Shown piece by piece: positions 1 through 64,000 of a DNA stretch of 64,000 nucleotides. The translations under genes and the position numbers were made by a program. The stretch is from contig NZ_JACHLN010000001.1 in NCBI RefSeq assembly GCF_014204495.1, positions 1,488,001 to 1,552,000 of the forward strand, in the 5' to 3' direction. The stretch's first letter is position 1. Each line of letters opens with the position of its first letter. This DNA is from Sphingomonas kyeonggiensis. GTDB lineage: Bacteria; Pseudomonadota; Alphaproteobacteria; Sphingomonadales; Sphingomonadaceae. The notes under the pieces were generated by a model. It was not told the origin of the DNA. It ran no database searches and was given only the letters and a program-made list of their open reading frames with translations.

Positions 1-90
1 GAAGTCCGCGGAACCGGTCGACTGCGCGAAGGCGGCCCCCGGGATCAGCAGCGCGGCAAAAGCCACGCCCGCAAAAAGCTTGGTGCGCAT
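1..90 (-). CDS. Secreted protein N-terminus, probable TonB-dependent receptor (partial)
   Basis: Only the first 30 codons are present; the gene runs off the left edge. The reading frame begins with ATG at 90 and encodes a typical Sec signal peptide (MRTKLFAG, hydrophobic core, AAFAQ cleavage site) followed by STGSADF. A Q-S-T-G-S start to the mature chain is common in sphingomonad TonB-dependent receptors, so an outer-membrane receptor is the best guess, but porins or other exported proteins cannot be excluded. The 169 bases between its start and the end of ligA hold no gene I can support and presumably carry its promoter. Confidence 0.6.
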   Translation of the reverse strand, partial: MRTKLFAGVAFAALLIPGAAFAQSTGSADF

Positions 91-259
91 TAGAGGTGTT
101 TCCCTTTCGGTGTGTGCTTATCGTGTGCACTGAACGCGGTGCGGTTCACCGTCGTCGCCGCCCATGCTATTGTTTTATGTCGGTCCTGTGACAGTCAATC
201 CGAGTCATGCTGGGGCGGGCTGTTAATCTGTAATTCAGGATTGTTGCGTTGCAAAAAAG

Positions 260-2422
<2,163 letters not shown>

Positions 2423-2464
2423 TCAAGCTTGAAGACGTGCGGAGGCGTAACGATAAAGTGGGGA

Positions 2465-3709
2465 ATGCGCCTGATCCGGATTGCTCTCGCTTCGCTGCTC
2501 TGGATCGTGGTGGCGTTCTGCCTGATCGCCACGGCCGCGCCCTTCTTCCTGGATCGCATCTATTATACCGGGCCGGTCACCGGGCATTTCGACGGCAAGC
2601 GCTTCTTCAATCCGGATGGCGATGCGCTCGATATTTCCGCCACGCGCCGCAACAAGCTGCTCTGGCAGCAGATATTCGGCGATCCGACGCGGCCGGCCTG
2701 GCCCGACAAGGTTGCGGTGACGCCCTCCAAGCCGCCCGCCAGCGTGGAGGGCGAACGGATGCGCGTGACCTGGATCGGCCATGCCAGCGTGCTGGTGCAG
2801 GCGAGCGGGCTCAACATCCTCACCGATCCGGTGTGGAGCGAGACGGTCGGCCCCTATGGCTTCGGCCCGAAGCGGGTGGCCGAGCCGGGGGTGCGCTTCG
2901 AGGATCTGCCGAAGATCGACATCGTCCTCGTCAGCCACAATCACTACGACCATATGGACCTGGCGACGCTCAAGCGGCTCTGGGACCGCGACCACCCGAT
3001 CATCGTCACCAGCCTGGGCAACGACACGTTGCTGCACCAGGCCGGGATTCCGTCGCGCGGCATGTATCATTGCGGCGATTGCCCGGGCGTCGTCGCCCGC
3101 GACTGGGGCGAGGAAACGATCGCGATCCGCTTCGAGGAGCCCGAGAAGGGCAAGCCATTCCGCGATGCGCGGCCGGCGGTCGTCCATGTGACGCGCAGCC
3201 ACCATTGGGACAGCCGCTGGTTCGCCGATCGCAACCGGGCGCTCTGGTCGAGCTTCGTGGTCGCACTGCCCTACGGCTCCTTCTTCTTCGCCGGCGATAC
3301 CGGCCTTGGCGACGGCAAATGGCCGGCGGAAGCCGCCGCGCAGGTATCGAGCTTCGGCATCCGCTTCGCCGCGATCCCGATCGGCGCCTTCCGCTTCGAC
3401 GAGGGGCAGATGGAAAGCGGCAGCCATATCGGGCCGAAGGACGCGATAAAGGTGTGGGACGGTCTCGGTCGCCCGCCTTCGCTGGCGGTGCATTGGGGCA
3501 CCTTCCGCCTGTCGCGCGAAGGCTATGCGACTCCGCCCAGGATGCTGCGCGGCATGATGCAATGCGCGGGCGAGGATCCGGCGCGCTTCGCCCCCCATGC
3601 GATCGGGCAGGGCTTCGAAGTGCCGCCCATGGGTGCCGCGCCGCGCGCGCCCGATTATGCCGGGCTCGATCGCTGCATCCGAAACGGGAATTTCGACGCG
3701 CTGCGCTGA
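2465..3709 (+). CDS. Metallo-beta-lactamase-fold hydrolase, NAPE-PLD/RomA-like, membrane anchored
   Basis: A 414-aa protein with one N-terminal hydrophobic segment (about residues 3-28, uncleaved anchor or signal peptide) and then an MBL fold. The zinc signature HNHYDHMD lies at about 158-165, with further His/Asp ligands in VTRSHHWDSRW, FAGDTG and AVHWGTF. The whole pattern (TWIGHAS, LTDPVWSE, HNHYDHMD, SHHWDSR) is that of the NAPE-PLD/RomA-like outer-membrane-associated hydrolases, whose bacterial substrates are mostly unknown (phospholipid-type in the eukaryotic relatives). I start it at ATG 2465; the frame stays open far upstream only because it lies antisense to ligA. Confidence 0.88.
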   Translation: MRLIRIALASLLWIVVAFCLIATAAPFFLDRIYYTGPVTGHFDGKRFFNPDGDALDISATRRNKLLWQQIFGDPTRPAWPDKVAVTPSKPPASVEGERMRVTWIGHASVLVQASGLNILTDPVWSETVGPYGFGPKRVAEPGVRFEDLPKIDIVLVSHNHYDHMDLATLKRLWDRDHPIIVTSLGNDTLLHQAGIPSRGMYHCGDCPGVVARDWGEETIAIRFEEPEKGKPFRDARPAVVHVTRSHHWDSRWFADRNRALWSSFVVALPYGSFFFAGDTGLGDGKWPAEAAAQVSSFGIRFAAIPIGAFRFDEGQMESGSHIGPKDAIKVWDGLGRPPSLAVHWGTFRLSREGYATPPRMLRGMMQCAGEDPARFAPHAIGQGFEVPPMGAAPRAPDYAGLDRCIRNGNFDALR

Positions 3710-3764
3710 CTTCCGCTTTGGCGCGGATGCGCTAGGCTGCGGCCTCTCGAAGGGGGAGAGACAG

Positions 3765-4196
3765 ATGCGCAAGTTCATTGCCCTGGCCGTGATCGCGGCA
3801 ATGGGAATCGCCGCCGCGCCGATCCAGGAGAAGCAGGAAGGCAAGGTGCCCAACAAGGGCCGCGACATGATGCTGTCGATGGGCGCGGGGATGAAGGGCA
3901 AGAAGCTCGCTAAGGCAATCCTGGAGGCGGAGAAGTCGCCGATCGGCAGCAAGGCCAATCCGGTGCGCGAGAACATGCCCGAGGGTGAAGTCGCCTATCT
4001 GCGCAAGCTGCGCTGCGAGGATGGCGCCGCGCCGAAATTCGAGCGCGCCGGCAATGTCGGCGAGGGCCCCTATGGCTTCATCGTCGATCTCTACAAGGTG
4101 ACCTGCCCCGGCAAGGCCGCGGTCGATGTCCATATCGACATGTACCATGACGGCGGCGAGACGCGGCCGGTGCCCGGCTTCACCATCGTCAACTGA
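3765..4196 (+). CDS. Small secreted protein of unknown function
   Basis: A 143-aa product with a short signal peptide (MRKFIALAVIAAMGIAAAP). The start at 3765 follows a clear Shine-Dalgarno stretch (gggggagag). The mature part is Lys/Gly-rich at first (GRDMMLSMGAGMKGKK), then has two cysteines (KLRCEDG, VTCPG) that could form a periplasmic disulfide. I do not recognise a family. It lies in the same direction as the metallo-hydrolase, 55 bp downstream, and may be co-transcribed with it. Confidence 0.7.
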   Translation: MRKFIALAVIAAMGIAAAPIQEKQEGKVPNKGRDMMLSMGAGMKGKKLAKAILEAEKSPIGSKANPVRENMPEGEVAYLRKLRCEDGAAPKFERAGNVGEGPYGFIVDLYKVTCPGKAAVDVHIDMYHDGGETRPVPGFTIVN

Positions 4197-4309
4197 GCGC
4201 CGAGCGCCGCGGGGGCCGTTCCGTTTCGGCCGGCCTCCGTATCTTTCAGGTGCTTGAAGGGACTCGGCGCCCGGGTTTATCTTCCCGCGAATCCGGGAGG
4301 GGGTCCCAA

Positions 4310-4771
4310 GTGAACGACCGCGCCGCCAGCGCCGTGCGAAGCTATGACACGACCATCGACCGCGCCGGCCTGGCGCTGGGCGTGGGCAGTATGTTTGCCG
4401 GGCTGATCGTGCTCGGGCTGCTGCTGCTCGGCGGCAAGCGCGACCCGCTCAGCCTGGTCGGCGGCTGGATGATCGGCAGCCTGATCGCCGGCATCGCGAT
4501 CACCGCGGTGGGCGGGCCGGTCTGGGTGGCGATGCATGTCGCCGGGCTGCGCCGTGCGCGCCATGCCGCGCTGGTCGGTGCGCTCACCGCGCTCGCCATC
4601 TTCATCGGCGCGCAGACCTATGGCTTCGGGCTGTTCGAGATGCCGCCGATGGACAATCGCGCGCTCGTGCTGCGCTGGCTCAGCGCGCTGGCGACCAGCG
4701 GTATCCTGGCCCTGTTCGCTGCCGCGACCGCCACGCTGATGTGGCGCATCGCCTATCGCCGCGAATATTGA
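4310..4771 (+). CDS. Small integral membrane protein, about four TM helices
   Basis: A 153-aa membrane protein. I choose the GTG at 4310, preceded by gggaggggg, over the longer open frame from 4250, whose first 20 residues are not protein-like. Predicted hydrophobic segments run about residues 18-38, 48-70, 80-100 and 120-145, joined by short charged loops (GGKRD, RRARH); it ends in an Arg-rich tail. No motif reveals a function. It is convergent with the DUF3617 lipoprotein, leaving 45 bp between the stops. Confidence 0.7.
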   Translation: MNDRAASAVRSYDTTIDRAGLALGVGSMFAGLIVLGLLLLGGKRDPLSLVGGWMIGSLIAGIAITAVGGPVWVAMHVAGLRRARHAALVGALTALAIFIGAQTYGFGLFEMPPMDNRALVLRWLSALATSGILALFAAATATLMWRIAYRREY

Positions 4772-4816
4772 CGCCGGCTGATCGGCGCATGCCCGTGCGG
4801 CATGCGCCGTGGCGGG

Positions 4817-5392
4817 TCACGCCTTGCACGCGCCCAGGCGCTTGCCGGTCAGGCGGATCGTCATCGACGATTCCTTGGCCTGGCCGGGCATGGTCATGCT
4901 GCGCTTCATCGTCAGGTCATAGGCGTTGGGGCCCTGGGTGCCGCTGATCGACACGCGCGACGGGCCCGCCGGCGTGGTGCATTCCATCACCGCATCGACC
5001 TTGCCCGCCTTCGAAGCGAATTTGGGGAAGCGGCAGATGCTCTGCATCGCCGGGAATTGCGTGACGTCGAACGGCTTGACGTCCTGCGCGGTGCGGCAAC
5101 CGCTGCGCATCCGCGGCGGCTTGCCGATCTCGGCCTTGAGCGGGGCGACCTTCTCCTCGGGCGCGCCGCCGGCCTCGAGCGCAACCAGCTGCTCGCCTTC
5201 CTCCCACTGGCCCGCCGACTGGCCGGGCGCCTTGGTCTCGGCCGCCGCGCTCTGCTTGGCGACTTCCTCCATGCTGGCATTCTCCAGCTGGATCACCCCG
5301 GTCTGACGCGCGCTCTCCTCGGTCGAGGGCCCCTGGTTGCAGGCGGCGAGCGGGAGCAGCGCTCCGGCGGCGAGAATCGTCAGACGCATCAT
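4817..5392 (-). CDS. DUF3617-family lipoprotein
   Basis: A 191-aa exported lipoprotein: signal sequence [18 protein letters not shown] with a lipobox ending at the cysteine, then a low-complexity Glu/Ala stretch and a C-terminal half with paired cysteines ([25 protein letters not shown]) and a GKRLGAC ending. This Cys spacing, with conserved Gly and Ser-Thr strands between, is that of DUF3617, a periplasmic family of unknown role common in sphingomonads. The start is taken at the ATG-ATG pair at 5392, because the signal peptide begins there. It is divergent from uvrB (49 bp between starts); a LexA-box-like sequence abuts its start codon. Confidence 0.8.
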
Positions 5393-5407
5393 GTTCCCCT
5401 GGGGTTG
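5393..5407 (+). promoter_or_regulatory. Candidate LexA (SOS) box, one mismatch
   Basis: The sequence GTTC-CCCTGGG-GTTG lies between the divergent starts of the DUF3617 lipoprotein and uvrB. Alphaproteobacterial LexA recognises GTTC-N7-GTTC, so this is the consensus with one mismatch, 35 bp ahead of uvrB, a frequent SOS target. A short motif with a mismatch can arise by chance, so this stays tentative. Confidence 0.35.
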
Positions 5408-5441
5408 GCGTGCGGGGCAGCCACACCCCATATTCCCCGCG

Positions 5442-7628
<2,187 letters not shown>

Positions 7629-7707
7629 GCACGTCGCCACGCGCCGCTGGGCCGTTTCGTCGCCGCAGCGGTTGAGCCGTCCCGGTACTTCCCCCATAAG
7701 GCCGGGC

Positions 7708-8250
7708 ATGCGCCGCCAATTGCTCGTCTTCGCCTCCGCGCTTGCCATTGCGGGCTGTTCGGAAACCCCGCCGATCGTGCCGCCGCCGGCGCCCCGGCCG
7801 GTTCCGGTGCCGACGCCCGCTCCGGCACCCGCGCCCACGCCGACCCCGACGCTGGCTGCGGACTGGCGTGACTGGCCGCTGACGCCCGGGACCTGGGCGT
7901 ACAGGCAGGACGGGCGCGGCTCGGTCGCGCTCTATGGCGTGGCCGGGGCCGAGGCGGAGCTGATCCTGCGCTGCGACAATGCGCGCGGCCGGGTGGTGCT
8001 GTCGCGCCGCGGTGACGGTACGGCGAACCTGACGGTGCGGACCACCAGCACGCTGCGCCAGCTTCCCGTCCAGCCGCTGCCTGCCGGCGCCACGCCCTGG
8101 CTGGCCGCCGATCTGGGCGCGCGCGATTCCGTCCTCGACGCGATGGGCTATAGCCGCGGGCGTTTCCTGGTGGAGGGCAACGGGCTGCCGACCCTGGTGG
8201 TGCCCGCCTATGCCGAGATCCTGCGCGTCGCCGAGGATTGCCGCGGCTAG
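7708..8250 (+). CDS. Lipoprotein with proline-rich linker, unknown function
   Basis: A 180-aa product beginning MRRQLLVFASALAIAGC, a lipoprotein signal with the modified cysteine at 17, followed by a Pro/Ala/Thr linker (about residues 22-48) that could span part of the periplasm. The rest (DWRDWPLTPGTWAYRQDGRG ... LRCDNARG ... LRVAEDCRG) is a compact domain with two cysteines. Sphingomonad genomes carry many such proteins without assigned role. It starts 79 bp after uvrB on the same strand and may be read through from it. Confidence 0.75.
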   Translation: MRRQLLVFASALAIAGCSETPPIVPPPAPRPVPVPTPAPAPAPTPTPTLAADWRDWPLTPGTWAYRQDGRGSVALYGVAGAEAELILRCDNARGRVVLSRRGDGTANLTVRTTSTLRQLPVQPLPAGATPWLAADLGARDSVLDAMGYSRGRFLVEGNGLPTLVVPAYAEILRVAEDCRG

Positions 8251-8412
8251 GCATTGGGCTTGCTTCAGCGATGCGGGGAGGGGTTCTGGCCAGCTTCCGG
8301 CCCAGAATTCCAGAATCGCTCAGAAAAAGATTTTATACAAGACTTGTTCTGCGACTCGCGGTGATTCAAATAGTTGGCGTGCCCTTCGAGTGCACAGGCT
8401 TCTTCAACTAGC

Positions 8413-8427
8413 GAAAGGAGGTGATCC
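8413..8427 (+). promoter_or_regulatory. Extended Shine-Dalgarno, 15-nt perfect complement of the 16S rRNA 3' end
   Basis: GAAAGGAGGTGATCC here is the exact reverse complement of the conserved 16S rRNA tail GGATCACCTCCTTTC. Ordinary sites in this window pair over 4-7 bases. The core AGGAGG ends 7 nt before the ATG at 8429, the optimal spacing, so a ribosome should bind the short ORF extremely tightly. Confidence 0.8.
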
Positions 8428-8428
8428 G

Positions 8429-8485
8429 ATGTCTCATGGTTCAGCAATGGGGTCGGTTCAGTTCGTTCGGGAGACGCACCGCTAA
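8429..8485 (+). CDS. 18-aa small ORF (leader-peptide candidate)
   Basis: ATG at 8429 to TAA at 8483-8485 encodes MSHGSAMGSVQFVRETHR. The evidence for translation is the exceptional ribosome binding site at ideal spacing; the peptide has no recognisable domain, no signal sequence and no run of a single amino acid as in classical amino-acid attenuators. The ORF is followed at once by stable RNA hairpins and a terminator. It could be a leader peptide whose translation controls the RNA fold, or a ribosome-capturing decoy. Only conservation of the peptide across relatives would separate these possibilities. Confidence 0.5.
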   Translation: MSHGSAMGSVQFVRETHR

Positions 8486-8618
8486 GCTTCAGGCGCGATC
8501 GGAAGCCCTCCGATCGTACGGCGCCGGGAGGTATTCTCCTCCAATCAACGGCGTCAGTCCGAAGCAAAGCGGTCCGCATGGTCTCCCGGGCTGGAGCTTC
8601 CGGCCGCTGACCATGTCG

Positions 8619-8665
8619 GAGGTCGCCGGGTCGTCGGGAGACGCCCCGGCGACCTCTTTCATTTT
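8619..8665 (+). terminator. Strong intrinsic terminator in front of the 8678 gene
   Basis: Twelve-base perfect arms GAGGTCGCCGGG (8619-8630) and CCCGGCGACCTC (8645-8656), with an inner CGTC/GACG stem, are followed by TTTCATTTT. The next gene's Shine-Dalgarno (ggggag, 8666-8671) begins immediately after the tail, leaving no room for a promoter between, so that gene depends on read-through or on a promoter inside the leader. Confidence 0.75.
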
Positions 8666-8677
8666 GGGGAGATGCAC

Positions 8678-9142
8678 ATGGCAATCGCATTGCGCATCGC
8701 CGGTCTGGTCCTGCTTCTTGTCGGCGCCGCGCCGCCGCAGGACGGTGCCAGGCAGGCCCGGTTGATGGACCGGATCGAGCGCATGCTCGTCCTGCCGAAA
8801 GGTGCGCAACCCTTCGCCCGTTATGGCCGCAACTATGCGCTTGCCGCACCCGACACGGTCCGCGCGGTTTATATCGTGCCGCCGTCGCCGAGCACGAGCA
8901 CCGCATGCACGGTCGTCCTGCCGGGAGACCGCTCGCGGCCCTGCTCCCGCGCGGAAATCGCGGAAATGGCGCGGGAGGAGAATGCCGCCATTGCCGGGCA
9001 GGCGCGGGCGGGGCAGCGGCGCTGGTACGCCAAGGCGTCCAGCCTCCCCCTTGTCGATGATGGCGGCTGCACCGTCGTGACGATCGAGTACAGCATCTCG
9101 CGGAACAGGATCCTCAGCACCGCCTGCAACGGCGTGGGTTGA
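8678..9142 (+). CDS. Small secreted protein of unknown function
   Basis: A 154-aa protein with signal peptide MAIALRIAGLVLLLVGAAPP and a mature part with four cysteines (TACTVVLPG, RPCSRAEIA, GGCTVVTIEY, STACNGVG) that may form two disulfides. The second ATG (8678) is preferred to 8672 because the GGGGAG at 8666-8671 then sits at normal spacing. It lies directly behind the intrinsic terminator of the structured leader, so its expression is probably conditional. It is convergent with glsA, with only 9 bp between the genes. The family is not recognised. Confidence 0.7.
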   Translation: MAIALRIAGLVLLLVGAAPPQDGARQARLMDRIERMLVLPKGAQPFARYGRNYALAAPDTVRAVYIVPPSPSTSTACTVVLPGDRSRPCSRAEIAEMAREENAAIAGQARAGQRRWYAKASSLPLVDDGGCTVVTIEYSISRNRILSTACNGVG

Positions 9143-9151
9143 TCCGGCGGC

Positions 9152-10084
9152 TCAGCGCGGGTCGAAGATCGACCAGCCGGTGTGATGGACCAGCCGCTCG
9201 AGCGCCAGCGTGCCAAGCTGTGAATTGCCGCGCTCGTTGAGCCCCGGCGACCAGACCGCGATCGAAGCGATACCCGGGGCCACGGCCAGGATGCCGCCGC
9301 CCACTCCCGACTTGCCCGGCAGGCCGACGCGGAAGGCGAATTCGCCCGATCCGTCATAATGGCCGCAGGTCAGCATCAGTGCGTTGATGCGGCGGGCGCG
9401 GCGCGGCGAGACGATGCTGAGCCCGGTATCGGGCTGGACCCCGCCCGCCATCAGGAAGCGGCCGGCGCGGGCGAGCTGGCGGCAGCTCATCGCGATCGCG
9501 CATTGGTGGAAATAGACGCCGAGCACTTCCTCGGCCGGGCGGTGCAGGTTGCCGAAGGCGCGCATATATTGGGCCAGCGCGAAGTTGCGGAAGCCGGTGT
9601 CCTGCTCCGCCCGCGCGACGGTTTCGTCGACATGGATCGCCTCGTCGCCGGCCAGCCCGCGCACGAAGCGCAGCATCTCGCCGATCACCTCGCGCGGCGC
9701 GCCGCGGCCGAGCAGGACATCATCGACCACGATCGCGCCGGCGTTGACGAAGGGGTTGCGCGGGATGCCGTGCTCGGTCTCGAGCTGGACGATCGAGTTG
9801 AACGCGCTTCCCGAAGGCTCGCGGCCGACGCGCTGCCAGAGCTGGTCCCCCACCGCGCCCAGCGCCTGGGTGAGCGCGAACACCTTGGAGACCGACTGGA
9901 TCGAGAAGGGCAGATCCGCATCGCCGGCGGCATATTCGCTGCCATCCGCCAGGGTGATGGCGATGCCGAAATGCGCCGGATCCACGGCGGCGAGGGGCGG
10001 GATATATTGGGCCGGTGTGCCGCGATCGGGCGCCGCGGCCATCTCGGCGGCGATATCGGCAACGATCCGCGACAGGCTTTCCAT
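9152..10084 (-). CDS. glsA: Glutaminase A
   Basis: Hydrolyses L-glutamine to glutamate and ammonia in the cytoplasm. The 310-aa length matches the serine-dependent beta-lactamase-like glutaminase family. The catalytic Ser-x-x-Lys is visible as S64-V-S-K67 ([10 protein letters not shown]), with family blocks [25 protein letters not shown] and [12 protein letters not shown] also present. It starts with ATG at 10084 and is transcribed alone, convergent with the small secreted gene downstream. Confidence 0.96.
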
Positions 10085-10160
10085 TCGCTCTTGCTAGACG
10101 GCGCCGGCGCGAACGCAAATCCTCGCGCCGAAATCGCCGCCGGCTCCCCGTCGTGCCCGC

Positions 10161-11081
10161 CTAGGGGTTTGCCGGCTCGCCGCCGCTCCTGGCGACGCCG
10201 GAACTGATCTGCCCCATCTGCGAGGCCGCGCTGCGGTTGCCGCGGCCATAATAGAGGCCGCTCAGATAGGCGCGGTCGCTGGCGGTCAGGGTCGTCGGGC
10301 CCGGCAGCGCGCCAGGCTCGAACAGGCGCAGGATGGTGTCGTCATCGGCCGCCAGCTTTTCGGGGCGGCTCTGCATTAGGCCGCGCATCGCCGCATAATC
10401 GGCCACCTGCATCAGGTTCTTGCCGAGCGTCGCACGCGTCTCGATCACGACATAGGCGAGCTCGATCTGCTGCTGGGTGGACTGGTTGATGATCGATGCC
10501 TGGGGGATGCGCAGCACCGGCTTGCCGTTGCCGATGGTGATCCGCGTGCCGTTCATGCTGGTGTCGCTGTCGCTCGAACGGGATTCGCCGATCATCTGGC
10601 CATCCTCGTTATGGATGCGCGTGACGGTCCAGCTGCGCGCCGCTGCCGTGGAGGCGAGCAGGCGCTTGCGCTTGCTGGGGTCCATGTCGGTGAACTGGGT
10701 GGGATAGAGGCGGTAGAGCTCGCGGGTGAATTCGCGGCCGTCATCGACGATCACCACCACCAGATTGGGCCGGCACTTGGCGTCGCCGAGCTTTGCTCCC
10801 GCCTCGGTCGCCACCTTGCGGATGCGCGCGGCGACCTTCTGGGCATAGACATCGGTAAAGCCCGAGACGAAGGGACAGACCTCGTCGCCGTAGCGCGCGA
10901 GCTGCCCCGCCACCGGCACCGACATCCGCCCGACCAGCGCCCGAGCCTGCTCCTTGGCATCGAGCACCTTGCCGCGGACGATGATCGTCGATTGGCCGTC
11001 GGAATCGGCGCGATCCTGCGCGAAGGCCGGGGTGGCGAGGAGCAGCGCCGCCGCGCCGATTGCTTGAGACAGTTTCAGCAC
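10161..11081 (-). CDS. Secreted protein of unknown function
   Basis: A 306-aa exported protein. I use the GTG at 11081, which follows AACGAGG at proper spacing and begins the signal peptide (LKLSQAIGAAALLLATPAFAQ); the open frame upstream to 11159 has no signal-like start. The mature chain begins DRADSDGQSTIIVRGK, then a mixed alpha/beta region with CPFVSGF and KCRPNLVVVIVDDG, and ends in a Ser/Gly-rich tail. The STIIVRG strand resembles the plug start of TonB receptors, but length and the rest do not fit. No function is assigned. Confidence 0.7.
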   Translation of the reverse strand: MLKLSQAIGAAALLLATPAFAQDRADSDGQSTIIVRGKVLDAKEQARALVGRMSVPVAGQLARYGDEVCPFVSGFTDVYAQKVAARIRKVATEAGAKLGDAKCRPNLVVVIVDDGREFTRELYRLYPTQFTDMDPSKRKRLLASTAAARSWTVTRIHNEDGQMIGESRSSDSDTSMNGTRITIGNGKPVLRIPQASIINQSTQQQIELAYVVIETRATLGKNLMQVADYAAMRGLMQSRPEKLAADDDTILRLFEPGALPGPTTLTASDRAYLSGLYYGRGNRSAASQMGQISSGVARSGGEPANP

Positions 11082-11195
11082 GGGTACCTCGTTGAACAAA
11101 GTGCGGCCCTTGTATCGCAAGCGATTGCGGCGTCCAACGCCGCGATGGGGTCTTTGCACCGCTCCGGAGCGAGCCGTTTCGATACCCGATCGGAG

Positions 11196-12938
11196 TCAGC
11201 GGGCGGGCAGGAGGCGCAGCAGGCGCACATTGCCGGCGAACCCCGCCGAGCCGAGCCGCAGCATGTTGTTGCCATCGAGCAGCGAGAGCGGCGCGGCAAG
11301 GCGAAGCTTCTGCCAGCCGGGCCTGCCGGGTACCGCGAGGGTGGCCGGCGCGCCACCGTTGAGCGTGATCGTCAGCGGGCCGCCGGTATCGGATTTCACT
11401 TCGATCTCCACCGCGAAGCGGCCGCCGCCCTCGGCCACCAGCGTGTAGCGCATCCATTCGCCGGGCACGAAATCGCTGACATACAGGCTCTCGCCGTCGC
11501 CGCGCGCGATGTCGACCCCGTCGTTGCGCCAGGTCCGTCCGTTGTTCCACAGCGCGCGCGCCTTGCCGGTGGAGACATGGTAGTTGGCGTTGTCGCTGTC
11601 GTGATAGGCGACGCCGTCCGGGCCGAGATCATAATCGGTGGCGCCGATCTCCGCGCCTTCGGGACCCACCCCAAGCGGCGCGAAGGAGCGGGGACTGGGA
11701 TCGTGCGGCTGGCGCAGCATCGCGTCGACCACGTCGGGATGGAAGACATTGTTCTCGTGCCGGATGTCGTGCCGGGCGAGTTGCATCAGCGTGGCATAGG
11801 CCTCGTCGGCGGTCGGGCGCGGGCCCTTGGCGGTCCAATAGGCGACCAGCTTCGCCCAGCCGGGATTGGGGGCGATCTCCAGCGGGTTGTTGAAGCCGAT
11901 CTTCTTGAGCGGCCAGAAGGCCCAGCCGATATCGTGCTTCTCGACCAGGCCGATCGCGTCGCGGAACCAGACATTGGAATTCTCGCCCGATTCACCCAGC
12001 CAGAGCGGCATGGCGTAGGTCTCGCGCAGCTTGAGCACGCCGGCGATCGAGGCTTCGTCGTTGGTGTTCCAGTATTTGTGGAAGCTGAGCGCGGTGTTCT
12101 TGTCGGCGAAGGGCAGCAGGCCCTGGTAATTGTTCCCCCAGCAATTGCCCTCGATGATGATCATGTGGCGCTTGTCGACCTGGCGGATCGCGGCGGCGAT
12201 ATCGGTATAGAGCTGCTTGAGCGGGGCGTTGCTCGTCTCCTTGCAGCCATGGTCGCCGCCGGGCGCGGTGAAGTCCCAATTGGGCTCGTTGAGCACGTCA
12301 TAGGCGCCGATGCCGGGCTCGTCGGCATAGCGCCGGGCGAGCTCGCGCCACAGCGCGATCGTCTTGCGGCGGTTCTCTTCGCTCTGCCACAGCGAGGGCT
12401 TGTCGGGATCACGGTCGGCGATCGGCAGGTCGTTGCCCTGGCCGCCGGGCGCCGCGTGCAGGTCGAGGATCAGGTACATGCCGTTCGCCTTGGTCCAGGC
12501 GAGCAGCGCGTCGATGCGCTTGAAGCCGTCCTCCAGCCAGGTGTCCTTGCCGGCGACGGGTTCCTTCTCGATCGGCAGCGTGAGCAGGTTGTAGTGGAGC
12601 GGCAGGCGGACCGAGTTCATGCCCCAGCGCGCCATCATGTCGATGTCCGCCTTGCGCGTGTGGTTGTCGAGCCAGGCCTGGTAGAACTCCGCCGCCTTCT
12701 CTTCGCCGATCAGCTCGGCGATGGCGGCGCGGATGCGATATTGCTGGCCCGAGCCAAGCTGGCCGAGCTGGAGCATATAGCCTTCCTGCAGCATCCAGCC
12801 GCCCAGCCCCATGCCGCGTAGCAGCACCGGGTCGCCGCTCTCATCGACGATGCGCGGCCCATCGGCGCGCAGGAAGGTCTGCGCCGATGCTGGCAACGTT
12901 GTCATGCAGGCAAGCAGGGCGAGCGCGAGCTTCTTCAT
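11196..12938 (-). CDS. Secreted glycoside hydrolase family 5-like cellulase with C-terminal carbohydrate-binding module
   Basis: Predicted extracytoplasmic beta-glycanase, 580 aa. A signal peptide (MKKLALALLACMTTLPASAQ) is followed by a GH5-type TIM barrel at about 25-400. The acid/base Glu218 is in DVLNEPNWDF and the nucleophile Glu316 in WLGESGENS, with HYN, DLHAAPGGQ and SFHKYW as further family blocks. Residues about 440-580 (YHDSDNANYH ... GEWMRYTLVAEGGGRFAVEIEV ... RPGWQKLRL) look like a CBM6/35-type beta-sandwich. Substrate specificity (cellulose, xyloglucan, beta-1,3/1,6-glucan) cannot be told. The start at 12938 is set by the signal peptide. It is monocistronic. Confidence 0.9.
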   Translation of the reverse strand: MKKLALALLACMTTLPASAQTFLRADGPRIVDESGDPVLLRGMGLGGWMLQEGYMLQLGQLGSGQQYRIRAAIAELIGEEKAAEFYQAWLDNHTRKADIDMMARWGMNSVRLPLHYNLLTLPIEKEPVAGKDTWLEDGFKRIDALLAWTKANGMYLILDLHAAPGGQGNDLPIADRDPDKPSLWQSEENRRKTIALWRELARRYADEPGIGAYDVLNEPNWDFTAPGGDHGCKETSNAPLKQLYTDIAAAIRQVDKRHMIIIEGNCWGNNYQGLLPFADKNTALSFHKYWNTNDEASIAGVLKLRETYAMPLWLGESGENSNVWFRDAIGLVEKHDIGWAFWPLKKIGFNNPLEIAPNPGWAKLVAYWTAKGPRPTADEAYATLMQLARHDIRHENNVFHPDVVDAMLRQPHDPSPRSFAPLGVGPEGAEIGATDYDLGPDGVAYHDSDNANYHVSTGKARALWNNGRTWRNDGVDIARGDGESLYVSDFVPGEWMRYTLVAEGGGRFAVEIEVKSDTGGPLTITLNGGAPATLAVPGRPGWQKLRLAAPLSLLDGNNMLRLGSAGFAGNVRLLRLLPAR

Positions 12939-13036
12939 TTCGGGCGGTCCTCTCTGTTCGGTTTTGGAGGAGCCTAGCGCGAAGCGCGGTTGAGAGCGAT
13001 CACAATTGTCGATGGGATGGCGTCGGAAGGCGGCTA

Positions 13037-13061
13037 TTGGCCTGTACTTCGTGTACTTCCG
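13037..13061 (+). repeat. 25-bp dispersed repeat, copy 1
   Basis: A 25-bp sequence containing CCTGTACTTCGTGTACTTCC, itself a near-duplication of the unit GTACTTC. An exact copy lies in the opposite orientation at 20772-20796. Both sit in intergenic DNA just outside gene ends (here downstream of the 74-aa mutS partner). Confidence 0.7.
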
Positions 13062-13068
13062 ATTCGGA

Positions 13069-13289
13069 TCAATCGATGATCGGGTGCTTGTCGCGCAGGC
13101 GATCGGCGATGCGCTCGATCGCGTCATTCTCGTCCGCCTCGCCGCCGGGGGTGATCGACCAGTTGCAGTGGGGGTGCGTCTCGGCGCTGTAGCGCTTCAC
13201 CGGGCCGATGACGTTGCGCCAGCGCCGCCGGGTGCCGCCCACTTCGCGCAGCAGGATGGCAAGGAACTGGTCGGTGAGATCGAGCGCGT

Positions 13290-13293
<4 letters not shown>
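13069..13293 (-). CDS. 74-aa conserved-type protein translationally coupled to mutS
   Basis: The start ATG at 13293 overlaps the mutS stop by ATGA, so it is probably translated by re-initiation after MutS. The product (MNALDLTDQFLAILLREVGG ... TRRRWRNVIGPVKRYSAETH) is small and basic in the middle, ends in acidic/basic helix residues (ADENDAIERIADRLRDKHP), and has no signal or membrane segment. Its HCNWSITPGG segment is distinctive. I do not know a function; coupling to mutS hints at, but does not prove, a DNA-metabolism role. Confidence 0.75.
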
Positions 13294-15893
<2,600 letters not shown>

Positions 15894-16096
15894 GTCCGTT
15901 CCGGACTAGCCGAACGTCCCCGCCGATCAACACCCGCTCGTCGCTTTTCTGGGGAAAAGCGAGATGTGCGGTTTTCCGCACGGTTGTGCGAAATTATCAG
16001 ACCAGGAACACGGCAAACCTAGCGTCATTTGGAGGATTCCGCGCATTGCGACCTCGGAAACGCCCCCCTAAAGGAGGGGTAATCCGGGAGAGAGAA

Positions 16097-18352
16097 ATGT
16101 CTGAGGAATCGAACGTCCAGTTTTCCGAGCGCGAGGCACTGCTTTACCATTCGGAAGGACGTCCGGGTAAGATCGAGATCATCGCATCCACGCCGATGGC
16201 GACGCAGCGCGACCTCGCGCTGGCCTATTCGCCCGGCGTCGCCGTGCCGGTGCGCGCGATCGCCGAGGACCCGGCGACCGCCTATGACTATACCGCCAAG
16301 GGCAATCTGGTCGCCGTGATCTCCAACGGCACCGCGATCCTGGGCCTCGGCAATCTCGGCGCGCTGGCTTCCAAGCCGGTGATGGAAGGCAAGGCCGTGC
16401 TCTTCAAGCGCTTCGCCGACGTCGATTCGATCGACATCGAGCTGAAGACCGAGGACGTCGATCGCTTCATCGACGCGGTGGAGCTGATGGAGCCGACCTT
16501 TGGCGGCATCAACCTGGAGGACATCAAGTCCCCCGAATGCTTCGTGATCGAGCAGACCCTGCGCGAGCGGATGAACATTCCGGTGTTCCATGACGACCAG
16601 CACGGCACCGCGATCATCGCCGCCGCCGGTCTGATCAACGCGCTCCACCTGACTGGCCGCGACATCAGGACGACGCGGGTGGTGGTGAACGGCGCCGGCG
16701 CGGCCGCGATCGCCTGTGCCGAGCTGATCAAGGCGATGGGCCTGCCGCACGACAATCTGCTGATGCTCGATCGCACCGGCGTGATCTATCAGGGCCGCGA
16801 AGGCATCAACCAGTGGCAGTCGGCGCATGCCGTCTCCACCGAGCGCCGCACCCTGGCCGATGCGCTGGAAGGCGCCGATGTCTTCCTGGGCCTCTCGGCC
16901 GCGGGCGCGCTGCCCGCCGAGCTGCTCAATCACATGGCGCTCAAGCCGATCATCTTCGCGATGGCCAATCCCGATCCCGAGATCACGCCGCCGGAAGCCA
17001 AGCGTGCCCGTCCGGATGTGATCATCGCCACCGGTCGTTCGGACTATCCGAACCAGGTCAACAACGTGCTCGGCTTCCCGTTCATCTTCCGCGGCGCGCT
17101 CGATGTGCGCGCGACGACGATCAACGACGCGATGAAGGTCGCCGCGGCGCAGGCCATCGCCGAGCTCGCTCGCCAGCAGGTGCCCGAGGAAGTCGCCGCG
17201 GCCTATGGCACGCAGCACAGCTTCGGCCCCGACTATATCATCCCGGCGCCGTTCGATCCGCGCCTGATGGAGCTGGTGCCCGCCGCCGTCGCCCAGGCGG
17301 CGATGGACTCGGGCGTGGCGACCAAGCCGATCACCGACATGAACGCCTATCGCCAGACGTTGCGCGCGCGCCTGAACCCGACGACGTCGGTGCTCAGCCT
17401 CGCCTATGAGGGCGCCAAGGCCAATCCGAAGCGCGTGATCTTCGCGGAAGCCGAAGAGGAAGTCGTGCTGCGCGCGGCGATCGCCTTCAAGGATGGCGGT
17501 TACGGCACGCCGGTGCTGGTCGGCCGCGAGAGCGTGCATGACCGGCTGCGGGTGCTTGGCGTCAATCCCGACGATTTCGAGGTCCACAACAGCGTCAATT
17601 CGCCGCTGGTGCCGGAGATGGTCGAGTTCCTCTATGCCCGCCTGCAGCGCCGCGGTTATCTCCGCCGCGACGCGGAGCGGATGGTCAATCGCGACCGCAA
17701 CATCTTCGGCGGCCTGCTGCTCCAGCTCGGCCATGCCGATGCGATGATCACCGGCGTGACGCGCACCTGGGCCGAATCGATGCGCCAGGTGAAGCGCGTG
17801 ATCGACCATCGTCCGGGCCAGACGCCGTTCGGCATGCACGTGCTGGTCGGCCAGTCGCACACCGTGTTCATCGCCGACACCACGGTGAACGAGCGGCCCA
17901 GCGCCGAGGAACTGGCCGATATCGCGGAGGGCGCCGCGACGGTTGCCCGCCGCATGGGCCATGAGCCGCGCGTCGCCTTCCTCAGCTACTCCAACTTCGG
18001 CAATCCCGAAGGGCAGTGGCTCGACAATGTCCGCGGCGCGATCAAGATCCTCGACGGGCGCGCGGTCGAGTTCGAATATGAGGGCGAGATGTCGCCGGAC
18101 GTCGCGCTCAACGAGCGCCAGCTCGCCAACTATCCCTTCGCGCGGATCTCGGGCCCGGCCAATGTGCTGATCATGCCCGGCCTGCAGTCGGCCAACATCT
18201 CGGCCAAGCTGCTTCGCGAGCTGGGTGGCGATTCGACCATCGGCCCGATGCTGATCGGCATGGAGAAGCCGGTCCAGATCGCGCCGATGACCGCCACGGC
18301 CAGCGAGCTGGTGACGCTGGCGGTGCTGGCTGCGGGCGGGATTGCCCGCTGA
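16097..18352 (+). CDS. maeB: NADP-dependent malic enzyme with C-terminal phosphotransacetylase-like domain
   Basis: Decarboxylates malate to pyruvate with NADP+, supplying NADPH and gluconeogenic precursors. The 751-aa chain has an N-terminal malic-enzyme module (AYSPGVAVPV, LGLGNLGALASKPVMEGK, HDDQHGTAII, VVNGAGAAAIA) and, from about residue 430, a phosphotransacetylase-like module (FAEAEEEVVLRAA, GVTRTWAESMRQV, LLIMPGLQSAN-type block). This fused MaeB architecture is standard in proteobacteria; the second module is regulatory rather than catalytic in characterised members. ATG 16097 follows gggagagag; the upstream open frame from 15986 is intergenic. Confidence 0.95.
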   Translation: MSEESNVQFSEREALLYHSEGRPGKIEIIASTPMATQRDLALAYSPGVAVPVRAIAEDPATAYDYTAKGNLVAVISNGTAILGLGNLGALASKPVMEGKAVLFKRFADVDSIDIELKTEDVDRFIDAVELMEPTFGGINLEDIKSPECFVIEQTLRERMNIPVFHDDQHGTAIIAAAGLINALHLTGRDIRTTRVVVNGAGAAAIACAELIKAMGLPHDNLLMLDRTGVIYQGREGINQWQSAHAVSTERRTLADALEGADVFLGLSAAGALPAELLNHMALKPIIFAMANPDPEITPPEAKRARPDVIIATGRSDYPNQVNNVLGFPFIFRGALDVRATTINDAMKVAAAQAIAELARQQVPEEVAAAYGTQHSFGPDYIIPAPFDPRLMELVPAAVAQAAMDSGVATKPITDMNAYRQTLRARLNPTTSVLSLAYEGAKANPKRVIFAEAEEEVVLRAAIAFKDGGYGTPVLVGRESVHDRLRVLGVNPDDFEVHNSVNSPLVPEMVEFLYARLQRRGYLRRDAERMVNRDRNIFGGLLLQLGHADAMITGVTRTWAESMRQVKRVIDHRPGQTPFGMHVLVGQSHTVFIADTTVNERPSAEELADIAEGAATVARRMGHEPRVAFLSYSNFGNPEGQWLDNVRGAIKILDGRAVEFEYEGEMSPDVALNERQLANYPFARISGPANVLIMPGLQSANISAKLLRELGGDSTIGPMLIGMEKPVQIAPMTATASELVTLAVLAAGGIAR

Positions 18353-18376
18353 TATAGCACGATAAAACACCCCTTG

Positions 18377-18412
18377 CCTGTTACATTTGTAGCATGCTAC
18401 AAATGTAACAGG
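18377..18412. promoter_or_regulatory. Perfect 36-bp palindrome, BlaI-type operator
   Basis: The half site CCTGTTACATTTGTAGCA is followed by its exact reverse complement, without a spacer. Each half contains a TACA-N2-TGTA core, the pattern bound by BlaI/MecI/CopY repressors. It sits 18 bp before the GTG start of the BlaI-type gene and 25 bp after maeB, so autoregulation of the two-gene operon is the obvious role. Confidence 0.85.
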
Positions 18413-18429
18413 TTGAGGGAGGTCGAGTC

Positions 18430-18804
18430 GTGATCGAATCGCTGCCGCGCCGCGAGCGCGAGGTATTCGAGGCATTGTGCAGCCTGGGGGAGGGCACCGC
18501 CGCCGCCGTGCGCGGGGCGATGGCCGATCCGCCCAGCGACTCCGCGGTGCGCACCCTGCTCGGCCGGCTCGTGGCCAAGGAGCTGATCGGCCACCGCACC
18601 GTCAACCAGGCCTATGTCTATGCCCCGGTGCCGCAGGCCGATGCGGTGGCGGAGACCGCGCTGCAGCGGCTGGTGCAGACCTTCTTCCAGGGTTCCGCGG
18701 CACGCGCCGCCACGGCGCTGCTCGGCATGGAGACCCGGCTGACCCGGGACGAGATCGACGAGCTCCAGCGCGCGATCGACGAAGCACGGGGAGAAGTGAA
18801 ATGA
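18430..18804 (+). CDS. BlaI/MecI/CopY-family transcriptional repressor
   Basis: A 124-aa winged-helix repressor: LPRREREVFEALCSLGEGTAAAVRGAM (helix 1 and 2), then the recognition region SAVRTLLGRLVAKELIGHRTV and a C-terminal dimerisation helix. Members bind TACA/TGTA operators as dimers and are cleaved or released when a membrane metalloprotease partner senses a signal. GTG start at 18430 follows gagggaggt. The stop overlaps the ATG of the M56 gene (ATGA at 18801-18804), as is usual for blaI-blaR pairs. The binding site is the perfect palindrome immediately upstream. Confidence 0.92.
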   Translation: MIESLPRREREVFEALCSLGEGTAAAVRGAMADPPSDSAVRTLLGRLVAKELIGHRTVNQAYVYAPVPQADAVAETALQRLVQTFFQGSAARAATALLGMETRLTRDEIDELQRAIDEARGEVK

Positions 18805-20345
18805 GCTTCGACCTGCTGATCGAGCTTGGCTGGAAATCCTCGCTGGCTTGCGCGGTTGCATTGTTCGCGAGCCATGCGTTGCGCGGCCGGCCGGCGGCGC
18901 AGCGGGTCGCGATGCTGCGTGCCGGGGTTGTGGCGCTGCTGTTGCTGCCGCTGCTGATCCTCACCGTGCCGGCGCTCGAGATCGCGGTGTTGCCCGCGAG
19001 CGCGCCGATGCCGGCACTGCCGGAGGCGGCGGCTGCCGCCATCCTGCCCGTGGCGACGGCGGCGCCTGCGCCCGAGATCGACTGGATCGCCCTTGCCTAC
19101 ATGATGGGTGGCACGCTCATCCTGCTTCGCCTCGCGCTCGGCCTGTTCATGCTGCACCGTTGGACCCGCCATGCGGTGCCCGTCTCCGATCCCGTGTGGA
19201 TGGAGGCGATCGCACGGGCCGCCGAACCCTTGAGGCGGCCCGTGCGACTGCTCGTCTCGCCGCGCGTGCCCTCGCCGCTGAGCCTGGGCGTGACGCCGGC
19301 GACGATCCTGATCGGGCCCGATATCGAGCGTTCCCCGGACCGCGCCGCCGCGGTGGTCGCCCATGAGATGGCGCATGTCCGCCGCTTCGACTGGCCGGTG
19401 ATGCTCGCCGCACGGGTCGCGCTCGCACTGTTCTGGTTCAATCCGCTCGCCTGGCTGCTGGTTACCGAGCTTGCCCGCCAAACCGAGCTGGCGGCGGACG
19501 AGGACGCGGTGACGCGGGTGGCACGGGCCGATTATGCGCAGACGCTGCTGGCGGTGGCCGGTGGCTGCGGCGCGCATTCGGCGTGCGGGATGGCAGTGAC
19601 GCGCAGCGCGCTGGGCCGGCGAATCCGGCTGGTGCTCGACGCGGCGCCGCGCAAGCCGGCGAGCGGGCTGCTCTGCGCCGCGCTGATCGGCAGCATCCCG
19701 CTGGGCATCGCGCCGCTGGCGGCGATGCAGCTGGTCGAGAAACCCTATGTCCAGGTGCCGGGTGCACGGGGCGACCTGCGGGCAGCATTGGCCAAGCTCG
19801 AGGCGCAGCCGAACCCGGCGCCGGGCGCGCTTCGGTTCCGGGCGGCGGCACCCGTCACGCAGGAGCGCCGGCCGGTGCGCGCGCCACGCGCCGTTGGGCC
19901 GGAGCGGCCCCTGCTCGTCGCCCCGGCTGGCCCCCGACAGGAGCATGCCCGGCTTGTCACGCCGCGTCCCGCCAACCAGGAGCATGCGCCTCTCGACCCG
20001 AAGCCTGTGCCGGCAAAGCCGCCCGTGCCCGGCATGGAGGAGGTGTATCTGAGCGGCGCCAAGGCGCGCAGCATGGTCAAGGCGTCGCTGGAGGCGACCA
20101 AGCCGGAAGCGAGTGCGCCGCCCAAGCTGTCCTGGAAAACCGGGCCGGATGTGAAGGCCCAGGTGGCGCAGCTGATCCAGGCGGCCGGGCAGTTGCGCGC
20201 GGCGGCAAAGGAATATCGCGAAAAGGCACAGGACCCCAGCCTATCGCTCGGTATCCGCCAGGGCTACCGCAACGCCGCCGAGACACTGCGGGTCGAGGCC
20301 TGGAAACTCAACAAGCAGGCAGAGCAGATAAAGGGCGTCCTTTAG
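18801..20345 (+). CDS. M56-family (BlaR1-like) membrane metalloprotease
   Basis: A 514-aa integral membrane protease. Four hydrophobic segments (about 10-25, 38-60, 92-118, 198-225) surround a zinc protease domain with the motif VVAHEMAH (H188, E189, H192) and a downstream Glu in ELAADEDAV. It ends with a Pro/Arg-rich region (about 340-410) and a helical tail (about 430-514). Unlike staphylococcal BlaR1 it has no penicillin-binding sensor domain, so the inducing signal is unknown. Translationally coupled to the BlaI repressor, which is its likely substrate or partner. Confidence 0.88.
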   Translation: MSFDLLIELGWKSSLACAVALFASHALRGRPAAQRVAMLRAGVVALLLLPLLILTVPALEIAVLPASAPMPALPEAAAAAILPVATAAPAPEIDWIALAYMMGGTLILLRLALGLFMLHRWTRHAVPVSDPVWMEAIARAAEPLRRPVRLLVSPRVPSPLSLGVTPATILIGPDIERSPDRAAAVVAHEMAHVRRFDWPVMLAARVALALFWFNPLAWLLVTELARQTELAADEDAVTRVARADYAQTLLAVAGGCGAHSACGMAVTRSALGRRIRLVLDAAPRKPASGLLCAALIGSIPLGIAPLAAMQLVEKPYVQVPGARGDLRAALAKLEAQPNPAPGALRFRAAAPVTQERRPVRAPRAVGPERPLLVAPAGPRQEHARLVTPRPANQEHAPLDPKPVPAKPPVPGMEEVYLSGAKARSMVKASLEATKPEASAPPKLSWKTGPDVKAQVAQLIQAAGQLRAAAKEYREKAQDPSLSLGIRQGYRNAAETLRVEAWKLNKQAEQIKGVL

Positions 20346-20432
20346 CCCTTCGCTGACCCACCAGCACCGAATCAAAGCGCGGCTTTCGCGCCACGGGGCC
20401 GGCTTGCCCGGCGAACTGAAGGGAGAATGACG

Positions 20433-20741
20433 ATGCGTTCGATCCTGTTCCTGTCCCTGATCATGGCCGGCACCTGCGCGGCCCGCGAGCCCGAGCTCGT
20501 GCAGCGGCCCGAGCCCTCGGCCCGGCTCGCCTATGCCGACCTTGCCCTCGACACCCCGGCGGGGCGCGACGCGCTGCGTGCCCGGGTGGAGACCGCGGTG
20601 CGCGCCTTTTGCCGGGCGCATGGCGATACCGTCACCCCGCAGCTGATCCGCAACGAGACGGGCTATTGCCTCGACACGCTGCGCCAGTCGATGGCCGACG
20701 CCATGCCCGAGCCGGTGCGCCGCGCCTATTACCGGCGCTAG
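20433..20741 (+). CDS. UrcA-family secreted protein
   Basis: A 102-aa exported protein with signal peptide MRSILFLSLIMAGTCAA. The mature chain has the UrcA-type pattern: ARLAYADLALDTPAGRDALRARVETAVRAFC, then a second cysteine in GYCLDTLRQSM, then a short basic end. UrcA proteins are small alpha-helical periplasmic proteins of unknown role, common in sphingomonads and caulobacters. The second of two ATGs is chosen because GGGAGA lies at good spacing from it. It follows the M56 gene by 87 bp on the same strand and could belong to that regulon. Confidence 0.75.
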   Translation: MRSILFLSLIMAGTCAAREPELVQRPEPSARLAYADLALDTPAGRDALRARVETAVRAFCRAHGDTVTPQLIRNETGYCLDTLRQSMADAMPEPVRRAYYRR

Positions 20742-20771
20742 GGTCTCCAACATCGATCCGGCGGCGACTCG

Positions 20772-20796
20772 CGGAAGTACACGAAGTACAGGCCAA
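20772..20796 (-). repeat. 25-bp dispersed repeat, copy 2 (inverted relative to copy 1)
   Basis: Exact reverse complement of 13037-13061 (core GGAAGTACACGAAGTACAGG on the plus strand). It lies in the 222-bp convergent gap between the UrcA gene and the SDR gene, where I see no other feature. Confidence 0.7.
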
Positions 20797-20963
20797 GCGC
20801 GGGGTTTGGGGCGCCTCAAATTGATGCAATTCCCGCCAACGCCGCGCATCTCGCAACAATCTTGCGGGCGCGTGATCCTATTTCCCCAACGGCTTCAAGG
20901 AGCGGCCGGCGCGGGCGCCGGCTGCTCCAGCCCAGCAGGTGAAATCCTACATTGCAAGCGGCG

Positions 20964-21752
20964 TCAGCCGTCGATGCTGATCCCCAGCGAAGCGTTGACC
21001 AGCCCGCCATCGACGGTGATCGTGTCGCCCACGACATAGTCGCCGGCGCGGCTGGCCAGGAAGATCGCGGCGCCGGCCATGTCCTCGTCATAGCCGATGC
21101 GCTTCGCCGGGATCGCCTTGGCGACTTCGCCGCCATGGTCGCGCGCCGCCTTGTTCATGTCGCTGGCAAAGGCGCCGGGGGCGATCGAGGTGACGTTGAT
21201 ATGGTCGCGGATCAGCCGGGCGGCCATGCGCTTGGTCAAATAGATCAGCGCCGACTTGGAGGCGTGATAGCTGTAGGTCTCCCAGGGATTGAGCCGCTGG
21301 CCGTCGATCGAGGTGATGTTGATCACCTTGGCCGGGCGCTCCGCCGAGCCGCCGGCCTTGAGCAGGTCGAACAATGCCTGGGTGAGGAAGAAGGGGGACT
21401 TCACATTGAGGTCCATCACCTTGTCCCAGCCCTTTTCGGGGAAGTTCTCAAAAGGCTCGCCCCAGGCGGCGCCGGCATTGTTGACCAGGATGTCGAGCCG
21501 TTCCTCGCGCTCGGCAAGCGCAGCGGCGAGCGCCTTGCAGCCTTCGACGGTCGACACATCCATCGGCAGGGCGATGCAGTTGGGGCCGAGCGCGGCGGCG
21601 GTTTCCTCGCAGGCCTCGGCCTTGCGGGACGAGACATAGACCTTGGCGCCCTGGGCGATGTACCCCTCGGCAATCATTTTGCCGATGCCCCGGGAACCGC
21701 CGGTGACGAGTGCGATCCGGCCGTCGAGGCGGAAGAGCGTGCTGGTGTCCAT
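20964..21752 (-). CDS. Short-chain dehydrogenase/reductase (SDR)
   Basis: A 262-aa Rossmann-fold NAD(P)-dependent oxidoreductase. The cofactor motif TGGSRGIG is at 17-24, NNAG at 91-94, and the catalytic Ser148, Tyr162 and Lys166 in ITSIDG and SYHASK. The C-terminal block DTITVDGG is typical of the classical family. The start ATG 21752 follows GGAGAGG; an in-frame ATG five codons upstream overlaps that ribosome site. It lies downstream of the acyl-CoA dehydrogenase on the same strand, separated by a REP unit, which fits a fatty-acyl or ketone oxidation role, but the substrate is unknown. Confidence 0.92.
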   Translation of the reverse strand: MDTSTLFRLDGRIALVTGGSRGIGKMIAEGYIAQGAKVYVSSRKAEACEETAAALGPNCIALPMDVSTVEGCKALAAALAEREERLDILVNNAGAAWGEPFENFPEKGWDKVMDLNVKSPFFLTQALFDLLKAGGSAERPAKVINITSIDGQRLNPWETYSYHASKSALIYLTKRMAARLIRDHINVTSIAPGAFASDMNKAARDHGGEVAKAIPAKRIGYDEDMAGAAIFLASRAGDYVVGDTITVDGGLVNASLGISIDG

Positions 21753-21770
21753 TTTTGTCCTCTCCAAAAT

Positions 21771-21833
21771 TCGTCATCCCGGCGATGGCGGGAAAAGAGC
21801 CGCACGAGATCCCGGCTTTCGCCGGGATGACGG
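21771..21833. repeat. REP-type inverted repeat (TCATCCCGGC flavour), unit a
   Basis: TCGTCATCCCGGCGATGGCGGG at the left and CCCGGCTTTCGCCGGGATGA on the right form an inverted pair flanking GCACGAGAT. It separates the acyl-CoA dehydrogenase and SDR genes. Same flavour as the units at 46854 and 60603, and related to that at 26361. Confidence 0.75.
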
Positions 21834-21844
21834 TTTCTTTCTTT

Positions 21845-22990
21845 CTACCCGCCCCGCTTCAGCGTCTCGCGGGCAATGATCAGCTGCTGGATCTGGCTGG
21901 TGCCTTCATAGATCCGGAACAGGCGCACGTCGCGGTAGAGCCGCTCGATGCCGTAATCGGCGATATAGCCGGCACCGCCGAAGATCTGCACGGCGCGGTC
22001 CGCCACCCGGCCGACCATCTCGCTGGCGAAATACTTCGCGGCGGCGGCTTCCATCGTGGTGTTCTGGCCCGCGTCCTTGGCGGCGGCGGTCTCCAGCACC
22101 AGCGCCTTTGCCGCCAGCACCTCGGTCTTGGAATCGGCGAGCATCGCCTGGATCAGCTGGTGCTCGGCGATCGGCTTGCCGAACTGCCTGCGCTCGCTGG
22201 CATAGGCGACGCAGTCGGCGATCAGCCGCTCGGCCACGCCGACGCAAACCGCCGAGATGTGGAGCCGGCCCCGGTCGAGCACCTGCATGGCGATCCTGAA
22301 GCCTTCGCCCTCGGCGCCGAGCCGGTTGGCGGCGGGGACGGGGGTGTCGTCGAACACCACATCGGCCACCCTTGCGCCTTTCTGGCCCATCTTCTTCTCG
22401 GGCTCGCCGACGCTGACGCCGGGCAGGTCGCGCGGCACCAGGAAGGCGGAGACGCCGCGGCCGCCAGGCTCGCCGCCGGTGCGGGCCATCACCGTGAACA
22501 GCTCGGCCTTGTCGGCATTGGTGATGAAGCGCTTGGTGCCGGTGAGGCGGTAGACATCGCCGTCCTTCACTGCCCGGGTCTTCACCGCGCCGCTGTCCGA
22601 TCCGACATCGGGCTCGGTCAGGGCGAAGCTGGTGACGATCTCGCCGCTGGCGATCCTGGGCAGCCATAGTGCCTTCTGCTCGGGGGTGCCGGCCATGACG
22701 AGGCCCTGCGAGCCGATGCCGACATTGGTGCCGAAGCTCGAGCGGAAGGCCGGGGTGGTGCGGCCGAGCTCGATGGCGACCTTGCACTCCTCCAGCATCG
22801 TCAGCCCCAGGCCGCCATAGTCCTCCGAGATCGACAGGCCGAACAGGCCTAGCGCCTTCATCTCGTCGATGACCTGGGCGGGGATGGCGTCGGCGGCCTC
22901 GACCTCGCCCTCCAGCGGGCGGAGGCGCTCGCTGACGAAGCGGCGGATAGTGTCGATCAGCGTATCGAAGACTTCGGGGTCGAGCGCCAT
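21845..22990 (-). CDS. Acyl-CoA dehydrogenase
   Basis: FAD-dependent alpha,beta-dehydrogenation of an acyl-CoA, first step of beta-oxidation or of branched-chain degradation. The 381-aa chain has family signatures EDYGGLGLTMLEE, ALTEPDVGSDSGAVKTRA, ITNADKAELFTVMART, YASERRQFGKPI, QIFGGAGYIADYGIERLYRDVR and IYEGTSQIQQL; the Glu in YEGTS is the expected catalytic base. Chain-length preference cannot be read. The start at 22990 is the first ATG of the domain; it is divergent from the transporter gene and upstream of an SDR in the same direction. Confidence 0.94.
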   Translation of the reverse strand: MALDPEVFDTLIDTIRRFVSERLRPLEGEVEAADAIPAQVIDEMKALGLFGLSISEDYGGLGLTMLEECKVAIELGRTTPAFRSSFGTNVGIGSQGLVMAGTPEQKALWLPRIASGEIVTSFALTEPDVGSDSGAVKTRAVKDGDVYRLTGTKRFITNADKAELFTVMARTGGEPGGRGVSAFLVPRDLPGVSVGEPEKKMGQKGARVADVVFDDTPVPAANRLGAEGEGFRIAMQVLDRGRLHISAVCVGVAERLIADCVAYASERRQFGKPIAEHQLIQAMLADSKTEVLAAKALVLETAAAKDAGQNTTMEAAAAKYFASEMVGRVADRAVQIFGGAGYIADYGIERLYRDVRLFRIYEGTSQIQQLIIARETLKRGG

Positions 22991-23140
22991 TGCTTCACGT
23001 TCCTCAGGTTCGAAGCGGGACGCTATACCGCCAGCACGGGCTTGGGCAAGCCATACCCGATGTTCCAATCTGTTCCGGTTGACCCTCCGGGTGCGGCACC
23101 TATGCTGCGCGGCAAACGGGTCGAGAGGGAACGCAAGGGC

Positions 23141-24598
23141 ATGGACACCAACCAGGCGGCAGTGCCCCCGACACGGCGAATCCGCACCCCGATCATGCTC
23201 GCCTATGGCTTCGGCACGGTGGCGTATGGCGTGAAGGATTTCTGCTTCTCGACCTTCCTGTTGTTCTTCTTCAACCAGGTGCTTGGCCTGCCGGCGACCG
23301 AGGTGGGTTTCGCGATCATGTGCGCGCTGCTGCTCGATGCGGTGGCCGATCCGGCGATCGGGTTCCTGTCGGACCGGACGCGGAGCCGCTGGGGGCGGCG
23401 CCATCCCTGGATGTATGCTTCCGCCATCCCGATCGCGGTGGGCTGGATCCTGCTGTGGAACCCGCCCTCGCTTTCCCATGGCAACATGCTGCTCTGGGTC
23501 TTCGCCATGTCGGTGCTCGTCCGCACCGCGGTGTCGGCGTACGAAGTGCCGAGCCAGGCACTGACCCCGGAGCTTTCCGCCGATTACGAGGAGCGGACCC
23601 GGATCATGTCCTATCGCTTCCTGTTCGGCTGGGCCGGCGGGCTGGTGATGATGATCCTTGCCTATTCCTGGCTGCTCGGGCCGTCGCCGGGGCATCCCAA
23701 CGGCCAGCTGGTTCGGGAGAACTACCCGGGCTTCTCGCTGGTGAGTGCCGGGCTGATGGTGTTCGCGATCCTGGTTTCGGCCTGGGGTACGCATGGCGAG
23801 ATCAAGCGGCTGCCCCGTGCCGAGGGCGCGCGCCAGTCGCTCGGTGCGCATTTCGGCGAGCTGGGCCGGACGGTGCGGAACCGCGCCTTCCTGATCCTGA
23901 TGGCGGCGGGGCTCTGCTATTATTGCGCACAGGGCGTCAGCTTCGCGCTGTCGAGCTACATCTACGCCCATGTCTGGCGCTTCCAGAACCAGGACTTCAC
24001 GATCATCGCCTTCTCGCTGCTGGTCGGTGCCTATTTCGCGTTCCTTGTCGCGCCCCGCGTCTCGCGCCGGCTGGGCAAGCCCAGGGCGGCGATGTGGCTG
24101 ATGATGGCGGCCGCCTTCTGGGTGGCCCTGCCCTATGTCCTGCGCCTTGCCGGGCTGTTCCCCGAACCCGGCACGCCGTGGATGCTGCCTTCGCTGTTCG
24201 TCATCTACGTCCTCAATGTGACGTGCAGCATCTCGGCGACGATCCTGGGCGCCTCGATGATGGCCGATGTCGTCGAGCAGTCCGAGATCGAGACCGGGCG
24301 GCGCAACGAGGGCGTGTTCTTCGCCGGCGCCTTTTTCGTGCAGAAATGCTGCAGCGGCCTGGGCATCTGGGCGACCGGCATGCTGCTCGACCTGGTCGAC
24401 TTCCCGGCGGTGGCCAAGGTGGGGCAGGTCGCCCCGGCGGCAGTGGATCGGCTGACCATCCTCTTCTCCGTGCTCTACACCGTGCTCGCCCTGGCGGCGG
24501 CGGGCTTCTACCGCTTCTTCCCCTTCGGCAAGGCCGAGCACGAGGCCCGGGTGGCCGTGCTTGCCGGCCGAAACGCGGAAATGTCCGCCGAGGGCTGA
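23141..24598 (+). CDS. MFS transporter, glycoside-pentoside-hexuronide (GPH) type
   Basis: A 485-aa inner-membrane protein with about twelve TM segments. The blocks AYGFGTVAYGVKDFCFSTFLLFF, DAVADPAIGFLSDRTRSRWGRRHPW and SAYEVPSQALTPELS match the GPH sugar-cation symporter family, and sphingomonad homologues often sit near catabolic genes. Substrate unknown. The start at 23141 is chosen because the conserved region begins soon after; a longer version from ATG 23102 is possible. Its stop codon lies in the loop of a 14-bp hairpin. Confidence 0.85.
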   Translation: MDTNQAAVPPTRRIRTPIMLAYGFGTVAYGVKDFCFSTFLLFFFNQVLGLPATEVGFAIMCALLLDAVADPAIGFLSDRTRSRWGRRHPWMYASAIPIAVGWILLWNPPSLSHGNMLLWVFAMSVLVRTAVSAYEVPSQALTPELSADYEERTRIMSYRFLFGWAGGLVMMILAYSWLLGPSPGHPNGQLVRENYPGFSLVSAGLMVFAILVSAWGTHGEIKRLPRAEGARQSLGAHFGELGRTVRNRAFLILMAAGLCYYCAQGVSFALSSYIYAHVWRFQNQDFTIIAFSLLVGAYFAFLVAPRVSRRLGKPRAAMWLMMAAAFWVALPYVLRLAGLFPEPGTPWMLPSLFVIYVLNVTCSISATILGASMMADVVEQSEIETGRRNEGVFFAGAFFVQKCCSGLGIWATGMLLDLVDFPAVAKVGQVAPAAVDRLTILFSVLYTVLALAAAGFYRFFPFGKAEHEARVAVLAGRNAEMSAEG

Positions 24599-24613
24599 CC
24601 CCTCGGCGGACAT
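24581..24613 (+). terminator. Terminator-like hairpin enclosing the transporter stop codon
   Basis: Fourteen-base perfect arms ATGTCCGCCGAGGG (24581-24594) and CCCTCGGCGGACAT (24600-24613) enclose a five-base loop carrying the TGA of the transporter gene. A pyrimidine-rich tail CCTTTCCTCCCC follows, so it probably ends transcription between convergent genes, though the tail is not a clean T run. Confidence 0.55.
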
Positions 24614-24704
24614 CCTTTCCTCCCCAGGAAAGGCGTTCCTCATCCCCTTCCGCCATCCCCGCCAGGGCAGGGATGGCGCGGGGGGAGAGGGCAAGTCGTC
24701 AGGC

Positions 24705-24857
24705 TCAGGCCACGCGGCCCAGGCGGTGATAGAGGTTGGCGTATTTCACGCTCTCGGGCGCGTCCTTCACCTTCTCGAGATGGGTCGCCACCGCATCGCG
24801 GATGAGGCGGAAATCCTCGGTCGAGAAGACGGCGCGGCTGCGCTGGGGTTCGGTCAT
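24705..24857 (-). CDS. 50-aa protein downstream of isocitrate lyase
   Basis: ATG 24857 lies 23 bp after the aceA stop, with AAAGGAG spaced before it. The product (MTEPQRSRAVFSTEDFRLIR ... ANLYHRLGRVA) is a single small helical protein with no signal or membrane segment. Its placement and clear ribosome binding site suggest it is co-expressed with aceA. I know of no function. It is short enough that many gene callers would miss it. Confidence 0.75.
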   Translation of the reverse strand: MTEPQRSRAVFSTEDFRLIRDAVATHLEKVKDAPESVKYANLYHRLGRVA

Positions 24858-24880
24858 GGCAATCACTCCTTTCTCAGGTT

Positions 24881-26167
<1,287 letters not shown>

Positions 26168-26285
26168 TGTGTGTTCCTTGACTAGGTTGCCCAGTCTGTA
26201 TGGATATTTTTTGAGTCTCTTGGCAGTCAGTCTGTGCGTTTGTGAGGGTCTGGATGTTGTGGCGGCTTTCCTTTGGCTTGAAAGG

Positions 26286-26302
26286 TTGTAAATTATTTAC
26301 AA
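26286..26302. promoter_or_regulatory. Inverted repeat in the aceA / regulator gap, candidate operator
   Basis: TTGTAAA-TTA-TTTACAA is a perfect 7-bp inverted repeat in the most AT-rich part of the 296-bp intergenic region. Its position between the two divergent starts and its similarity in style to TTTGCAAA-type RamB sites make it a reasonable binding site for the divergent XRE regulator. Confidence 0.5.
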
Positions 26303-26360
26303 TCGGGATCGACTCGTTCGATGTGAACGTATCGGGAACATTTAGTGTAGGACAGTATCA

Positions 26361-26447
26361 ATCGTCATCCCCGCGAAGGCGGGGATCCACGGTGGCAGAG
26401 CGATGCCCTGTGTGACTCTGGATCCCCGCCTTCGCGGGGATGACGGT
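26361..26447. repeat. REP-type inverted repeat, unit b
   Basis: CGTCATCCCCGCGAAGGCGGGGATCC and its inverted partner GGATCCCCGCCTTCGCGGGGATGACG face each other across about 36 bp. The right arm ends 16 bp before the regulator's ATG, so this unit is inside its 5' leader or promoter. Confidence 0.8.
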
Positions 26448-26463
26448 TAGAGAGGAGGTGCGG

Positions 26464-27840
26464 ATGGCCGAACAGAAGCTCTTTGCAGGTCATGCCGTCC
26501 GCCGGCTGCGGCGGCAGTTGCTGCTGACCCAGGCGGCGATGGCTGAGGCGCTGGGGGTGTCGGCCAGCTATCTCAACCTCGTCGAGCGCAACCAGCGGCC
26601 GGTGTCGGCGACGCTGATGCTGCGGCTGGCCGAAGTCTATGACTTCGATCCGCGCAAGCTGGCGGCGGCCGAGCCGGGTGGGGGGATGGAGGCGCTGCGG
26701 CGGCGGTTGGCCGATCCGTTGTTCGCCGATCTCGAGATCGACCGGCAGCAGATGGAGGAATGGCTGGCGGGCGCGCCGGGCGGGGCGGAGGCGTTCGCCC
26801 GCGCCTATGACCGGCTGGGCGGCGGCGGGCCGGTGACGGACGCGGGCGCGGGTGATCCCGGGCGGCAGGTGCGCCGCGAGGTCGAGCGCTGGCGCAACCA
26901 TTTCGCCGATCTCGACGCGGTGGCCGAGGCGCTGGCCGACGAGCTGCGCCAGACCGCCGGCGATCCCTATGGCGCGATGGCCGAGCGGCTGCGGGTGAAG
27001 CACCAGCTCTCCGTGCGCATTCTGCCGGCGGATGTGATGCCGGGGCTGCTCAAGCGGCTCGACCTGCATGCGCGGCAGGTGCAGCTCTCCGAGCTGCTCG
27101 ATGTGCCGGGGCGGACCTTCGCGCTGGCCGAGCGGCTCTCGCAGGAGGCGCGGGGCGAGATCGAGGCGCTGGTGCGCGGCGCCGGGCTCGATCGCGCGGG
27201 CGAGCGGCTCTACACGCGGCACCTGGTCGGCTATTTCGCGGCGGCGCTGGTGATGCCCTATGGCCGGTTCCTGCGCGCGTGCGAGCAGAGCGGCTATGAC
27301 ATGGAAGTGCTGCAGCGGCGCTTCGGGGCGAGCTTCGAGCAGGTGGCGCACCGGCTGACCACGCTGCAGCGGGTGGGCGCGCGCGGGCTGCCCTTCTTCC
27401 TGATGCGGATCGACCGGGCGGGGCAGGTCTCCAAGCGCTTTGCCGGCGCCAGCGGATCGGCGCTGGTGGAAGGTCCCGGCCTGTGCCCGTTATGGAACCT
27501 CACCGAAGCGTTCGGCCAGGCCGACGAGACGCTGCGCCAGCTGGTCGAGACCGAGGACGGCGCGCGCTGGTTCACGCTGGCCCAGGCGCGGACCCCGCAG
27601 GGCGCGCGCGGGGTGAAGGCGCGCTTCGCGATCGGCATAGGGCTGGCGGCGGCCGAGGCGCGGGCGCTGTCCGTGGCGCGGGGCGTCGACCTGGCGGGCG
27701 AGGCGGTGCCGGTGGGGCTGGGGTGCAGGGCCTGCACCCGGCCCGATTGTGCGCAGCGCAGCGCCGCACCGGCGGGGCGCGCGGCGCTGGCGAGCGAGCG
27801 CGAGAGCGGGGTTACGCCGTTCGGATTTGCGGGGGATTAG
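26464..27840 (+). CDS. XRE-family regulator of the RamB / short-chain fatty acyl type
   Basis: A 458-aa cytoplasmic DNA-binding protein. Residues about 8-65 form a Cro/C1-type HTH (LRRQLLLTQAAMAEALGVSASYLNLVERNQRPVS is the region; key helix SASYLNLVE). The long remainder has the ImmA/IrrE-like middle (RHLVGYFAAALVMPY) and a DUF2083-type C-terminal with cysteines (GLGCRACTRPDCAQR). This is the RamB/PrpR-type layout; RamB controls acetate and glyoxylate genes in Corynebacterium. Its divergent position from aceA strongly suggests the same here. ATG 26464 follows GAGGAGG. Fragments resembling its last codons recur downstream. Confidence 0.88.
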   Translation: MAEQKLFAGHAVRRLRRQLLLTQAAMAEALGVSASYLNLVERNQRPVSATLMLRLAEVYDFDPRKLAAAEPGGGMEALRRRLADPLFADLEIDRQQMEEWLAGAPGGAEAFARAYDRLGGGGPVTDAGAGDPGRQVRREVERWRNHFADLDAVAEALADELRQTAGDPYGAMAERLRVKHQLSVRILPADVMPGLLKRLDLHARQVQLSELLDVPGRTFALAERLSQEARGEIEALVRGAGLDRAGERLYTRHLVGYFAAALVMPYGRFLRACEQSGYDMEVLQRRFGASFEQVAHRLTTLQRVGARGLPFFLMRIDRAGQVSKRFAGASGSALVEGPGLCPLWNLTEAFGQADETLRQLVETEDGARWFTLAQARTPQGARGVKARFAIGIGLAAAEARALSVARGVDLAGEAVPVGLGCRACTRPDCAQRSAAPAGRAALASERESGVTPFGFAGD

Positions 27841-27901
27841 GCCGCAAAGGCATGGCAGGCATCCCACTTGTGGAGGCCTACTTCATCGGTAGAATTCCAA
27901 C

Positions 27902-28099
27902 ATGCCCGGCCTGCTGATGATCTATCTGCTTTTCTTCTTCGCGGCGCTGATCGGGCTGCTGCCTGTTTTCGCGATCGCCTATCTGCTGCGCAACCAGCGG
28001 TTGAATGCATGGGTCTGGGCGTGGCTGGGCACCGGCGTCGGCGTCGTCCTGATCCTGCAGGTGACGGGTGTCATCTGGACGGTGCTCAGCTGGCAATAG
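27902..28099 (+). CDS. Small two-TM membrane protein
   Basis: A 65-aa ORF: MPGLLMIYLLFFFAALIGLLPV forms one hydrophobic segment, then RNQRLNAW, then a second segment (WAWLGTGVGVVLILQVTGVIWTVL). The N-out/basic-loop pattern is credible for a small inner-membrane protein, but there is no good Shine-Dalgarno. It lies between two copies of the regulator's 3' end. Function unknown. Confidence 0.5.
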   Translation: MPGLLMIYLLFFFAALIGLLPVFAIAYLLRNQRLNAWVWAWLGTGVGVVLILQVTGVIWTVLSWQ

Positions 28100-28114
28100 C
28101 TTGCCGTCACCGGT

Positions 28115-28160
28115 GAGCGGGCGCGAGGGCGGGGTTACGCCGTTCGGCTTTGCCGGGGAG
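28115..28160 (+). repeat. Displaced copy of the regulator gene 3' end
   Basis: About 40 of 46 bases match 27792-27837, the end of the RamB-like gene, at an offset of 323 bp. The copy keeps the reading sense (VTPFGFAGE versus VTPFGFAGD). A shorter third match, encoding YGFAGD, lies at about 28553-28573. The copies are not part of a complete gene. Confidence 0.6.
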
Positions 28161-28206
28161 CAGGGGGATGGAAGCCAGGCTTTCGGCGGGCTAGCCTGAT
28201 CGCGTC

Positions 28207-28515
28207 ATGACCCGCCGCTTCAAGCCAATCCTTCGCTTCGGCGCGGCGTTGATCCTGCCAGCCGTCTCGGCCGTGCTCTACATGGGCTTGGCGCTTGAAG
28301 AGCAATATCAGGCCGGCTGGTATGCGGCGCAGGGGTGCCGCCCGGAGCAGGGATGCAGCTTGGGGACTGCCAGTATCGCCGAATTGGCGGCGGTCGGCGC
28401 ACTGGTGCTTGCCAGCTTCGTGCTTGTTGGCGCGGGCAGAACCAGATGGGGCAACTACCTCGCAATTGCGCTCGCATTGTTGTGCGGGACCGCCTGGCTG
28501 GGGGCTACGCGATAG
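28207..28515 (+). CDS. Small membrane protein with cysteine-containing loop
   Basis: A 102-aa ORF with three hydrophobic segments (about 12-30, 55-75, 82-98) and a loop between the first two with a Cys pair (QGCRPEQGCSLG). The hydrophobicity pattern supports a real membrane protein; no clear Shine-Dalgarno precedes ATG 28207. No family recognised. Confidence 0.5.
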   Translation: MTRRFKPILRFGAALILPAVSAVLYMGLALEEQYQAGWYAAQGCRPEQGCSLGTASIAELAAVGALVLASFVLVGAGRTRWGNYLAIALALLCGTAWLGATR

Positions 28516-28652
28516 CGTTCGCCATGAGGTGTTTCGAGGCGTGCCACATGGGTACGGCTTTGCGGGGGATAGCACCGGAAGCGCGGCAATCGCGCTAACG
28601 CAGAGGGTGGGCGACCGGATAGGAAGGGTGCGCAATTCCAGGGGGACGAGCG

Positions 28653-29012
28653 ATGGCGATGAGCATGATCACGATCAATTTCCAGAATACGACGCTGACG
28701 ACGACGACGTCGCAGATCCTTATCCAGAACGGGAATTTCGCGCTCGATACGACGAGCGCCCTGTCGATGTCCGGCACGATCTCGTTCTCGTCGCTCTACA
28801 TCACTTCGGGTGCGATCAACTTCAATGTCGAGAGCGGGACCAGCTTCACCGCGAGCGTTATGGTGCCGGTGAATGCTCCCGGCGGCGCGCCGGTGATCGA
28901 GATCACCAATTTCGCCGGCACCGTCACGGTGACCTGGCCGACGTTCAGCGGGCTGCAGACGCAGACGGTGATGTCGGGCGATCCGATCACGCTCAACGGG
29001 TTTGCGAACTAG
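28653..29012 (+). CDS. Thr/Ser-rich beta-strand protein of unknown function
   Basis: A 119-aa ORF with a plausible ribosome site (agggggacgag). The product has no signal peptide and is dominated by alternating Thr/Ser and hydrophobic residues (TTLTTTTSQILIQNG, FSSLYITSGAINFNVES, ITNFAGTVTVTWPTF), which suggests a single beta-sandwich domain. No cysteine. Its composition is unlike its neighbours. Either ATG 28653 or 28659 may be used. It could be a lectin-like or fimbrial-type domain, but I recognise no family. Confidence 0.6.
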   Translation: MAMSMITINFQNTTLTTTTSQILIQNGNFALDTTSALSMSGTISFSSLYITSGAINFNVESGTSFTASVMVPVNAPGGAPVIEITNFAGTVTVTWPTFSGLQTQTVMSGDPITLNGFAN

Positions 29013-29020
29013 CCTTGCGG

Positions 29021-29100
29021 TTCCCCGGCGAAGGCCAGGGCCCAGGGTAATTCAGCGGTCGGGCAGAGAAACCCTGGGCCCCGGCTTTCGCCGGGGAGCA
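29021..29100. repeat. REP-type inverted repeat (CCAGGGTAA flavour), unit c
   Basis: TTCCCCGGCGAAGGCCAGGG ... GGGCAGAGAAACCCTGGGCC and CCGGCTTTCGCCGGGG form nested inverted repeats. Shares the inner sequence CAGGGTAA ... GCAGAGAAACCCTG with unit e at 49574, which defines a second REP subfamily. It sits between convergent genes. Confidence 0.75.
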
Positions 29101-29121
29101 GTTTAGGATGCTGGTTGGGCC

Positions 29122-29604
29122 TCAGCCCTGTTCGGCCAGCAGTTCCGCCAGCTGGGCGAACTGCTCCGGCAGGCCTTCGCTGCCGCCGATATTGGCGTCG
29201 AGCGCTTCCTTGGAGGGGTGGCGTTCGTGGAAGGTGAGCAGGGTCTTGCCGTCCCGCTCCTCGAAGGTGACGGTGGAGATCGGGCCGTCCTCGCTCTCCT
29301 CGTTGGTCCAGACGATGCGCTGGTTGGGGACCACTTCGAGATATTTGCCGAAGAACGCCCAGACCTGGCCGCCCTCGCCGTCGAACTCGATGCGGTAGCC
29401 GCCGCCGACCCGGACATCGAGCTGGCGGACATGCATCGGCGCGCCGAGCGAGGCGGGGACCCACCAGCGCTGGAACAGTTCCGCCGTGGTCCAGGCGCGC
29501 CAGACGAGGTGGGGCGGGGCGTCGAACAGGCGGGTGGCCTCGACTTCGGTGTCCGAGGTGCGCGTCACCTTGGTGGCGCCGAGTTCAGTGGCGTTCAGGC
29601 TCAT
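29122..29604 (-). CDS. SRPBCC (AHSA1-like) domain protein
   Basis: A 160-aa START/Bet v1-fold protein: VEATRLFDAPPHLVWRAWTT, RWWVPASLG, GGYRIEF, TFEERDGKTLLTFHER are family blocks. AHSA1-type bacterial members bind small hydrophobic ligands or act as enzymes of unknown substrate, and are often paired with an ArsR-type regulator exactly as here. The start at 29604 lies inside the end of that regulator gene (20-bp overlap), with AGGAG before it. Confidence 0.85.
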   Translation of the reverse strand: MSLNATELGATKVTRTSDTEVEATRLFDAPPHLVWRAWTTAELFQRWWVPASLGAPMHVRQLDVRVGGGYRIEFDGEGGQVWAFFGKYLEVVPNQRIVWTNEESEDGPISTVTFEERDGKTLLTFHERHPSKEALDANIGGSEGLPEQFAQLAELLAEQG

Positions 29605-29950
29605 CCAAATTCTCCTGGGCTTTGAGTTCCGCGATGACCTGGTCGAGCGCGTCGAAGCGCGCGTTCCAGAGTTGGTGATAGCCGGCGATCCAGGCCGCCT
29701 CGTCGGCAAGGCCCTGCGCGCCGAGCCGGCAGGTGCGCACCCGGCCGATCTTCTCGGTGACGACCAGCCCGGCGCGCTCGAGGACCTGGATATGCTTCTT
29801 CATGCCGGTGAGGGTCATGTGGAAGCGCGCGGCAAGATCGGTGATCGACGCTTCTGCGCGGGCGAGTTGCTCGAGCACGCCGCGGCGCGTGGCGTCCGAC
29901 AAGGCGGCGAAGGAAGCGTCGAGGCGCGCGGTGGCTGAAAACTGAACCAT
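29585..29950 (-). CDS. ArsR-family winged-helix regulator
   Basis: A 121-aa cytoplasmic regulator: FAALSDATRRGVLEQLARAEASITDLAARF (helices 1-3) then MTLTGMKKHIQVLERAGLV (recognition helix and wing start) and VRTCRLGAQGL. The single Cys makes metal sensing unlikely; regulators of this subgroup are usually linked to SRPBCC proteins and sense small molecules. The start MVQFSATARL (29950) is taken rather than the open frame to 29983. It overlaps the SRPBCC gene, so the pair is one operon. Confidence 0.88.
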   Translation of the reverse strand: MVQFSATARLDASFAALSDATRRGVLEQLARAEASITDLAARFHMTLTGMKKHIQVLERAGLVVTEKIGRVRTCRLGAQGLADEAAWIAGYHQLWNARFDALDQVIAELKAQENLDEPERH

Positions 29951-30045
29951 ATGGTTCAGTGTTAGCCTATCGCGGATTTGCACGCAAGCGCAGGGAACCG
30001 CCGGCCGCCGCTGCCGGTTGCCCCTGGCGAGAGAGGAGCATCCCC

Positions 30046-30480
30046 ATGGAAACCATGCAGCTGCATCGCGGGCGGTTGATCGATCATATCCAGCTGGTCG
30101 TGCGCGACCTGGGCGCCAGCCGGCGCTTCTACGGCAAGGTGTTCGAGGTGATCGGCGTGCCGATCGCGGGCGAGGGCGAGGAGTTTTTCTGGGCAGACGA
30201 GCTGTTCATCTCGACCGCGGACAGCGAAGCGGCGGCGGGCAAGCTGACCGGCAGGCACCATATCGCCTTCCAGGCCAGGGACCGGGCGATGGTCGACCGC
30301 TTCCATGCCGAGGGGCTGGCGGCGGGCGGCACCGACAATGGCGCCCCGGGCGAGCGACCCTATCATCCCGGCTATTACGGCGCCTTCCTGATCGACCCCG
30401 ACGGCAACAATATCGAAGCGGTGTATCACGGGCCGGCCGAGGTTTCGGCGGAGAGCGTGGTGGTTACGTTCGAGGCGTGA
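30046..30480 (+). CDS. VOC (glyoxalase/dioxygenase fold) protein
   Basis: A 144-aa single-domain vicinal-oxygen-chelate protein. IDHIQLVVRDLGASRRFYGKVFEVIG opens the fold, HHIAFQARDRAMVDRFH begins the second beta-alpha-beta unit, and LIDPDGNNIEAVYHG closes it. His14 area, His74-75 and Glu near the end are in the positions of metal ligands. Substrate cannot be told; it could be a lyase, dioxygenase or resistance protein. ATG 30046 follows GAGAGGAG. It is divergent from the ArsR gene by 95 bp. Confidence 0.85.
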   Translation: METMQLHRGRLIDHIQLVVRDLGASRRFYGKVFEVIGVPIAGEGEEFFWADELFISTADSEAAAGKLTGRHHIAFQARDRAMVDRFHAEGLAAGGTDNGAPGERPYHPGYYGAFLIDPDGNNIEAVYHGPAEVSAESVVVTFEA

Positions 30481-30482
30481 TC

Positions 30483-31469
30483 TCAGGCCGGCTCGGCGGA
30501 CGAGGCGGCGGGTTTCCTGCGCCGACGCCGGCGGCGGGGTTTCCCGCTGACGAAATCGTTGATCCACGAGGCGACGAGAACCATGCTGATGACGATCTGC
30601 GCGGAGTACAGGATGCGCACGGTGCGGTGATTGGGTGCGATGTCCCCGAAGTTCGCGGTGGTCGCCCCGCCCAGGCTGAAATAGAGAAAGTCGAAATAGC
30701 CGAGCTTCGCCTTCGCCGCGGTGAGATAGGCGGCGAACGCATCGTACAGCCTGCCGTTGAGATCGTAGATCGAGAGCTGGTGGTCCGACAGGCGCTTCTC
30801 GAGCGCGGCGGTCTCCCTGAGCCGGGCCAGATAGGCCTGCTGGGCGGGCTCGCGCAGGAACGCGTTCAGATTCTTGAGGATGTGATCGCTGGCATCGATG
30901 TCCGCCTGGATCGCCTTGACCTTGAGCTCCGCCGCCTGGATCGCCAGGTCCGCATGCTTGATCGCATCGGGGCCCGCTGGCAGCTCCTCGTTGGTCCTGG
31001 CGTGATAGGCGTCGAGGATGTCCTGCTGCTGCCTGGCGATCGCGGCGAGCTGGCTGTCGAACGGCGCGGTCCTGGACTTGCGATAGGCCTCGGCCTGACG
31101 CCACATGCTGGCCTGGAACGGCACATTGTCCTGCTGCTCGGCCTTGCGCCGTGCGTCGAGCGCCCGGCGTTCGCCGTCGATCACGGCGGTGCGCGCCTGA
31201 AGTTCGCGATAGGCGCCGCGGATCCGGGCGACGGCGGCATCGACATCGGGATCGGTGAATTGCGGCAGCGGGCGGCCCGAGGTGACGCTGTAGGAACGCG
31301 CGGCGAGATAGAGATCGAGCGGCAAGTCGTTGAGCTTGCTCTCGACGCGGAAATAGTCGGGCCGCCACTCCCAGATCTGCTGATAGACGAACGCCATCCC
31401 GACGACCTGCACGGCCAGGACGATCGATTTACAGTGTCGGCCAAGCCGGACGGACCAGGTGCGCTTCAT
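30483..31469 (-). CDS. Two-TM ion-channel-like protein with long extracytoplasmic or coiled-coil segment
   Basis: A 328-aa protein. TM1 is about residues 15-33. Residues about 75-245 are helical and charged, with heptad-like stretches (RRALDARRKAEQQ, AIQAAELKVKAIQADIDASD). A pore-loop region follows: FDFLYFSLGGATTANFGDI (filter-like TTANFGD at 270-276), then TM2 (about 284-305) and an Arg-rich tail. The layout TM-pore-TM is that of Ion_trans_2 potassium channels, but the filter is not TVGYG, so selectivity may differ. The start at 31469 follows GGGGGAAAC. Convergent with the VOC gene, 2 bp between stops. Confidence 0.75.
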   Translation of the reverse strand: MKRTWSVRLGRHCKSIVLAVQVVGMAFVYQQIWEWRPDYFRVESKLNDLPLDLYLAARSYSVTSGRPLPQFTDPDVDAAVARIRGAYRELQARTAVIDGERRALDARRKAEQQDNVPFQASMWRQAEAYRKSRTAPFDSQLAAIARQQQDILDAYHARTNEELPAGPDAIKHADLAIQAAELKVKAIQADIDASDHILKNLNAFLREPAQQAYLARLRETAALEKRLSDHQLSIYDLNGRLYDAFAAYLTAAKAKLGYFDFLYFSLGGATTANFGDIAPNHRTVRILYSAQIVISMVLVASWINDFVSGKPRRRRRRRKPAASSAEPA

Positions 31470-31534
31470 GTTTCCCCCGATGCCGCGGACCATAGGGGGG
31501 CGCCGCCGGGGGAAGCAATGGCGCCTGGCCCGCC

Positions 31535-32221
31535 TCAGCCCCGCTCCCGCATTTCCTTGAGCCAGCGGGCGCGGAGCTGGGCGGCGCTGCCGGGGATCGG
31601 GGCGTCGAGGAACTCCGCCGCCAGGATCCGGTCGAGCCGGAAGGTGCGGAAATCGGCGCGCAGCTCGCACCAGGCGAGGACCATGCGGGTGGCGTCGGCA
31701 TAGCCGATCATCAGCGGCCAGACCGTGCGGCGGGTCGCCCGGCCCTGCTCGTCGGCATAATCGAGGCGCAGCTTGCGGCCGGCGCGGATCCAGGCGCGTA
31801 GCTGGGTGGCGTCGATGCCGTCGACCGGGCGATCGAAGGCCGGCACCGCGCGGGCGGCGGGATTGCCGAGGAACGGGCGCATCTCCTCGGGCAGCACCGC
31901 GGCGATCTTGGCGAGCAGGTCGCTGGCGGCGCGGGCGAGGTTCTCATCGGCATGGCCGGCGACCCAGGTGGCGCCGAGCGCGACCGCGTCGATCTCGTCG
32001 GCGGTAAGCATCAGCGGCGGCAGGTCGAAGCCGCTTTCGAGGACATAGCCGATCCCCGCCTCGCCGCGGATCGGCACGCGCTGGCCGATCAGCGCGGCGA
32101 TGTCGCGATAGACCGAGCGCTTCGACGTCTCGAGCTCGGCGGCGATCGCGTCGGCGGTCACCGGGCGCGACGAGCGGCGGAGAATCTGGACGATCTGGAA
32201 AAGACGGTCGGCCTTGCGCAT
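31535..32221 (-). CDS. WYL-domain (DeoR/YafY-type) transcriptional regulator
   Basis: A 228-aa regulator. Residues 1-60 form an HTH_11 winged helix (ADRLFQIVQILRRSSRPVTA, SKRSVYRDIAALI); the middle and end contain a WYL domain (RKLRLDYADEQGRATRRTVWPLMI, DFRTFRLDRI). WYL domains bind nucleic acid or nucleotide ligands. It is divergent from the GFA-type gene, and a 17-bp inverted repeat lies in the 91-bp gap, so it probably controls itself and that gene. Confidence 0.9.
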   Translation of the reverse strand: MRKADRLFQIVQILRRSSRPVTADAIAAELETSKRSVYRDIAALIGQRVPIRGEAGIGYVLESGFDLPPLMLTADEIDAVALGATWVAGHADENLARAASDLLAKIAAVLPEEMRPFLGNPAARAVPAFDRPVDGIDATQLRAWIRAGRKLRLDYADEQGRATRRTVWPLMIGYADATRMVLAWCELRADFRTFRLDRILAAEFLDAPIPGSAAQLRARWLKEMRERG

Positions 32222-32230
32222 TTCAGAACC

Positions 32231-32276
32231 CTACTGCCACACTGCTGACACCATGCTGGCAGCAGTGTGGCAGTAG
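32231..32276. promoter_or_regulatory. 17-bp inverted repeat, candidate operator of the WYL regulator
   Basis: Perfect arms CTACTGCCACACTGCTG (32231-32247) and CAGCAGTGTGGCAGTAG (32260-32276) with a 12-bp spacer. It lies 9 bp upstream of the WYL start and 36 bp before the GFA-type start, an ideal place for control of both. Confidence 0.75.
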
Positions 32277-32312
32277 GTCGAGTCCCGACACAGACAAACG
32301 GGAGTTCGGGAC

Positions 32313-32720
32313 ATGACGATGAAGACCTATCAGGGCAGCTGCCATTGCCGCGCGGTGACCTTCGAGGCGGATATCGACCTCGAGGCGGGCACCGGGAAGT
32401 GCAATTGCAGCTATTGCCGCAAGCGCCGCAACTGGGGCGTGGTGCTCAAGCCTGACCAGTTCCGCCTGCTCTCGGGCCGCGACGCGCTGGGCGAATATCA
32501 GTTCGGCACGAAGAGCGGGCATCACCGCTTCTGCGTCTATTGCGGGATCGCGCCGTTCGGCGACGGGCATGTCGAGGCGATCGGCGGGGACTTCGTCTCG
32601 GTGCAGGTCCTGTGCCTCGACGATGTGCCGCTGGCTGAGCTGGAGGCGGCGCCGGTCCGCTATGCCGACGGTCTGCACGACGCCTGGTGGCAGGAAGCCG
32701 AGGAGAAGGCGATCCTGTAG
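32313..32720 (+). CDS. GFA-family (glutathione-dependent formaldehyde-activating/CENP-V-like) zinc protein
   Basis: A 135-aa small zinc-binding protein. Cysteines at 10 and 12 (GSCHC), 30, 32 and 35 (KCNCSYC) and 74 and 77 (FCVYCG) reproduce the seven-cysteine GFA pattern. The family includes an S-hydroxymethylglutathione-forming protein, but most members are uncharacterised, so formaldehyde metabolism is only a possibility. ATG 32313 is used; 32319 is also possible. Probably controlled by the divergent WYL regulator. Confidence 0.88.
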   Translation: MTMKTYQGSCHCRAVTFEADIDLEAGTGKCNCSYCRKRRNWGVVLKPDQFRLLSGRDALGEYQFGTKSGHHRFCVYCGIAPFGDGHVEAIGGDFVSVQVLCLDDVPLAELEAAPVRYADGLHDAWWQEAEEKAIL

Positions 32721-32884
32721 GAAAGAGCCCGGCGGACGCGCCGGAGTTCTTCGCGGCCAATAGGCGGCGGATTTATTGAGGAGGACAATTATCCGATTGC
32801 GGATGTCGGCGCGGAGTAACTTGCGCTTCCGCTGTTCATGGTTACTATTTCCTTTGTTCGGGTAATCATGAGCTGGGGGGTAGC

Positions 32885-34678
32885 ATGATATTTCGTTCGC
32901 ATCTGACGGTATTCACTCTGGTGGCGGCGTGCGCGCCGCTGCCTGTTCTGGCGCAGGGCGCGGAAGCGGTTTCCGGTTTCCGGAACGGCCTGAAGGGGCG
33001 GATCGTCGAGCAGCGCGCGCAGGGTGTCGATCCGCAGCGCGATTCGGCCAACAAGATCGATGCCGGCTATTATCGCCTGCGCTTCGAGCAGACCAGCATC
33101 GCCGACGCGGCGATCTGTCCGCGCGCCGCGTTCAAGTCCAGCAACGAGTTCGAGAAATGGCGGAGCGACGAGGGCGGGCTCTACCAGCAGATCTTCGACA
33201 AGAAGGGCGTCTGGAGCCTCACCGCGCGGGTGGGCCTGCGCGCGAAGGGAAGCGAGCGGGCGTCGCGCGAGCTGCGCCTGATCGCGGTCGAGAATCCCGA
33301 GGAGAAGAACTGCAAGCTGAAGATCGCCGGCAGCCAGCAGGGCGATGACGACGCACTGGACGCGGCTTCGCTGCTGGTGCCGTTCGACCCGACCGCCACG
33401 ATCTACGAGGACCGGCTCACGGTCGCGTTCAAGTCGGTCTACAAGCTGGAGCCCAACAGCCAGCGGCTCGACCAGCTCTGGGCCGGGATCAACCTGTTCG
33501 CCACCACGATCTCGGCGGGGCTCGGCCCCATCGTCGGCGCGGCGACTCCGCTCGGGAAGACCGAGACGGCGAAGCTGCTGACGACGGATGTCGAGACGGA
33601 AGCGCCGGCCAGCTTCGAGGCCGATCCCGGCCTGGGCACCCGGGCGAACCGGGTGTTCGTCTATCTGGGGTTCCCGCCGCTGCCCAGGACGCTCCCCGCG
33701 ACGCTCACGGGCGGCATGACGATCTCGCTCAACTACCAGGCGTCGCTGTTCCGCAAGGGGCAATATTATTCGACGACCTTCACCCAGACCAATCCGATCA
33801 AGGCCAATGAGGTGCTCAATGCGACGCCGATCCCGGCCGAAGCCGCGGGCGGCACTTTGCGCACGGTGCGCCAGGCGCTGGCGACCGGCGTGTTCGACGG
33901 CCTGAACAACGCCACCTCGACCGCGGGCTTCGACGGGGCCTGTTCGACCGCTCGCCCGGCGCTCAAGGCGCTCGACCTGTCCGAGGTGGATATCGATGCG
34001 TTCCTGTGGGCGGTCGCGGCCAGGTCCAGCCATGCCGCGGTGCGCGACCATCTCGGCAAGCTGGCCTGTTTCGGTATCGAGGGGCGCGCCAACCTTGCCA
34101 AGCTGGGCGTGGTCGTCACCGATGAGGTGGTGCAGCCGCCCACGACGCAGGCGACCCTTTCGGCGATGCACGCCGCGATGACCAGCTTCGGCGGCATCGT
34201 GCAGGCGCCCCCGGGGACGCCGCTCAATCCCGACCTGACGGTGCGCTTCGCCGAGAAGATCAAGATCGTCCTCGCCGACGATGCAGCGCAGGCGCTGATG
34301 CCGCAATCCGAGATCAGCTTCGAGCGTTCGCGCGACGAGGCGCTGACGCTGCTCAACCAGAATTTCTCCAATATCGGCTGCTTCGCGCCCCGCCTGGGAA
34401 GCGATACGCTGATGCTGCCCCTGCGCCCGAACTTCTTCCCGCTCCCGACCAATGGCCGGGCGGCGGCGGCGCTGGTGCTGTCGAGGGAAGCCACGCCGCG
34501 GCCCTTCATCTTCTCGTTCGGCTTCGATCCGGTGCTCGAGGGCGGGAATGCGAAGATCTCGACGATCCTGATCGGGCGGCGCGGAGCGGGGACCGACGAC
34601 GTGGTCAAGGAACTGACCGTCAACCGGCGCCCGAAGAGCTGCACCGAGACCTGGATGAACGACGCGTTCAATCCCTGA
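32885..34678 (+). CDS. Large secreted protein of unknown function
   Basis: A 597-aa exported protein with signal peptide MIFRSHLTVFTLVAACAPLPVLAQ and ribosome site ggggggt before ATG 32885. The mature chain has no transmembrane segment, few cysteines (CPRAAF, KNCKLKI, GACSTA, KLACFG, IGCFAPR, KSCTETW) and stretches of mixed alpha/beta character. I recognise no catalytic motif. It ends before a bidirectional terminator shared with a TonB-dependent receptor gene. Possibly a periplasmic protein; function not assigned. Confidence 0.75.
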   Translation: MIFRSHLTVFTLVAACAPLPVLAQGAEAVSGFRNGLKGRIVEQRAQGVDPQRDSANKIDAGYYRLRFEQTSIADAAICPRAAFKSSNEFEKWRSDEGGLYQQIFDKKGVWSLTARVGLRAKGSERASRELRLIAVENPEEKNCKLKIAGSQQGDDDALDAASLLVPFDPTATIYEDRLTVAFKSVYKLEPNSQRLDQLWAGINLFATTISAGLGPIVGAATPLGKTETAKLLTTDVETEAPASFEADPGLGTRANRVFVYLGFPPLPRTLPATLTGGMTISLNYQASLFRKGQYYSTTFTQTNPIKANEVLNATPIPAEAAGGTLRTVRQALATGVFDGLNNATSTAGFDGACSTARPALKALDLSEVDIDAFLWAVAARSSHAAVRDHLGKLACFGIEGRANLAKLGVVVTDEVVQPPTTQATLSAMHAAMTSFGGIVQAPPGTPLNPDLTVRFAEKIKIVLADDAAQALMPQSEISFERSRDEALTLLNQNFSNIGCFAPRLGSDTLMLPLRPNFFPLPTNGRAAAALVLSREATPRPFIFSFGFDPVLEGGNAKISTILIGRRGAGTDDVVKELTVNRRPKSCTETWMNDAFNP

Positions 34679-34709
34679 GGCCGGGTGCGGCGGCGCCGTG
34701 GAAAATGCG

Positions 34710-34737
34710 AAAGGCCGGGGCGCGAACCCCGGCCTTT
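34710..34737. terminator. Bidirectional intrinsic terminator
   Basis: AAAGGCCGGGG (34710-34720) and CCCCGGCCTTT (34727-34737) pair perfectly around CGCGAA; TCCTTTT follows on the plus strand and A-rich DNA flanks the other side. It lies between convergent genes and can serve both. Confidence 0.88.
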
Positions 34738-34758
34738 CCTTTTGCGTGGACCCGGCGA

Positions 34759-37134
34759 TCAGAAGGACGTGCTGAGCGTGCCGAACACCTGGCGCGGGGC
34801 CGAGGAGTGGAACACCACGATGCTGCCCGCCGCGTCGTCCGGCGCGAAGACGCTGCTGTCGAAGTTCGACGCGTAGCGCTTGTCGGTCAGGTTGGTGACG
34901 TTGAGCGACAGCTTGAGGCTCTTGAGCCCGGCGAGATCGCCGAAATCATAGCCAATGCCGAGATCGACGGTGGTGTAACCGCCGAAGCTCTGGTCGTTGG
35001 TGTAGGTATAGTAGCGGCGGCCGGTATACTTGCCCTGCACCGAGGCGGAGAAGCCGCCGGTGTGGAGGGTCAGCACGCTGGCGAGCATCTCCTTGGGCGT
35101 GTCCACCTGCTGCTTGCCGGCGGTCATCTTCACCACGCAGGTGGTGGTGCACCAGTTGAGATTCTCGTCATAGGTCGACTTGTTGTACGAAGCCGAATTG
35201 TACCAGCTCAGCCAGGGCGTCGCCTTCCACAGCACGCCGAGCTCGACACCCTTGCTGGTGACGCCGCCGGCATTGTGGAAGCTGTTGCCGCAGCCCGGGT
35301 TCTGCTGCTGGTTGGTCGGGCAGGGGTTGTACTGCAGCAGGCGGTTCTCGAACTTGACGTAATAGCCGCTGAGCGCGACCTGGAGCGGGCCGCCGACATA
35401 GCGATAGCCGCCCTCGACGCTCTTCGAGGTTTCGGGCTTGAGATACTGGCCCTGCTGGTTCCACACGGTCTGCGAGACCGACTGCGGCCCGAGCTTGAAG
35501 CCGCCCTGGTACATGGCCATGTTTTCGGCATAGCTGGCGAACAGCTCATGGCCGGGCGCGACGTTCCAGTGGACGCCGACCTCGGGGAGGAAATTGTCCT
35601 TGGCGACTAGCGAGCCGGTGGCGAACTGGCTCGAGGCGGGCGGGGCCGAGGCGGCGATGCCGCGGATCGCATAGGCGTTCGAGCGCGAATAGGTGCTCTT
35701 GAAGCCGAAATCGACAGTCAGCGCGTCGTCGAACAGGCGCACCGTGTCCTGCACGAAGAACTGGTGGGTCTTCCAGCGGGTCTCCTGCACCCACTGGGCG
35801 GTGTTGGGCACGCCGCCGAGGAACTGGGCGAGGCTGAACACGCCGGTGACGTTGGTCCAGATATAGCGCGCGGCGCTGCTGGTGTTCTGCTCGACCCACA
35901 GGCCGGCCTGGAGTTCGTTGAAGCCGAGCTTCCAGGTCAGGCTGCCGACCACGCCGGTGCGGTCGATCGTGTAGCGGGTGTCGCGGATCTGGACGGGCAG
36001 GTCATCCGCGGTCGACGTGGTGCCCTGGTTCGACAGGCCGGCGATCCAGTTGTTGCCCGCGCCCTTGTCATTGTGATGATAGACCTGGGTGCGGACGCTG
36101 AGGTTGCCAGTCAGGTCGAAGTCGCCGGCCAGGTAGAACAGGTTGTCGTTGCGCAGGATCTGGCCGTTGGTGAAGGTGACGTCCGAGTTCTTCTGCGGCG
36201 AAGGGGCGGCGGCGCACTTGATCGGGGTGGTGGTCACCGTGCAGGCGGCGACGCCGAGATAGCGGTTCCAGTCGGGCGCATAGCCGGCCCAGTCCCAGCC
36301 GAGCCGGTTCAGCATGTCCTTCGACAGATAGGGATCGTCGGCCTGGTTGGTGCGCGAGACGTCGGCGAAGGCGGTGATCCTGATGCCCTCGGCCTGGTAC
36401 TGGAGCTTGGCGTTGAGCTGCTTGCCGTTCGACCAGTTATAGGCGCCCTGGTTCACGAACAGGTCCTGCTCGACATATTGCGCCGAGACATAGGCCGAGA
36501 AGCCGCCATGCTCGCCGGTGTCGAAGCGGACGAAGCCGCGACGGCTCTTCTCGCTACCGGCGGTGATGCTGGCCGAGACGCCCATTTCCTTCTTCGGATC
36601 GCTGCTGAAATAGGTCAGCGCGCCACCCAGGTTGCTGGTCGAGGGAATGGCGAGGCCGGCGATGCCGGTGGCGAGATCGGCGCGGCCGAGATTCTCCGAG
36701 ATCAGCGCGCGGCTGATCGTGAGGCCGTTGTAATTGTTATAGGCGCCGTCGCCGAGCGGCATGCCGTCGAGCGTGTAGCCGAGATGCGTGGTGTTGAAGC
36801 CGCGGACCTGGAGGGTGAGCGACTGCTCGTTGGTGCCGAGCGCGTCGATCGACTGGGCGCTGACGCCCGGCAGGAAGTTGAGCGCCTTCTGCACGCTGGT
36901 GCCCGGCGGCAGCGTCTCGAGGTTCGAGGGGAGCAGGGTGGAGACCGAGCGGGTCTGGCCGCTGCCGATCACGACGATGGTGGCGTCGCTGCTGCTATCC
37001 TCATCGGCGACGGCGGTGGTGCTGTCGGCGGTCTGGGCATGCGCGGCGGGCGCGAGCGAAACCAGCGCGGCCGAGGCCATCAGAAAGGCATAGGCGTGGC
37101 CATGGCGCAGCCGGCGGCGCGAAAATTCGGTCAT
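34759..37134 (-). CDS. TonB-dependent receptor
   Basis: Outer-membrane gated channel for an unknown scarce ligand, energised by TonB-ExbBD. The 791-aa protein has a signal peptide (MTEFSRRRLRHGHAYAFLMASAALVSLAPAAHA region), a TonB-box-like stretch (DATIVVIGSG), a plug with LPGVSAQSIDALGTNEQSL ... VRGFNTTHLGYTLDGMPLGD, and a beta-barrel ending in an aromatic terminal strand (VFGTLSTSF). The plug style (GFNTTH, LDGMPLGD) resembles siderophore/FecA-like receptors. The start at 37134 is the first ATG giving a signal peptide. Confidence 0.92.
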   Translation of the reverse strand: MTEFSRRRLRHGHAYAFLMASAALVSLAPAAHAQTADSTTAVADEDSSSDATIVVIGSGQTRSVSTLLPSNLETLPPGTSVQKALNFLPGVSAQSIDALGTNEQSLTLQVRGFNTTHLGYTLDGMPLGDGAYNNYNGLTISRALISENLGRADLATGIAGLAIPSTSNLGGALTYFSSDPKKEMGVSASITAGSEKSRRGFVRFDTGEHGGFSAYVSAQYVEQDLFVNQGAYNWSNGKQLNAKLQYQAEGIRITAFADVSRTNQADDPYLSKDMLNRLGWDWAGYAPDWNRYLGVAACTVTTTPIKCAAAPSPQKNSDVTFTNGQILRNDNLFYLAGDFDLTGNLSVRTQVYHHNDKGAGNNWIAGLSNQGTTSTADDLPVQIRDTRYTIDRTGVVGSLTWKLGFNELQAGLWVEQNTSSAARYIWTNVTGVFSLAQFLGGVPNTAQWVQETRWKTHQFFVQDTVRLFDDALTVDFGFKSTYSRSNAYAIRGIAASAPPASSQFATGSLVAKDNFLPEVGVHWNVAPGHELFASYAENMAMYQGGFKLGPQSVSQTVWNQQGQYLKPETSKSVEGGYRYVGGPLQVALSGYYVKFENRLLQYNPCPTNQQQNPGCGNSFHNAGGVTSKGVELGVLWKATPWLSWYNSASYNKSTYDENLNWCTTTCVVKMTAGKQQVDTPKEMLASVLTLHTGGFSASVQGKYTGRRYYTYTNDQSFGGYTTVDLGIGYDFGDLAGLKSLKLSLNVTNLTDKRYASNFDSSVFAPDDAAGSIVVFHSSAPRQVFGTLSTSF

Positions 37135-37256
37135 GTGATCTTTCCCATCCCGGCGACCGGCCGGTCGCCCTCGACCCGGGCGGCTAGGCAGGGTTGGGGA
37201 CGGTAGCGTTACGGGAGCGAGACAGTTTGATGACGCGGGGCGGTTGGCCATGTTGC

Positions 37257-37272
37257 GTTGCCAAATGGCAAC
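37257..37272. promoter_or_regulatory. Inverted repeat between receptor and serine hydrolase genes
   Basis: GTTGCCA-AA-TGGCAAC, perfect 7-bp arms, in the 253-bp divergent gap. An 18-bp palindrome GGCGACCGGCCGGTCGCC also lies at 37152-37169, near the receptor start. Either could be an operator or leader hairpin; no regulator is known. Confidence 0.4.
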
Positions 37273-37387
37273 AATCCGTAGCGGTCCGCGGCGCCGGTGA
37301 TCTTCTGAGCAAGCGCCGCCAACCACCGGTTTTTGTTGCTGCAGGACCATGAACATGCAGGATGCCGCTCAAACAGGGAGGGTGTTC

Positions 37388-38527
37388 ATGCGTCGAGTGG
37401 TGCGATTCGGGATGGCCGGGCTGCTGGCATTGGGGGTCGTCGCGCCAGCCGCGGCCAAGGGGCCGGACATGGATGCCGCGGTGAAGGCGGCGATGGCCGA
37501 GACCGGGGCGAAGGGCGTCGCGGTTGCGCTGATCGACAAGGGCAAGGTCGTCTCGGTCAAGACCTATGGCGACCGCAACGCCAAGGGCGATCCGCTGACG
37601 CCCGACACGATCCTGTACGGCGCATCGCTGACCAAGGCGGTGTTCGGCTATCTGGTCACCCAGCTGGCGGAAGAGAAGAAGCTCGATCTCGACGCGCCGA
37701 TCGCGGCGATGCTGCCGAAGCCGATCCCCGACTATGGCAATCTCGATGCCTATGGCCATTGGGGCGACCTGGCCGGTGACGAACGCTGGCGGAAGATCAC
37801 GCCGCGCCATGTGCTCAACCACGCCACCGGCTTCGCCAATTTCGCGGTGCTCGAGCCCGACGGCAAGCTGCGCTTCCATTTCGATCCGGGCAGCAATTAC
37901 GGCTATTCGGGCGAGGGCATCTCGCTGCTCCAGTTCGGAGTGGAGAAGGGGCTGGGGCTGAGCGTGGAAGCCGAGCTGCAGCGCCGCTTCTTCCAGCCGC
38001 TGGGCATGACCCGGACCAGCCTGATCTGGCAGGACAGCTTCGGCACCAACCTGGCGGACGGCTGGGACGAGAACGGCAAGACCGAGCCGCATGACGATCG
38101 CAGCCGGGTGCGCGCGGCGGGATCGATGGACACGACGATCCACGACCTGGCGATCCTGGCGGCGGCGATGGTGCGCGGCCAGGGCCTGTCGCCCAAGTGG
38201 CGCGCCGAATATGTGCGCGGCACCCAGAAGATCCCGAGCCGGACGCAGTTCCCGACGCTGAACAACCCGGCCAGGCCGGGCGAGGGAACAAGCGCGAAGG
38301 CGGCGCTGGGCGTGATCGCCTTTACCGGGCCGCAGGGCGCGGGCTGGCTGAAGGGCGGGCACAATGAAGTGACCGCGAATACGCTGGTCTGCCTGGAGAA
38401 GGGCCAGCGCTGCGTGCTGATCCTCGGCAATGACGTGCGGATCGAGAAGGCGTTCCCGAAGCTGGTGAAGGCGGCGCTGGGGGATACCGGCGTGCCCTAT
38501 GCCTGGGAATATGGCTTCAAGGACTGA
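37388..38527 (+). CDS. Secreted serine hydrolase of the beta-lactamase/transpeptidase fold
   Basis: A 379-aa exported enzyme. A signal peptide (RFGMAGLLALGVVAPAAA) precedes a class C-like/EstB-type fold. The nucleophile is Ser80 in YGASLTKA (SxxK, S80-L-T-K83), the second motif is YGYSGEG, and the C-terminal motif is KGGHNE. Members include D-aminopeptidases, esterases and penicillin-binding-type enzymes; activity here cannot be specified. GGGAGGG precedes ATG 37388; an earlier in-frame ATG at 37349 is less likely. Confidence 0.9.
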   Translation: MRRVVRFGMAGLLALGVVAPAAAKGPDMDAAVKAAMAETGAKGVAVALIDKGKVVSVKTYGDRNAKGDPLTPDTILYGASLTKAVFGYLVTQLAEEKKLDLDAPIAAMLPKPIPDYGNLDAYGHWGDLAGDERWRKITPRHVLNHATGFANFAVLEPDGKLRFHFDPGSNYGYSGEGISLLQFGVEKGLGLSVEAELQRRFFQPLGMTRTSLIWQDSFGTNLADGWDENGKTEPHDDRSRVRAAGSMDTTIHDLAILAAAMVRGQGLSPKWRAEYVRGTQKIPSRTQFPTLNNPARPGEGTSAKAALGVIAFTGPQGAGWLKGGHNEVTANTLVCLEKGQRCVLILGNDVRIEKAFPKLVKAALGDTGVPYAWEYGFKD

Positions 38528-38581
38528 GGCCTGAGGGTTGCGGCAGCCGGTGGCGCGCCGGCTGCCGCCTTCGCGCGACCC

Positions 38582-40843
38582 TCAGGGTTTGCCCAGCGCC
38601 GAGGACAGGTCGAATTCGGTGACCGGCTTGCCGTAATAGTCGCGGACGACCAGGCGCACGGGCTTCACGTCGAACGGCATCGGATAGACATAGGTCAGCG
38701 GCGCGGTGCCGTTCTTCTCCAGATAGACGCTGGTGACCATCCGGTCCGAGCCGTCGCGGCCATAGCCATTGCCGTCATGCTTGTAGGTCATGCCGTCCGA
38801 GCCGAGGACGGTCCAGCTGTTGTAGTTGTTCCAGATGCTGCGCCGGATGGTCTGGTCGTTGCGCATCATCAGCGTCACTTCGACTGCGCCCGAGCGCTGG
38901 CGGCGGACCGCGTCGAGCCGGGTGAAGAAATAGCCGGTGTTGCGGAAATCGCCGGCGACGGTTGCCGAGGTCGCGGCCGGGGCGGGCGTCGGCGTGGGAG
39001 CAGGCGTTGGCGTTGGAGCCGGTGTTGGCGTCGGGGCGGGCGTCGGTGTGTCCTTCGCGGTCGACGTGCTCGTCTTTCCTGTCGTCGCCGGCTCCGGCGC
39101 CTTTCGCCGCGACGCCAGGGGGAAGTCGGTGCTGTTCGCGGCCTGCGCCTTGAGCAGCAGCCCCTGCTTGGGCTGGGCCAGCTCCTTGACCGTGATCGAG
39201 CTGACCGTTTCCTGCTGGGCGCGCGGCAGGTCGAACGACGTGGTGATGACGACGTCCTTGAGCACGCCGACAGAGGGGCTCGGCGCGTAGGCGATCTGCT
39301 TGGCGACTGTCTTGGTCGCGGCGCCGGTGCCGCTGTTCAGCGTGAACTCGAACGCCGATTGCGCCGACAGCGCCACCACCGTCTTGTTGGTCGCGGTGAT
39401 GCTGACCGTCATGCTGGTGGGCGTCTTGTAGTGCAGCTCGGTCATCCGCACCTTCCAGCGGCCGAGGCTGACGAACCCCGGCTCGGTGAACTTGATCGGA
39501 TCGCCGCTGGTATCGGCTGGCGGAGCGCTGGCCGGCGGAGGGGTCTGTGTCGGCGTTGGGGTCGCGCCCGGTGGGGCCGGCAATTCGACCACGGTGCTCG
39601 CTTGGCTGGCGGGGAACAGCGGGCCCTTGATCTTGTCGAGCGTGGTTACCTTGACCGATTTGACCTTGGCCCGGTCCGCTGCTGGCACGCGGAAGGAAGC
39701 GTAGACGGCCACTTCCTCGCCAGTCTTGACCGATGGGGGAACGAGCGGCCCGGGCATAGTCGTCCGCGTATAATCGGCCAGGGGGTTGCCGGTGGAAGGC
39801 GGACGCGGAGTGCCGGCGGACAGGATGTCGTAGCTCAGGCCCGTCGCCTCATAGCTGCTCGCGCCGTTCAGGCTGAGCTGGAACGAACCGCTGGCGGTCT
39901 GCGGCAGGGGCGAAGCGTTCTTCGCGGCGATGGCGACGATGACGTTCGGGGTCTTCCCGTCGTCTTCCGGGCTATAGTAGACGCCGGCCTTGCGCAGCAG
40001 CCATCTGCCGAGCGTCTGCGGCTGCGCGCTGGCGAGGGTGAAGCCGGCAAGCGTGGCCTCGGGTGGCGGGGCCGGCGTCGGGTTCGGGTCCGATCCTGGC
40101 CCCGGATTGTTGGAGCCGCCGCCAGCCTCCTTCACCAGAAGCCGTATGCGGGGAAGGCCGTGGTCTGCCTGGAACTCGCTTGTGTAGCTGCTTGCCCATT
40201 GCCGCGGCGTGACCTCCGCGCTCACCAGCAGCGCCCGGCCGTTATAGGTCGCGCTGATTTCGTATTTGTCGGGCCGCAGGCCGCTTATTACATGGCCTTC
40301 GCCGCCCGTGTAGCGTGCCGTGCGCGTGATCGCGGTGCCGCCGCCAACGGGCTTCGCCGTGACGACGGCCTTGGACAGGTCCAACGTTTCATAGGTCTGG
40401 GCGATGACGTTGATCACGCCGCCCAGGCCATAGTCGCTCAGCGGATCGGGGTTCCCCCGCAGCTCGACGAAGCGCAGCTGGAAGTTGCGGGTCGCACCCG
40501 TGGCGCTGCTGAACTCCTCCTTGGTATCGGGCAACAGCTCGAACCGCCAGCCGCGGTAGACGGTATAGGCGTAGCCGGACCACTTGCCCTTCGGCTGGGT
40601 GACGGCAACGCGGTAATAGCCGTTTGCGTCGGTCGTGGTTGCCTTGTTGCTCTGGTTGTTCGTGCCGCCGCCGTCGGACGTGTAGTAGGCTGACACCTCG
40701 GCATTCGGGATGCCCTGGCCGTTCTCGTCGGTGACGCGGCCCTGCATATAAGTGTCTTCCTGCGCCGCGGCGTCGACCGCCAGCATGCAGGCGATCGCCG
40801 CGATGGAGACCGAAGCGCCTCGAATGAAACCCGGATGATACAT
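38582..40843 (-). CDS. Large modular secreted protein: carboxypeptidase-regulatory-like domain plus three repeated beta domains
   Basis: A 753-aa exported protein. A signal sequence (about residues 8-28) is followed by a CarboxypepD_reg-like domain (MQGRVTDENGQGIPNAEVSAYYT ... DANGYYRVAV). Then come three related beta domains, each introduced by a Pro-rich linker (near SDPNPTPAPPPEA, TPTPTQTPPPASAP and a TPTPAP repeat). Repeated pattern: GRWLLRKAGVYYSPE / GRWKVRMTELHYKTP / YFFTRLDAVRRQRSG, then a V-x-V core and N-K-T/N-A-S/ND-Q turn. DUF4352-like folds look similar. Role unknown; surface ligand binding is likely. Confidence 0.7.
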   Translation of the reverse strand: MYHPGFIRGASVSIAAIACMLAVDAAAQEDTYMQGRVTDENGQGIPNAEVSAYYTSDGGGTNNQSNKATTTDANGYYRVAVTQPKGKWSGYAYTVYRGWRFELLPDTKEEFSSATGATRNFQLRFVELRGNPDPLSDYGLGGVINVIAQTYETLDLSKAVVTAKPVGGGTAITRTARYTGGEGHVISGLRPDKYEISATYNGRALLVSAEVTPRQWASSYTSEFQADHGLPRIRLLVKEAGGGSNNPGPGSDPNPTPAPPPEATLAGFTLASAQPQTLGRWLLRKAGVYYSPEDDGKTPNVIVAIAAKNASPLPQTASGSFQLSLNGASSYEATGLSYDILSAGTPRPPSTGNPLADYTRTTMPGPLVPPSVKTGEEVAVYASFRVPAADRAKVKSVKVTTLDKIKGPLFPASQASTVVELPAPPGATPTPTQTPPPASAPPADTSGDPIKFTEPGFVSLGRWKVRMTELHYKTPTSMTVSITATNKTVVALSAQSAFEFTLNSGTGAATKTVAKQIAYAPSPSVGVLKDVVITTSFDLPRAQQETVSSITVKELAQPKQGLLLKAQAANSTDFPLASRRKAPEPATTGKTSTSTAKDTPTPAPTPTPAPTPTPAPTPTPAPAATSATVAGDFRNTGYFFTRLDAVRRQRSGAVEVTLMMRNDQTIRRSIWNNYNSWTVLGSDGMTYKHDGNGYGRDGSDRMVTSVYLEKNGTAPLTYVYPMPFDVKPVRLVVRDYYGKPVTEFDLSSALGKP

Positions 40844-41060
40844 GCTTGCTCTCGTCGCTGAGGATTTGTCCGGGACGCTGCCTCCGCGGCGACGAGGCGG
40901 ACAGGGATAAGCGATGAAAGCGGAGCGCGGCGATGCAGGGTGCGCGCCAGCGTCTCAATCAGGTCCGGTTCCGTCGCAGCGAGGCTTGCCGGCCCGCCTC
41001 GCTTGCCCATGAACCGCGTCGATGCCGCGCACGGGCGCGGGAAAGATGGGTGGAGGACGG

Positions 41061-41891
41061 ATGCTCTTTCGATTTGGCCTGGGCCTTGCCGCACTTGCGC
41101 TGACGCTGCTGGCGCAGCCCGGGGCGGCGCAGGCGCAGACGCGGCGGCCGACGATCCAGTTCAGTGACGGCCGGGTCTTTCCCTTCATGAACCTGATCCG
41201 CTTCTGGGAAGCCAATGGCGACCAGGCGATGGGGGAAACACCGAACGAGCGCGCGCCGGGGCGGATCTTCGCCAAGCCGGGAGTCGCCGTGCTGGGCAAT
41301 GTGTCCAAGGCCGATGCGGCTGTCGTCATCCGCAAGCTCACCATCGCCTGCGATGCGCTGCTCGCGCTGGAGCCGCTGCGCGACGTGCATGGATCCTATG
41401 TGATGGCGGCGATCACGGTCAGCCGTGGCCAGTACGGCCAGGTACAGGGGCTGCTGAACATCAAGGCCTATGCGATCAACCTCAACGATCCGGCGACCCG
41501 GGTGGATGCGGGGCGTTATTCGACGCCGGGCGGCGATGGGCCTTCGCTGAACGTCTGGTACAATGCGCCGTTCGACCAGCGCTATTCGGACCGGCTTGCC
41601 ATCTGGGGTGAGCAGGACGGGGTCAAGATCCTGCCGATGGCCGGCGGCTATGCCGGGCTGATCGCCAGGGCGGATCGGCAGCTGCTGGTCCCGGGCCGGA
41701 ACGGGAACGTGCTCAATCCCAAATATCTCGATCCGAGCCGGCCGGCGGGCGAGCTGCAGATGCTCTGGTTCCATGCCGCCAGCGGCTGGCGGGATCGCCA
41801 GGCCCCGACGTCGCAGAACGGGCGGCTGGCAGCCGCGAGCTTCATGGCGGACTGGGGCGCGATCGTGCGCCAGATGGAGCAGGTGCGCTAG
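41061..41891 (+). CDS. Secreted protein of unknown function
   Basis: A 276-aa exported protein: signal peptide MLFRFGLGLAALALTLLAQPGAAQAQ, then mixed alpha/beta sequence (FSDGRVFPFMNLIRFWEANG, KLTIACDALLALEPLRDVHG, SLNVWYNAPFDQRYSDRLAIW) and an aromatic-rich end (MLWFHAASGWRD). ATG 41061 follows GGAGGA; a longer frame begins at 41022. One cysteine only. No family recognised. Its stop overlaps the cytochrome c gene's stop region (4 bp), convergent. Confidence 0.72.
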   Translation: MLFRFGLGLAALALTLLAQPGAAQAQTRRPTIQFSDGRVFPFMNLIRFWEANGDQAMGETPNERAPGRIFAKPGVAVLGNVSKADAAVVIRKLTIACDALLALEPLRDVHGSYVMAAITVSRGQYGQVQGLLNIKAYAINLNDPATRVDAGRYSTPGGDGPSLNVWYNAPFDQRYSDRLAIWGEQDGVKILPMAGGYAGLIARADRQLLVPGRNGNVLNPKYLDPSRPAGELQMLWFHAASGWRDRQAPTSQNGRLAAASFMADWGAIVRQMEQVR

Positions 41892-42340
41892 CGGGCTGGC
41901 CCTGGCCGGCTCTGCAGATAGGCGATGATGTCCGCGCGATCGAGCGGATCGGACACGCCGGAGAACATCATCGTCGTGCCGGGCACCCGCCGGGCGGGGT
42001 CGGCGATCCAGGCATCGAGCGTGGGCGCATCCCAGGTGCCGCCGGCGTCGCGCAGGGCGGCCGAATAGCCGAAGCGCGGGCTGTTCCGCCCCATCGGCCG
42101 GCCATAGATGCCGTAGAGATTGGGGCCGCCGAGATCGGGCGCACCCGGGTTGATCCGGTGGCAGGCCGCGCATCGGCCGAACTTGCGCGCGCCGATCTCG
42201 GCATCCGCTACCTTGAGCAGCGCCTCGAGCGACGGGTTGGGCCCGGCCTTTTGCAGCCGCGCGTCATGCTGGTCGCCCGAGCATCCGGCGAGGAGGGCTG
42301 TGGCGATCAGGGCACAGGTGGAAGCGACGCGCACGAACAT
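41888..42340 (-). CDS. Lipid-anchored cytochrome c, class I-like
   Basis: A 150-aa electron-transfer protein. The signal ends in a lipobox (TALLAGC, Cys20), so it is probably a periplasmic lipoprotein. The haem-binding CAACH is at 57-61; the likely Met ligand is in VPGTTMMFSG. The GPNLYGIYGRPMG and ADIIAYLQS blocks are those of soluble cytochromes c2/cytochrome c family proteins in alphaproteobacteria. Electron partners are not evident from the neighbours. Confidence 0.92.
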   Translation of the reverse strand: MFVRVASTCALIATALLAGCSGDQHDARLQKAGPNPSLEALLKVADAEIGARKFGRCAACHRINPGAPDLGGPNLYGIYGRPMGRNSPRFGYSAALRDAGGTWDAPTLDAWIADPARRVPGTTMMFSGVSDPLDRADIIAYLQSRPGPAR

Positions 42341-42396
42341 GGCGCGGCGCTAAGGGCTCTCGCGCCCGGTTCCCATGGGACGAATTGTCCGGGTGG

Positions 42397-43347
42397 TCAG
42401 GCGCCGGCGGCGGTGAGCCTGTCGAGCTGCGCCTTGCCGAGCGTGACGTTCCAGCTGCCGACCAGCTCCTCGGCCTGGGCGACCGAAGTGGCGCTGGCGA
42501 TCGGGGCGGTGACGCCGGGCTGGGCGGCGAGCCAGGCCAGGGCGATCTGGGCGAGGGTGGCACCGGTCTCGGCGGCGATTTCGTCCAGTGCGGCGAGCAT
42601 GGCCGGGCCCTTGCCCTCCATGAACGCGGTCATCCGGCCGCCGCGCACCGATTTGCCGAGATCGGCCTCGGAACGGTACTTGCCGGTGAGATAGCCCGAG
42701 GCGAGCCCGTAATAGGGCACGCAGCCAATATTATACTCGACGCACAGGTCCTGCAGCTCGCCTTCGTATTTGTGGCGGCTGAGCAGATGATATTCGTTCT
42801 GCAGCGCGCGGTAATGCGGCAGCCCCTCGCGCGTGGCGATGTCGAGCGCGGACTTGAGGCGCATCGCGTGGAAGTTCGACGCGGCGATCGCCTGGACCTT
42901 GCCGGCCTTGATGAGCGTGTCGAACGCGGCGAGGACTTCCTCCTGCGGCACGTCCTCATCGTCCTGGTGCGCGAAATAGAGGTCGATCGTCTCGACGCCG
43001 AGCCGCTTGAGGCTGGCGTCGCAGGCGGCGGCGATGCGCGCCGGGGCGAGCTTGGTGCCGCCCTCGCCATCGAGCATGCCGACCTTGGTGGCGACCTTGA
43101 TCTTGCCCTGCTTGCCCGAGCCCTTCAGCCACTCGCCGATGATCGCCTCGGACTCGCCGCCCTGATGGCCGGGGACCCAGGCGGAATAGACATCGGCGGT
43201 GTCGACCAGCGTGCCGCCGGCCTCGGCGAACCGGTCGAGGATCGCGAAGCTCGTCGCCTTGTCTGCGGTCCAGCCGAAGACGTTGCCGCCGAGGATCAGC
43301 GAAGGCGTCTGGATCCCGCTGGCGCCGAGGTCGCGAAGGTTCGTCAT
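42397..43347 (-). CDS. Aldo/keto reductase
   Basis: A 316-aa NADPH-dependent oxidoreductase of the TIM-barrel AKR family. DTADVYSAW holds the catalytic Tyr54 and Asp49, ATKVGM the Lys, and YFAHQDDED the His. The C-terminal SATSVAQAEELVGS is the NADP phosphate-binding loop. This is the YghZ/IolS-like group; substrate unknown. Its start overlaps the stop of the upstream 53-aa lipoprotein gene (ATGA), so the two are translationally coupled. Confidence 0.92.
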   Translation of the reverse strand: MTNLRDLGASGIQTPSLILGGNVFGWTADKATSFAILDRFAEAGGTLVDTADVYSAWVPGHQGGESEAIIGEWLKGSGKQGKIKVATKVGMLDGEGGTKLAPARIAAACDASLKRLGVETIDLYFAHQDDEDVPQEEVLAAFDTLIKAGKVQAIAASNFHAMRLKSALDIATREGLPHYRALQNEYHLLSRHKYEGELQDLCVEYNIGCVPYYGLASGYLTGKYRSEADLGKSVRGGRMTAFMEGKGPAMLAALDEIAAETGATLAQIALAWLAAQPGVTAPIASATSVAQAEELVGSWNVTLGKAQLDRLTAAGA

Positions 43348-43505
43348 TGCTGGTTTCCGGTGCTGGCGTTGATGTCGGTTGCGGCCGCCGCCGCATCGAG
43401 GTCGCGCGACTGGCTGGGGCTCAGCCCGCCATTGCCGTCATCGGAGCCGCCGCCGCTGCCGCAGGCCGCGAGCGCGAGGAGCAGGAGGAGCGGGGCGAGA
43501 CGCAT
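43344..43505 (-). CDS. 53-aa lipoprotein coupled to the aldo/keto reductase
   Basis: A short ORF encoding MRLAPLLLLLALAACGSGGG at its N-terminus: a textbook lipoprotein signal with Leu-rich core and lipobox Cys15. The mature peptide is hydrophilic (DDGNGG, SQSRDLDAAAAATD) and small. Its TGA overlaps the reductase ATG. Many ORF callers would drop it because of its size. Function unknown. Confidence 0.75.
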   Translation of the reverse strand: MRLAPLLLLLALAACGSGGGSDDGNGGLSPSQSRDLDAAAAATDINASTGNQQ

Positions 43506-43508
43506 GGC

Positions 43509-43769
43509 CTATTCGTCGCCCGAGCCTTCGTCGCCCGAACCGGTGGCACCCGCGGCGTTGCCGACCGGCACGGCCTGGTCGTAATTGCTCTCCGCAGCGC
43601 CAAAAGCGGCATTCTCCGCGGCGTTCACGTCGCCGACCGCTTCGCCCATCGTGTTGCTGTCGCCCGCGACCGATTCATTGGCTTCGGCGGCTTCGTTCTT
43701 CGCGCTCTTGCCGCAGGCCGACAGGCCGAGCAGCGCGACCGCCGCGAGCGGGAGGAAGATCTTGCGCAT
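43509..43769 (-). CDS. Small acidic lipoprotein
   Basis: An 86-aa lipoprotein: MRKIFLPLAAVALLGLSAC with lipobox Cys19, then a low-complexity chain rich in Ala, Glu, Asn and Gly (GKSAKNEAAEANESVAGDSN) that ends in a Gly/Ser/Asp/Glu tail. Its composition suggests an intrinsically disordered, negatively charged surface or periplasmic tail. It lies three bases upstream of the 53-aa lipoprotein gene, and all three genes run in the same direction. Confidence 0.8.
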   Translation of the reverse strand: MRKIFLPLAAVALLGLSACGKSAKNEAAEANESVAGDSNTMGEAVGDVNAAENAAFGAAESNYDQAVPVGNAAGATGSGDEGSGDE

Positions 43770-43857
43770 GACGGGGACCCTTTTGCCGGAAAATTGCTCG
43801 GGCCAAGGGCTAACGGGGGCCGGACTCGCGTGCAAGGCGCATGCGATGCGTTGACCC

Positions 43858-43879
43858 CATATAAAGATATCTTTATATG
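43858..43879. promoter_or_regulatory. Perfect 22-bp palindrome, SahR-type operator
   Basis: The half site CATATAAAGAT is followed directly by its exact reverse complement. It is by far the most AT-rich sequence nearby and ends 10 bp before the ATG of the ArsR-methyltransferase gene that begins the methionine operon. This fits the palindromic sites described for SahR. Confidence 0.85.
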
Positions 43880-43889
43880 TCTAACTGCC

Positions 43890-44843
43890 ATGCAACAGGC
43901 CCTCGCCATCTTCCGTGCCCTTGCCGATTCGACGCGGCTGCGCATCCTTGCGCTCGTCCGCTCGATGGAGCTCAGCGTGGGCGAGCTGGCGCAGGTGCTC
44001 GGGCAAAGCCAGCCGCGCGTCAGCCGGCATGTGAAGATCCTGTGCGACGCCGGGCTGCTCGAGCGGCGCAAGGAAGGCAGCTGGGTGTTCGTCGGCCTGG
44101 GCGCGGATGCCAAGGTGGCGCCGGTGCTGGCCGCGCTCGACCAGTGGAGCGAAGCCGATCACTGGATGGTCGCCGACGAGGCACGCCTTGCGGCGGTGCG
44201 CGCCGACCGGGCGAGCGCGGCGGCCGAATGGTTCGAGAGCAATGCCGGCGAATGGGACGCGATCCGCTCGCTCCATGTCGCGGAGAGCGAAGTCGAGGCG
44301 GCGATGGCCCGGGCGCTGGGAGACGGCGAGATCGGCTATCTGGTCGATATCGGCACCGGCACCGGGCGGATGCTCGAGCTGTTCGCGCCGCGTGCCGAGC
44401 GGGCGCTGGGCATCGACCGCTCCTCCGAGATGCTGCGGCTTGCCCGCGCCAAGCTTTCCGAGCAGGGGCTGGCCAATGCCGAGCTGCGCCAGGCCGATCT
44501 CTATGCGCTGCCGATCCAGGATGGCGGCGCGGATCTCGCTATATTGCATCATGTGCTCCACTTCGCGCAGCAGCCCGGTGCCGCGATCGGCGAGGCGGCG
44601 CGTGTGCTGGCCCCCGGCGGCCGGCTGCTGATCGCCGATTTCGCGCCGCATGAGCGCGAGGAACTGCGCAGCAAGGACGCGCATACGCGCCTCGGTTTCT
44701 CGGACGAGCAGGTGCTCGGCTGGTTCGAGGCGCATGGGCTCGCCCCGATCCAGGTGGAAACGCTGGTGGGCGGCGAGCTGACGGTGAAATTGTGGCTCGG
44801 TCGCAAGACCGGGCAGGTGAATGAAAAGGTGAGGGCCGCATGA
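43890..44843 (+). CDS. ArsR-type regulator fused to a SAM-dependent methyltransferase domain (SahR-like)
   Basis: A 317-aa fusion. Residues about 1-75 are a winged helix (FRALADSTRLRILALVRSME, LGQSQPRVSRHVKILCDAG); about 120-300 is a class I methyltransferase fold (VDIGTGTGRMLELFAP, LADFAPHEREELR-type motifs). Such fusions correspond to SahR, a regulator of methionine and SAM recycling that responds to S-adenosylhomocysteine. Context agrees: metF and both halves of metH follow. Its stop overlaps the metF start (ATGA). The 22-bp palindrome just upstream is the likely operator. Confidence 0.85.
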   Translation: MQQALAIFRALADSTRLRILALVRSMELSVGELAQVLGQSQPRVSRHVKILCDAGLLERRKEGSWVFVGLGADAKVAPVLAALDQWSEADHWMVADEARLAAVRADRASAAAEWFESNAGEWDAIRSLHVAESEVEAAMARALGDGEIGYLVDIGTGTGRMLELFAPRAERALGIDRSSEMLRLARAKLSEQGLANAELRQADLYALPIQDGGADLAILHHVLHFAQQPGAAIGEAARVLAPGGRLLIADFAPHEREELRSKDAHTRLGFSDEQVLGWFEAHGLAPIQVETLVGGELTVKLWLGRKTGQVNEKVRAA

Positions 44844-45754
44844 CTATTCTGGACCCGCTGGCGGCGCCGCTCTTCGCGGATGTGGCGGGCGATATCGATG
44901 TGAGCTTCGAATTCTTCCCGCCCAAGACGGAGAAGATGGAGGAGACGTTGTGGGAGTCGATCGAGACGCTGAGCCCGCTTGGGCCGCGTTTCGTCAGCGT
45001 GACCTATGGCGCCGGCGGCACCACCCGCGAGCGCACCCACAATACGGTGGCGCGGATCGCGCGCGAGACCGGCATCCCGGCGGCGGCGCACCTCACCTGC
45101 GTGGAAGCGACGAAGGAAGAGATCGACCAGGTCGCGCAGGAATATTGGGCGGCGGGCGTGCGCCACATCGTGGCGCTGCGCGGCGATCCGCCCCGCGCCG
45201 GCGAGAAGTACCAGACCCATCCGGGCGGCTATGAGAATGCGGCGGACCTGGTGGCGGGGCTGCGCAAGCTGCATCCGTTCGAAATCTCGGTCGCGGCCTA
45301 TCCCGAATGCCATCCGGATTCGCCCAATCCGACGGCGGACATCGAGAACCTCAAGCGCAAGATCGACGCCGGCGCCAACCGCGCGATCACCCAGTTCTTC
45401 TTCGAGCCGGACACCTTCTTCCGCTTCCGCGACGATGCGGCCAAGGCGGGGATCGACGCCGAGATCGTGCCGGGCATCATGCCGGTGATGAGCTTCGCCA
45501 GCGTGGTGCGCATGGCGGCGATGTGCGGCACCGAAGTGCCCGGCTGGATGGAGCGGCTGTTCGAGGGGCTCGACGAGCATCCGGGCGCGCGCCAGCTCGT
45601 CTCGGCGACGCTGGCGGCGGAGCTGTGCCGCAAGCTCTATGCCGGCGGGGTGCGCCAGTTCCACTTCTACACGCTGAACCGCGCCGAGCTGAGCTACGCG
45701 ATCTGCCATCTGCTGGGCGTGCGGCCGAAGGTGCCGGCACTGGTGGGGGCGTAA
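44840..45754 (+). CDS. metF: Methylenetetrahydrofolate reductase
   Basis: Reduces 5,10-methylene-THF to 5-methyl-THF, the methyl donor for methionine synthase. The 304-aa protein has the MetF fold with FEFFPPKTEKMEE near the N-terminus, SVTYGAGGTTRERT, HLTCVEATKEEIDQ, ALRGDPP and ITQFFFEPDTFFRF. Its start overlaps the regulator stop. It is the first enzyme gene of the operon and directly feeds the methionine synthase halves encoded next. Confidence 0.96.
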   Translation: MTILDPLAAPLFADVAGDIDVSFEFFPPKTEKMEETLWESIETLSPLGPRFVSVTYGAGGTTRERTHNTVARIARETGIPAAAHLTCVEATKEEIDQVAQEYWAAGVRHIVALRGDPPRAGEKYQTHPGGYENAADLVAGLRKLHPFEISVAAYPECHPDSPNPTADIENLKRKIDAGANRAITQFFFEPDTFFRFRDDAAKAGIDAEIVPGIMPVMSFASVVRMAAMCGTEVPGWMERLFEGLDEHPGARQLVSATLAAELCRKLYAGGVRQFHFYTLNRAELSYAICHLLGVRPKVPALVGA

Positions 45755-45763
45755 AATCAATTA

Positions 45764-45791
45764 GCCCCTCTCCCGAGGGGGAGAGGCTTTT
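45764..45791 (+). terminator. Hairpin between metF and the first methionine synthase gene
   Basis: GCCCCTCTCC ... GGGGGAGAGGC with TTTT on the right forms a terminator-like hairpin 9 bp after metF and 12 bp before the next ATG. Inside an apparent operon it may tune downstream expression rather than stop it. Confidence 0.5.
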
Positions 45792-45802
45792 GAGGACTGA
45801 AT

Positions 45803-46852
45803 ATGACTGCACGCGAGAAACTGCTGGCCGAAGCCGCCAAGCGCATCCTGATCACCGACGGCGCGTTCGGCACCGAGATCCAGAACTGGAAGCTCGACGA
45901 AGCCGCCTATGCCGGCGACCTGGGGCTGAGCCATGACCAGAAGGGCAACAACGACATCCTCGCGCTGACCAAGCCCGAGGTGCCGGCGAGCATCCACCGC
46001 GCCTATTTCGAGGCGGGGGCGGACATTGCCGAGACCAACACCTTCTCGGCCAACCGGATCAGCCAGGCCGATTACGGCGCCGAGCATCTGGTGCGCGAGA
46101 TCAATGTCGAGAGCGCCAAGCTCGCCCGCAGCATCGCCGACGAGTTCGAGGCCAGGGATGGCCGCCCGCGCTTCGTCGCCGGCGCGCTGGGGCCGACCAA
46201 CAAGACGCTGTCGCTGAGCCCGGACGTCAACGATCCCGGCTATCGCGAGATCGACTTCGATTACCTCAAGGACGTGTACCGCGAGCAGATCGACGCGCTG
46301 GTCGAAGGCGGGGTGGACTTCATCCTGATCGAGACGGTGTTCGACACGCTCAACGCCAAGGCGGGCGTGATGGCGGCGATCGAAGCGGCGAACGACCTGG
46401 GTCGCGACCTGCCGATCATGCTGTCGATGACGCTGACCGATCTTTCGGGCCGCAACCTGTCGGGGCACACCGTCGAGGCGTTCTGGCATGCTGTGCGGCA
46501 CGCGAAGCCGCTGACGATCGGGCTCAACTGCTCGTTCGGCGCCGAGCAGCTGCGCCCGCATGTGAAGACGCTGTCGGGCATCTGCGACACGCTGATCATG
46601 GTCTATCCGAACGCCGGCCTGCCCAACGAGCTGGGTGCCTATGACGAGGCGCCGGTGACCACCGCCGGACTGGTTAAGGAATGGGCCGATGCCGGCCAGG
46701 TCAATGTGCTGGGCGGCTGCTGCGGCTCGACGCCGGCGCACATCAAGGCGATTGCCGATGCCGTGGCCGGGCTGCCGGCGCGGCCGATCCCCGAAGTCGC
46801 GGTGCGCACCCGGCTGGCCGGGCTCGAGCCGTTCACGATGGCGGCGGCTTAG
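45803..46852 (+). CDS. metH: Methionine synthase, homocysteine-binding part (split MetH N-terminal module)
   Basis: A 349-aa protein equal to the homocysteine S-methyltransferase module of MetH. Key zinc cysteines lie in NCSFGAEQL and GGCCGSTPAH. ITDGAFGTEIQ, FEAGADIAETNTFSA and GPTNKTLSLS are module signatures. It ends where the pterin-binding module should begin; that and the cobalamin modules are encoded by the next gene. Sphingomonads and other alphaproteobacteria use this split arrangement. The REP unit d separates the halves. Confidence 0.93.
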   Translation: MTAREKLLAEAAKRILITDGAFGTEIQNWKLDEAAYAGDLGLSHDQKGNNDILALTKPEVPASIHRAYFEAGADIAETNTFSANRISQADYGAEHLVREINVESAKLARSIADEFEARDGRPRFVAGALGPTNKTLSLSPDVNDPGYREIDFDYLKDVYREQIDALVEGGVDFILIETVFDTLNAKAGVMAAIEAANDLGRDLPIMLSMTLTDLSGRNLSGHTVEAFWHAVRHAKPLTIGLNCSFGAEQLRPHVKTLSGICDTLIMVYPNAGLPNELGAYDEAPVTTAGLVKEWADAGQVNVLGGCCGSTPAHIKAIADAVAGLPARPIPEVAVRTRLAGLEPFTMAAA

Positions 46853-46853
46853 C

Positions 46854-46934
46854 CGTCACCCCGGCGAACGCCGGGGTCTCGCAGTTTTGTAGCGTGCGCA
46901 TGCGGCACGAGATCCCGGCTTTCGCCGGGATGAC
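46854..46934. repeat. REP-type inverted repeat, unit d
   Basis: GTCACCCCGGCGAACGCCGGGG and GATCCCGGCTTTCGCCGGGA face each other across GTAGCGTGCGCATGCGGCAC. It lies in the 97-bp gap between the two methionine synthase genes, leaving only 15 bp for the second gene's ribosome site. Confidence 0.75.
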
Positions 46935-46949
46935 GATTGGAAGAACAGA

Positions 46950-49562
46950 ATGACCACCGCCTCCTCCACCAACTTCGTCAATATCGGCGAGCGCACCAAC
47001 GTCACTGGATCGGCGCGGTTCAAGAAGCTGATCATGGCCGGCGACTATGCCGCCGCCGTGGAAGTGGCGCTGCAGCAGGTGGAAGCCGGCGCGCAGGTGC
47101 TCGACGTCAACATGGACGAGGGCCTGCTCGACGCGTTCGAGGCGATGACCACCTTCCTCAAGCTGATCGCCGCCGAGCCCGACATCGCGCGCATCCCGGT
47201 GATGGTCGACAGCTCCAAGTGGGACGTGATCGAGGCGGGCCTGAAGTGTGTCTCCGGCAAGCCGATCGTCAACTCGATCAGCATGAAGGAAGGCGAGGCG
47301 CAGTTCCTCGAGCATGCCCGCAAGTGCATGCAATATGGCGCGGCCGTGGTCGTGATGGCGTTCGACGAGACCGGCCAGGCCGACACCCAGGCGCGCAAGG
47401 TCGAGATCTGCGAGCGCGCCTACAAGCTGCTCGTCGGGATCGGCTTCCCGCCCGAGGACATCATCTTCGATCCGAATGTGTTCGCGGTGGCGACGGGCAT
47501 CGAGGAGCATAACAATTACGGCGTCGACTTCATCGAGGCATGCCGCGAGATCAAGGCGCGCTGCCCGCATTGCCATATCTCGGGCGGCCTCTCGAACCTG
47601 AGCTTCTCGTTCCGCGGCAACGAGCCGGTGCGCAAGGCGATGCACTCGGTGTTCCTCTACCACGCGATCCCCGCGGGCATGGACATGGCGATCGTCAATG
47701 CTGGCCAGCTCGACGTCTATGACCAGATCGAGCCGGAGCTGCGCACCGCCTGCGAGGACGTGATCCTCAACCGCGATCCCGAGGCGGGCGACCGGCTCGT
47801 CGCGCTCGCCGAGAAGTTCCGCGGCACCGACGCGGCGGCGGAGAAGCAGGCGGCGGAATGGCGCGGCTGGCCGGTCGAGAAGCGGCTGGAGCATGCGCTG
47901 GTCAAGGGCATCGACGCGCATGTCGTCGAGGATACCGAGGAATGCCGCGCCGCGCTGATGGGCAGCGGCGGCCGCCCGATCCAGGTGATCGAGGGCCCGC
48001 TGATGGACGGCATGAACGTGGTCGGCGACCTGTTCGGATCGGGCAAGATGTTCCTGCCCCAGGTGGTGAAGTCGGCGCGCGTGATGAAGAAGGCGGTGGC
48101 GCACCTGATGCCGTTCATCGAAGCGGAGAAGGAAGCCGGCTCCAAGGCCAAGGGCCGCGTGATCATGGCGACCGTGAAGGGCGACGTGCACGATATCGGC
48201 AAGAACATCGTCGGCGTCGTCCTGCAGTGTAACGGCTTCGAAGTGATCGACATGGGCGTGATGGTGCCCTGGTCGGACATCCTAAAGGCCGCGAACGAGA
48301 ATGACGCGGACATGATCGGCCTCAGCGGCCTGATCACGCCGTCGCTCGACGAGATGGTGACCGTCGCCGAGGAGATGCAGCGCGCGCAGATGACGATGCC
48401 GCTGCTGATCGGCGGCGCGACCACTTCGCGCGTCCATACCGCGCTGCGCATCGAGCCGGCCTATACGGGCCCGGTGGTGCATGTGCTCGACGCGTCGCGT
48501 GCGGTGGGCGTGGCGACGGCGCTCGTCTCCGAGACGCAGCGCGACGACTATGTCGCCAAGGTCGCGGCCGAATATGAGCAGGTGCGCCAGGCACGCGCCG
48601 GGCGCGGGCAGAGCGAGCTGCTGCCGCTGGAGAAGGCGCGCGACAACGCCTTCGAGGCGGACATGACCCTCAAGCCGGGCAAGCCGCGCATGCCGGGCGT
48701 CCACAGCTTCGACGACTGGGACCTAAAGGACCTGCGCGAGTATATCGACTGGACGCCCTTCTTCCGCGCCTGGGAGCTGGCGGGCAATTATCCGGCGATC
48801 CTGACCGACGAAGTGGTCGGCGAGAGCGCGAGCAGCCTGTTCGCCGACGCGCAGAAGATGCTCGACACGATCATCGCCGAGAAGTGGCTGACCGCGCGCG
48901 GCGTCGCCGGGCTGTGGCCGTGCCGCCGCAAGGGCGACGACATCATCGTCCATGTCGGCGACGAGGAGCATGTCACGCTGCCGATGCTGCGCCAGCAGAT
49001 TGCGAAACGGGAAGGCCGCGCGAACATGTGCCTGGCCGACTTCATCGACACCCAGGGCGACTGGATCGGCGGCTTCGCGGTCTCGATCCATGGCATCGAG
49101 CCGCATCTCGCGCGCTTCAAGAACGCGATCGACGATTATTCGGACATCCTTCTGAAGGCGCTGGCCGATCGTCTGGCCGAGGCCTTCGCGGAGCGACTGC
49201 ACCAGTTCACCCGCACGTCGCTGTGGGGCTATGCCGAGGGCGAGCAGCTCGACAATGCCGCGCTGATCAAGGAAGAATATCGCGGCATCCGCCCGGCGCC
49301 GGGCTATCCGGCCTGCCCCGAGCACAGCCTGAAGCCGATCCTGTTCAAGATGCTCGACGCGCATCACCGGACCGGCATCTCGTTGACCGAGAGCTTCGCG
49401 ATGCTGCCGACCGCGGCGGTCTCGGGCTTCTATTTCGGGCATCCCCAGGCCGAATATTTCGGCGTGGCCCGGATCGGCCAGGACCAGGTGCAGGACTATG
49501 CTGCGCGGCGCGGCATCGATCTCGACCTGGCGACGCGCTACCTGCGGCCGAACCTGGATTGA
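46950..49562 (+). CDS. metH: Methionine synthase, methyl-THF, cobalamin and activation modules (split MetH C-terminal part)
   Basis: An 870-aa protein completing B12-dependent methionine synthase. The pterin-binding module is at about 1-320 ([31 protein letters not shown]), then the cobalamin cap and Rossmann domain with the ligand motif GDVHDIGKN (His414), [14 protein letters not shown] and [10 protein letters not shown]. The SAM-dependent reactivation module ends the chain (about 580-870, [22 protein letters not shown]). It needs the preceding gene product for homocysteine. Confidence 0.95.
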
Positions 49563-49573
49563 TCTGATTCCCG

Positions 49574-49652
49574 TTCCCCGGCGAAAGCCGGGGTCCAGGG
49601 TAACAAGCGATAAGGCAGAGAAACCCTGTTCCCCGGCTTTCGCCGGGGAACA
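49574..49652. repeat. REP-type inverted repeat, unit e
   Basis: TTCCCCGGCGAAAGCCGGGG and CCCCGGCTTTCGCCGGGGAA enclose CCAGGGTAAC ... AGGCAGAGAAACCCTG, the same inner sequence as unit c at 29021. It lies between convergent genes. Confidence 0.8.
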
Positions 49653-49667
49653 GGCTTGTTATTGGCC

Positions 49668-49967
49668 TTAGGGCTGCGTGTACTGCCCCTTGGTCCAGCC
49701 CGAGCTGCCGGGATCGGAGCAATATTCGGTCGTGAGGTCGTTGCCGGTCACATAGAGGCGGATGTGCTGCCCGGCCGAATCCGCCCAGGTGATGGCCGAG
49801 GCCTGCTGGCCCGGGAAGCTGGCGCCGGTGACCCAGCCATTGCCGTCGTTGCAGCGCTCGGTGATCGTGTAGTTGTCGCTCGAATAGACGCGGATATGCA
49901 GCGCGTGGTTGCTGTCGAACCAGCTGATCGCGCAGGTGCTCACTGGAAAGCTTGGGTTATCGGCCAT
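49668..49967 (-). CDS. Fucose-binding-type lectin, RSL/AAL family
   Basis: A 99-aa protein made of two beta-propeller-type repeats, the size of the Ralstonia lectin RSL. Repeat 1 has HIRVYSSDN, ITERCNDGNGWVTGA (R26, E37, W45); repeat 2 has HIRLYVTGND, TTEYCSDPGSSGWTKGQY (R70, E81, W91). In RSL/AAL, an Arg, a Glu and Trp residues hold L-fucose, and two repeats trimerise into a six-bladed propeller. There is no signal peptide, as in RSL. ATG 49967 is chosen because the fold begins there. Monocistronic. Confidence 0.85.
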   Translation of the reverse strand: MADNPSFPVSTCAISWFDSNHALHIRVYSSDNYTITERCNDGNGWVTGASFPGQQASAITWADSAGQHIRLYVTGNDLTTEYCSDPGSSGWTKGQYTQP

Positions 49968-50156
49968 TGGAGTTCCCCCTCTTTGCTGCACGCCTCGAGG
50001 GCGCGCGGCGGGAGGCTCCCTTTTCGCCTGAGCCGGGGCAACCGGCATTCGGTCCGGATCGGTGCGGCGCGGGCCGGGGACACTTTAATCTGGGTTGATC
50101 CCGGAACGCCCGGCAATCGATAAGGTTGTGCGATCGTCACGATCCCCGGAGCCTGC

Positions 50157-51419
50157 ATGACCGAGAAGAACAATCAAAAAACCTCGGTAGCAAAGCAGCT
50201 CGGCCCGGGATTGATCACCGGTGCGGCCGATGATGATCCCAGCGGCATCGCAACCTATTCCCAGGCCGGCGCGCAGTTCGGCTATGGGCTGATGTGGACG
50301 ATGGTGCTCACCTATCCGCTGATGTCGGCGGTGCAGCTGGTGAGCGCGCATATCGGCCGGGTGACCGGGCAGGGGCTGGCATCGAACATGCGCGGCTTCC
50401 TGCCGGGCTGGCTGCTGAACCTGCTCGTCACCATCCTGTTCATCGCCAACACGATCAACATCGGTGCCGACATCGCCGCGATGGGCGATGCCGCGCAGAT
50501 GGTGGCCGGCTGGGGCGACCATTGGTTCACGATCTTCTTCGCGCTGGCCAGCCTGCTCCTGCAGGCGTTCGTGCCCTATCACCGCTATGCGCGGGTGCTG
50601 AAATGGCTGACCCTGTCGCTGTTCGCCTATGTCGCGGTGGTGCTCGCGGTGCATGTCGACTGGGCCGCGGCGGCGCGCGGGCTGGTAGTGCCGCGCATCG
50701 ATGGGCCCGATGCCATCGCGACGATCGTGGCGCTCTTCGGCACGACGATCAGCCCCTATCTCTTCTTCTGGCAGGCGGCGCAGGAAGTGGAGGAAGTCGA
50801 GGACCATGACGGCGCCCGCCCGCTGGTCGAGGCGCCCGAACAGGCGCCGGACGAGATCCGGCGGATGCGGGTCGATACGTTCGTCGGCATGGCCTTTTCC
50901 AACCTGATCGCGCTGGCGATCATCACCGCGACCGCCGCGACGCTGCATGTGCAGGGGATCACCCAGATCAACACGGCGACCGATGCCGCCCAGGCATTGA
51001 AGCCGGTCGCCGGCAATTTCGCCTTCGCGCTGTTCGCGGTGGGGATCATCGGCACCGGGCTGCTCGCGGTGCCGGTGCTCGCCGGGTCGGCCGGCTTCGC
51101 GGTGAGCAATGCGCGCGGCTGGCGCTGCGGGCTGGAGCACAAGGTCAAGGATGCGCCGGGCTTCTACGGCGTGATCGCACTGGCGATCCTGCTCGGCATC
51201 TTCCTCGACTGGTCCGGCATCCCGCCGATGCAGGCCTTGTTCTGGAGCGCGGTGGTCAACGGCTTCGCGGCCGTCCCGATCATGGCGGTGATGATGGTGA
51301 TCGCCACCCGGCGCAGCGTGATGGGCGACTTCCGCATCCATGGCCCGCTGCTGGTGTTCGGCTGGGCGGCGACGATCGTGATGGGCGCGGCGGCGGTGGC
51401 GATGCTGGTCTGGCAATAA
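50157..51419 (+). CDS. NRAMP-family-like transporter with altered TM1 and TM6 motifs
   Basis: A 420-aa protein with about eleven hydrophobic segments. TM1 carries DDDPSGIATY (residues 25-34) where true NRAMP metal transporters have DPGN, and TM6 has TISPYLFFWQA where they have the metal-binding MPHN region. The overall fold pattern and length agree with NRAMP-related proteins. Loss of the Met suggests a different ion, such as Mg2+ in NRMT-type relatives, or another solute. An EVEEVEDHDGARP loop follows the sixth helix. Confidence 0.8.
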   Translation: MTEKNNQKTSVAKQLGPGLITGAADDDPSGIATYSQAGAQFGYGLMWTMVLTYPLMSAVQLVSAHIGRVTGQGLASNMRGFLPGWLLNLLVTILFIANTINIGADIAAMGDAAQMVAGWGDHWFTIFFALASLLLQAFVPYHRYARVLKWLTLSLFAYVAVVLAVHVDWAAAARGLVVPRIDGPDAIATIVALFGTTISPYLFFWQAAQEVEEVEDHDGARPLVEAPEQAPDEIRRMRVDTFVGMAFSNLIALAIITATAATLHVQGITQINTATDAAQALKPVAGNFAFALFAVGIIGTGLLAVPVLAGSAGFAVSNARGWRCGLEHKVKDAPGFYGVIALAILLGIFLDWSGIPPMQALFWSAVVNGFAAVPIMAVMMVIATRRSVMGDFRIHGPLLVFGWAATIVMGAAAVAMLVWQ

Positions 51420-51465
51420 AGCCGCGAGCCGCTAAGCTTCACCCAAAGGGCAGGTGAGGGGGCAT

Positions 51466-53064
51466 ATGGCAGAGGGCGCAGGCGAGCCGAGCGGCAAGGA
51501 TATCCGGCTGGTGATCGGCGCATCGTCGCTGGGCACCATCTTCGAATGGTATGACTTCTTCATCTGGGGCACGCTGACCGCCACCGGCATCCTGCAGCAT
51601 ACCTTCTTCCCCGCGGGCAACGATGTGCTGGCGAGCCTGCTCGCCTGGGCGGCGTTTGCAGTCGGCTTCGGCTTCCGTCCGCTGGGCGCGGTGTTGTTCG
51701 GCTATCTCGGCGACAAGATGGGGCGGAAATACACCTTCCTCGTCACCATCACCGTGATGGGGCTGGCGACCGCGGGCATCGGGCTGGTGCCGGGCTATGC
51801 CGCGATCGGCGTGGCGGCGCCGGTGCTGATCCTGATCATGCGGGTGGCGCAGGGGCTGGCGCTGGGCGGCGAATATGGCGGCGCGGCAATCTATGTCGCC
51901 GAGCATTCGCCGGGCGGACGCGCCGGCTTCCATACCAGCTTCATCCAGGCGAGCGTGGTCGGCGGCTTCATCCTGAGCCTGGCGGTGGTGCTCGCGTTCA
52001 AGACCCCGATGCCCGCCGCGACCTGGGAGGCCTGGGGCTGGCGTCTGCCCTTCCTCTTCTCGATCCTGCTGCTCGCGGTGTCGCTCTACATGCGCCTCAA
52101 GCTCTCCGAGAGCCCGGTGTTCAAGGCGATGAAGGAAGCCGGCGAGACGGCGAGCAACCCGTTCCTCGAGAGCTTCACCTATCCGGGCAACCTGCCCCGC
52201 CTGTTCGTCGCGCTGTTCGGCATCGCGGCGGGATTGACGGTGATCTGGTACACTTCGATGTTCTCGGTGCTGTCGTTCCTCACCGGGCCGATGCGGATGG
52301 ACCCGACCACGGCGCAGCTGATCTGCGGTGGGTCGGCACTGGTCGGCTGCGGGTTCTTCATCCTGTTCGGGCATCTGTCCGACCGGATCGGGCGCAAGAA
52401 GCCGATCGTGATCGGTTATGCGCTGACGCTGGTGCTGCTGTTCCCGCTGTTCTGGGTGATCGGCAACGCAGCCAATCCGGGACTGGCGGACTCGGCCCGG
52501 CACGCGCCGGTGATCGTGCGCGGGCCCAATTGCAAATATGATCCCTTCGCCGCGAAGCAGACCGATCCCTGCGCGCAGGTGCTCGACCATCTTTCGAAGA
52601 AGGGCGTGCCCTACAAGACCCAGCGTGCCGATGCGGTGGTGGTGACGGTGGACAGCGTGCCGGTAGCCGATGCCAGCCCGGCGGGGCTCGACGCGGCGCT
52701 GGCCGAGGCGGGCTACCGGCTCGAGCGGGTCAGGCCCTCGATCGGCAATGTCGCGGTGATCGTCCTGGCGATGCTGGGGCTGATGGCGCTGGCCGGCGCG
52801 ACCTATGGCCCGGTGGCGGCACTGCTCAGCGAGATGTTCCCGAGCCGGATCCGCTATTCGTCGATGTCGATCCCCTATCATCTCGGCACCGGCTATTTCG
52901 GCGGATTCCTGCCCTTTATCAGCCAGTATATCGTCGCGCGCACCGGCGATCCCTATGCCGGGCTGTGGTACACGATGGCGGTGGTGGCGATGGCGCTGCT
53001 GGTCACCGCCCTGGGGCTGACCGAGACGGTGCAGCCGAAGAAGCACGGGCACGCAAGGCACTGA
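51466..53064 (+). CDS. MHS-family MFS transporter with periplasmic insertion
   Basis: A 532-aa major facilitator of the metabolite:H+ symporter group (dicarboxylate, citrate, proline/betaine type). FEWYDFFIWGTL, RPLGAVLFGYLGDKMGRKYT, GGEYGGAAIYVAEHSP and SDRIGRKKPI are the diagnostic blocks. An unusual soluble insertion of about 90 residues (about 337-425, with Cys356 and Cys369) interrupts two late TM helices. The start at 51466 follows GAGGGGG; a GTG at 51454 is also open. Alanine racemase follows 64 bp later. Confidence 0.88.
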   Translation: MAEGAGEPSGKDIRLVIGASSLGTIFEWYDFFIWGTLTATGILQHTFFPAGNDVLASLLAWAAFAVGFGFRPLGAVLFGYLGDKMGRKYTFLVTITVMGLATAGIGLVPGYAAIGVAAPVLILIMRVAQGLALGGEYGGAAIYVAEHSPGGRAGFHTSFIQASVVGGFILSLAVVLAFKTPMPAATWEAWGWRLPFLFSILLLAVSLYMRLKLSESPVFKAMKEAGETASNPFLESFTYPGNLPRLFVALFGIAAGLTVIWYTSMFSVLSFLTGPMRMDPTTAQLICGGSALVGCGFFILFGHLSDRIGRKKPIVIGYALTLVLLFPLFWVIGNAANPGLADSARHAPVIVRGPNCKYDPFAAKQTDPCAQVLDHLSKKGVPYKTQRADAVVVTVDSVPVADASPAGLDAALAEAGYRLERVRPSIGNVAVIVLAMLGLMALAGATYGPVAALLSEMFPSRIRYSSMSIPYHLGTGYFGGFLPFISQYIVARTGDPYAGLWYTMAVVAMALLVTALGLTETVQPKKHGHARH

Positions 53065-53128
53065 GGGCATAGCCTCCCCCCGCAACGGCCATTGCGGGGG
53101 TGGGGCGCAGGGCCTAACCGCTGGAAAC

Positions 53129-54145
53129 ATGACTGCACCCCTGCGCCTGCGGCTGGACAGCGCCGCGCTCGTTTCCAACTGGCGGCACATGGCGAAGCTG
53201 AGCGGCAGTGCCGCTTGCGGCGCCGCGATCAAGGCCAATGGCTATGGGCTCGGATCGCGCGGGGTGGCCGAGCGGCTGGCCGGGGCGGGGTGTCGCGACT
53301 TCTTCGTCGCCACCTGGGCCGAGGCGGAGGCGCTCGCCGATCTGGGACTGGGCGTGTCGGTGCTGCACGGGCTGCGCGCCGAGGACCCAGTCGACGCGAC
53401 CTATGCCCGGCCGGTGCTGGCCACGCCCGAGCAGGTCCGGCGCTGGAAGCCGACCGGGCGGCCGTGCGACGTGATGGTCGATACCGGCATGAATCGGCTC
53501 GGCGTCTCGGCGGAGGAAGTCGGCGCGGGGCTGCTCGACGGACTGGCGATCGAGAACCTGCTCAGCCATCTCGTCTCGGCCGACGAGGATGTGCCGCTCA
53601 ACGCAAAGCAGCTCGCAGCGTTCGGCGCGCTCAAGGGGCGGACCCAGGCGAAGCGGATGAGCCTGGCCAATTCGGCGGGCATCGCGCTGGGCGCCGACTA
53701 TCATTTCGATCTGACCCGGCCGGGCATCGCGCTCTATGGCGGCTGGCAGCGCAGCGGGCATGACGCGATCCGCCAGGTGGCGACACCCGAGGCGCAGATC
53801 CTCCAGCGGCGGCTGGTGCGGGCGGGCGAGAGCGTGGGCTACAACGCCACCTGGATCGCCGAGCGCGACACCGAGGTGGCGACGCTCAACCTGGGCTATG
53901 CCGATGGCTATCTGCGCTGCTTCTCGAGCAAGGGCCTGGCATCGGCGGACGGAGTGACGCTGCCGCTGATCGGGCGCGTCTCGATGGACCTGACCGCGCT
54001 GGACGTGAGCGCGCTGCCTTCGCTCGGGGAAGGCGACTGGGTGACGATGTCCTATGCGCTGCCCGAGACGGCGGCGCTGAGCGGGCTGTCGCAATATGAG
54101 CTGCTGACCGGGCTCGGCCCGCGCTACGACAGGATCTGGGCATAA
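53129..54145 (+). CDS. alr: Alanine racemase
   Basis: PLP-dependent interconversion of L- and D-alanine for peptidoglycan. The 338-aa chain has the cofactor lysine in AAIKANGYG (Lys35), VDTGMNRLG, HLVSADE-type second block, SLANSAGIALG and the catalytic Tyr region ESVGYNATW. Slightly shorter than E. coli Alr (359 aa). It is preceded by the MHS transporter and followed by a shared terminator. Confidence 0.95.
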   Translation: MTAPLRLRLDSAALVSNWRHMAKLSGSAACGAAIKANGYGLGSRGVAERLAGAGCRDFFVATWAEAEALADLGLGVSVLHGLRAEDPVDATYARPVLATPEQVRRWKPTGRPCDVMVDTGMNRLGVSAEEVGAGLLDGLAIENLLSHLVSADEDVPLNAKQLAAFGALKGRTQAKRMSLANSAGIALGADYHFDLTRPGIALYGGWQRSGHDAIRQVATPEAQILQRRLVRAGESVGYNATWIAERDTEVATLNLGYADGYLRCFSSKGLASADGVTLPLIGRVSMDLTALDVSALPSLGEGDWVTMSYALPETAALSGLSQYELLTGLGPRYDRIWA

Positions 54146-54147
54146 GA

Positions 54148-54175
54148 AAAGGGCCGCTCTTTCGAGCGGCCCTTT
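54148..54175. terminator. Bidirectional intrinsic terminator
   Basis: AAAGGGCCGCTC (54148-54159) and GAGCGGCCCTTT (54164-54175) pair perfectly around TTTC. T-rich tails exist in both directions, serving alr and the convergent TonB receptor gene. Confidence 0.9.
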
Positions 54176-54196
54176 CCGTTTGTCAGGTGCTTCGGA

Positions 54197-57100
54197 TCAG
54201 AAGCGAACCTGGGCGCCCGCGTAGAAGAAGCGGCCCATGTTCGGGTAGATCGCGTCGTTGCCGGTGCCGGTCGCGTCATACGGCGGCAGCTCGTTGGTGA
54301 CGTTGTCCACGCCGAAGTACAGGCGGTAGTCCTTCGACACGTTCACGCCCAGACGGATGTTCTGGTAGACGATCGGATCGTAGAACACGAACGGACGCGC
54401 ATCGGGATTGAGCGCCGCACGGCCCTGCGACGGGAAGAAGGTCTCGTAGGTGAGGCTCGAGACGATCTGCTTGCCGACGTAGCGCGCGTTGTAGTTCACG
54501 TCGAACTGGCCGAGCTTGATGTTCGCGGTGAACTGGCCCTGCCACTTCGGATCGCCCAGCGTGCTGTCGATACGATCGTAGCGGTTCGGCTCCGTGATGT
54601 AGCTGTAGGACAGACGATCCATCACATAGCTGACCACCGTGCGCAGGCTGATCGCGAAGTCGTCGTTGAACTTCTTCTCGTAGCCGACGTCGATGTCGAT
54701 GCCGCGGGTCGCCAGCTTGGCGAAGTTGTACGGCTGGTTGATGAAGCTGTTGCCGTTGCCGGCCAGCGCCAGGTTGAAGGTCGACTGATCGATCTGACGG
54801 GTCGACTGGCCGTTGAACGTGAGGTTCTCAACCGCATTCGTGCTGGTGCGACGGAAGACCGCGGCGCAGAAGATGTTGTTGATGCCCGAGGGATCGTCAT
54901 AGCAGCGATTGATGATCGCCTGGCCGGTAAGGCCCGAGATGACGTTCTTCACGCGCACATTGTAGTAGTCGACCGAGATCGTCAGGCCCGGGACGAAGCT
55001 GGGCGTGAACACCGAGCCGACCGTGAAGCTGTAGCCGGTTTCCGGCAGCAGGTTCGGGTTGCCCGAGTTGATGCCCGCCAGGCCGGCCGTGGTCTGGTTG
55101 GTCCAGGCACGGGTCAGCACGGCGCCCGAAGTCGGATCGGTATAGGTGATCGTCGTCGGAACACCGGCCGCGGCGCAGTTCTTCGCGCGGTTCGGGTTGG
55201 CATTGATGTTGTTCGCCGAGTTGGTGCCACCGGGCTGGTCGCACGGATCGGTGAAGCCGTTCTGGAAGGTGGTCGCCGCCGTCGCATAGAGGTTGCTCAG
55301 GTTCGGCGCGCGGACCGACTTCGAGAAGGTGCCGCGGAAGCGCAGGTCGCGGATCGGCGCCCAGATCGCGCCCGCATTCCACGCCCAGACCGAACCCGTC
55401 GTGCCGCCGTAATCGGAGACGCGCGCGGCGCCTTCGAAGGTCAGCTCGCGGATGAGCGGCAGCTTGGCGAGCAGCGGGATGCGCAGTTCGCCATATGCTT
55501 CCTTCACCTTCACCGCCGGCGGATCGAAGGTCGCTGCCGGGTTGAGGAAGGTCTGGCCCGACGAGGTGATCGCGTCCTGGCTCGAGCGCGCGTCTTCACG
55601 GCGATATTCGCCGCCGATCGCGAAGCCGACCGGGCCGCCCGGCAGGCTGAAGAAGCCGCTGGTGTCGCCCGACAGGAACGCAGTGAAGTCCAGCTGCTCT
55701 GCCCACTGGTTGCGGGTCGAGGTGTGCAGGATGTAGTTCAGCGCGTTCTGATCGTAGCGGTTCTCGCCGAACAGGTTGATCGGGTAGCAGGCCGCGTCGT
55801 CATTGGTCGTGCTGGCATCGGCGTTGACGCCGCAGACGACCTTCTGGCCGGCGCTGTTGAGCACGAAGTTCGAGCCCGCATAGCCGGTCGGTGCGAGCAC
55901 CGCATTGGCTGCGCGGTTGAACTGGGTGACCAGCACGTTGCCGCCGGTGCGGTAGAAGTTCTCGGTGCGGCCATAGTTGGCTGCGACTTCGTAGCGCAGG
56001 TTGCCCGAGCTGCTCAGGTCACCGGCGACGCCGATCACGCCGCGATAGGTCTTGCGATCGTGGAACTCGGCGCGGGTGCCGAGATCGTTGTTGAAGCGGT
56101 TGAGCGAGAAGCTCGTCGCGCCCGGAGCCAGGATGGTCGTCAGCGTGTTGCGGGCGGCCGTGGTCAGGAACGGGTTGTTGACGCTGAAGGTCGAGGTCAG
56201 CGTGCCGCCGGTGAAGCTCGGCTGCACCGACTGCTGGTGGACCTTCACCTGCGCATAGGTGAGCTCGGCGAACGGCTTGAACGCGCTCGAGAAGTCACCG
56301 TTGATGAGCAGGTTCGCGACATAGCGGTCCTGGCTCGGCATGAGCATGGCGCCTTCGACGCCCGAAGCCGACTTGCCGAACAGGATGCCGCCGCCGATCG
56401 CGCGGTTGTCGGTCATGCCGGTGGTGGCCGGCGAGTCCTTCACCAGCGAGCCGTCCGGCTCGAACATGTAGAAATAGGCGAGCGGGCTGCCGGTCGGCGA
56501 GTTCTGGCCGGTGCAGATCGCGGCGCGCTGGGCCGCATTGGCCGCGGTCGCGGTCGCCGGGCAGGTGGTCACGACGGTACCGCCGATCGAGCGGTTGCCG
56601 AACACGACGCCGCGCGGAACGAAGCCGGTGTTCGGAATGCCGTCGAAGTTGCGGTTCGGCGCAGTGGTGATCTGCGTGGTGATGAAGCCCGGCGTGCCGC
56701 CATAGGCACCCAGATAGTCGCGATCGGCGTAGTAGAGCTCGTTCGCGTGGGTGTATTCGGCCGACGCGGTGATGTTCAGACGGCCGTCCATCAGGTTCTT
56801 GCCGGCAAGCGCGCTGACCAGATAGGTGCCGCGATCGCCATAGGTGCTGACGCCGCCCTGTGCGCGGACGCGCAGGCCCTCATAGTCACGACGCAGGACG
56901 AAGTTGGCGACGCCCGCGATGGCGTCCGAACCATAGATGGCCGACTGGCCGCCGGTCACGGTCTCGACGCGGTCGATCAGGTCGTACGGAATGGTGCTGA
57001 CGTCGGGCGTGTAGCTGCCCGGGACTGCCGAGACGACGCGACGGCCGTTGATCAGGGTCAGCGTGCGCGCAGTGCCGAGGCCGCGCAGATCGAGCAGGCT

Positions 57101-57430
57101 GAGGCCGGCGGTGCCGATCGAGCCGGTCGAGTTGGCCTGGCTGAAGGTCGAGCGGAACTGCGGAAGCTGGTTGAGCGCGTCGCCGACCGAAACGTCGCCG
57201 CGGGTGCCCAGCAGCTGGGTCGCGGAGATCGTCTGGACGGGAACTGCGGCGTCGATCGTGTTCCGGATGCGAATGCGCGAACCGGTTACAACGATTTCCT
57301 CATCCGGCGCCTTCTCGGCATCGCTGGTGGCGGGCGCGGTCGGCGCCTGCGTATCCTGAGCATATGCTGCTGAGGACCACAGGAGCGACCCGGCGAGCGC
57401 CGTCGCGCTCAGCAAGTGAGAGATTTTCAT
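54197..57430 (-). CDS. Large TonB-dependent receptor
   Basis: A 1077-aa outer-membrane receptor. The signal peptide (MKISHLLSATALAGSLLWSS, ending AYA) is followed by a TonB-box-like segment (DEEIVVTGSRIRIRN), a plug (SVGDALNQLPQFRSTFSQAN, LDLRGLGTARTLTLINGRRVV, RVETVTGGQSAIYGSDAIAGV) and a long barrel ending with FFYAGAQVRF. The plug style and size are those of sphingomonad receptors for plant- or polymer-derived ligands. Ligand not known. The upstream 264 bp (57431-57694) is AT-rich, probably its promoter region. Confidence 0.94.
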   Translation of the reverse strand: MKISHLLSATALAGSLLWSSAAYAQDTQAPTAPATSDAEKAPDEEIVVTGSRIRIRNTIDAAVPVQTISATQLLGTRGDVSVGDALNQLPQFRSTFSQANSTGSIGTAGLSLLDLRGLGTARTLTLINGRRVVSAVPGSYTPDVSTIPYDLIDRVETVTGGQSAIYGSDAIAGVANFVLRRDYEGLRVRAQGGVSTYGDRGTYLVSALAGKNLMDGRLNITASAEYTHANELYYADRDYLGAYGGTPGFITTQITTAPNRNFDGIPNTGFVPRGVVFGNRSIGGTVVTTCPATATAANAAQRAAICTGQNSPTGSPLAYFYMFEPDGSLVKDSPATTGMTDNRAIGGGILFGKSASGVEGAMLMPSQDRYVANLLINGDFSSAFKPFAELTYAQVKVHQQSVQPSFTGGTLTSTFSVNNPFLTTAARNTLTTILAPGATSFSLNRFNNDLGTRAEFHDRKTYRGVIGVAGDLSSSGNLRYEVAANYGRTENFYRTGGNVLVTQFNRAANAVLAPTGYAGSNFVLNSAGQKVVCGVNADASTTNDDAACYPINLFGENRYDQNALNYILHTSTRNQWAEQLDFTAFLSGDTSGFFSLPGGPVGFAIGGEYRREDARSSQDAITSSGQTFLNPAATFDPPAVKVKEAYGELRIPLLAKLPLIRELTFEGAARVSDYGGTTGSVWAWNAGAIWAPIRDLRFRGTFSKSVRAPNLSNLYATAATTFQNGFTDPCDQPGGTNSANNINANPNRAKNCAAAGVPTTITYTDPTSGAVLTRAWTNQTTAGLAGINSGNPNLLPETGYSFTVGSVFTPSFVPGLTISVDYYNVRVKNVISGLTGQAIINRCYDDPSGINNIFCAAVFRRTSTNAVENLTFNGQSTRQIDQSTFNLALAGNGNSFINQPYNFAKLATRGIDIDVGYEKKFNDDFAISLRTVVSYVMDRLSYSYITEPNRYDRIDSTLGDPKWQGQFTANIKLGQFDVNYNARYVGKQIVSSLTYETFFPSQGRAALNPDARPFVFYDPIVYQNIRLGVNVSKDYRLYFGVDNVTNELPPYDATGTGNDAIYPNMGRFFYAGAQVRF

Positions 57431-57607
57431 TGGTTCTTTTGCCCCTTCGGACTGGATGTCCGAGGGTGCAAAGAAGCCGGACATGTTTCCGCATCGCAAG
57501 ATATGGAAATAAGGGGCCGCGCAATTAGGCAGGCACTGTTGCAGAAATGCGACTGTTACACGCGATAAATTTCAATAGCAACGACATTAATGCAACATTC
57601 AGAATGT

Positions 57608-57633
57608 GCCTTAGCGCTTCAATACGCTAAGGC
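57608..57633. other. Hairpin in the receptor/thiolase gap
   Basis: GCCTTAGCG (57608-57616) and CGCTAAGGC (57625-57633) form a 9-bp stem with an 8-base loop in an AT-rich gap, downstream of the thiolase. It lacks a T-run, so its role (terminator, operator or RNA processing) is uncertain. Confidence 0.4.
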
Positions 57634-57694
57634 CCCATTCACTGGAAATATTTCGTCACACGATGAAAACAGTCGAGCAAGCGATAAAGCCCGC

Positions 57695-58876
57695 TCAGCG
57701 CTCGACGCACATGGCGATTCCCATGCCGCCGCCGATGCACAGAGTTGCCAGGCCCTTCTTGGCGTCGCGCTTGCCCATTTCGTAGATCAGCGTGGTCAGC
57801 ACGCGGGCGCCAGACGCGCCGATCGGGTGGCCGATGGCGATCGCGCCGCCATTGACGTTGACCTTCGAAGCGTCCCAGCCCAGCTCCTTGCCGACCGACA
57901 GCGCCTGGGCGGCGAAGGCTTCATTGGCTTCGATCAGGTCGAGCTCGGCGATCGTCCAGCCGGCCTTTTCCAGCGCCTTCTTCGACGCCGGGACCGGGCC
58001 GATGCCCATGACCGACGGATCGACGCCGGCGCTGGCCCAGCTCTTCACCGTGGCGAGGATCGGGGCGCCGCGCTTCTCGGCTTCGGCGCGGCTCATCAGG
58101 ACGAGGGCGGCGGCGCCGTCGTTGAGGCCCGATGCGTTGGCGGCGGTGACGGTGCCGTCCTTCTTGAAGGCCGGGCGCAGGCCGGAGACGCTGTCGAGCG
58201 TCGCGCCGGCGCGGATATATTCGTCATCGGCGACGACGGTGTCGCCCTTGCGGCCCTTGATCGTGACCGGCGCGATCTCGTCCTTGAAGCGGCCCTCGGC
58301 GCGCGCCTTCTCGGCCTTGTTCTGGCTGGCGACGGCGAACTCGTCCTGCTCGAGGCGGGTGACCTGGAACTGCTCGGCCAGGTTCTCGGCGGTGATGCCC
58401 ATGTGATAGCCGTTGAACACGTCGGTCAGGCCGTCCTTGATCATCGTGTCGACCAGGGTGACGTCGCCCATCTTCGCACCGGCACGCAGCGCCTGGGCGT
58501 GGTTGGCGAGCGACATGCTCTCCTGGCCGCCGGCGACGACGATGGTCGAATCGCCGGTCTGGATCGCCTGGGCGGCGAGCGCCACGGCGCGCAGGCCCGA
58601 GCCGCAGACCTGCTGCACGCTCCAGGCCGGCACTTCCCTGGGCACGCCGGCGGCCATCGAGGCCTGGCGGGCGGGGTTCTGACCCTGGGCGGCGGTGAGC
58701 ACCTGGCCGAGGATGACTTCGCTGACTTCCTCGCCCTTCACGCCGGCCTGCTCGAGCGCGGCCTCGATCGCGACGCGACCCAGCTCATGCGCGGGGGTGC
58801 TGCCGAATGCGCCGAGAAAGGCGCCGACGGGGGTGCGCTTGGCGGCGATGATGACGACGTCGGTCGGGCTGGTCAT
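57695..58876 (-). CDS. phaA: Acetyl-CoA C-acetyltransferase (thiolase)
   Basis: Condenses two acetyl-CoA to acetoacetyl-CoA, or the reverse. The 393-aa protein has the active-site Cys91 in [11 protein letters not shown], the His of GHPIG (about 350) and the second Cys in CIGGGMGIA near the end. Length and sequence match PhaA/AtoB. Its position just downstream of a PhaC-like gene supports polyhydroxybutyrate synthesis, but ketone-body metabolism is also possible. phaB is not in the window. Confidence 0.93.
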
Positions 58877-58912
58877 GAGAGGACTCCTGCGGTGGTCTTT
58901 GTCGTTTGGCGG

Positions 58913-59983
58913 CTATTTAGTGTGCGCTGCGGCAAGAAGCCAGTCGCGCAACGGCTCCCAAACCATTTCGCGTGCCCGGCCGCCGACGATCATGCCGACA
59001 TGGCCAAGTGCGAGGCTTTGCCGCTCGGCCAGACCCGCTGCGGTGGCGGCGGGGACGATCCGGTCGGTGGTCGAGAGCAGCTCCAGCGCCGGGCAGGCGA
59101 GGCGGGAGGGCAGTATACGCGTGCCGTTCACCCACCAGCGTCCGCTGCCTGGACGATCGGCGCGGAAGAAACGCTCGAACATCTCCGAGCCGGCCGCATA
59201 GGTAAGCGGCGCACCGGCATTGGCCCAATCCTCCAGCGCCAGGAAGGCGCGGGCCTGTTCGCTGCCCGGTTCCAGCCGCGCGAAACGCTCGAACTTGGCG
59301 ATCGTGCGGGCGGGATCGAGCTGCCAGAAGCCGGACTGGAGCACTTCCATGGGCACGAGGCCGAGCTGTTCGCAGGCCGGCTGGGCGGCGTCCCATTGCG
59401 CCGCAATGGCTGCGCGCGCGAAATCGCCATAGCGGCGGAAGCGCCAGGGCGCCGCGATCGTCACCAGCCCGCGCACCGGGCGGAGCATCGCCGCGGCCAT
59501 CGCCAACGTGCCGCCCAGGCAGTAGCCGGCAAGGATCGGAGGCTCCTCCAGCGCATCGAGCAGCGGAAGCAGCAGTTCGGCGATGTGGTGGTCGATGCCC
59601 TGGTCGCGATCCGCGGGGCCGGGGGAGCCCCAGTCTACAAGAAGCGGTCGAACCCCTTGAGTCGCCAGCCATTCGAGCAGCGAATTGCCGGGCGCCAGAT
59701 CGAGGATGAAGGGCGGATTGATCAGCGAGGGCACGAACACCACCGGCATGCCACTGCCGCCATAGTCGCGCAGGGATGCCCGTCCGGCGGTGGCGATGGC
59801 GGGCTTCGGCGCGCGTTCGGCGGGCCGTTCCGCCTCCTGATAGGCCTTCAATCCGGCAAGCGCGGCGGCTCTTCTTTCAGGCGATGTTGCAGTTTCGCTG
59901 CGCAACAGCGAAAGGAATAGCGGAAGCGGTCGCGGCCCGTGTTGCGCCGCAGAATGAAACGATGATAGATATGTTTCACTCAC
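58913..59983 (-). CDS. phaC: PhaC-type alpha/beta hydrolase (class III PHA synthase-like)
   Basis: A 356-aa alpha/beta hydrolase with a cysteine nucleophile: GYCLGG has Cys155, with Asp307 in STTDRIVP and His328 in LGHVGM completing the triad. G-x-C-x-G-G is the PHA synthase lipase box, and the length equals class III PhaC. No PhaE partner is seen, so it may work alone or as a related acyltransferase. The start appears to be GTG at 59983, only 13 bp from the phaR start on the other strand. Upstream of the thiolase in one direction. Confidence 0.75.
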   Translation of the reverse strand: MSETYLSSFHSAAQHGPRPLPLFLSLLRSETATSPERRAAALAGLKAYQEAERPAERAPKPAIATAGRASLRDYGGSGMPVVFVPSLINPPFILDLAPGNSLLEWLATQGVRPLLVDWGSPGPADRDQGIDHHIAELLLPLLDALEEPPILAGYCLGGTLAMAAAMLRPVRGLVTIAAPWRFRRYGDFARAAIAAQWDAAQPACEQLGLVPMEVLQSGFWQLDPARTIAKFERFARLEPGSEQARAFLALEDWANAGAPLTYAAGSEMFERFFRADRPGSGRWWVNGTRILPSRLACPALELLSTTDRIVPAATAAGLAERQSLALGHVGMIVGGRAREMVWEPLRDWLLAAAHTK

Positions 59984-59996
59984 GCGGGGATCCTAG

Positions 59997-60578
59997 ATGA
60001 AGAAAAGCGCTGCGGGCACTGGGCCGGTCATCATCAAGAAGTACGCGAACCGGCGCCTCTACAACACCGAAACCTCGTCCTACATCACGCTCGACCATCT
60101 GGCGGCGATGACGCGCGAGGGGCGCGACTTCAAGGTCGTCGATGCCAAGACCGAGGAGGACATCACCCATAATGTCCTCACCCAGATCATCATGGAAGAG
60201 GAGCAGCGCGGCCAGACGATGCTGCCGGTCAACTTCCTGCGCCAGCTGATCGCGCTGTACGGCGATTCGATGCAGGCGATGGTGCCGGGCTATCTCGAAG
60301 CGTCGATGGAAAGCTTCCGCCGCAACCAGCAGCAGTTCAAGTCGGCGGTCGAGGGTGCGTTCGCCAACTCGCCTTTCGCCGAGATGGCCAAGCGCAACAT
60401 GGAGATCTTCGAGGCGGCGACCCAGGCGTTCAAGCCGGGCGCGACCCCCGGTGCGCCCGGCGCCGCCGCGGGGGCCACGCCGGCAGCTGCTCCGGCCGCC
60501 TCTGGCGAGGACGATGTCTCCGCGCTCAAGGCTGAGCTGGCCCGGCTGCAGGACAAGATCGAGAAGCTGGCGAAGTGA
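59997..60578 (+). CDS. phaR: PHB synthesis repressor PhaR
   Basis: A 193-aa regulator that binds both DNA and PHB granules in characterised members, and represses phasin and synthesis genes until polymer forms. The N-terminal KYANRRLYNTETSSYITLDHL and NVLTQIIMEEEQRGQTML blocks are the PHB_acc domains; an Ala/Pro linker precedes a C-terminal coiled-coil-like helix. GGGGA lies 6 bp before ATG 59997. Divergent from the PhaC-like gene. Confidence 0.95.
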   Translation: MKKSAAGTGPVIIKKYANRRLYNTETSSYITLDHLAAMTREGRDFKVVDAKTEEDITHNVLTQIIMEEEQRGQTMLPVNFLRQLIALYGDSMQAMVPGYLEASMESFRRNQQQFKSAVEGAFANSPFAEMAKRNMEIFEAATQAFKPGATPGAPGAAAGATPAAAPAASGEDDVSALKAELARLQDKIEKLAK

Positions 60579-60602
60579 CGAAGCGAGCGCGCTAGCGCCG
60601 GT

Positions 60603-60687
60603 TCGTCATCCCGGCAAAGGCCGGGATCTCGTGCCGCAAGCGCGCGCTCAATTCTCCTGAGATCCCGGCTTTCGCCGGGATGACGGT
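60603..60687. repeat. REP-type inverted repeat, unit f
   Basis: TCGTCATCCCGGCAAAGGCCGG and CCCGGCTTTCGCCGGGATGA face each other; the spacer holds ATCTCGTGCCGC and CTGAGAT. It lies between convergent phaR and the MCP/Cache gene. Same flavour as units a and d. Confidence 0.8.
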
Positions 60688-61760
60688 TACGCCCGCGCGT
60701 TCAATCCGCCCAGCGCCGCGCGGATTTCCTCCAGCGTCGGCATCTTCTGCTCGATCACGCAGCGCAGGCCGAGGCCGCCAAAGCCGTGATAATCGGTGGC
60801 GCTGGCGAAGGCGATCGTGTTGTCCCCGCGCACTTCGGCGCCGCGCACCGCATTGGCGGGAAGCGCGACATGCTCGCCATAGCGCTTGCCCGAGGAACTG
60901 GCGACGATGCGATCCTGCTCGTCGACGATCGAGATACTGGTGCGGCTCCAGTCGCGCTCGCCGAACAGCGACCTGTCCGAGATGATCGTCGGGATATGGC
61001 CTTCCCAGTCGAACTCGACATAGAGCGCGCCTAGCGGGCGGCCGTCATGGCCGCGCGGGCGCACGCCGGTGACGAAGACGAGCACCGCGCGATGGTCCGA
61101 ATAGGGGTTCAGCCAGACTTCGTCGGTGAACCATTCGTCGCGCCGGTGGCTGCGCATCGCGTTGAGATATTGCGGCGCGCTCGACAGATCGACGCCGCGC
61201 ACGCGCGCATGCGGATCCGAAGCGGCGATCACCTGCCCGGCATCGTTGGCGAGGAAGGTATTGAGATAATAGGGTGAAATCGAAGTAAGCATCGCCAGCC
61301 GGGCATCGGCCGCGGCGATCGTCTCGGGCGAGGGATCGGTGAGCGCAGCGATCACCTCGGCGTCCGAGGCCATCACGCGGAGGTCGACGCTGCGGCCATA
61401 GAGATGGCGCGTGACGTTCTGGATCAGCGCCTGGGCGAGCTCGACAAGGCGGGTGCCCTCGATCTCGCTGACCATCTCGTCGGCAATGCCGGCGCCCATT
61501 GCCAGGCGTTCGCGCACTTCGGAGCGGAATTCGATCGAGGCGCCGCGCGCCTGCTGCGCCAGCGCCTTCACTTCCTGCGCCACCACCGAGAAGCCGCGAC
61601 CGGCCTCGCCCGACCGGGCAGCCTCGATCGCCGCGTTCAGGGCGAGCAGATTGGTACGCGCAGCGATCTCCTCGCTCGTCGCGGCGTAGCTGTCTACTTC
61701 CTCGCGGAGGACCGACAGAAGGGTTCGAATTCTGCGTGGCACATGACGGTCATAAGACAC
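60687..61760 (-). CDS. Soluble protein with MCP signalling tip and C-terminal Cache-like sensor domain
   Basis: A 357-aa protein without TM segments. Residues about 28-72 carry a chemoreceptor tip ([20 protein letters not shown], then [18 protein letters not shown]), the segment that binds CheA/CheW in receptors. Residues about 120-330 look like a Cache/PAS-like sensor ([44 protein letters not shown]). Order is inverted relative to normal receptors, and no methylation helices are present. GTG 61760 is the only start that keeps the N-terminus; it is uncertain. Confidence 0.8.
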
Positions 61761-61791
61761 GTCAGTTAATGCCTAGTTTAGCACGATAAAA

Positions 61792-62613
61792 TCAGGGCTT
61801 GCGGAATTTGAGCGTCATTCGGTCGCTTTCGCCGATCGCCGCGTATTTGGCGCGGTCGACATCCTTCAACCTGTAGCTCGGCGGCAGCGTCCACACGCCA
61901 TCGGGCCAATCCGCCGTATCGCGCGGATTTGCGTTCACTTCCGATGCGCCGGCGAACACGAAGCCGGCCTGCTCGGCGAGGCGGCGCACGGTCGAGACCT
62001 TGATATAGCCGCTCGATTTCTCGCGCTCGGCGCTGGCGCTTTCGGGCAGGCGGTGGTCCTCGATGCCGAGCGTGCCGCCCTTCTTGAGCATCGCGAACAT
62101 CTGCTTGAAGGCTTCGGGCGAATAATCCTGGTCGTTCCGCTTGTAACCCATCCGCCAGTTATGGACGTTGCGGAAGGTCAGCACGACGTCGGCGGTGCCG
62201 TCCGGCACCCTGGGCTGGCCGGCCTCGGCCGGGAAGGCGACGAGCTTGGCGTGCCCGTACAGCGCCGGGTCCTTCGCCTTGAAGGCTTCGACCGCCTTGC
62301 CGCCGTTCGGGAAATCGGGGCCGACCGCGGCATAGTAATTGCCCTTCGCCCGGGTGAGCGGGGCGAGGATCTCGGTATACCAGCCACCGCCCGGCCAGAT
62401 CTCGACCACGGTGTTGCCGGGCTTCACGCCGAAGAAGGTCAGCGTGTCGACCGGGTGGCGATATTGGTCGCGCGCCACGTTCGCCGGCGTGCGGCTGGGC
62501 GAGGAGACTGCTTCGGCGATGGCGGAACGCTGCGTGCGCGGCGCGCCGGTGGCGACGCTTGCCACCGCGGCGGCAGTGGTGAGCACGGCGAGCACGGACA
62601 GGGTCTGGCGCAT
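61792..62613 (-). CDS. Exported class I methyltransferase-fold protein
   Basis: A 273-aa protein with a signal peptide (MRQTLSVLAVLTTAAAVASV) and then a methyltransferase-like domain: VKPGNTVVEIWPGGGWYTEIL (SAM-binding loop), DVVLTFRNVHNWRM and KKGGTLGIEDHRLPES. Sphingomonads have several such exported homologues of unknown activity; whether they bind SAM in the periplasm is unclear. The start at 62613 is set by the signal peptide and GGGAGC. Confidence 0.82.
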   Translation of the reverse strand: MRQTLSVLAVLTTAAAVASVATGAPRTQRSAIAEAVSSPSRTPANVARDQYRHPVDTLTFFGVKPGNTVVEIWPGGGWYTEILAPLTRAKGNYYAAVGPDFPNGGKAVEAFKAKDPALYGHAKLVAFPAEAGQPRVPDGTADVVLTFRNVHNWRMGYKRNDQDYSPEAFKQMFAMLKKGGTLGIEDHRLPESASAEREKSSGYIKVSTVRRLAEQAGFVFAGASEVNANPRDTADWPDGVWTLPPSYRLKDVDRAKYAAIGESDRMTLKFRKP

Positions 62614-62664
62614 GCGAAATTGCTCCCTAGATGTCGCGCTCGCCTTTGGGGGGTTTTTGTGACG

Positions 62665-62853
62665 ATGCAACTACAATTATGGCTCGGCGCGGCGGGCGCG
62701 GCAGTGATCGCGGTGGTCAGCGGCCTGGGCGAGCATCGCCGGCGCAAGCGCAAGCGGATCGACGATGTCGGTTTCGTGCCCTGGCAATTCGTCCAGGTGA
62801 TGGCGATGCTGGGCGCAGTGATCCTGGCGAGCGTGGCGCTGAATTTGCGCTAG
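62665..62853 (+). CDS. Small membrane protein
   Basis: A 62-aa ORF with two hydrophobic segments (LWLGAAGAAVIAVVSGLG and VMAMLGAVILASVALNL) separated by a strongly basic loop (EHRRRKRKRIDD) and the FVPWQFVQ turn. GGGGGG lies upstream at a spacing suitable for ATG 62665 or a GTG at 62659. It is divergent from the exported methyltransferase-like gene. Unknown function. Confidence 0.7.
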   Translation: MQLQLWLGAAGAAVIAVVSGLGEHRRRKRKRIDDVGFVPWQFVQVMAMLGAVILASVALNLR

Positions 62854-62860
62854 GGCGCGC

Positions 62861-63763
62861 CTATTTCGCCTCGGGTGGGCACAGGGCGACGCCTGCGGAT
62901 CGCTGGTCGATCAGCAGCGCGAAATGCTGCAGGGCATGCGCGCCGACCAGAAGCTCGGGATATTTCTCCGACACCCGCACCCTTACATCGGCGAGCGTCG
63001 CTGCGCCGATGCGGAAGGGGCCATGCAGCGTCGCGCTGCCCGTCTTCACGGTCGTGTTGGTCAGCTTGCCCTCGCCGGCCGCCTCGATCGCACCGCCGCC
63101 AACCCGATCGAACAGCGCCTGCGGCAACACGAACGCGACATTGGCGCCGGTATCCAGATTGCCTTCGGTGGCGACGCCGCCGATCGTCACCGGCACGCGG
63201 AAGGCGCGCGTATAGCCCAGTACACCCGGTTCGCCTGGCTTGAGCGCGAGGTTGCGCGTGAAGGTGAGCCTTTGCCGCGGATAGTCGATCACCAGCAGCC
63301 CGTCGGCGAAGAACTCGCGGCCGAGGATTCCGGCGAATGCCGCTTCGGGCGCCATCCTGCTGCTATAGTCGCGGGTCATGACCCTGACGTCGCGGCGGAC
63401 CAGGCCGCCAAGCTCGACCGAGGCGAGCGTCACTGTCTCCACGCGCGCGGTGGCTAAGGCGTCCGAAGTCTCCGAGCTTCCCGTGACGGGCAGGTTCAGC
63501 TTCGAGACGAGGCTGGCATCGGCACGGCCCATGCCGCTGGCGCCGGTATCGACGGCGAAGGGGAACGGCCCTTTGCCGTCGACGCGCACGTCGATATAGA
63601 TGCGGCCATCGATGACGCGAAACGGAACGCTCAGCACCGCATCGCTCCGCGCTGTATCCACCAGCGAGCATGGGGACGAAGGCGCTGCCGCCATGGAGGG
63701 CTGCGCCGGCGCCATGCCCGCGATCAGGCCGGCAATTGCGGCGGTTCCAGCCTTCCAATTCAT
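62861..63763 (-). CDS. Secreted retropepsin-like aspartyl protease
   Basis: A 300-aa exported protein: signal peptide NWKAGTAAIAGLIAGMAPAQ, then two pepsin-type halves, each with an active-site motif: FAVDTGASG (Asp72) and NLDTGANVAF (Asp204). Such two-DTG secreted proteins are common in sphingomonads and are predicted peptidases, though few are tested. ATG 63763 follows GGGGGC. A second gene, whose visible end resembles a PDZ domain, lies 71 bp upstream on the same strand. Confidence 0.85.
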   Translation of the reverse strand: MNWKAGTAAIAGLIAGMAPAQPSMAAAPSSPCSLVDTARSDAVLSVPFRVIDGRIYIDVRVDGKGPFPFAVDTGASGMGRADASLVSKLNLPVTGSSETSDALATARVETVTLASVELGGLVRRDVRVMTRDYSSRMAPEAAFAGILGREFFADGLLVIDYPRQRLTFTRNLALKPGEPGVLGYTRAFRVPVTIGGVATEGNLDTGANVAFVLPQALFDRVGGGAIEAAGEGKLTNTTVKTGSATLHGPFRIGAATLADVRVRVSEKYPELLVGAHALQHFALLIDQRSAGVALCPPEAK

Positions 63764-63780
63764 GTTTGCCCCCAAACGTT

Positions 63781-63802
63781 GTGTATTATTATCATAATAC
63801 AC
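63781..63802. promoter_or_regulatory. AT-rich inverted repeat upstream of the retropepsin gene
   Basis: GTGTATTAT-TATC-ATAATACAC has perfect 9-bp arms. It sits 17 bp before the retropepsin start, in the only AT-rich patch of the 71-bp gap, so it may be an operator overlapping a promoter. Confidence 0.55.
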
Positions 63803-63834
63803 TTGCGCGGATTGGCGTCAATGATCGTGCGAGC

Positions 63835-64000
63835 CTAATAGAATTTCCGCAGCGTCAGCCGGCGTTCGGTGCCGTCGCACAGGCCCAGTGCCACCACCCG
63901 CCCCGGCACCCCGGCGCTCCATTCGATCGGCCTGCCAGCGACCGGCGTGCCATCGGCGGTGCAGATCGTGTCGCCTTCGTGCCAGCCGGTCTCGGCGGCC
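63835..64000 (-). CDS. C-terminal end of a PDZ-like protein, probable second retropepsin-type gene (partial)
   Basis: The visible 54 codons read AAETGWHEGDTICTADGTPV ... GRVVALGLCDGTERRLTLRKFY before a TAG at 63835. The G-W-H-E-G-D-x-I-x-x-x-D-G-x-P-V pattern is that of the ligand-loop half of a PDZ domain. Retropepsin-like secreted proteases often carry a C-terminal PDZ domain, so this is probably a paralogue in tandem with the gene downstream. Its start is beyond the right edge. Confidence 0.65.
   Translation of the reverse strand, partial: AAETGWHEGDTICTADGTPVAGRPIEWSAGVPGRVVALGLCDGTERRLTLRKFY

Follow-up and report, generated by a model that had tools for sequence, protein, structure and literature searches.

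The window, by which we mean the whole stretch of 64,000 nucleotides analysed here, probably contains a free-standing small RNA gene of ~280 nt with its own putative promoter and terminator. The RNA combines a near-maximal Shine–Dalgarno (SD) sequence with a short open reading frame (ORF), whose start and stop are kept and whose peptide is not, and this ORF would be locked by the 3′ end of the same molecule, so that translation itself may be the signal. The reading that we prefer, with a probability of roughly 0.45, is a ribosome-gated RNA in which a long-range helix would compete with the initiating ribosome. By sequence comparison, the element forms a new branch among RNAs of the CC2171 type, beyond the reach of the current Rfam model at its cut-off. 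Its features and the upstream neighbour are listed below.

7708–8250, plus strand: lipoprotein-like gene, a syntenic neighbour outside the RNA, found upstream in sphingomonad-type loci
8343–8371, plus strand: putative promoter, with –35 CTTGTT (8343–8348), 17-nt spacer, and –10 TCAAAT (8366–8371)
8379–8395, plus strand: 5′ hairpin P0, GTGC...GCAC, where the transcript is presumed to begin, with covarying pairs
8413–8427, plus strand: extended SD, a 15-nt complement of the presumed 16S tail, exact in relatives
8429–8485, plus strand: ORF MSHGSAMGSVQFVRETHR, 18 codons, stop TAA; start and stop position kept, peptide not
8435–8456, plus strand: 5′ strand of helix P1, from codon 3 to the first base of codon 10, supported by the fold and by swap-test covariation
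8469–8475, plus strand: 5′ strand of helix P2, GGGAGAC, codons 14–16, with canonical pairs and both-side changes
8496–8516, plus strand: body hairpin CGATCGG...CCGATCG, in some Sphingomonas-type copies only
8518–8555 (ends approximate), plus strand: second body hairpin GGGAGG...CTCC with an outer stem
8581–8587, plus strand: 3′ strand of P2, GTCTCCC
8600–8615, plus strand: 3′ strand of P1, CCGGCCGCTGACCATG, adjoining the terminator
8618–8656, plus strand: intrinsic-terminator-like hairpin with a covarying stem; U-rich tail at 8657–8665

Architecture of the unit and its neighbouring genes

The RNA unit fills the gap between the lipoprotein-like gene and a 154-aa gene (8678–9142). The stable hairpins and the terminator that an earlier note on this DNA had pointed out are both borne out. 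The region 8330–8677 folds with –160.8 kcal/mol, compared with –130.5 ± 5.3 kcal/mol for its shuffles (z-score, –5.67; none of 100 shuffles as good), and the terminator-like hairpin is also detected at 8618–8656 by a generic scan, 0.6 such sites being expected by chance in 601 bases; the stem that covaries in relatives is the better evidence for a terminator. The pairs of P0 covary among 48 Sphingomonas-type sequences (in one pair, CG 17, GC 15, AT 5, GT 5, and TG 4), and 40 and 41 of the 48 keep canonical bases at its two end pairs. The 5′ end would lie near 8379, as suggested by the CTTG/TCAAAT pair together with this 5′ hairpin, and the transcript start at 8330 given in the earlier note is probably too early.

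For the promoter, the stronger sign is the position of CTTG upstream of the element. Among 201 occurrences in 170 loci, counted without thinning for kinship, 52 lie at –83 to –87 and 54 at –64 to –69 from the start codon, forming two clusters. The promoter score shows a modest excess over shuffled sequences (9.72 vs 8.84), with the best positions scattered and with a scored stretch too short to include a promoter having its –35 near –66. A generic sigma-70 scan of 8200–8800 returned no promoter, either at the CTTGTT/TCAAAT pair or just before 8678.

The lipoprotein-like gene lies upstream in 97 of the 102 sphingomonad-type loci with at least 900 nt of upstream sequence. It is on the same strand in all 103 loci where it was matched, and for 84 of these 103 the match stops no more than 260 nt from the SD. 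The constancy of this same-strand neighbour would suit a 3′-UTR element that belongs to the lipoprotein mRNA and protects or ends it; however, the gene was found near none of the 33 other loci, and promoter-like CTTG at the preferred distances stands between the gene and the RNA, so that such an element is hardly probable. The gene itself matched no Pfam or NCBIfam family, and may be regarded as an unnamed family deserving a model.

On the other side, an SD-like GGGGAG (8666–8671) directly follows the U tract, with the ATG of the next gene at 8678. It leaves no space for a promoter between the terminator and this gene, as had been noted before, and, because the downstream SD abuts the U tract, the gene may be reachable by read-through in the window's lineage. 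Its protein, without a Pfam hit at E 1e-4, occurs at only 2 of 149 loci, namely the window and a close relative (locus L142), according to direct tblastn searches from which duplicate loci of the own genome (L001–L003) were dropped; 18 of the 149 loci hold <730 nt of downstream sequence. A glutaminase after the downstream gene was found at 4 of the 149. Across the set of 170 loci, 84 have their nearest downstream gene on the same strand and 73 on the opposite one, and 13 have none, a split that is approximate because the gene caller is a home-made heuristic, and the 157 proteins fall into 88 families. The largest family, in 23 loci of one branch, shares the strand of the element and is a class IV aminotransferase at L050, the one locus tested; the second, in 17 rhizobial-type loci, lies on the opposite strand. 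Single branches keep a downstream neighbour, its orientation differing between branches, and a link to the next gene is conceivable in the 23-locus branch. DUF1127 was found neither in the window's downstream protein nor in nine downstream proteins from other loci, which carry other domains.

Because the downstream genes and their strands vary, the RNA unit is regarded as a gene of its own. A transcription attenuator of the downstream gene, which the earlier note had proposed in the form of a leader-peptide attenuator, is very improbable, even though the downstream SD adjoins the U tract, the same gene follows in both the window and L142, and one same-strand family follows in the 23 loci of another branch. 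It is opposed by the rarity of the window's downstream gene, by the 73 loci with an opposite-strand neighbour, and by the absence of an antiterminator from the single constrained fold that was made; its leader-peptide form also meets a peptide that is neither conserved nor marked by a codon run, as described below.

Two further observations concern the 3′ boundary. At L007, L017, and L019 (one family) and at L009 (another), predicted genes unlike that of the window begin directly behind the terminator, possibly by repeated capture of read-through. In addition, CATTT behind the terminator (window 8657–8671) recurs in many sphingomonad copies.

Distribution and relation to CC2171

Beyond the own genome, BLAST searches gave DNA matches in 34 of 36 genomes of the genus; the two without a match are 84% and 81% complete. 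In the order's other families, none of 24 genomes matched, which is read as divergence too great for DNA BLAST, because motif searches find the element in other families. Of 385 genomes of the class, 56 carry the motif AAAGGAGGTGATCC-N-[AGT]TGTC, each a single time, and the other 329 are without the exact motif; among 299 genomes of the phylum, 43 carry it (by row count, 43 of 86 within the class and none of 213 outside it). The reversed pattern, serving as a control, had no occurrence in any genome listed. Absence of the exact motif does not mean absence of the element, and the term single copy applies to the exact motif, since genomes G010 and G098 carry two RF01867-type hits each. A motif scan of genome contigs yielded at least 119 loci; the titles among the loci listed belong mostly to Sphingomonadales or rhizobial genera, with some Rhodospirillales, plus genera such as Oceanicaulis and Ponticaulis. 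One locus with the exact motif (L128) lies in a metagenome-assembled genome titled Betaproteobacteria, possibly by a mislabel or a transfer.

Both the contig-scan loci and the motif-positive genomes were picked by the SD–start motif, so that the SD in these sets is uninformative on conservation; the BLAST relatives (with a query including the SD), the RF01867 hits, and a search with a free start codon are less biased. Chance or artefact is ruled out by the comparison of the fold with its shuffles, by the presence in 34 of 36 genomes of the genus, and by the zero count of the reversed pattern. The element is a real conserved RNA gene with one exact-motif copy per positive genome. A mobile origin gained no support, as the window element had no match in plasmid or phage collections by blastn, which may miss diverged copies, and a Mesorhizobium copy had no blastn match among plasmids.

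The earlier note could match the RNA to no known family, a view that has to be revised. The window has no Rfam hit at the gathering threshold, and 15 related loci have no RF01867 hit at that threshold; below it, the RF01867 model (CC2171) aligns to the 5′ module at 8405–8454 (E, 4.6e-4; 27.6 bits vs a gathering cut-off of 75). Other Rfam candidates, ftsZ-DE, Gammaretro_CES, ceN47, and RNaseP-T, were judged to be chance matches (E 0.23 or worse). Run genome-wide at E 0.001, the RF01867 model hit 25 of 142 genomes of the class (5 above the cut-off), the window's own genome not being one of the 25, and 1 of 14 control genomes, that of Caulobacter vibrioides. Reciprocally, a sphingomonad covariance model built from 31 sequences matched all 40 tested CC2171-type and other loci (24 of the 27 RF01867-found loci and 16 chosen by the SD pattern), with E values of 0.0015 or better for 39 loci and of 0.021 for the last, and gave one additional hit at E 0.69; because 7 of the 40 matches span <110 nt, these 7 depend mainly on the 5′ module.

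The window RNA shares with CC2171 a CAAC-n-GAAAGGAGGTGATCC-n-start-TCTCAT module and the pairing of the 5′ end of the ORF to a segment before the terminator, whereas it differs in its peptide, its longer body, and its extra hairpins. We read it as a separate, diverged branch of one superfamily with CC2171, and the searches suggest that this RNA superfamily is larger than CC2171 within Alphaproteobacteria. Genome G010, of the window's genus, carries both the CC2171 kind and the window kind (L159 and L177). L159 (G010:C1:805104-805255) is a second, CC2171-like copy with the peptide MSHCHALNAASGTTVIASAGWLRA. In a study on M. huakuii (PMC5596092), MH_s33 is listed as RF01867, and its 215-nt unit is taken here as its transcript. 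In the open-licence literature, within the portions of text available, we found no description of the sphingomonad element or of the SD–ORF–helix design of CC2171, and no report on CC2171 function.

Extended SD, reading frame, and helices

As the earlier note had recognised, the 18-codon ORF is preceded by 15 nt that are perfectly complementary to the 16S tail. This SD, GAAAGGAGGTGATCC, places its AGGAGG core 7 nt ahead of the ORF, which begins with the ATG at 8429. The sequence of the tail, GGATCACCTCCTTTC, is presumed, since 16S genes appear to be absent from the assemblies examined or masked there; in five of five relatives' assemblies, the tail pattern was found only at the element itself. 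Within the own genome of 4.96 Mb, the SD is the sole place that matches GAAAGGAGGTGATCC with at most one mismatch, and a 14-mer allowed up to two mismatches has 2 matches inside the window against 0.27 expected. The exact SD and the start are kept in all 29 loci fetched, out of the 34 same-genus BLAST relatives.

The start codon is ATG, GTG, or TTG in all 30 matching genomes among 210 searched with the first two bases left free, and with the G of the start codon and the following TC fixed. Over 43 representatives, the ORF is 15–36 codons long in every case, compared with 11 and 8 of 43 for the other two frames and with a mean of 13.6 and a maximum of 22 of 43 in 500 shuffles; the 15–36-codon range was taken from the same data on which it was tested. 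Exactly 18 codons are found in 76 of 87 unique sphingomonad-type ORFs, the remaining 11 ending at 15, 16, 19, or 20. When 74 of these 76 ORFs were placed on a parsimony tree, built from the same region as the ORFs, the stop triplet showed 20 changes, always to one of TAA, TGA, and TAG. In the same 74 ORFs, the amino acids of codons 7 and 10–18 are often altered, and no variation occurs anywhere in codon 9 or at the third positions of codons 2–4, in a class defined partly by the amino acids of codons 2–4; no amino-acid conservation beyond the constraint on the RNA was found. The peptides of other clades have little in common past the first residues, sometimes not even those, and no single-amino-acid run was seen in the peptides by eye. 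The natural reading is that ribosomes would translate the ORF and that the stop site would matter, the peptide not. Where the earlier note looked to relatives for a conserved structure or peptide, the structure is conserved and the peptide is not.

The conserved start codon and stop position would also be expected if the transcript were a small, very efficiently initiated mRNA encoding a functional micropeptide, and the unusual length of the SD, a point against the ribosome-gated model, could simply give a small mRNA a strong start site. This explanation is distinctly unlikely, given the frequent amino-acid changes at codons 7 and 10–18 in the 74 sequences, the location inside P1 of codons 3, 4, and 9 among those that do not change, and the dissimilarity of the peptides of other clades past the first residues. 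Among non-sphingomonad loci, L035, L052, L101, L172, and others carry by eye a small hairpin, GAGCAGCCTC/GAAGCAGTCTTC, near the end of the ORF.

A striking structural feature of the coding sequence is its pairing with the 3′ part of the RNA. In P1, CATGGTTCAGC...GGTCGG (8435–8456) is paired with CCGGCCGCTGACCATG (8600–8615). Since P1 is nearly invariant among sphingomonads, its covariation rests on the comparison between clades, in which both strands differ in sequence and yet still match each other. In a swap test with 33 representatives, the own P1 pairing was calculated at –26.32 kcal/mol, compared with –17.57 kcal/mol for swapped strands (none of 20,000 permutations as good), whereas the control segment 5′ of the SD gave –14.44 kcal/mol for own and –13.67 kcal/mol for swapped pairing. 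The own pairing was within the best 10% of swaps in 25 of the 33 representatives and outside it in 8. The swap test requires a detected terminator, which was obtained at a first threshold for 103 of the 170 loci (30 representatives after thinning), and at a lower threshold for 120 (33 representatives after thinning), the 50 loci outside the latter comprising 46 below the threshold, 3 too short, and 1 without a stop in the available sequence. In the first run, the own 3′ segment had no advantage over shuffled ones in 4 of the 30 representatives (z of at least –0.1).

For P2, five pairs are canonical in all of 49 sequences, a set partly picked by the neighbouring CATGGT (CATGGT was required before GCTGACCATG; 51 were found, and 2 duplicates were dropped). 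Changes on both sides occur in five of its seven pairs, and each pair is broken in 2–6 of 31 sequences.

The behaviour of the 3′ strand of P1 also bears on a trans-acting antisense sRNA, in which the SD and the ORF would serve ribosome binding or stabilisation, and translation would free the 3′ region to pair with target mRNAs. A stand-alone gene with a terminator-like hairpin, the filing of RF01867 as an sRNA, and the CCTCC stretches present in the body of the RNA all agree with this possibility. However, the 3′ strand varies from clade to clade, tracking its own ORF, so that no class-wide seed is visible, and we consider an antisense function unlikely.

Proposed ribosome gating and comparison with known systems

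The ribosome-gated model is built on the parts of the unit, the covariation of the helix, the conservation of start and stop, and the lack of a class-wide downstream gene, all of them read from DNA sequence. In this model, the SD, which lies outside P1, would be free for docking of the 30S subunit, and the coding sequence would enter P1 from its third codon, pairing there with the RNA's own 3′ part. Because the coding sequence from codon 3 lies in P1, an initiating ribosome would have to open the helix, and the docked subunit may begin by opening its base to accommodate the start codon. In the closed state, the 30S subunit would be docked on the SD or absent, with the ORF locked; in the open state, the ORF would be under translation and the 3′ strand released. 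Together with the promoter and ribosome binding, we infer these two states and an output, in which the stability or activity of the RNA would report on, or hold back, initiating ribosomes. A ribosome-trapping small RNA, the other suggestion of the earlier note, is compatible with these findings and is the nearer of its two readings.

When the footprint around the start codon (–18 to +14 from its A) was blocked in one fold, the cost was ~15 kcal/mol. In this fold, the base of P1 alone opens, 8606–8612 being unpaired except for one base, and ATG 8613–8615 pairs with CAT 8660–8662 at the foot of the terminator, which would extend the terminator.

A related idea comes from S. meliloti, where a short upstream ORF (uORF) is proposed from mutants to sense ribosome availability (PMC12218461). 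Against the model stands a report on Caulobacter, in which regions of most intergenic ncRNAs are described as untranslated, two previously predicted ncRNAs being translated; the same report finds 75.4% of coding genes to be without an SD (PMC4117421). Also against it count the 8 representatives outside the best 10% of their swaps, the 23 loci with a shared same-strand downstream family, and the 329 class genomes that do not carry the exact motif. According to a further report, bS21 would obstruct the formation of an extended SD helix in E. coli (PMC13009471). A single bS21 match was obtained in the own genome, and the two together suggest that 30S subunits with a free 16S tail would be preferred. 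It is conceivable, though on balance doubtful, that the whole superfamily is engaged by small subunits and serves specifically to sense or store free 30S, in which a 15–17-nt SD duplex would select free 16S tails (for example, those without bS21) and the ORF-to-tail helix would be the on/off switch. The ribosome-gated model raises a testable question, whether an RNA monitors or buffers free small subunits in Alphaproteobacteria.

Three described systems resemble the window RNA in part. The rnTrpL/peTrpL system of S. meliloti is likewise a small transcript with a tiny ORF, but that ORF is leaderless and located upstream of trpE, unlike the ORF of the window RNA. It also contains Trp codons, a feature that the window ORF lacks. 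Closer in design is the uORF in the S. meliloti duf1127_1 leader, which (PMC12218461) begins 30 nt after the transcription start site, gives rise to an accumulating uORF-containing sRNA, and controls the downstream DUF1127 gene through codons 3–10, by RNA sequence and not by the peptide. In that leader, the structure forms between the ribosome-binding site and the codons, and the output is the downstream DUF1127 gene, whereas in the window RNA codons 3–10 pair with the 3′ end, and no downstream gene is shared across the class. The comparison was made by description, and the likeness is offered as an analogy, homology not being claimed. Finally, the extended SD sites of Staphylococcus aureus (PMC13009471) likewise form a longer SD–antiSD helix reaching towards the start codon; there, in a Firmicute, the extension is a general feature of mRNA start sites, whereas in the window it belongs to an RNA gene.
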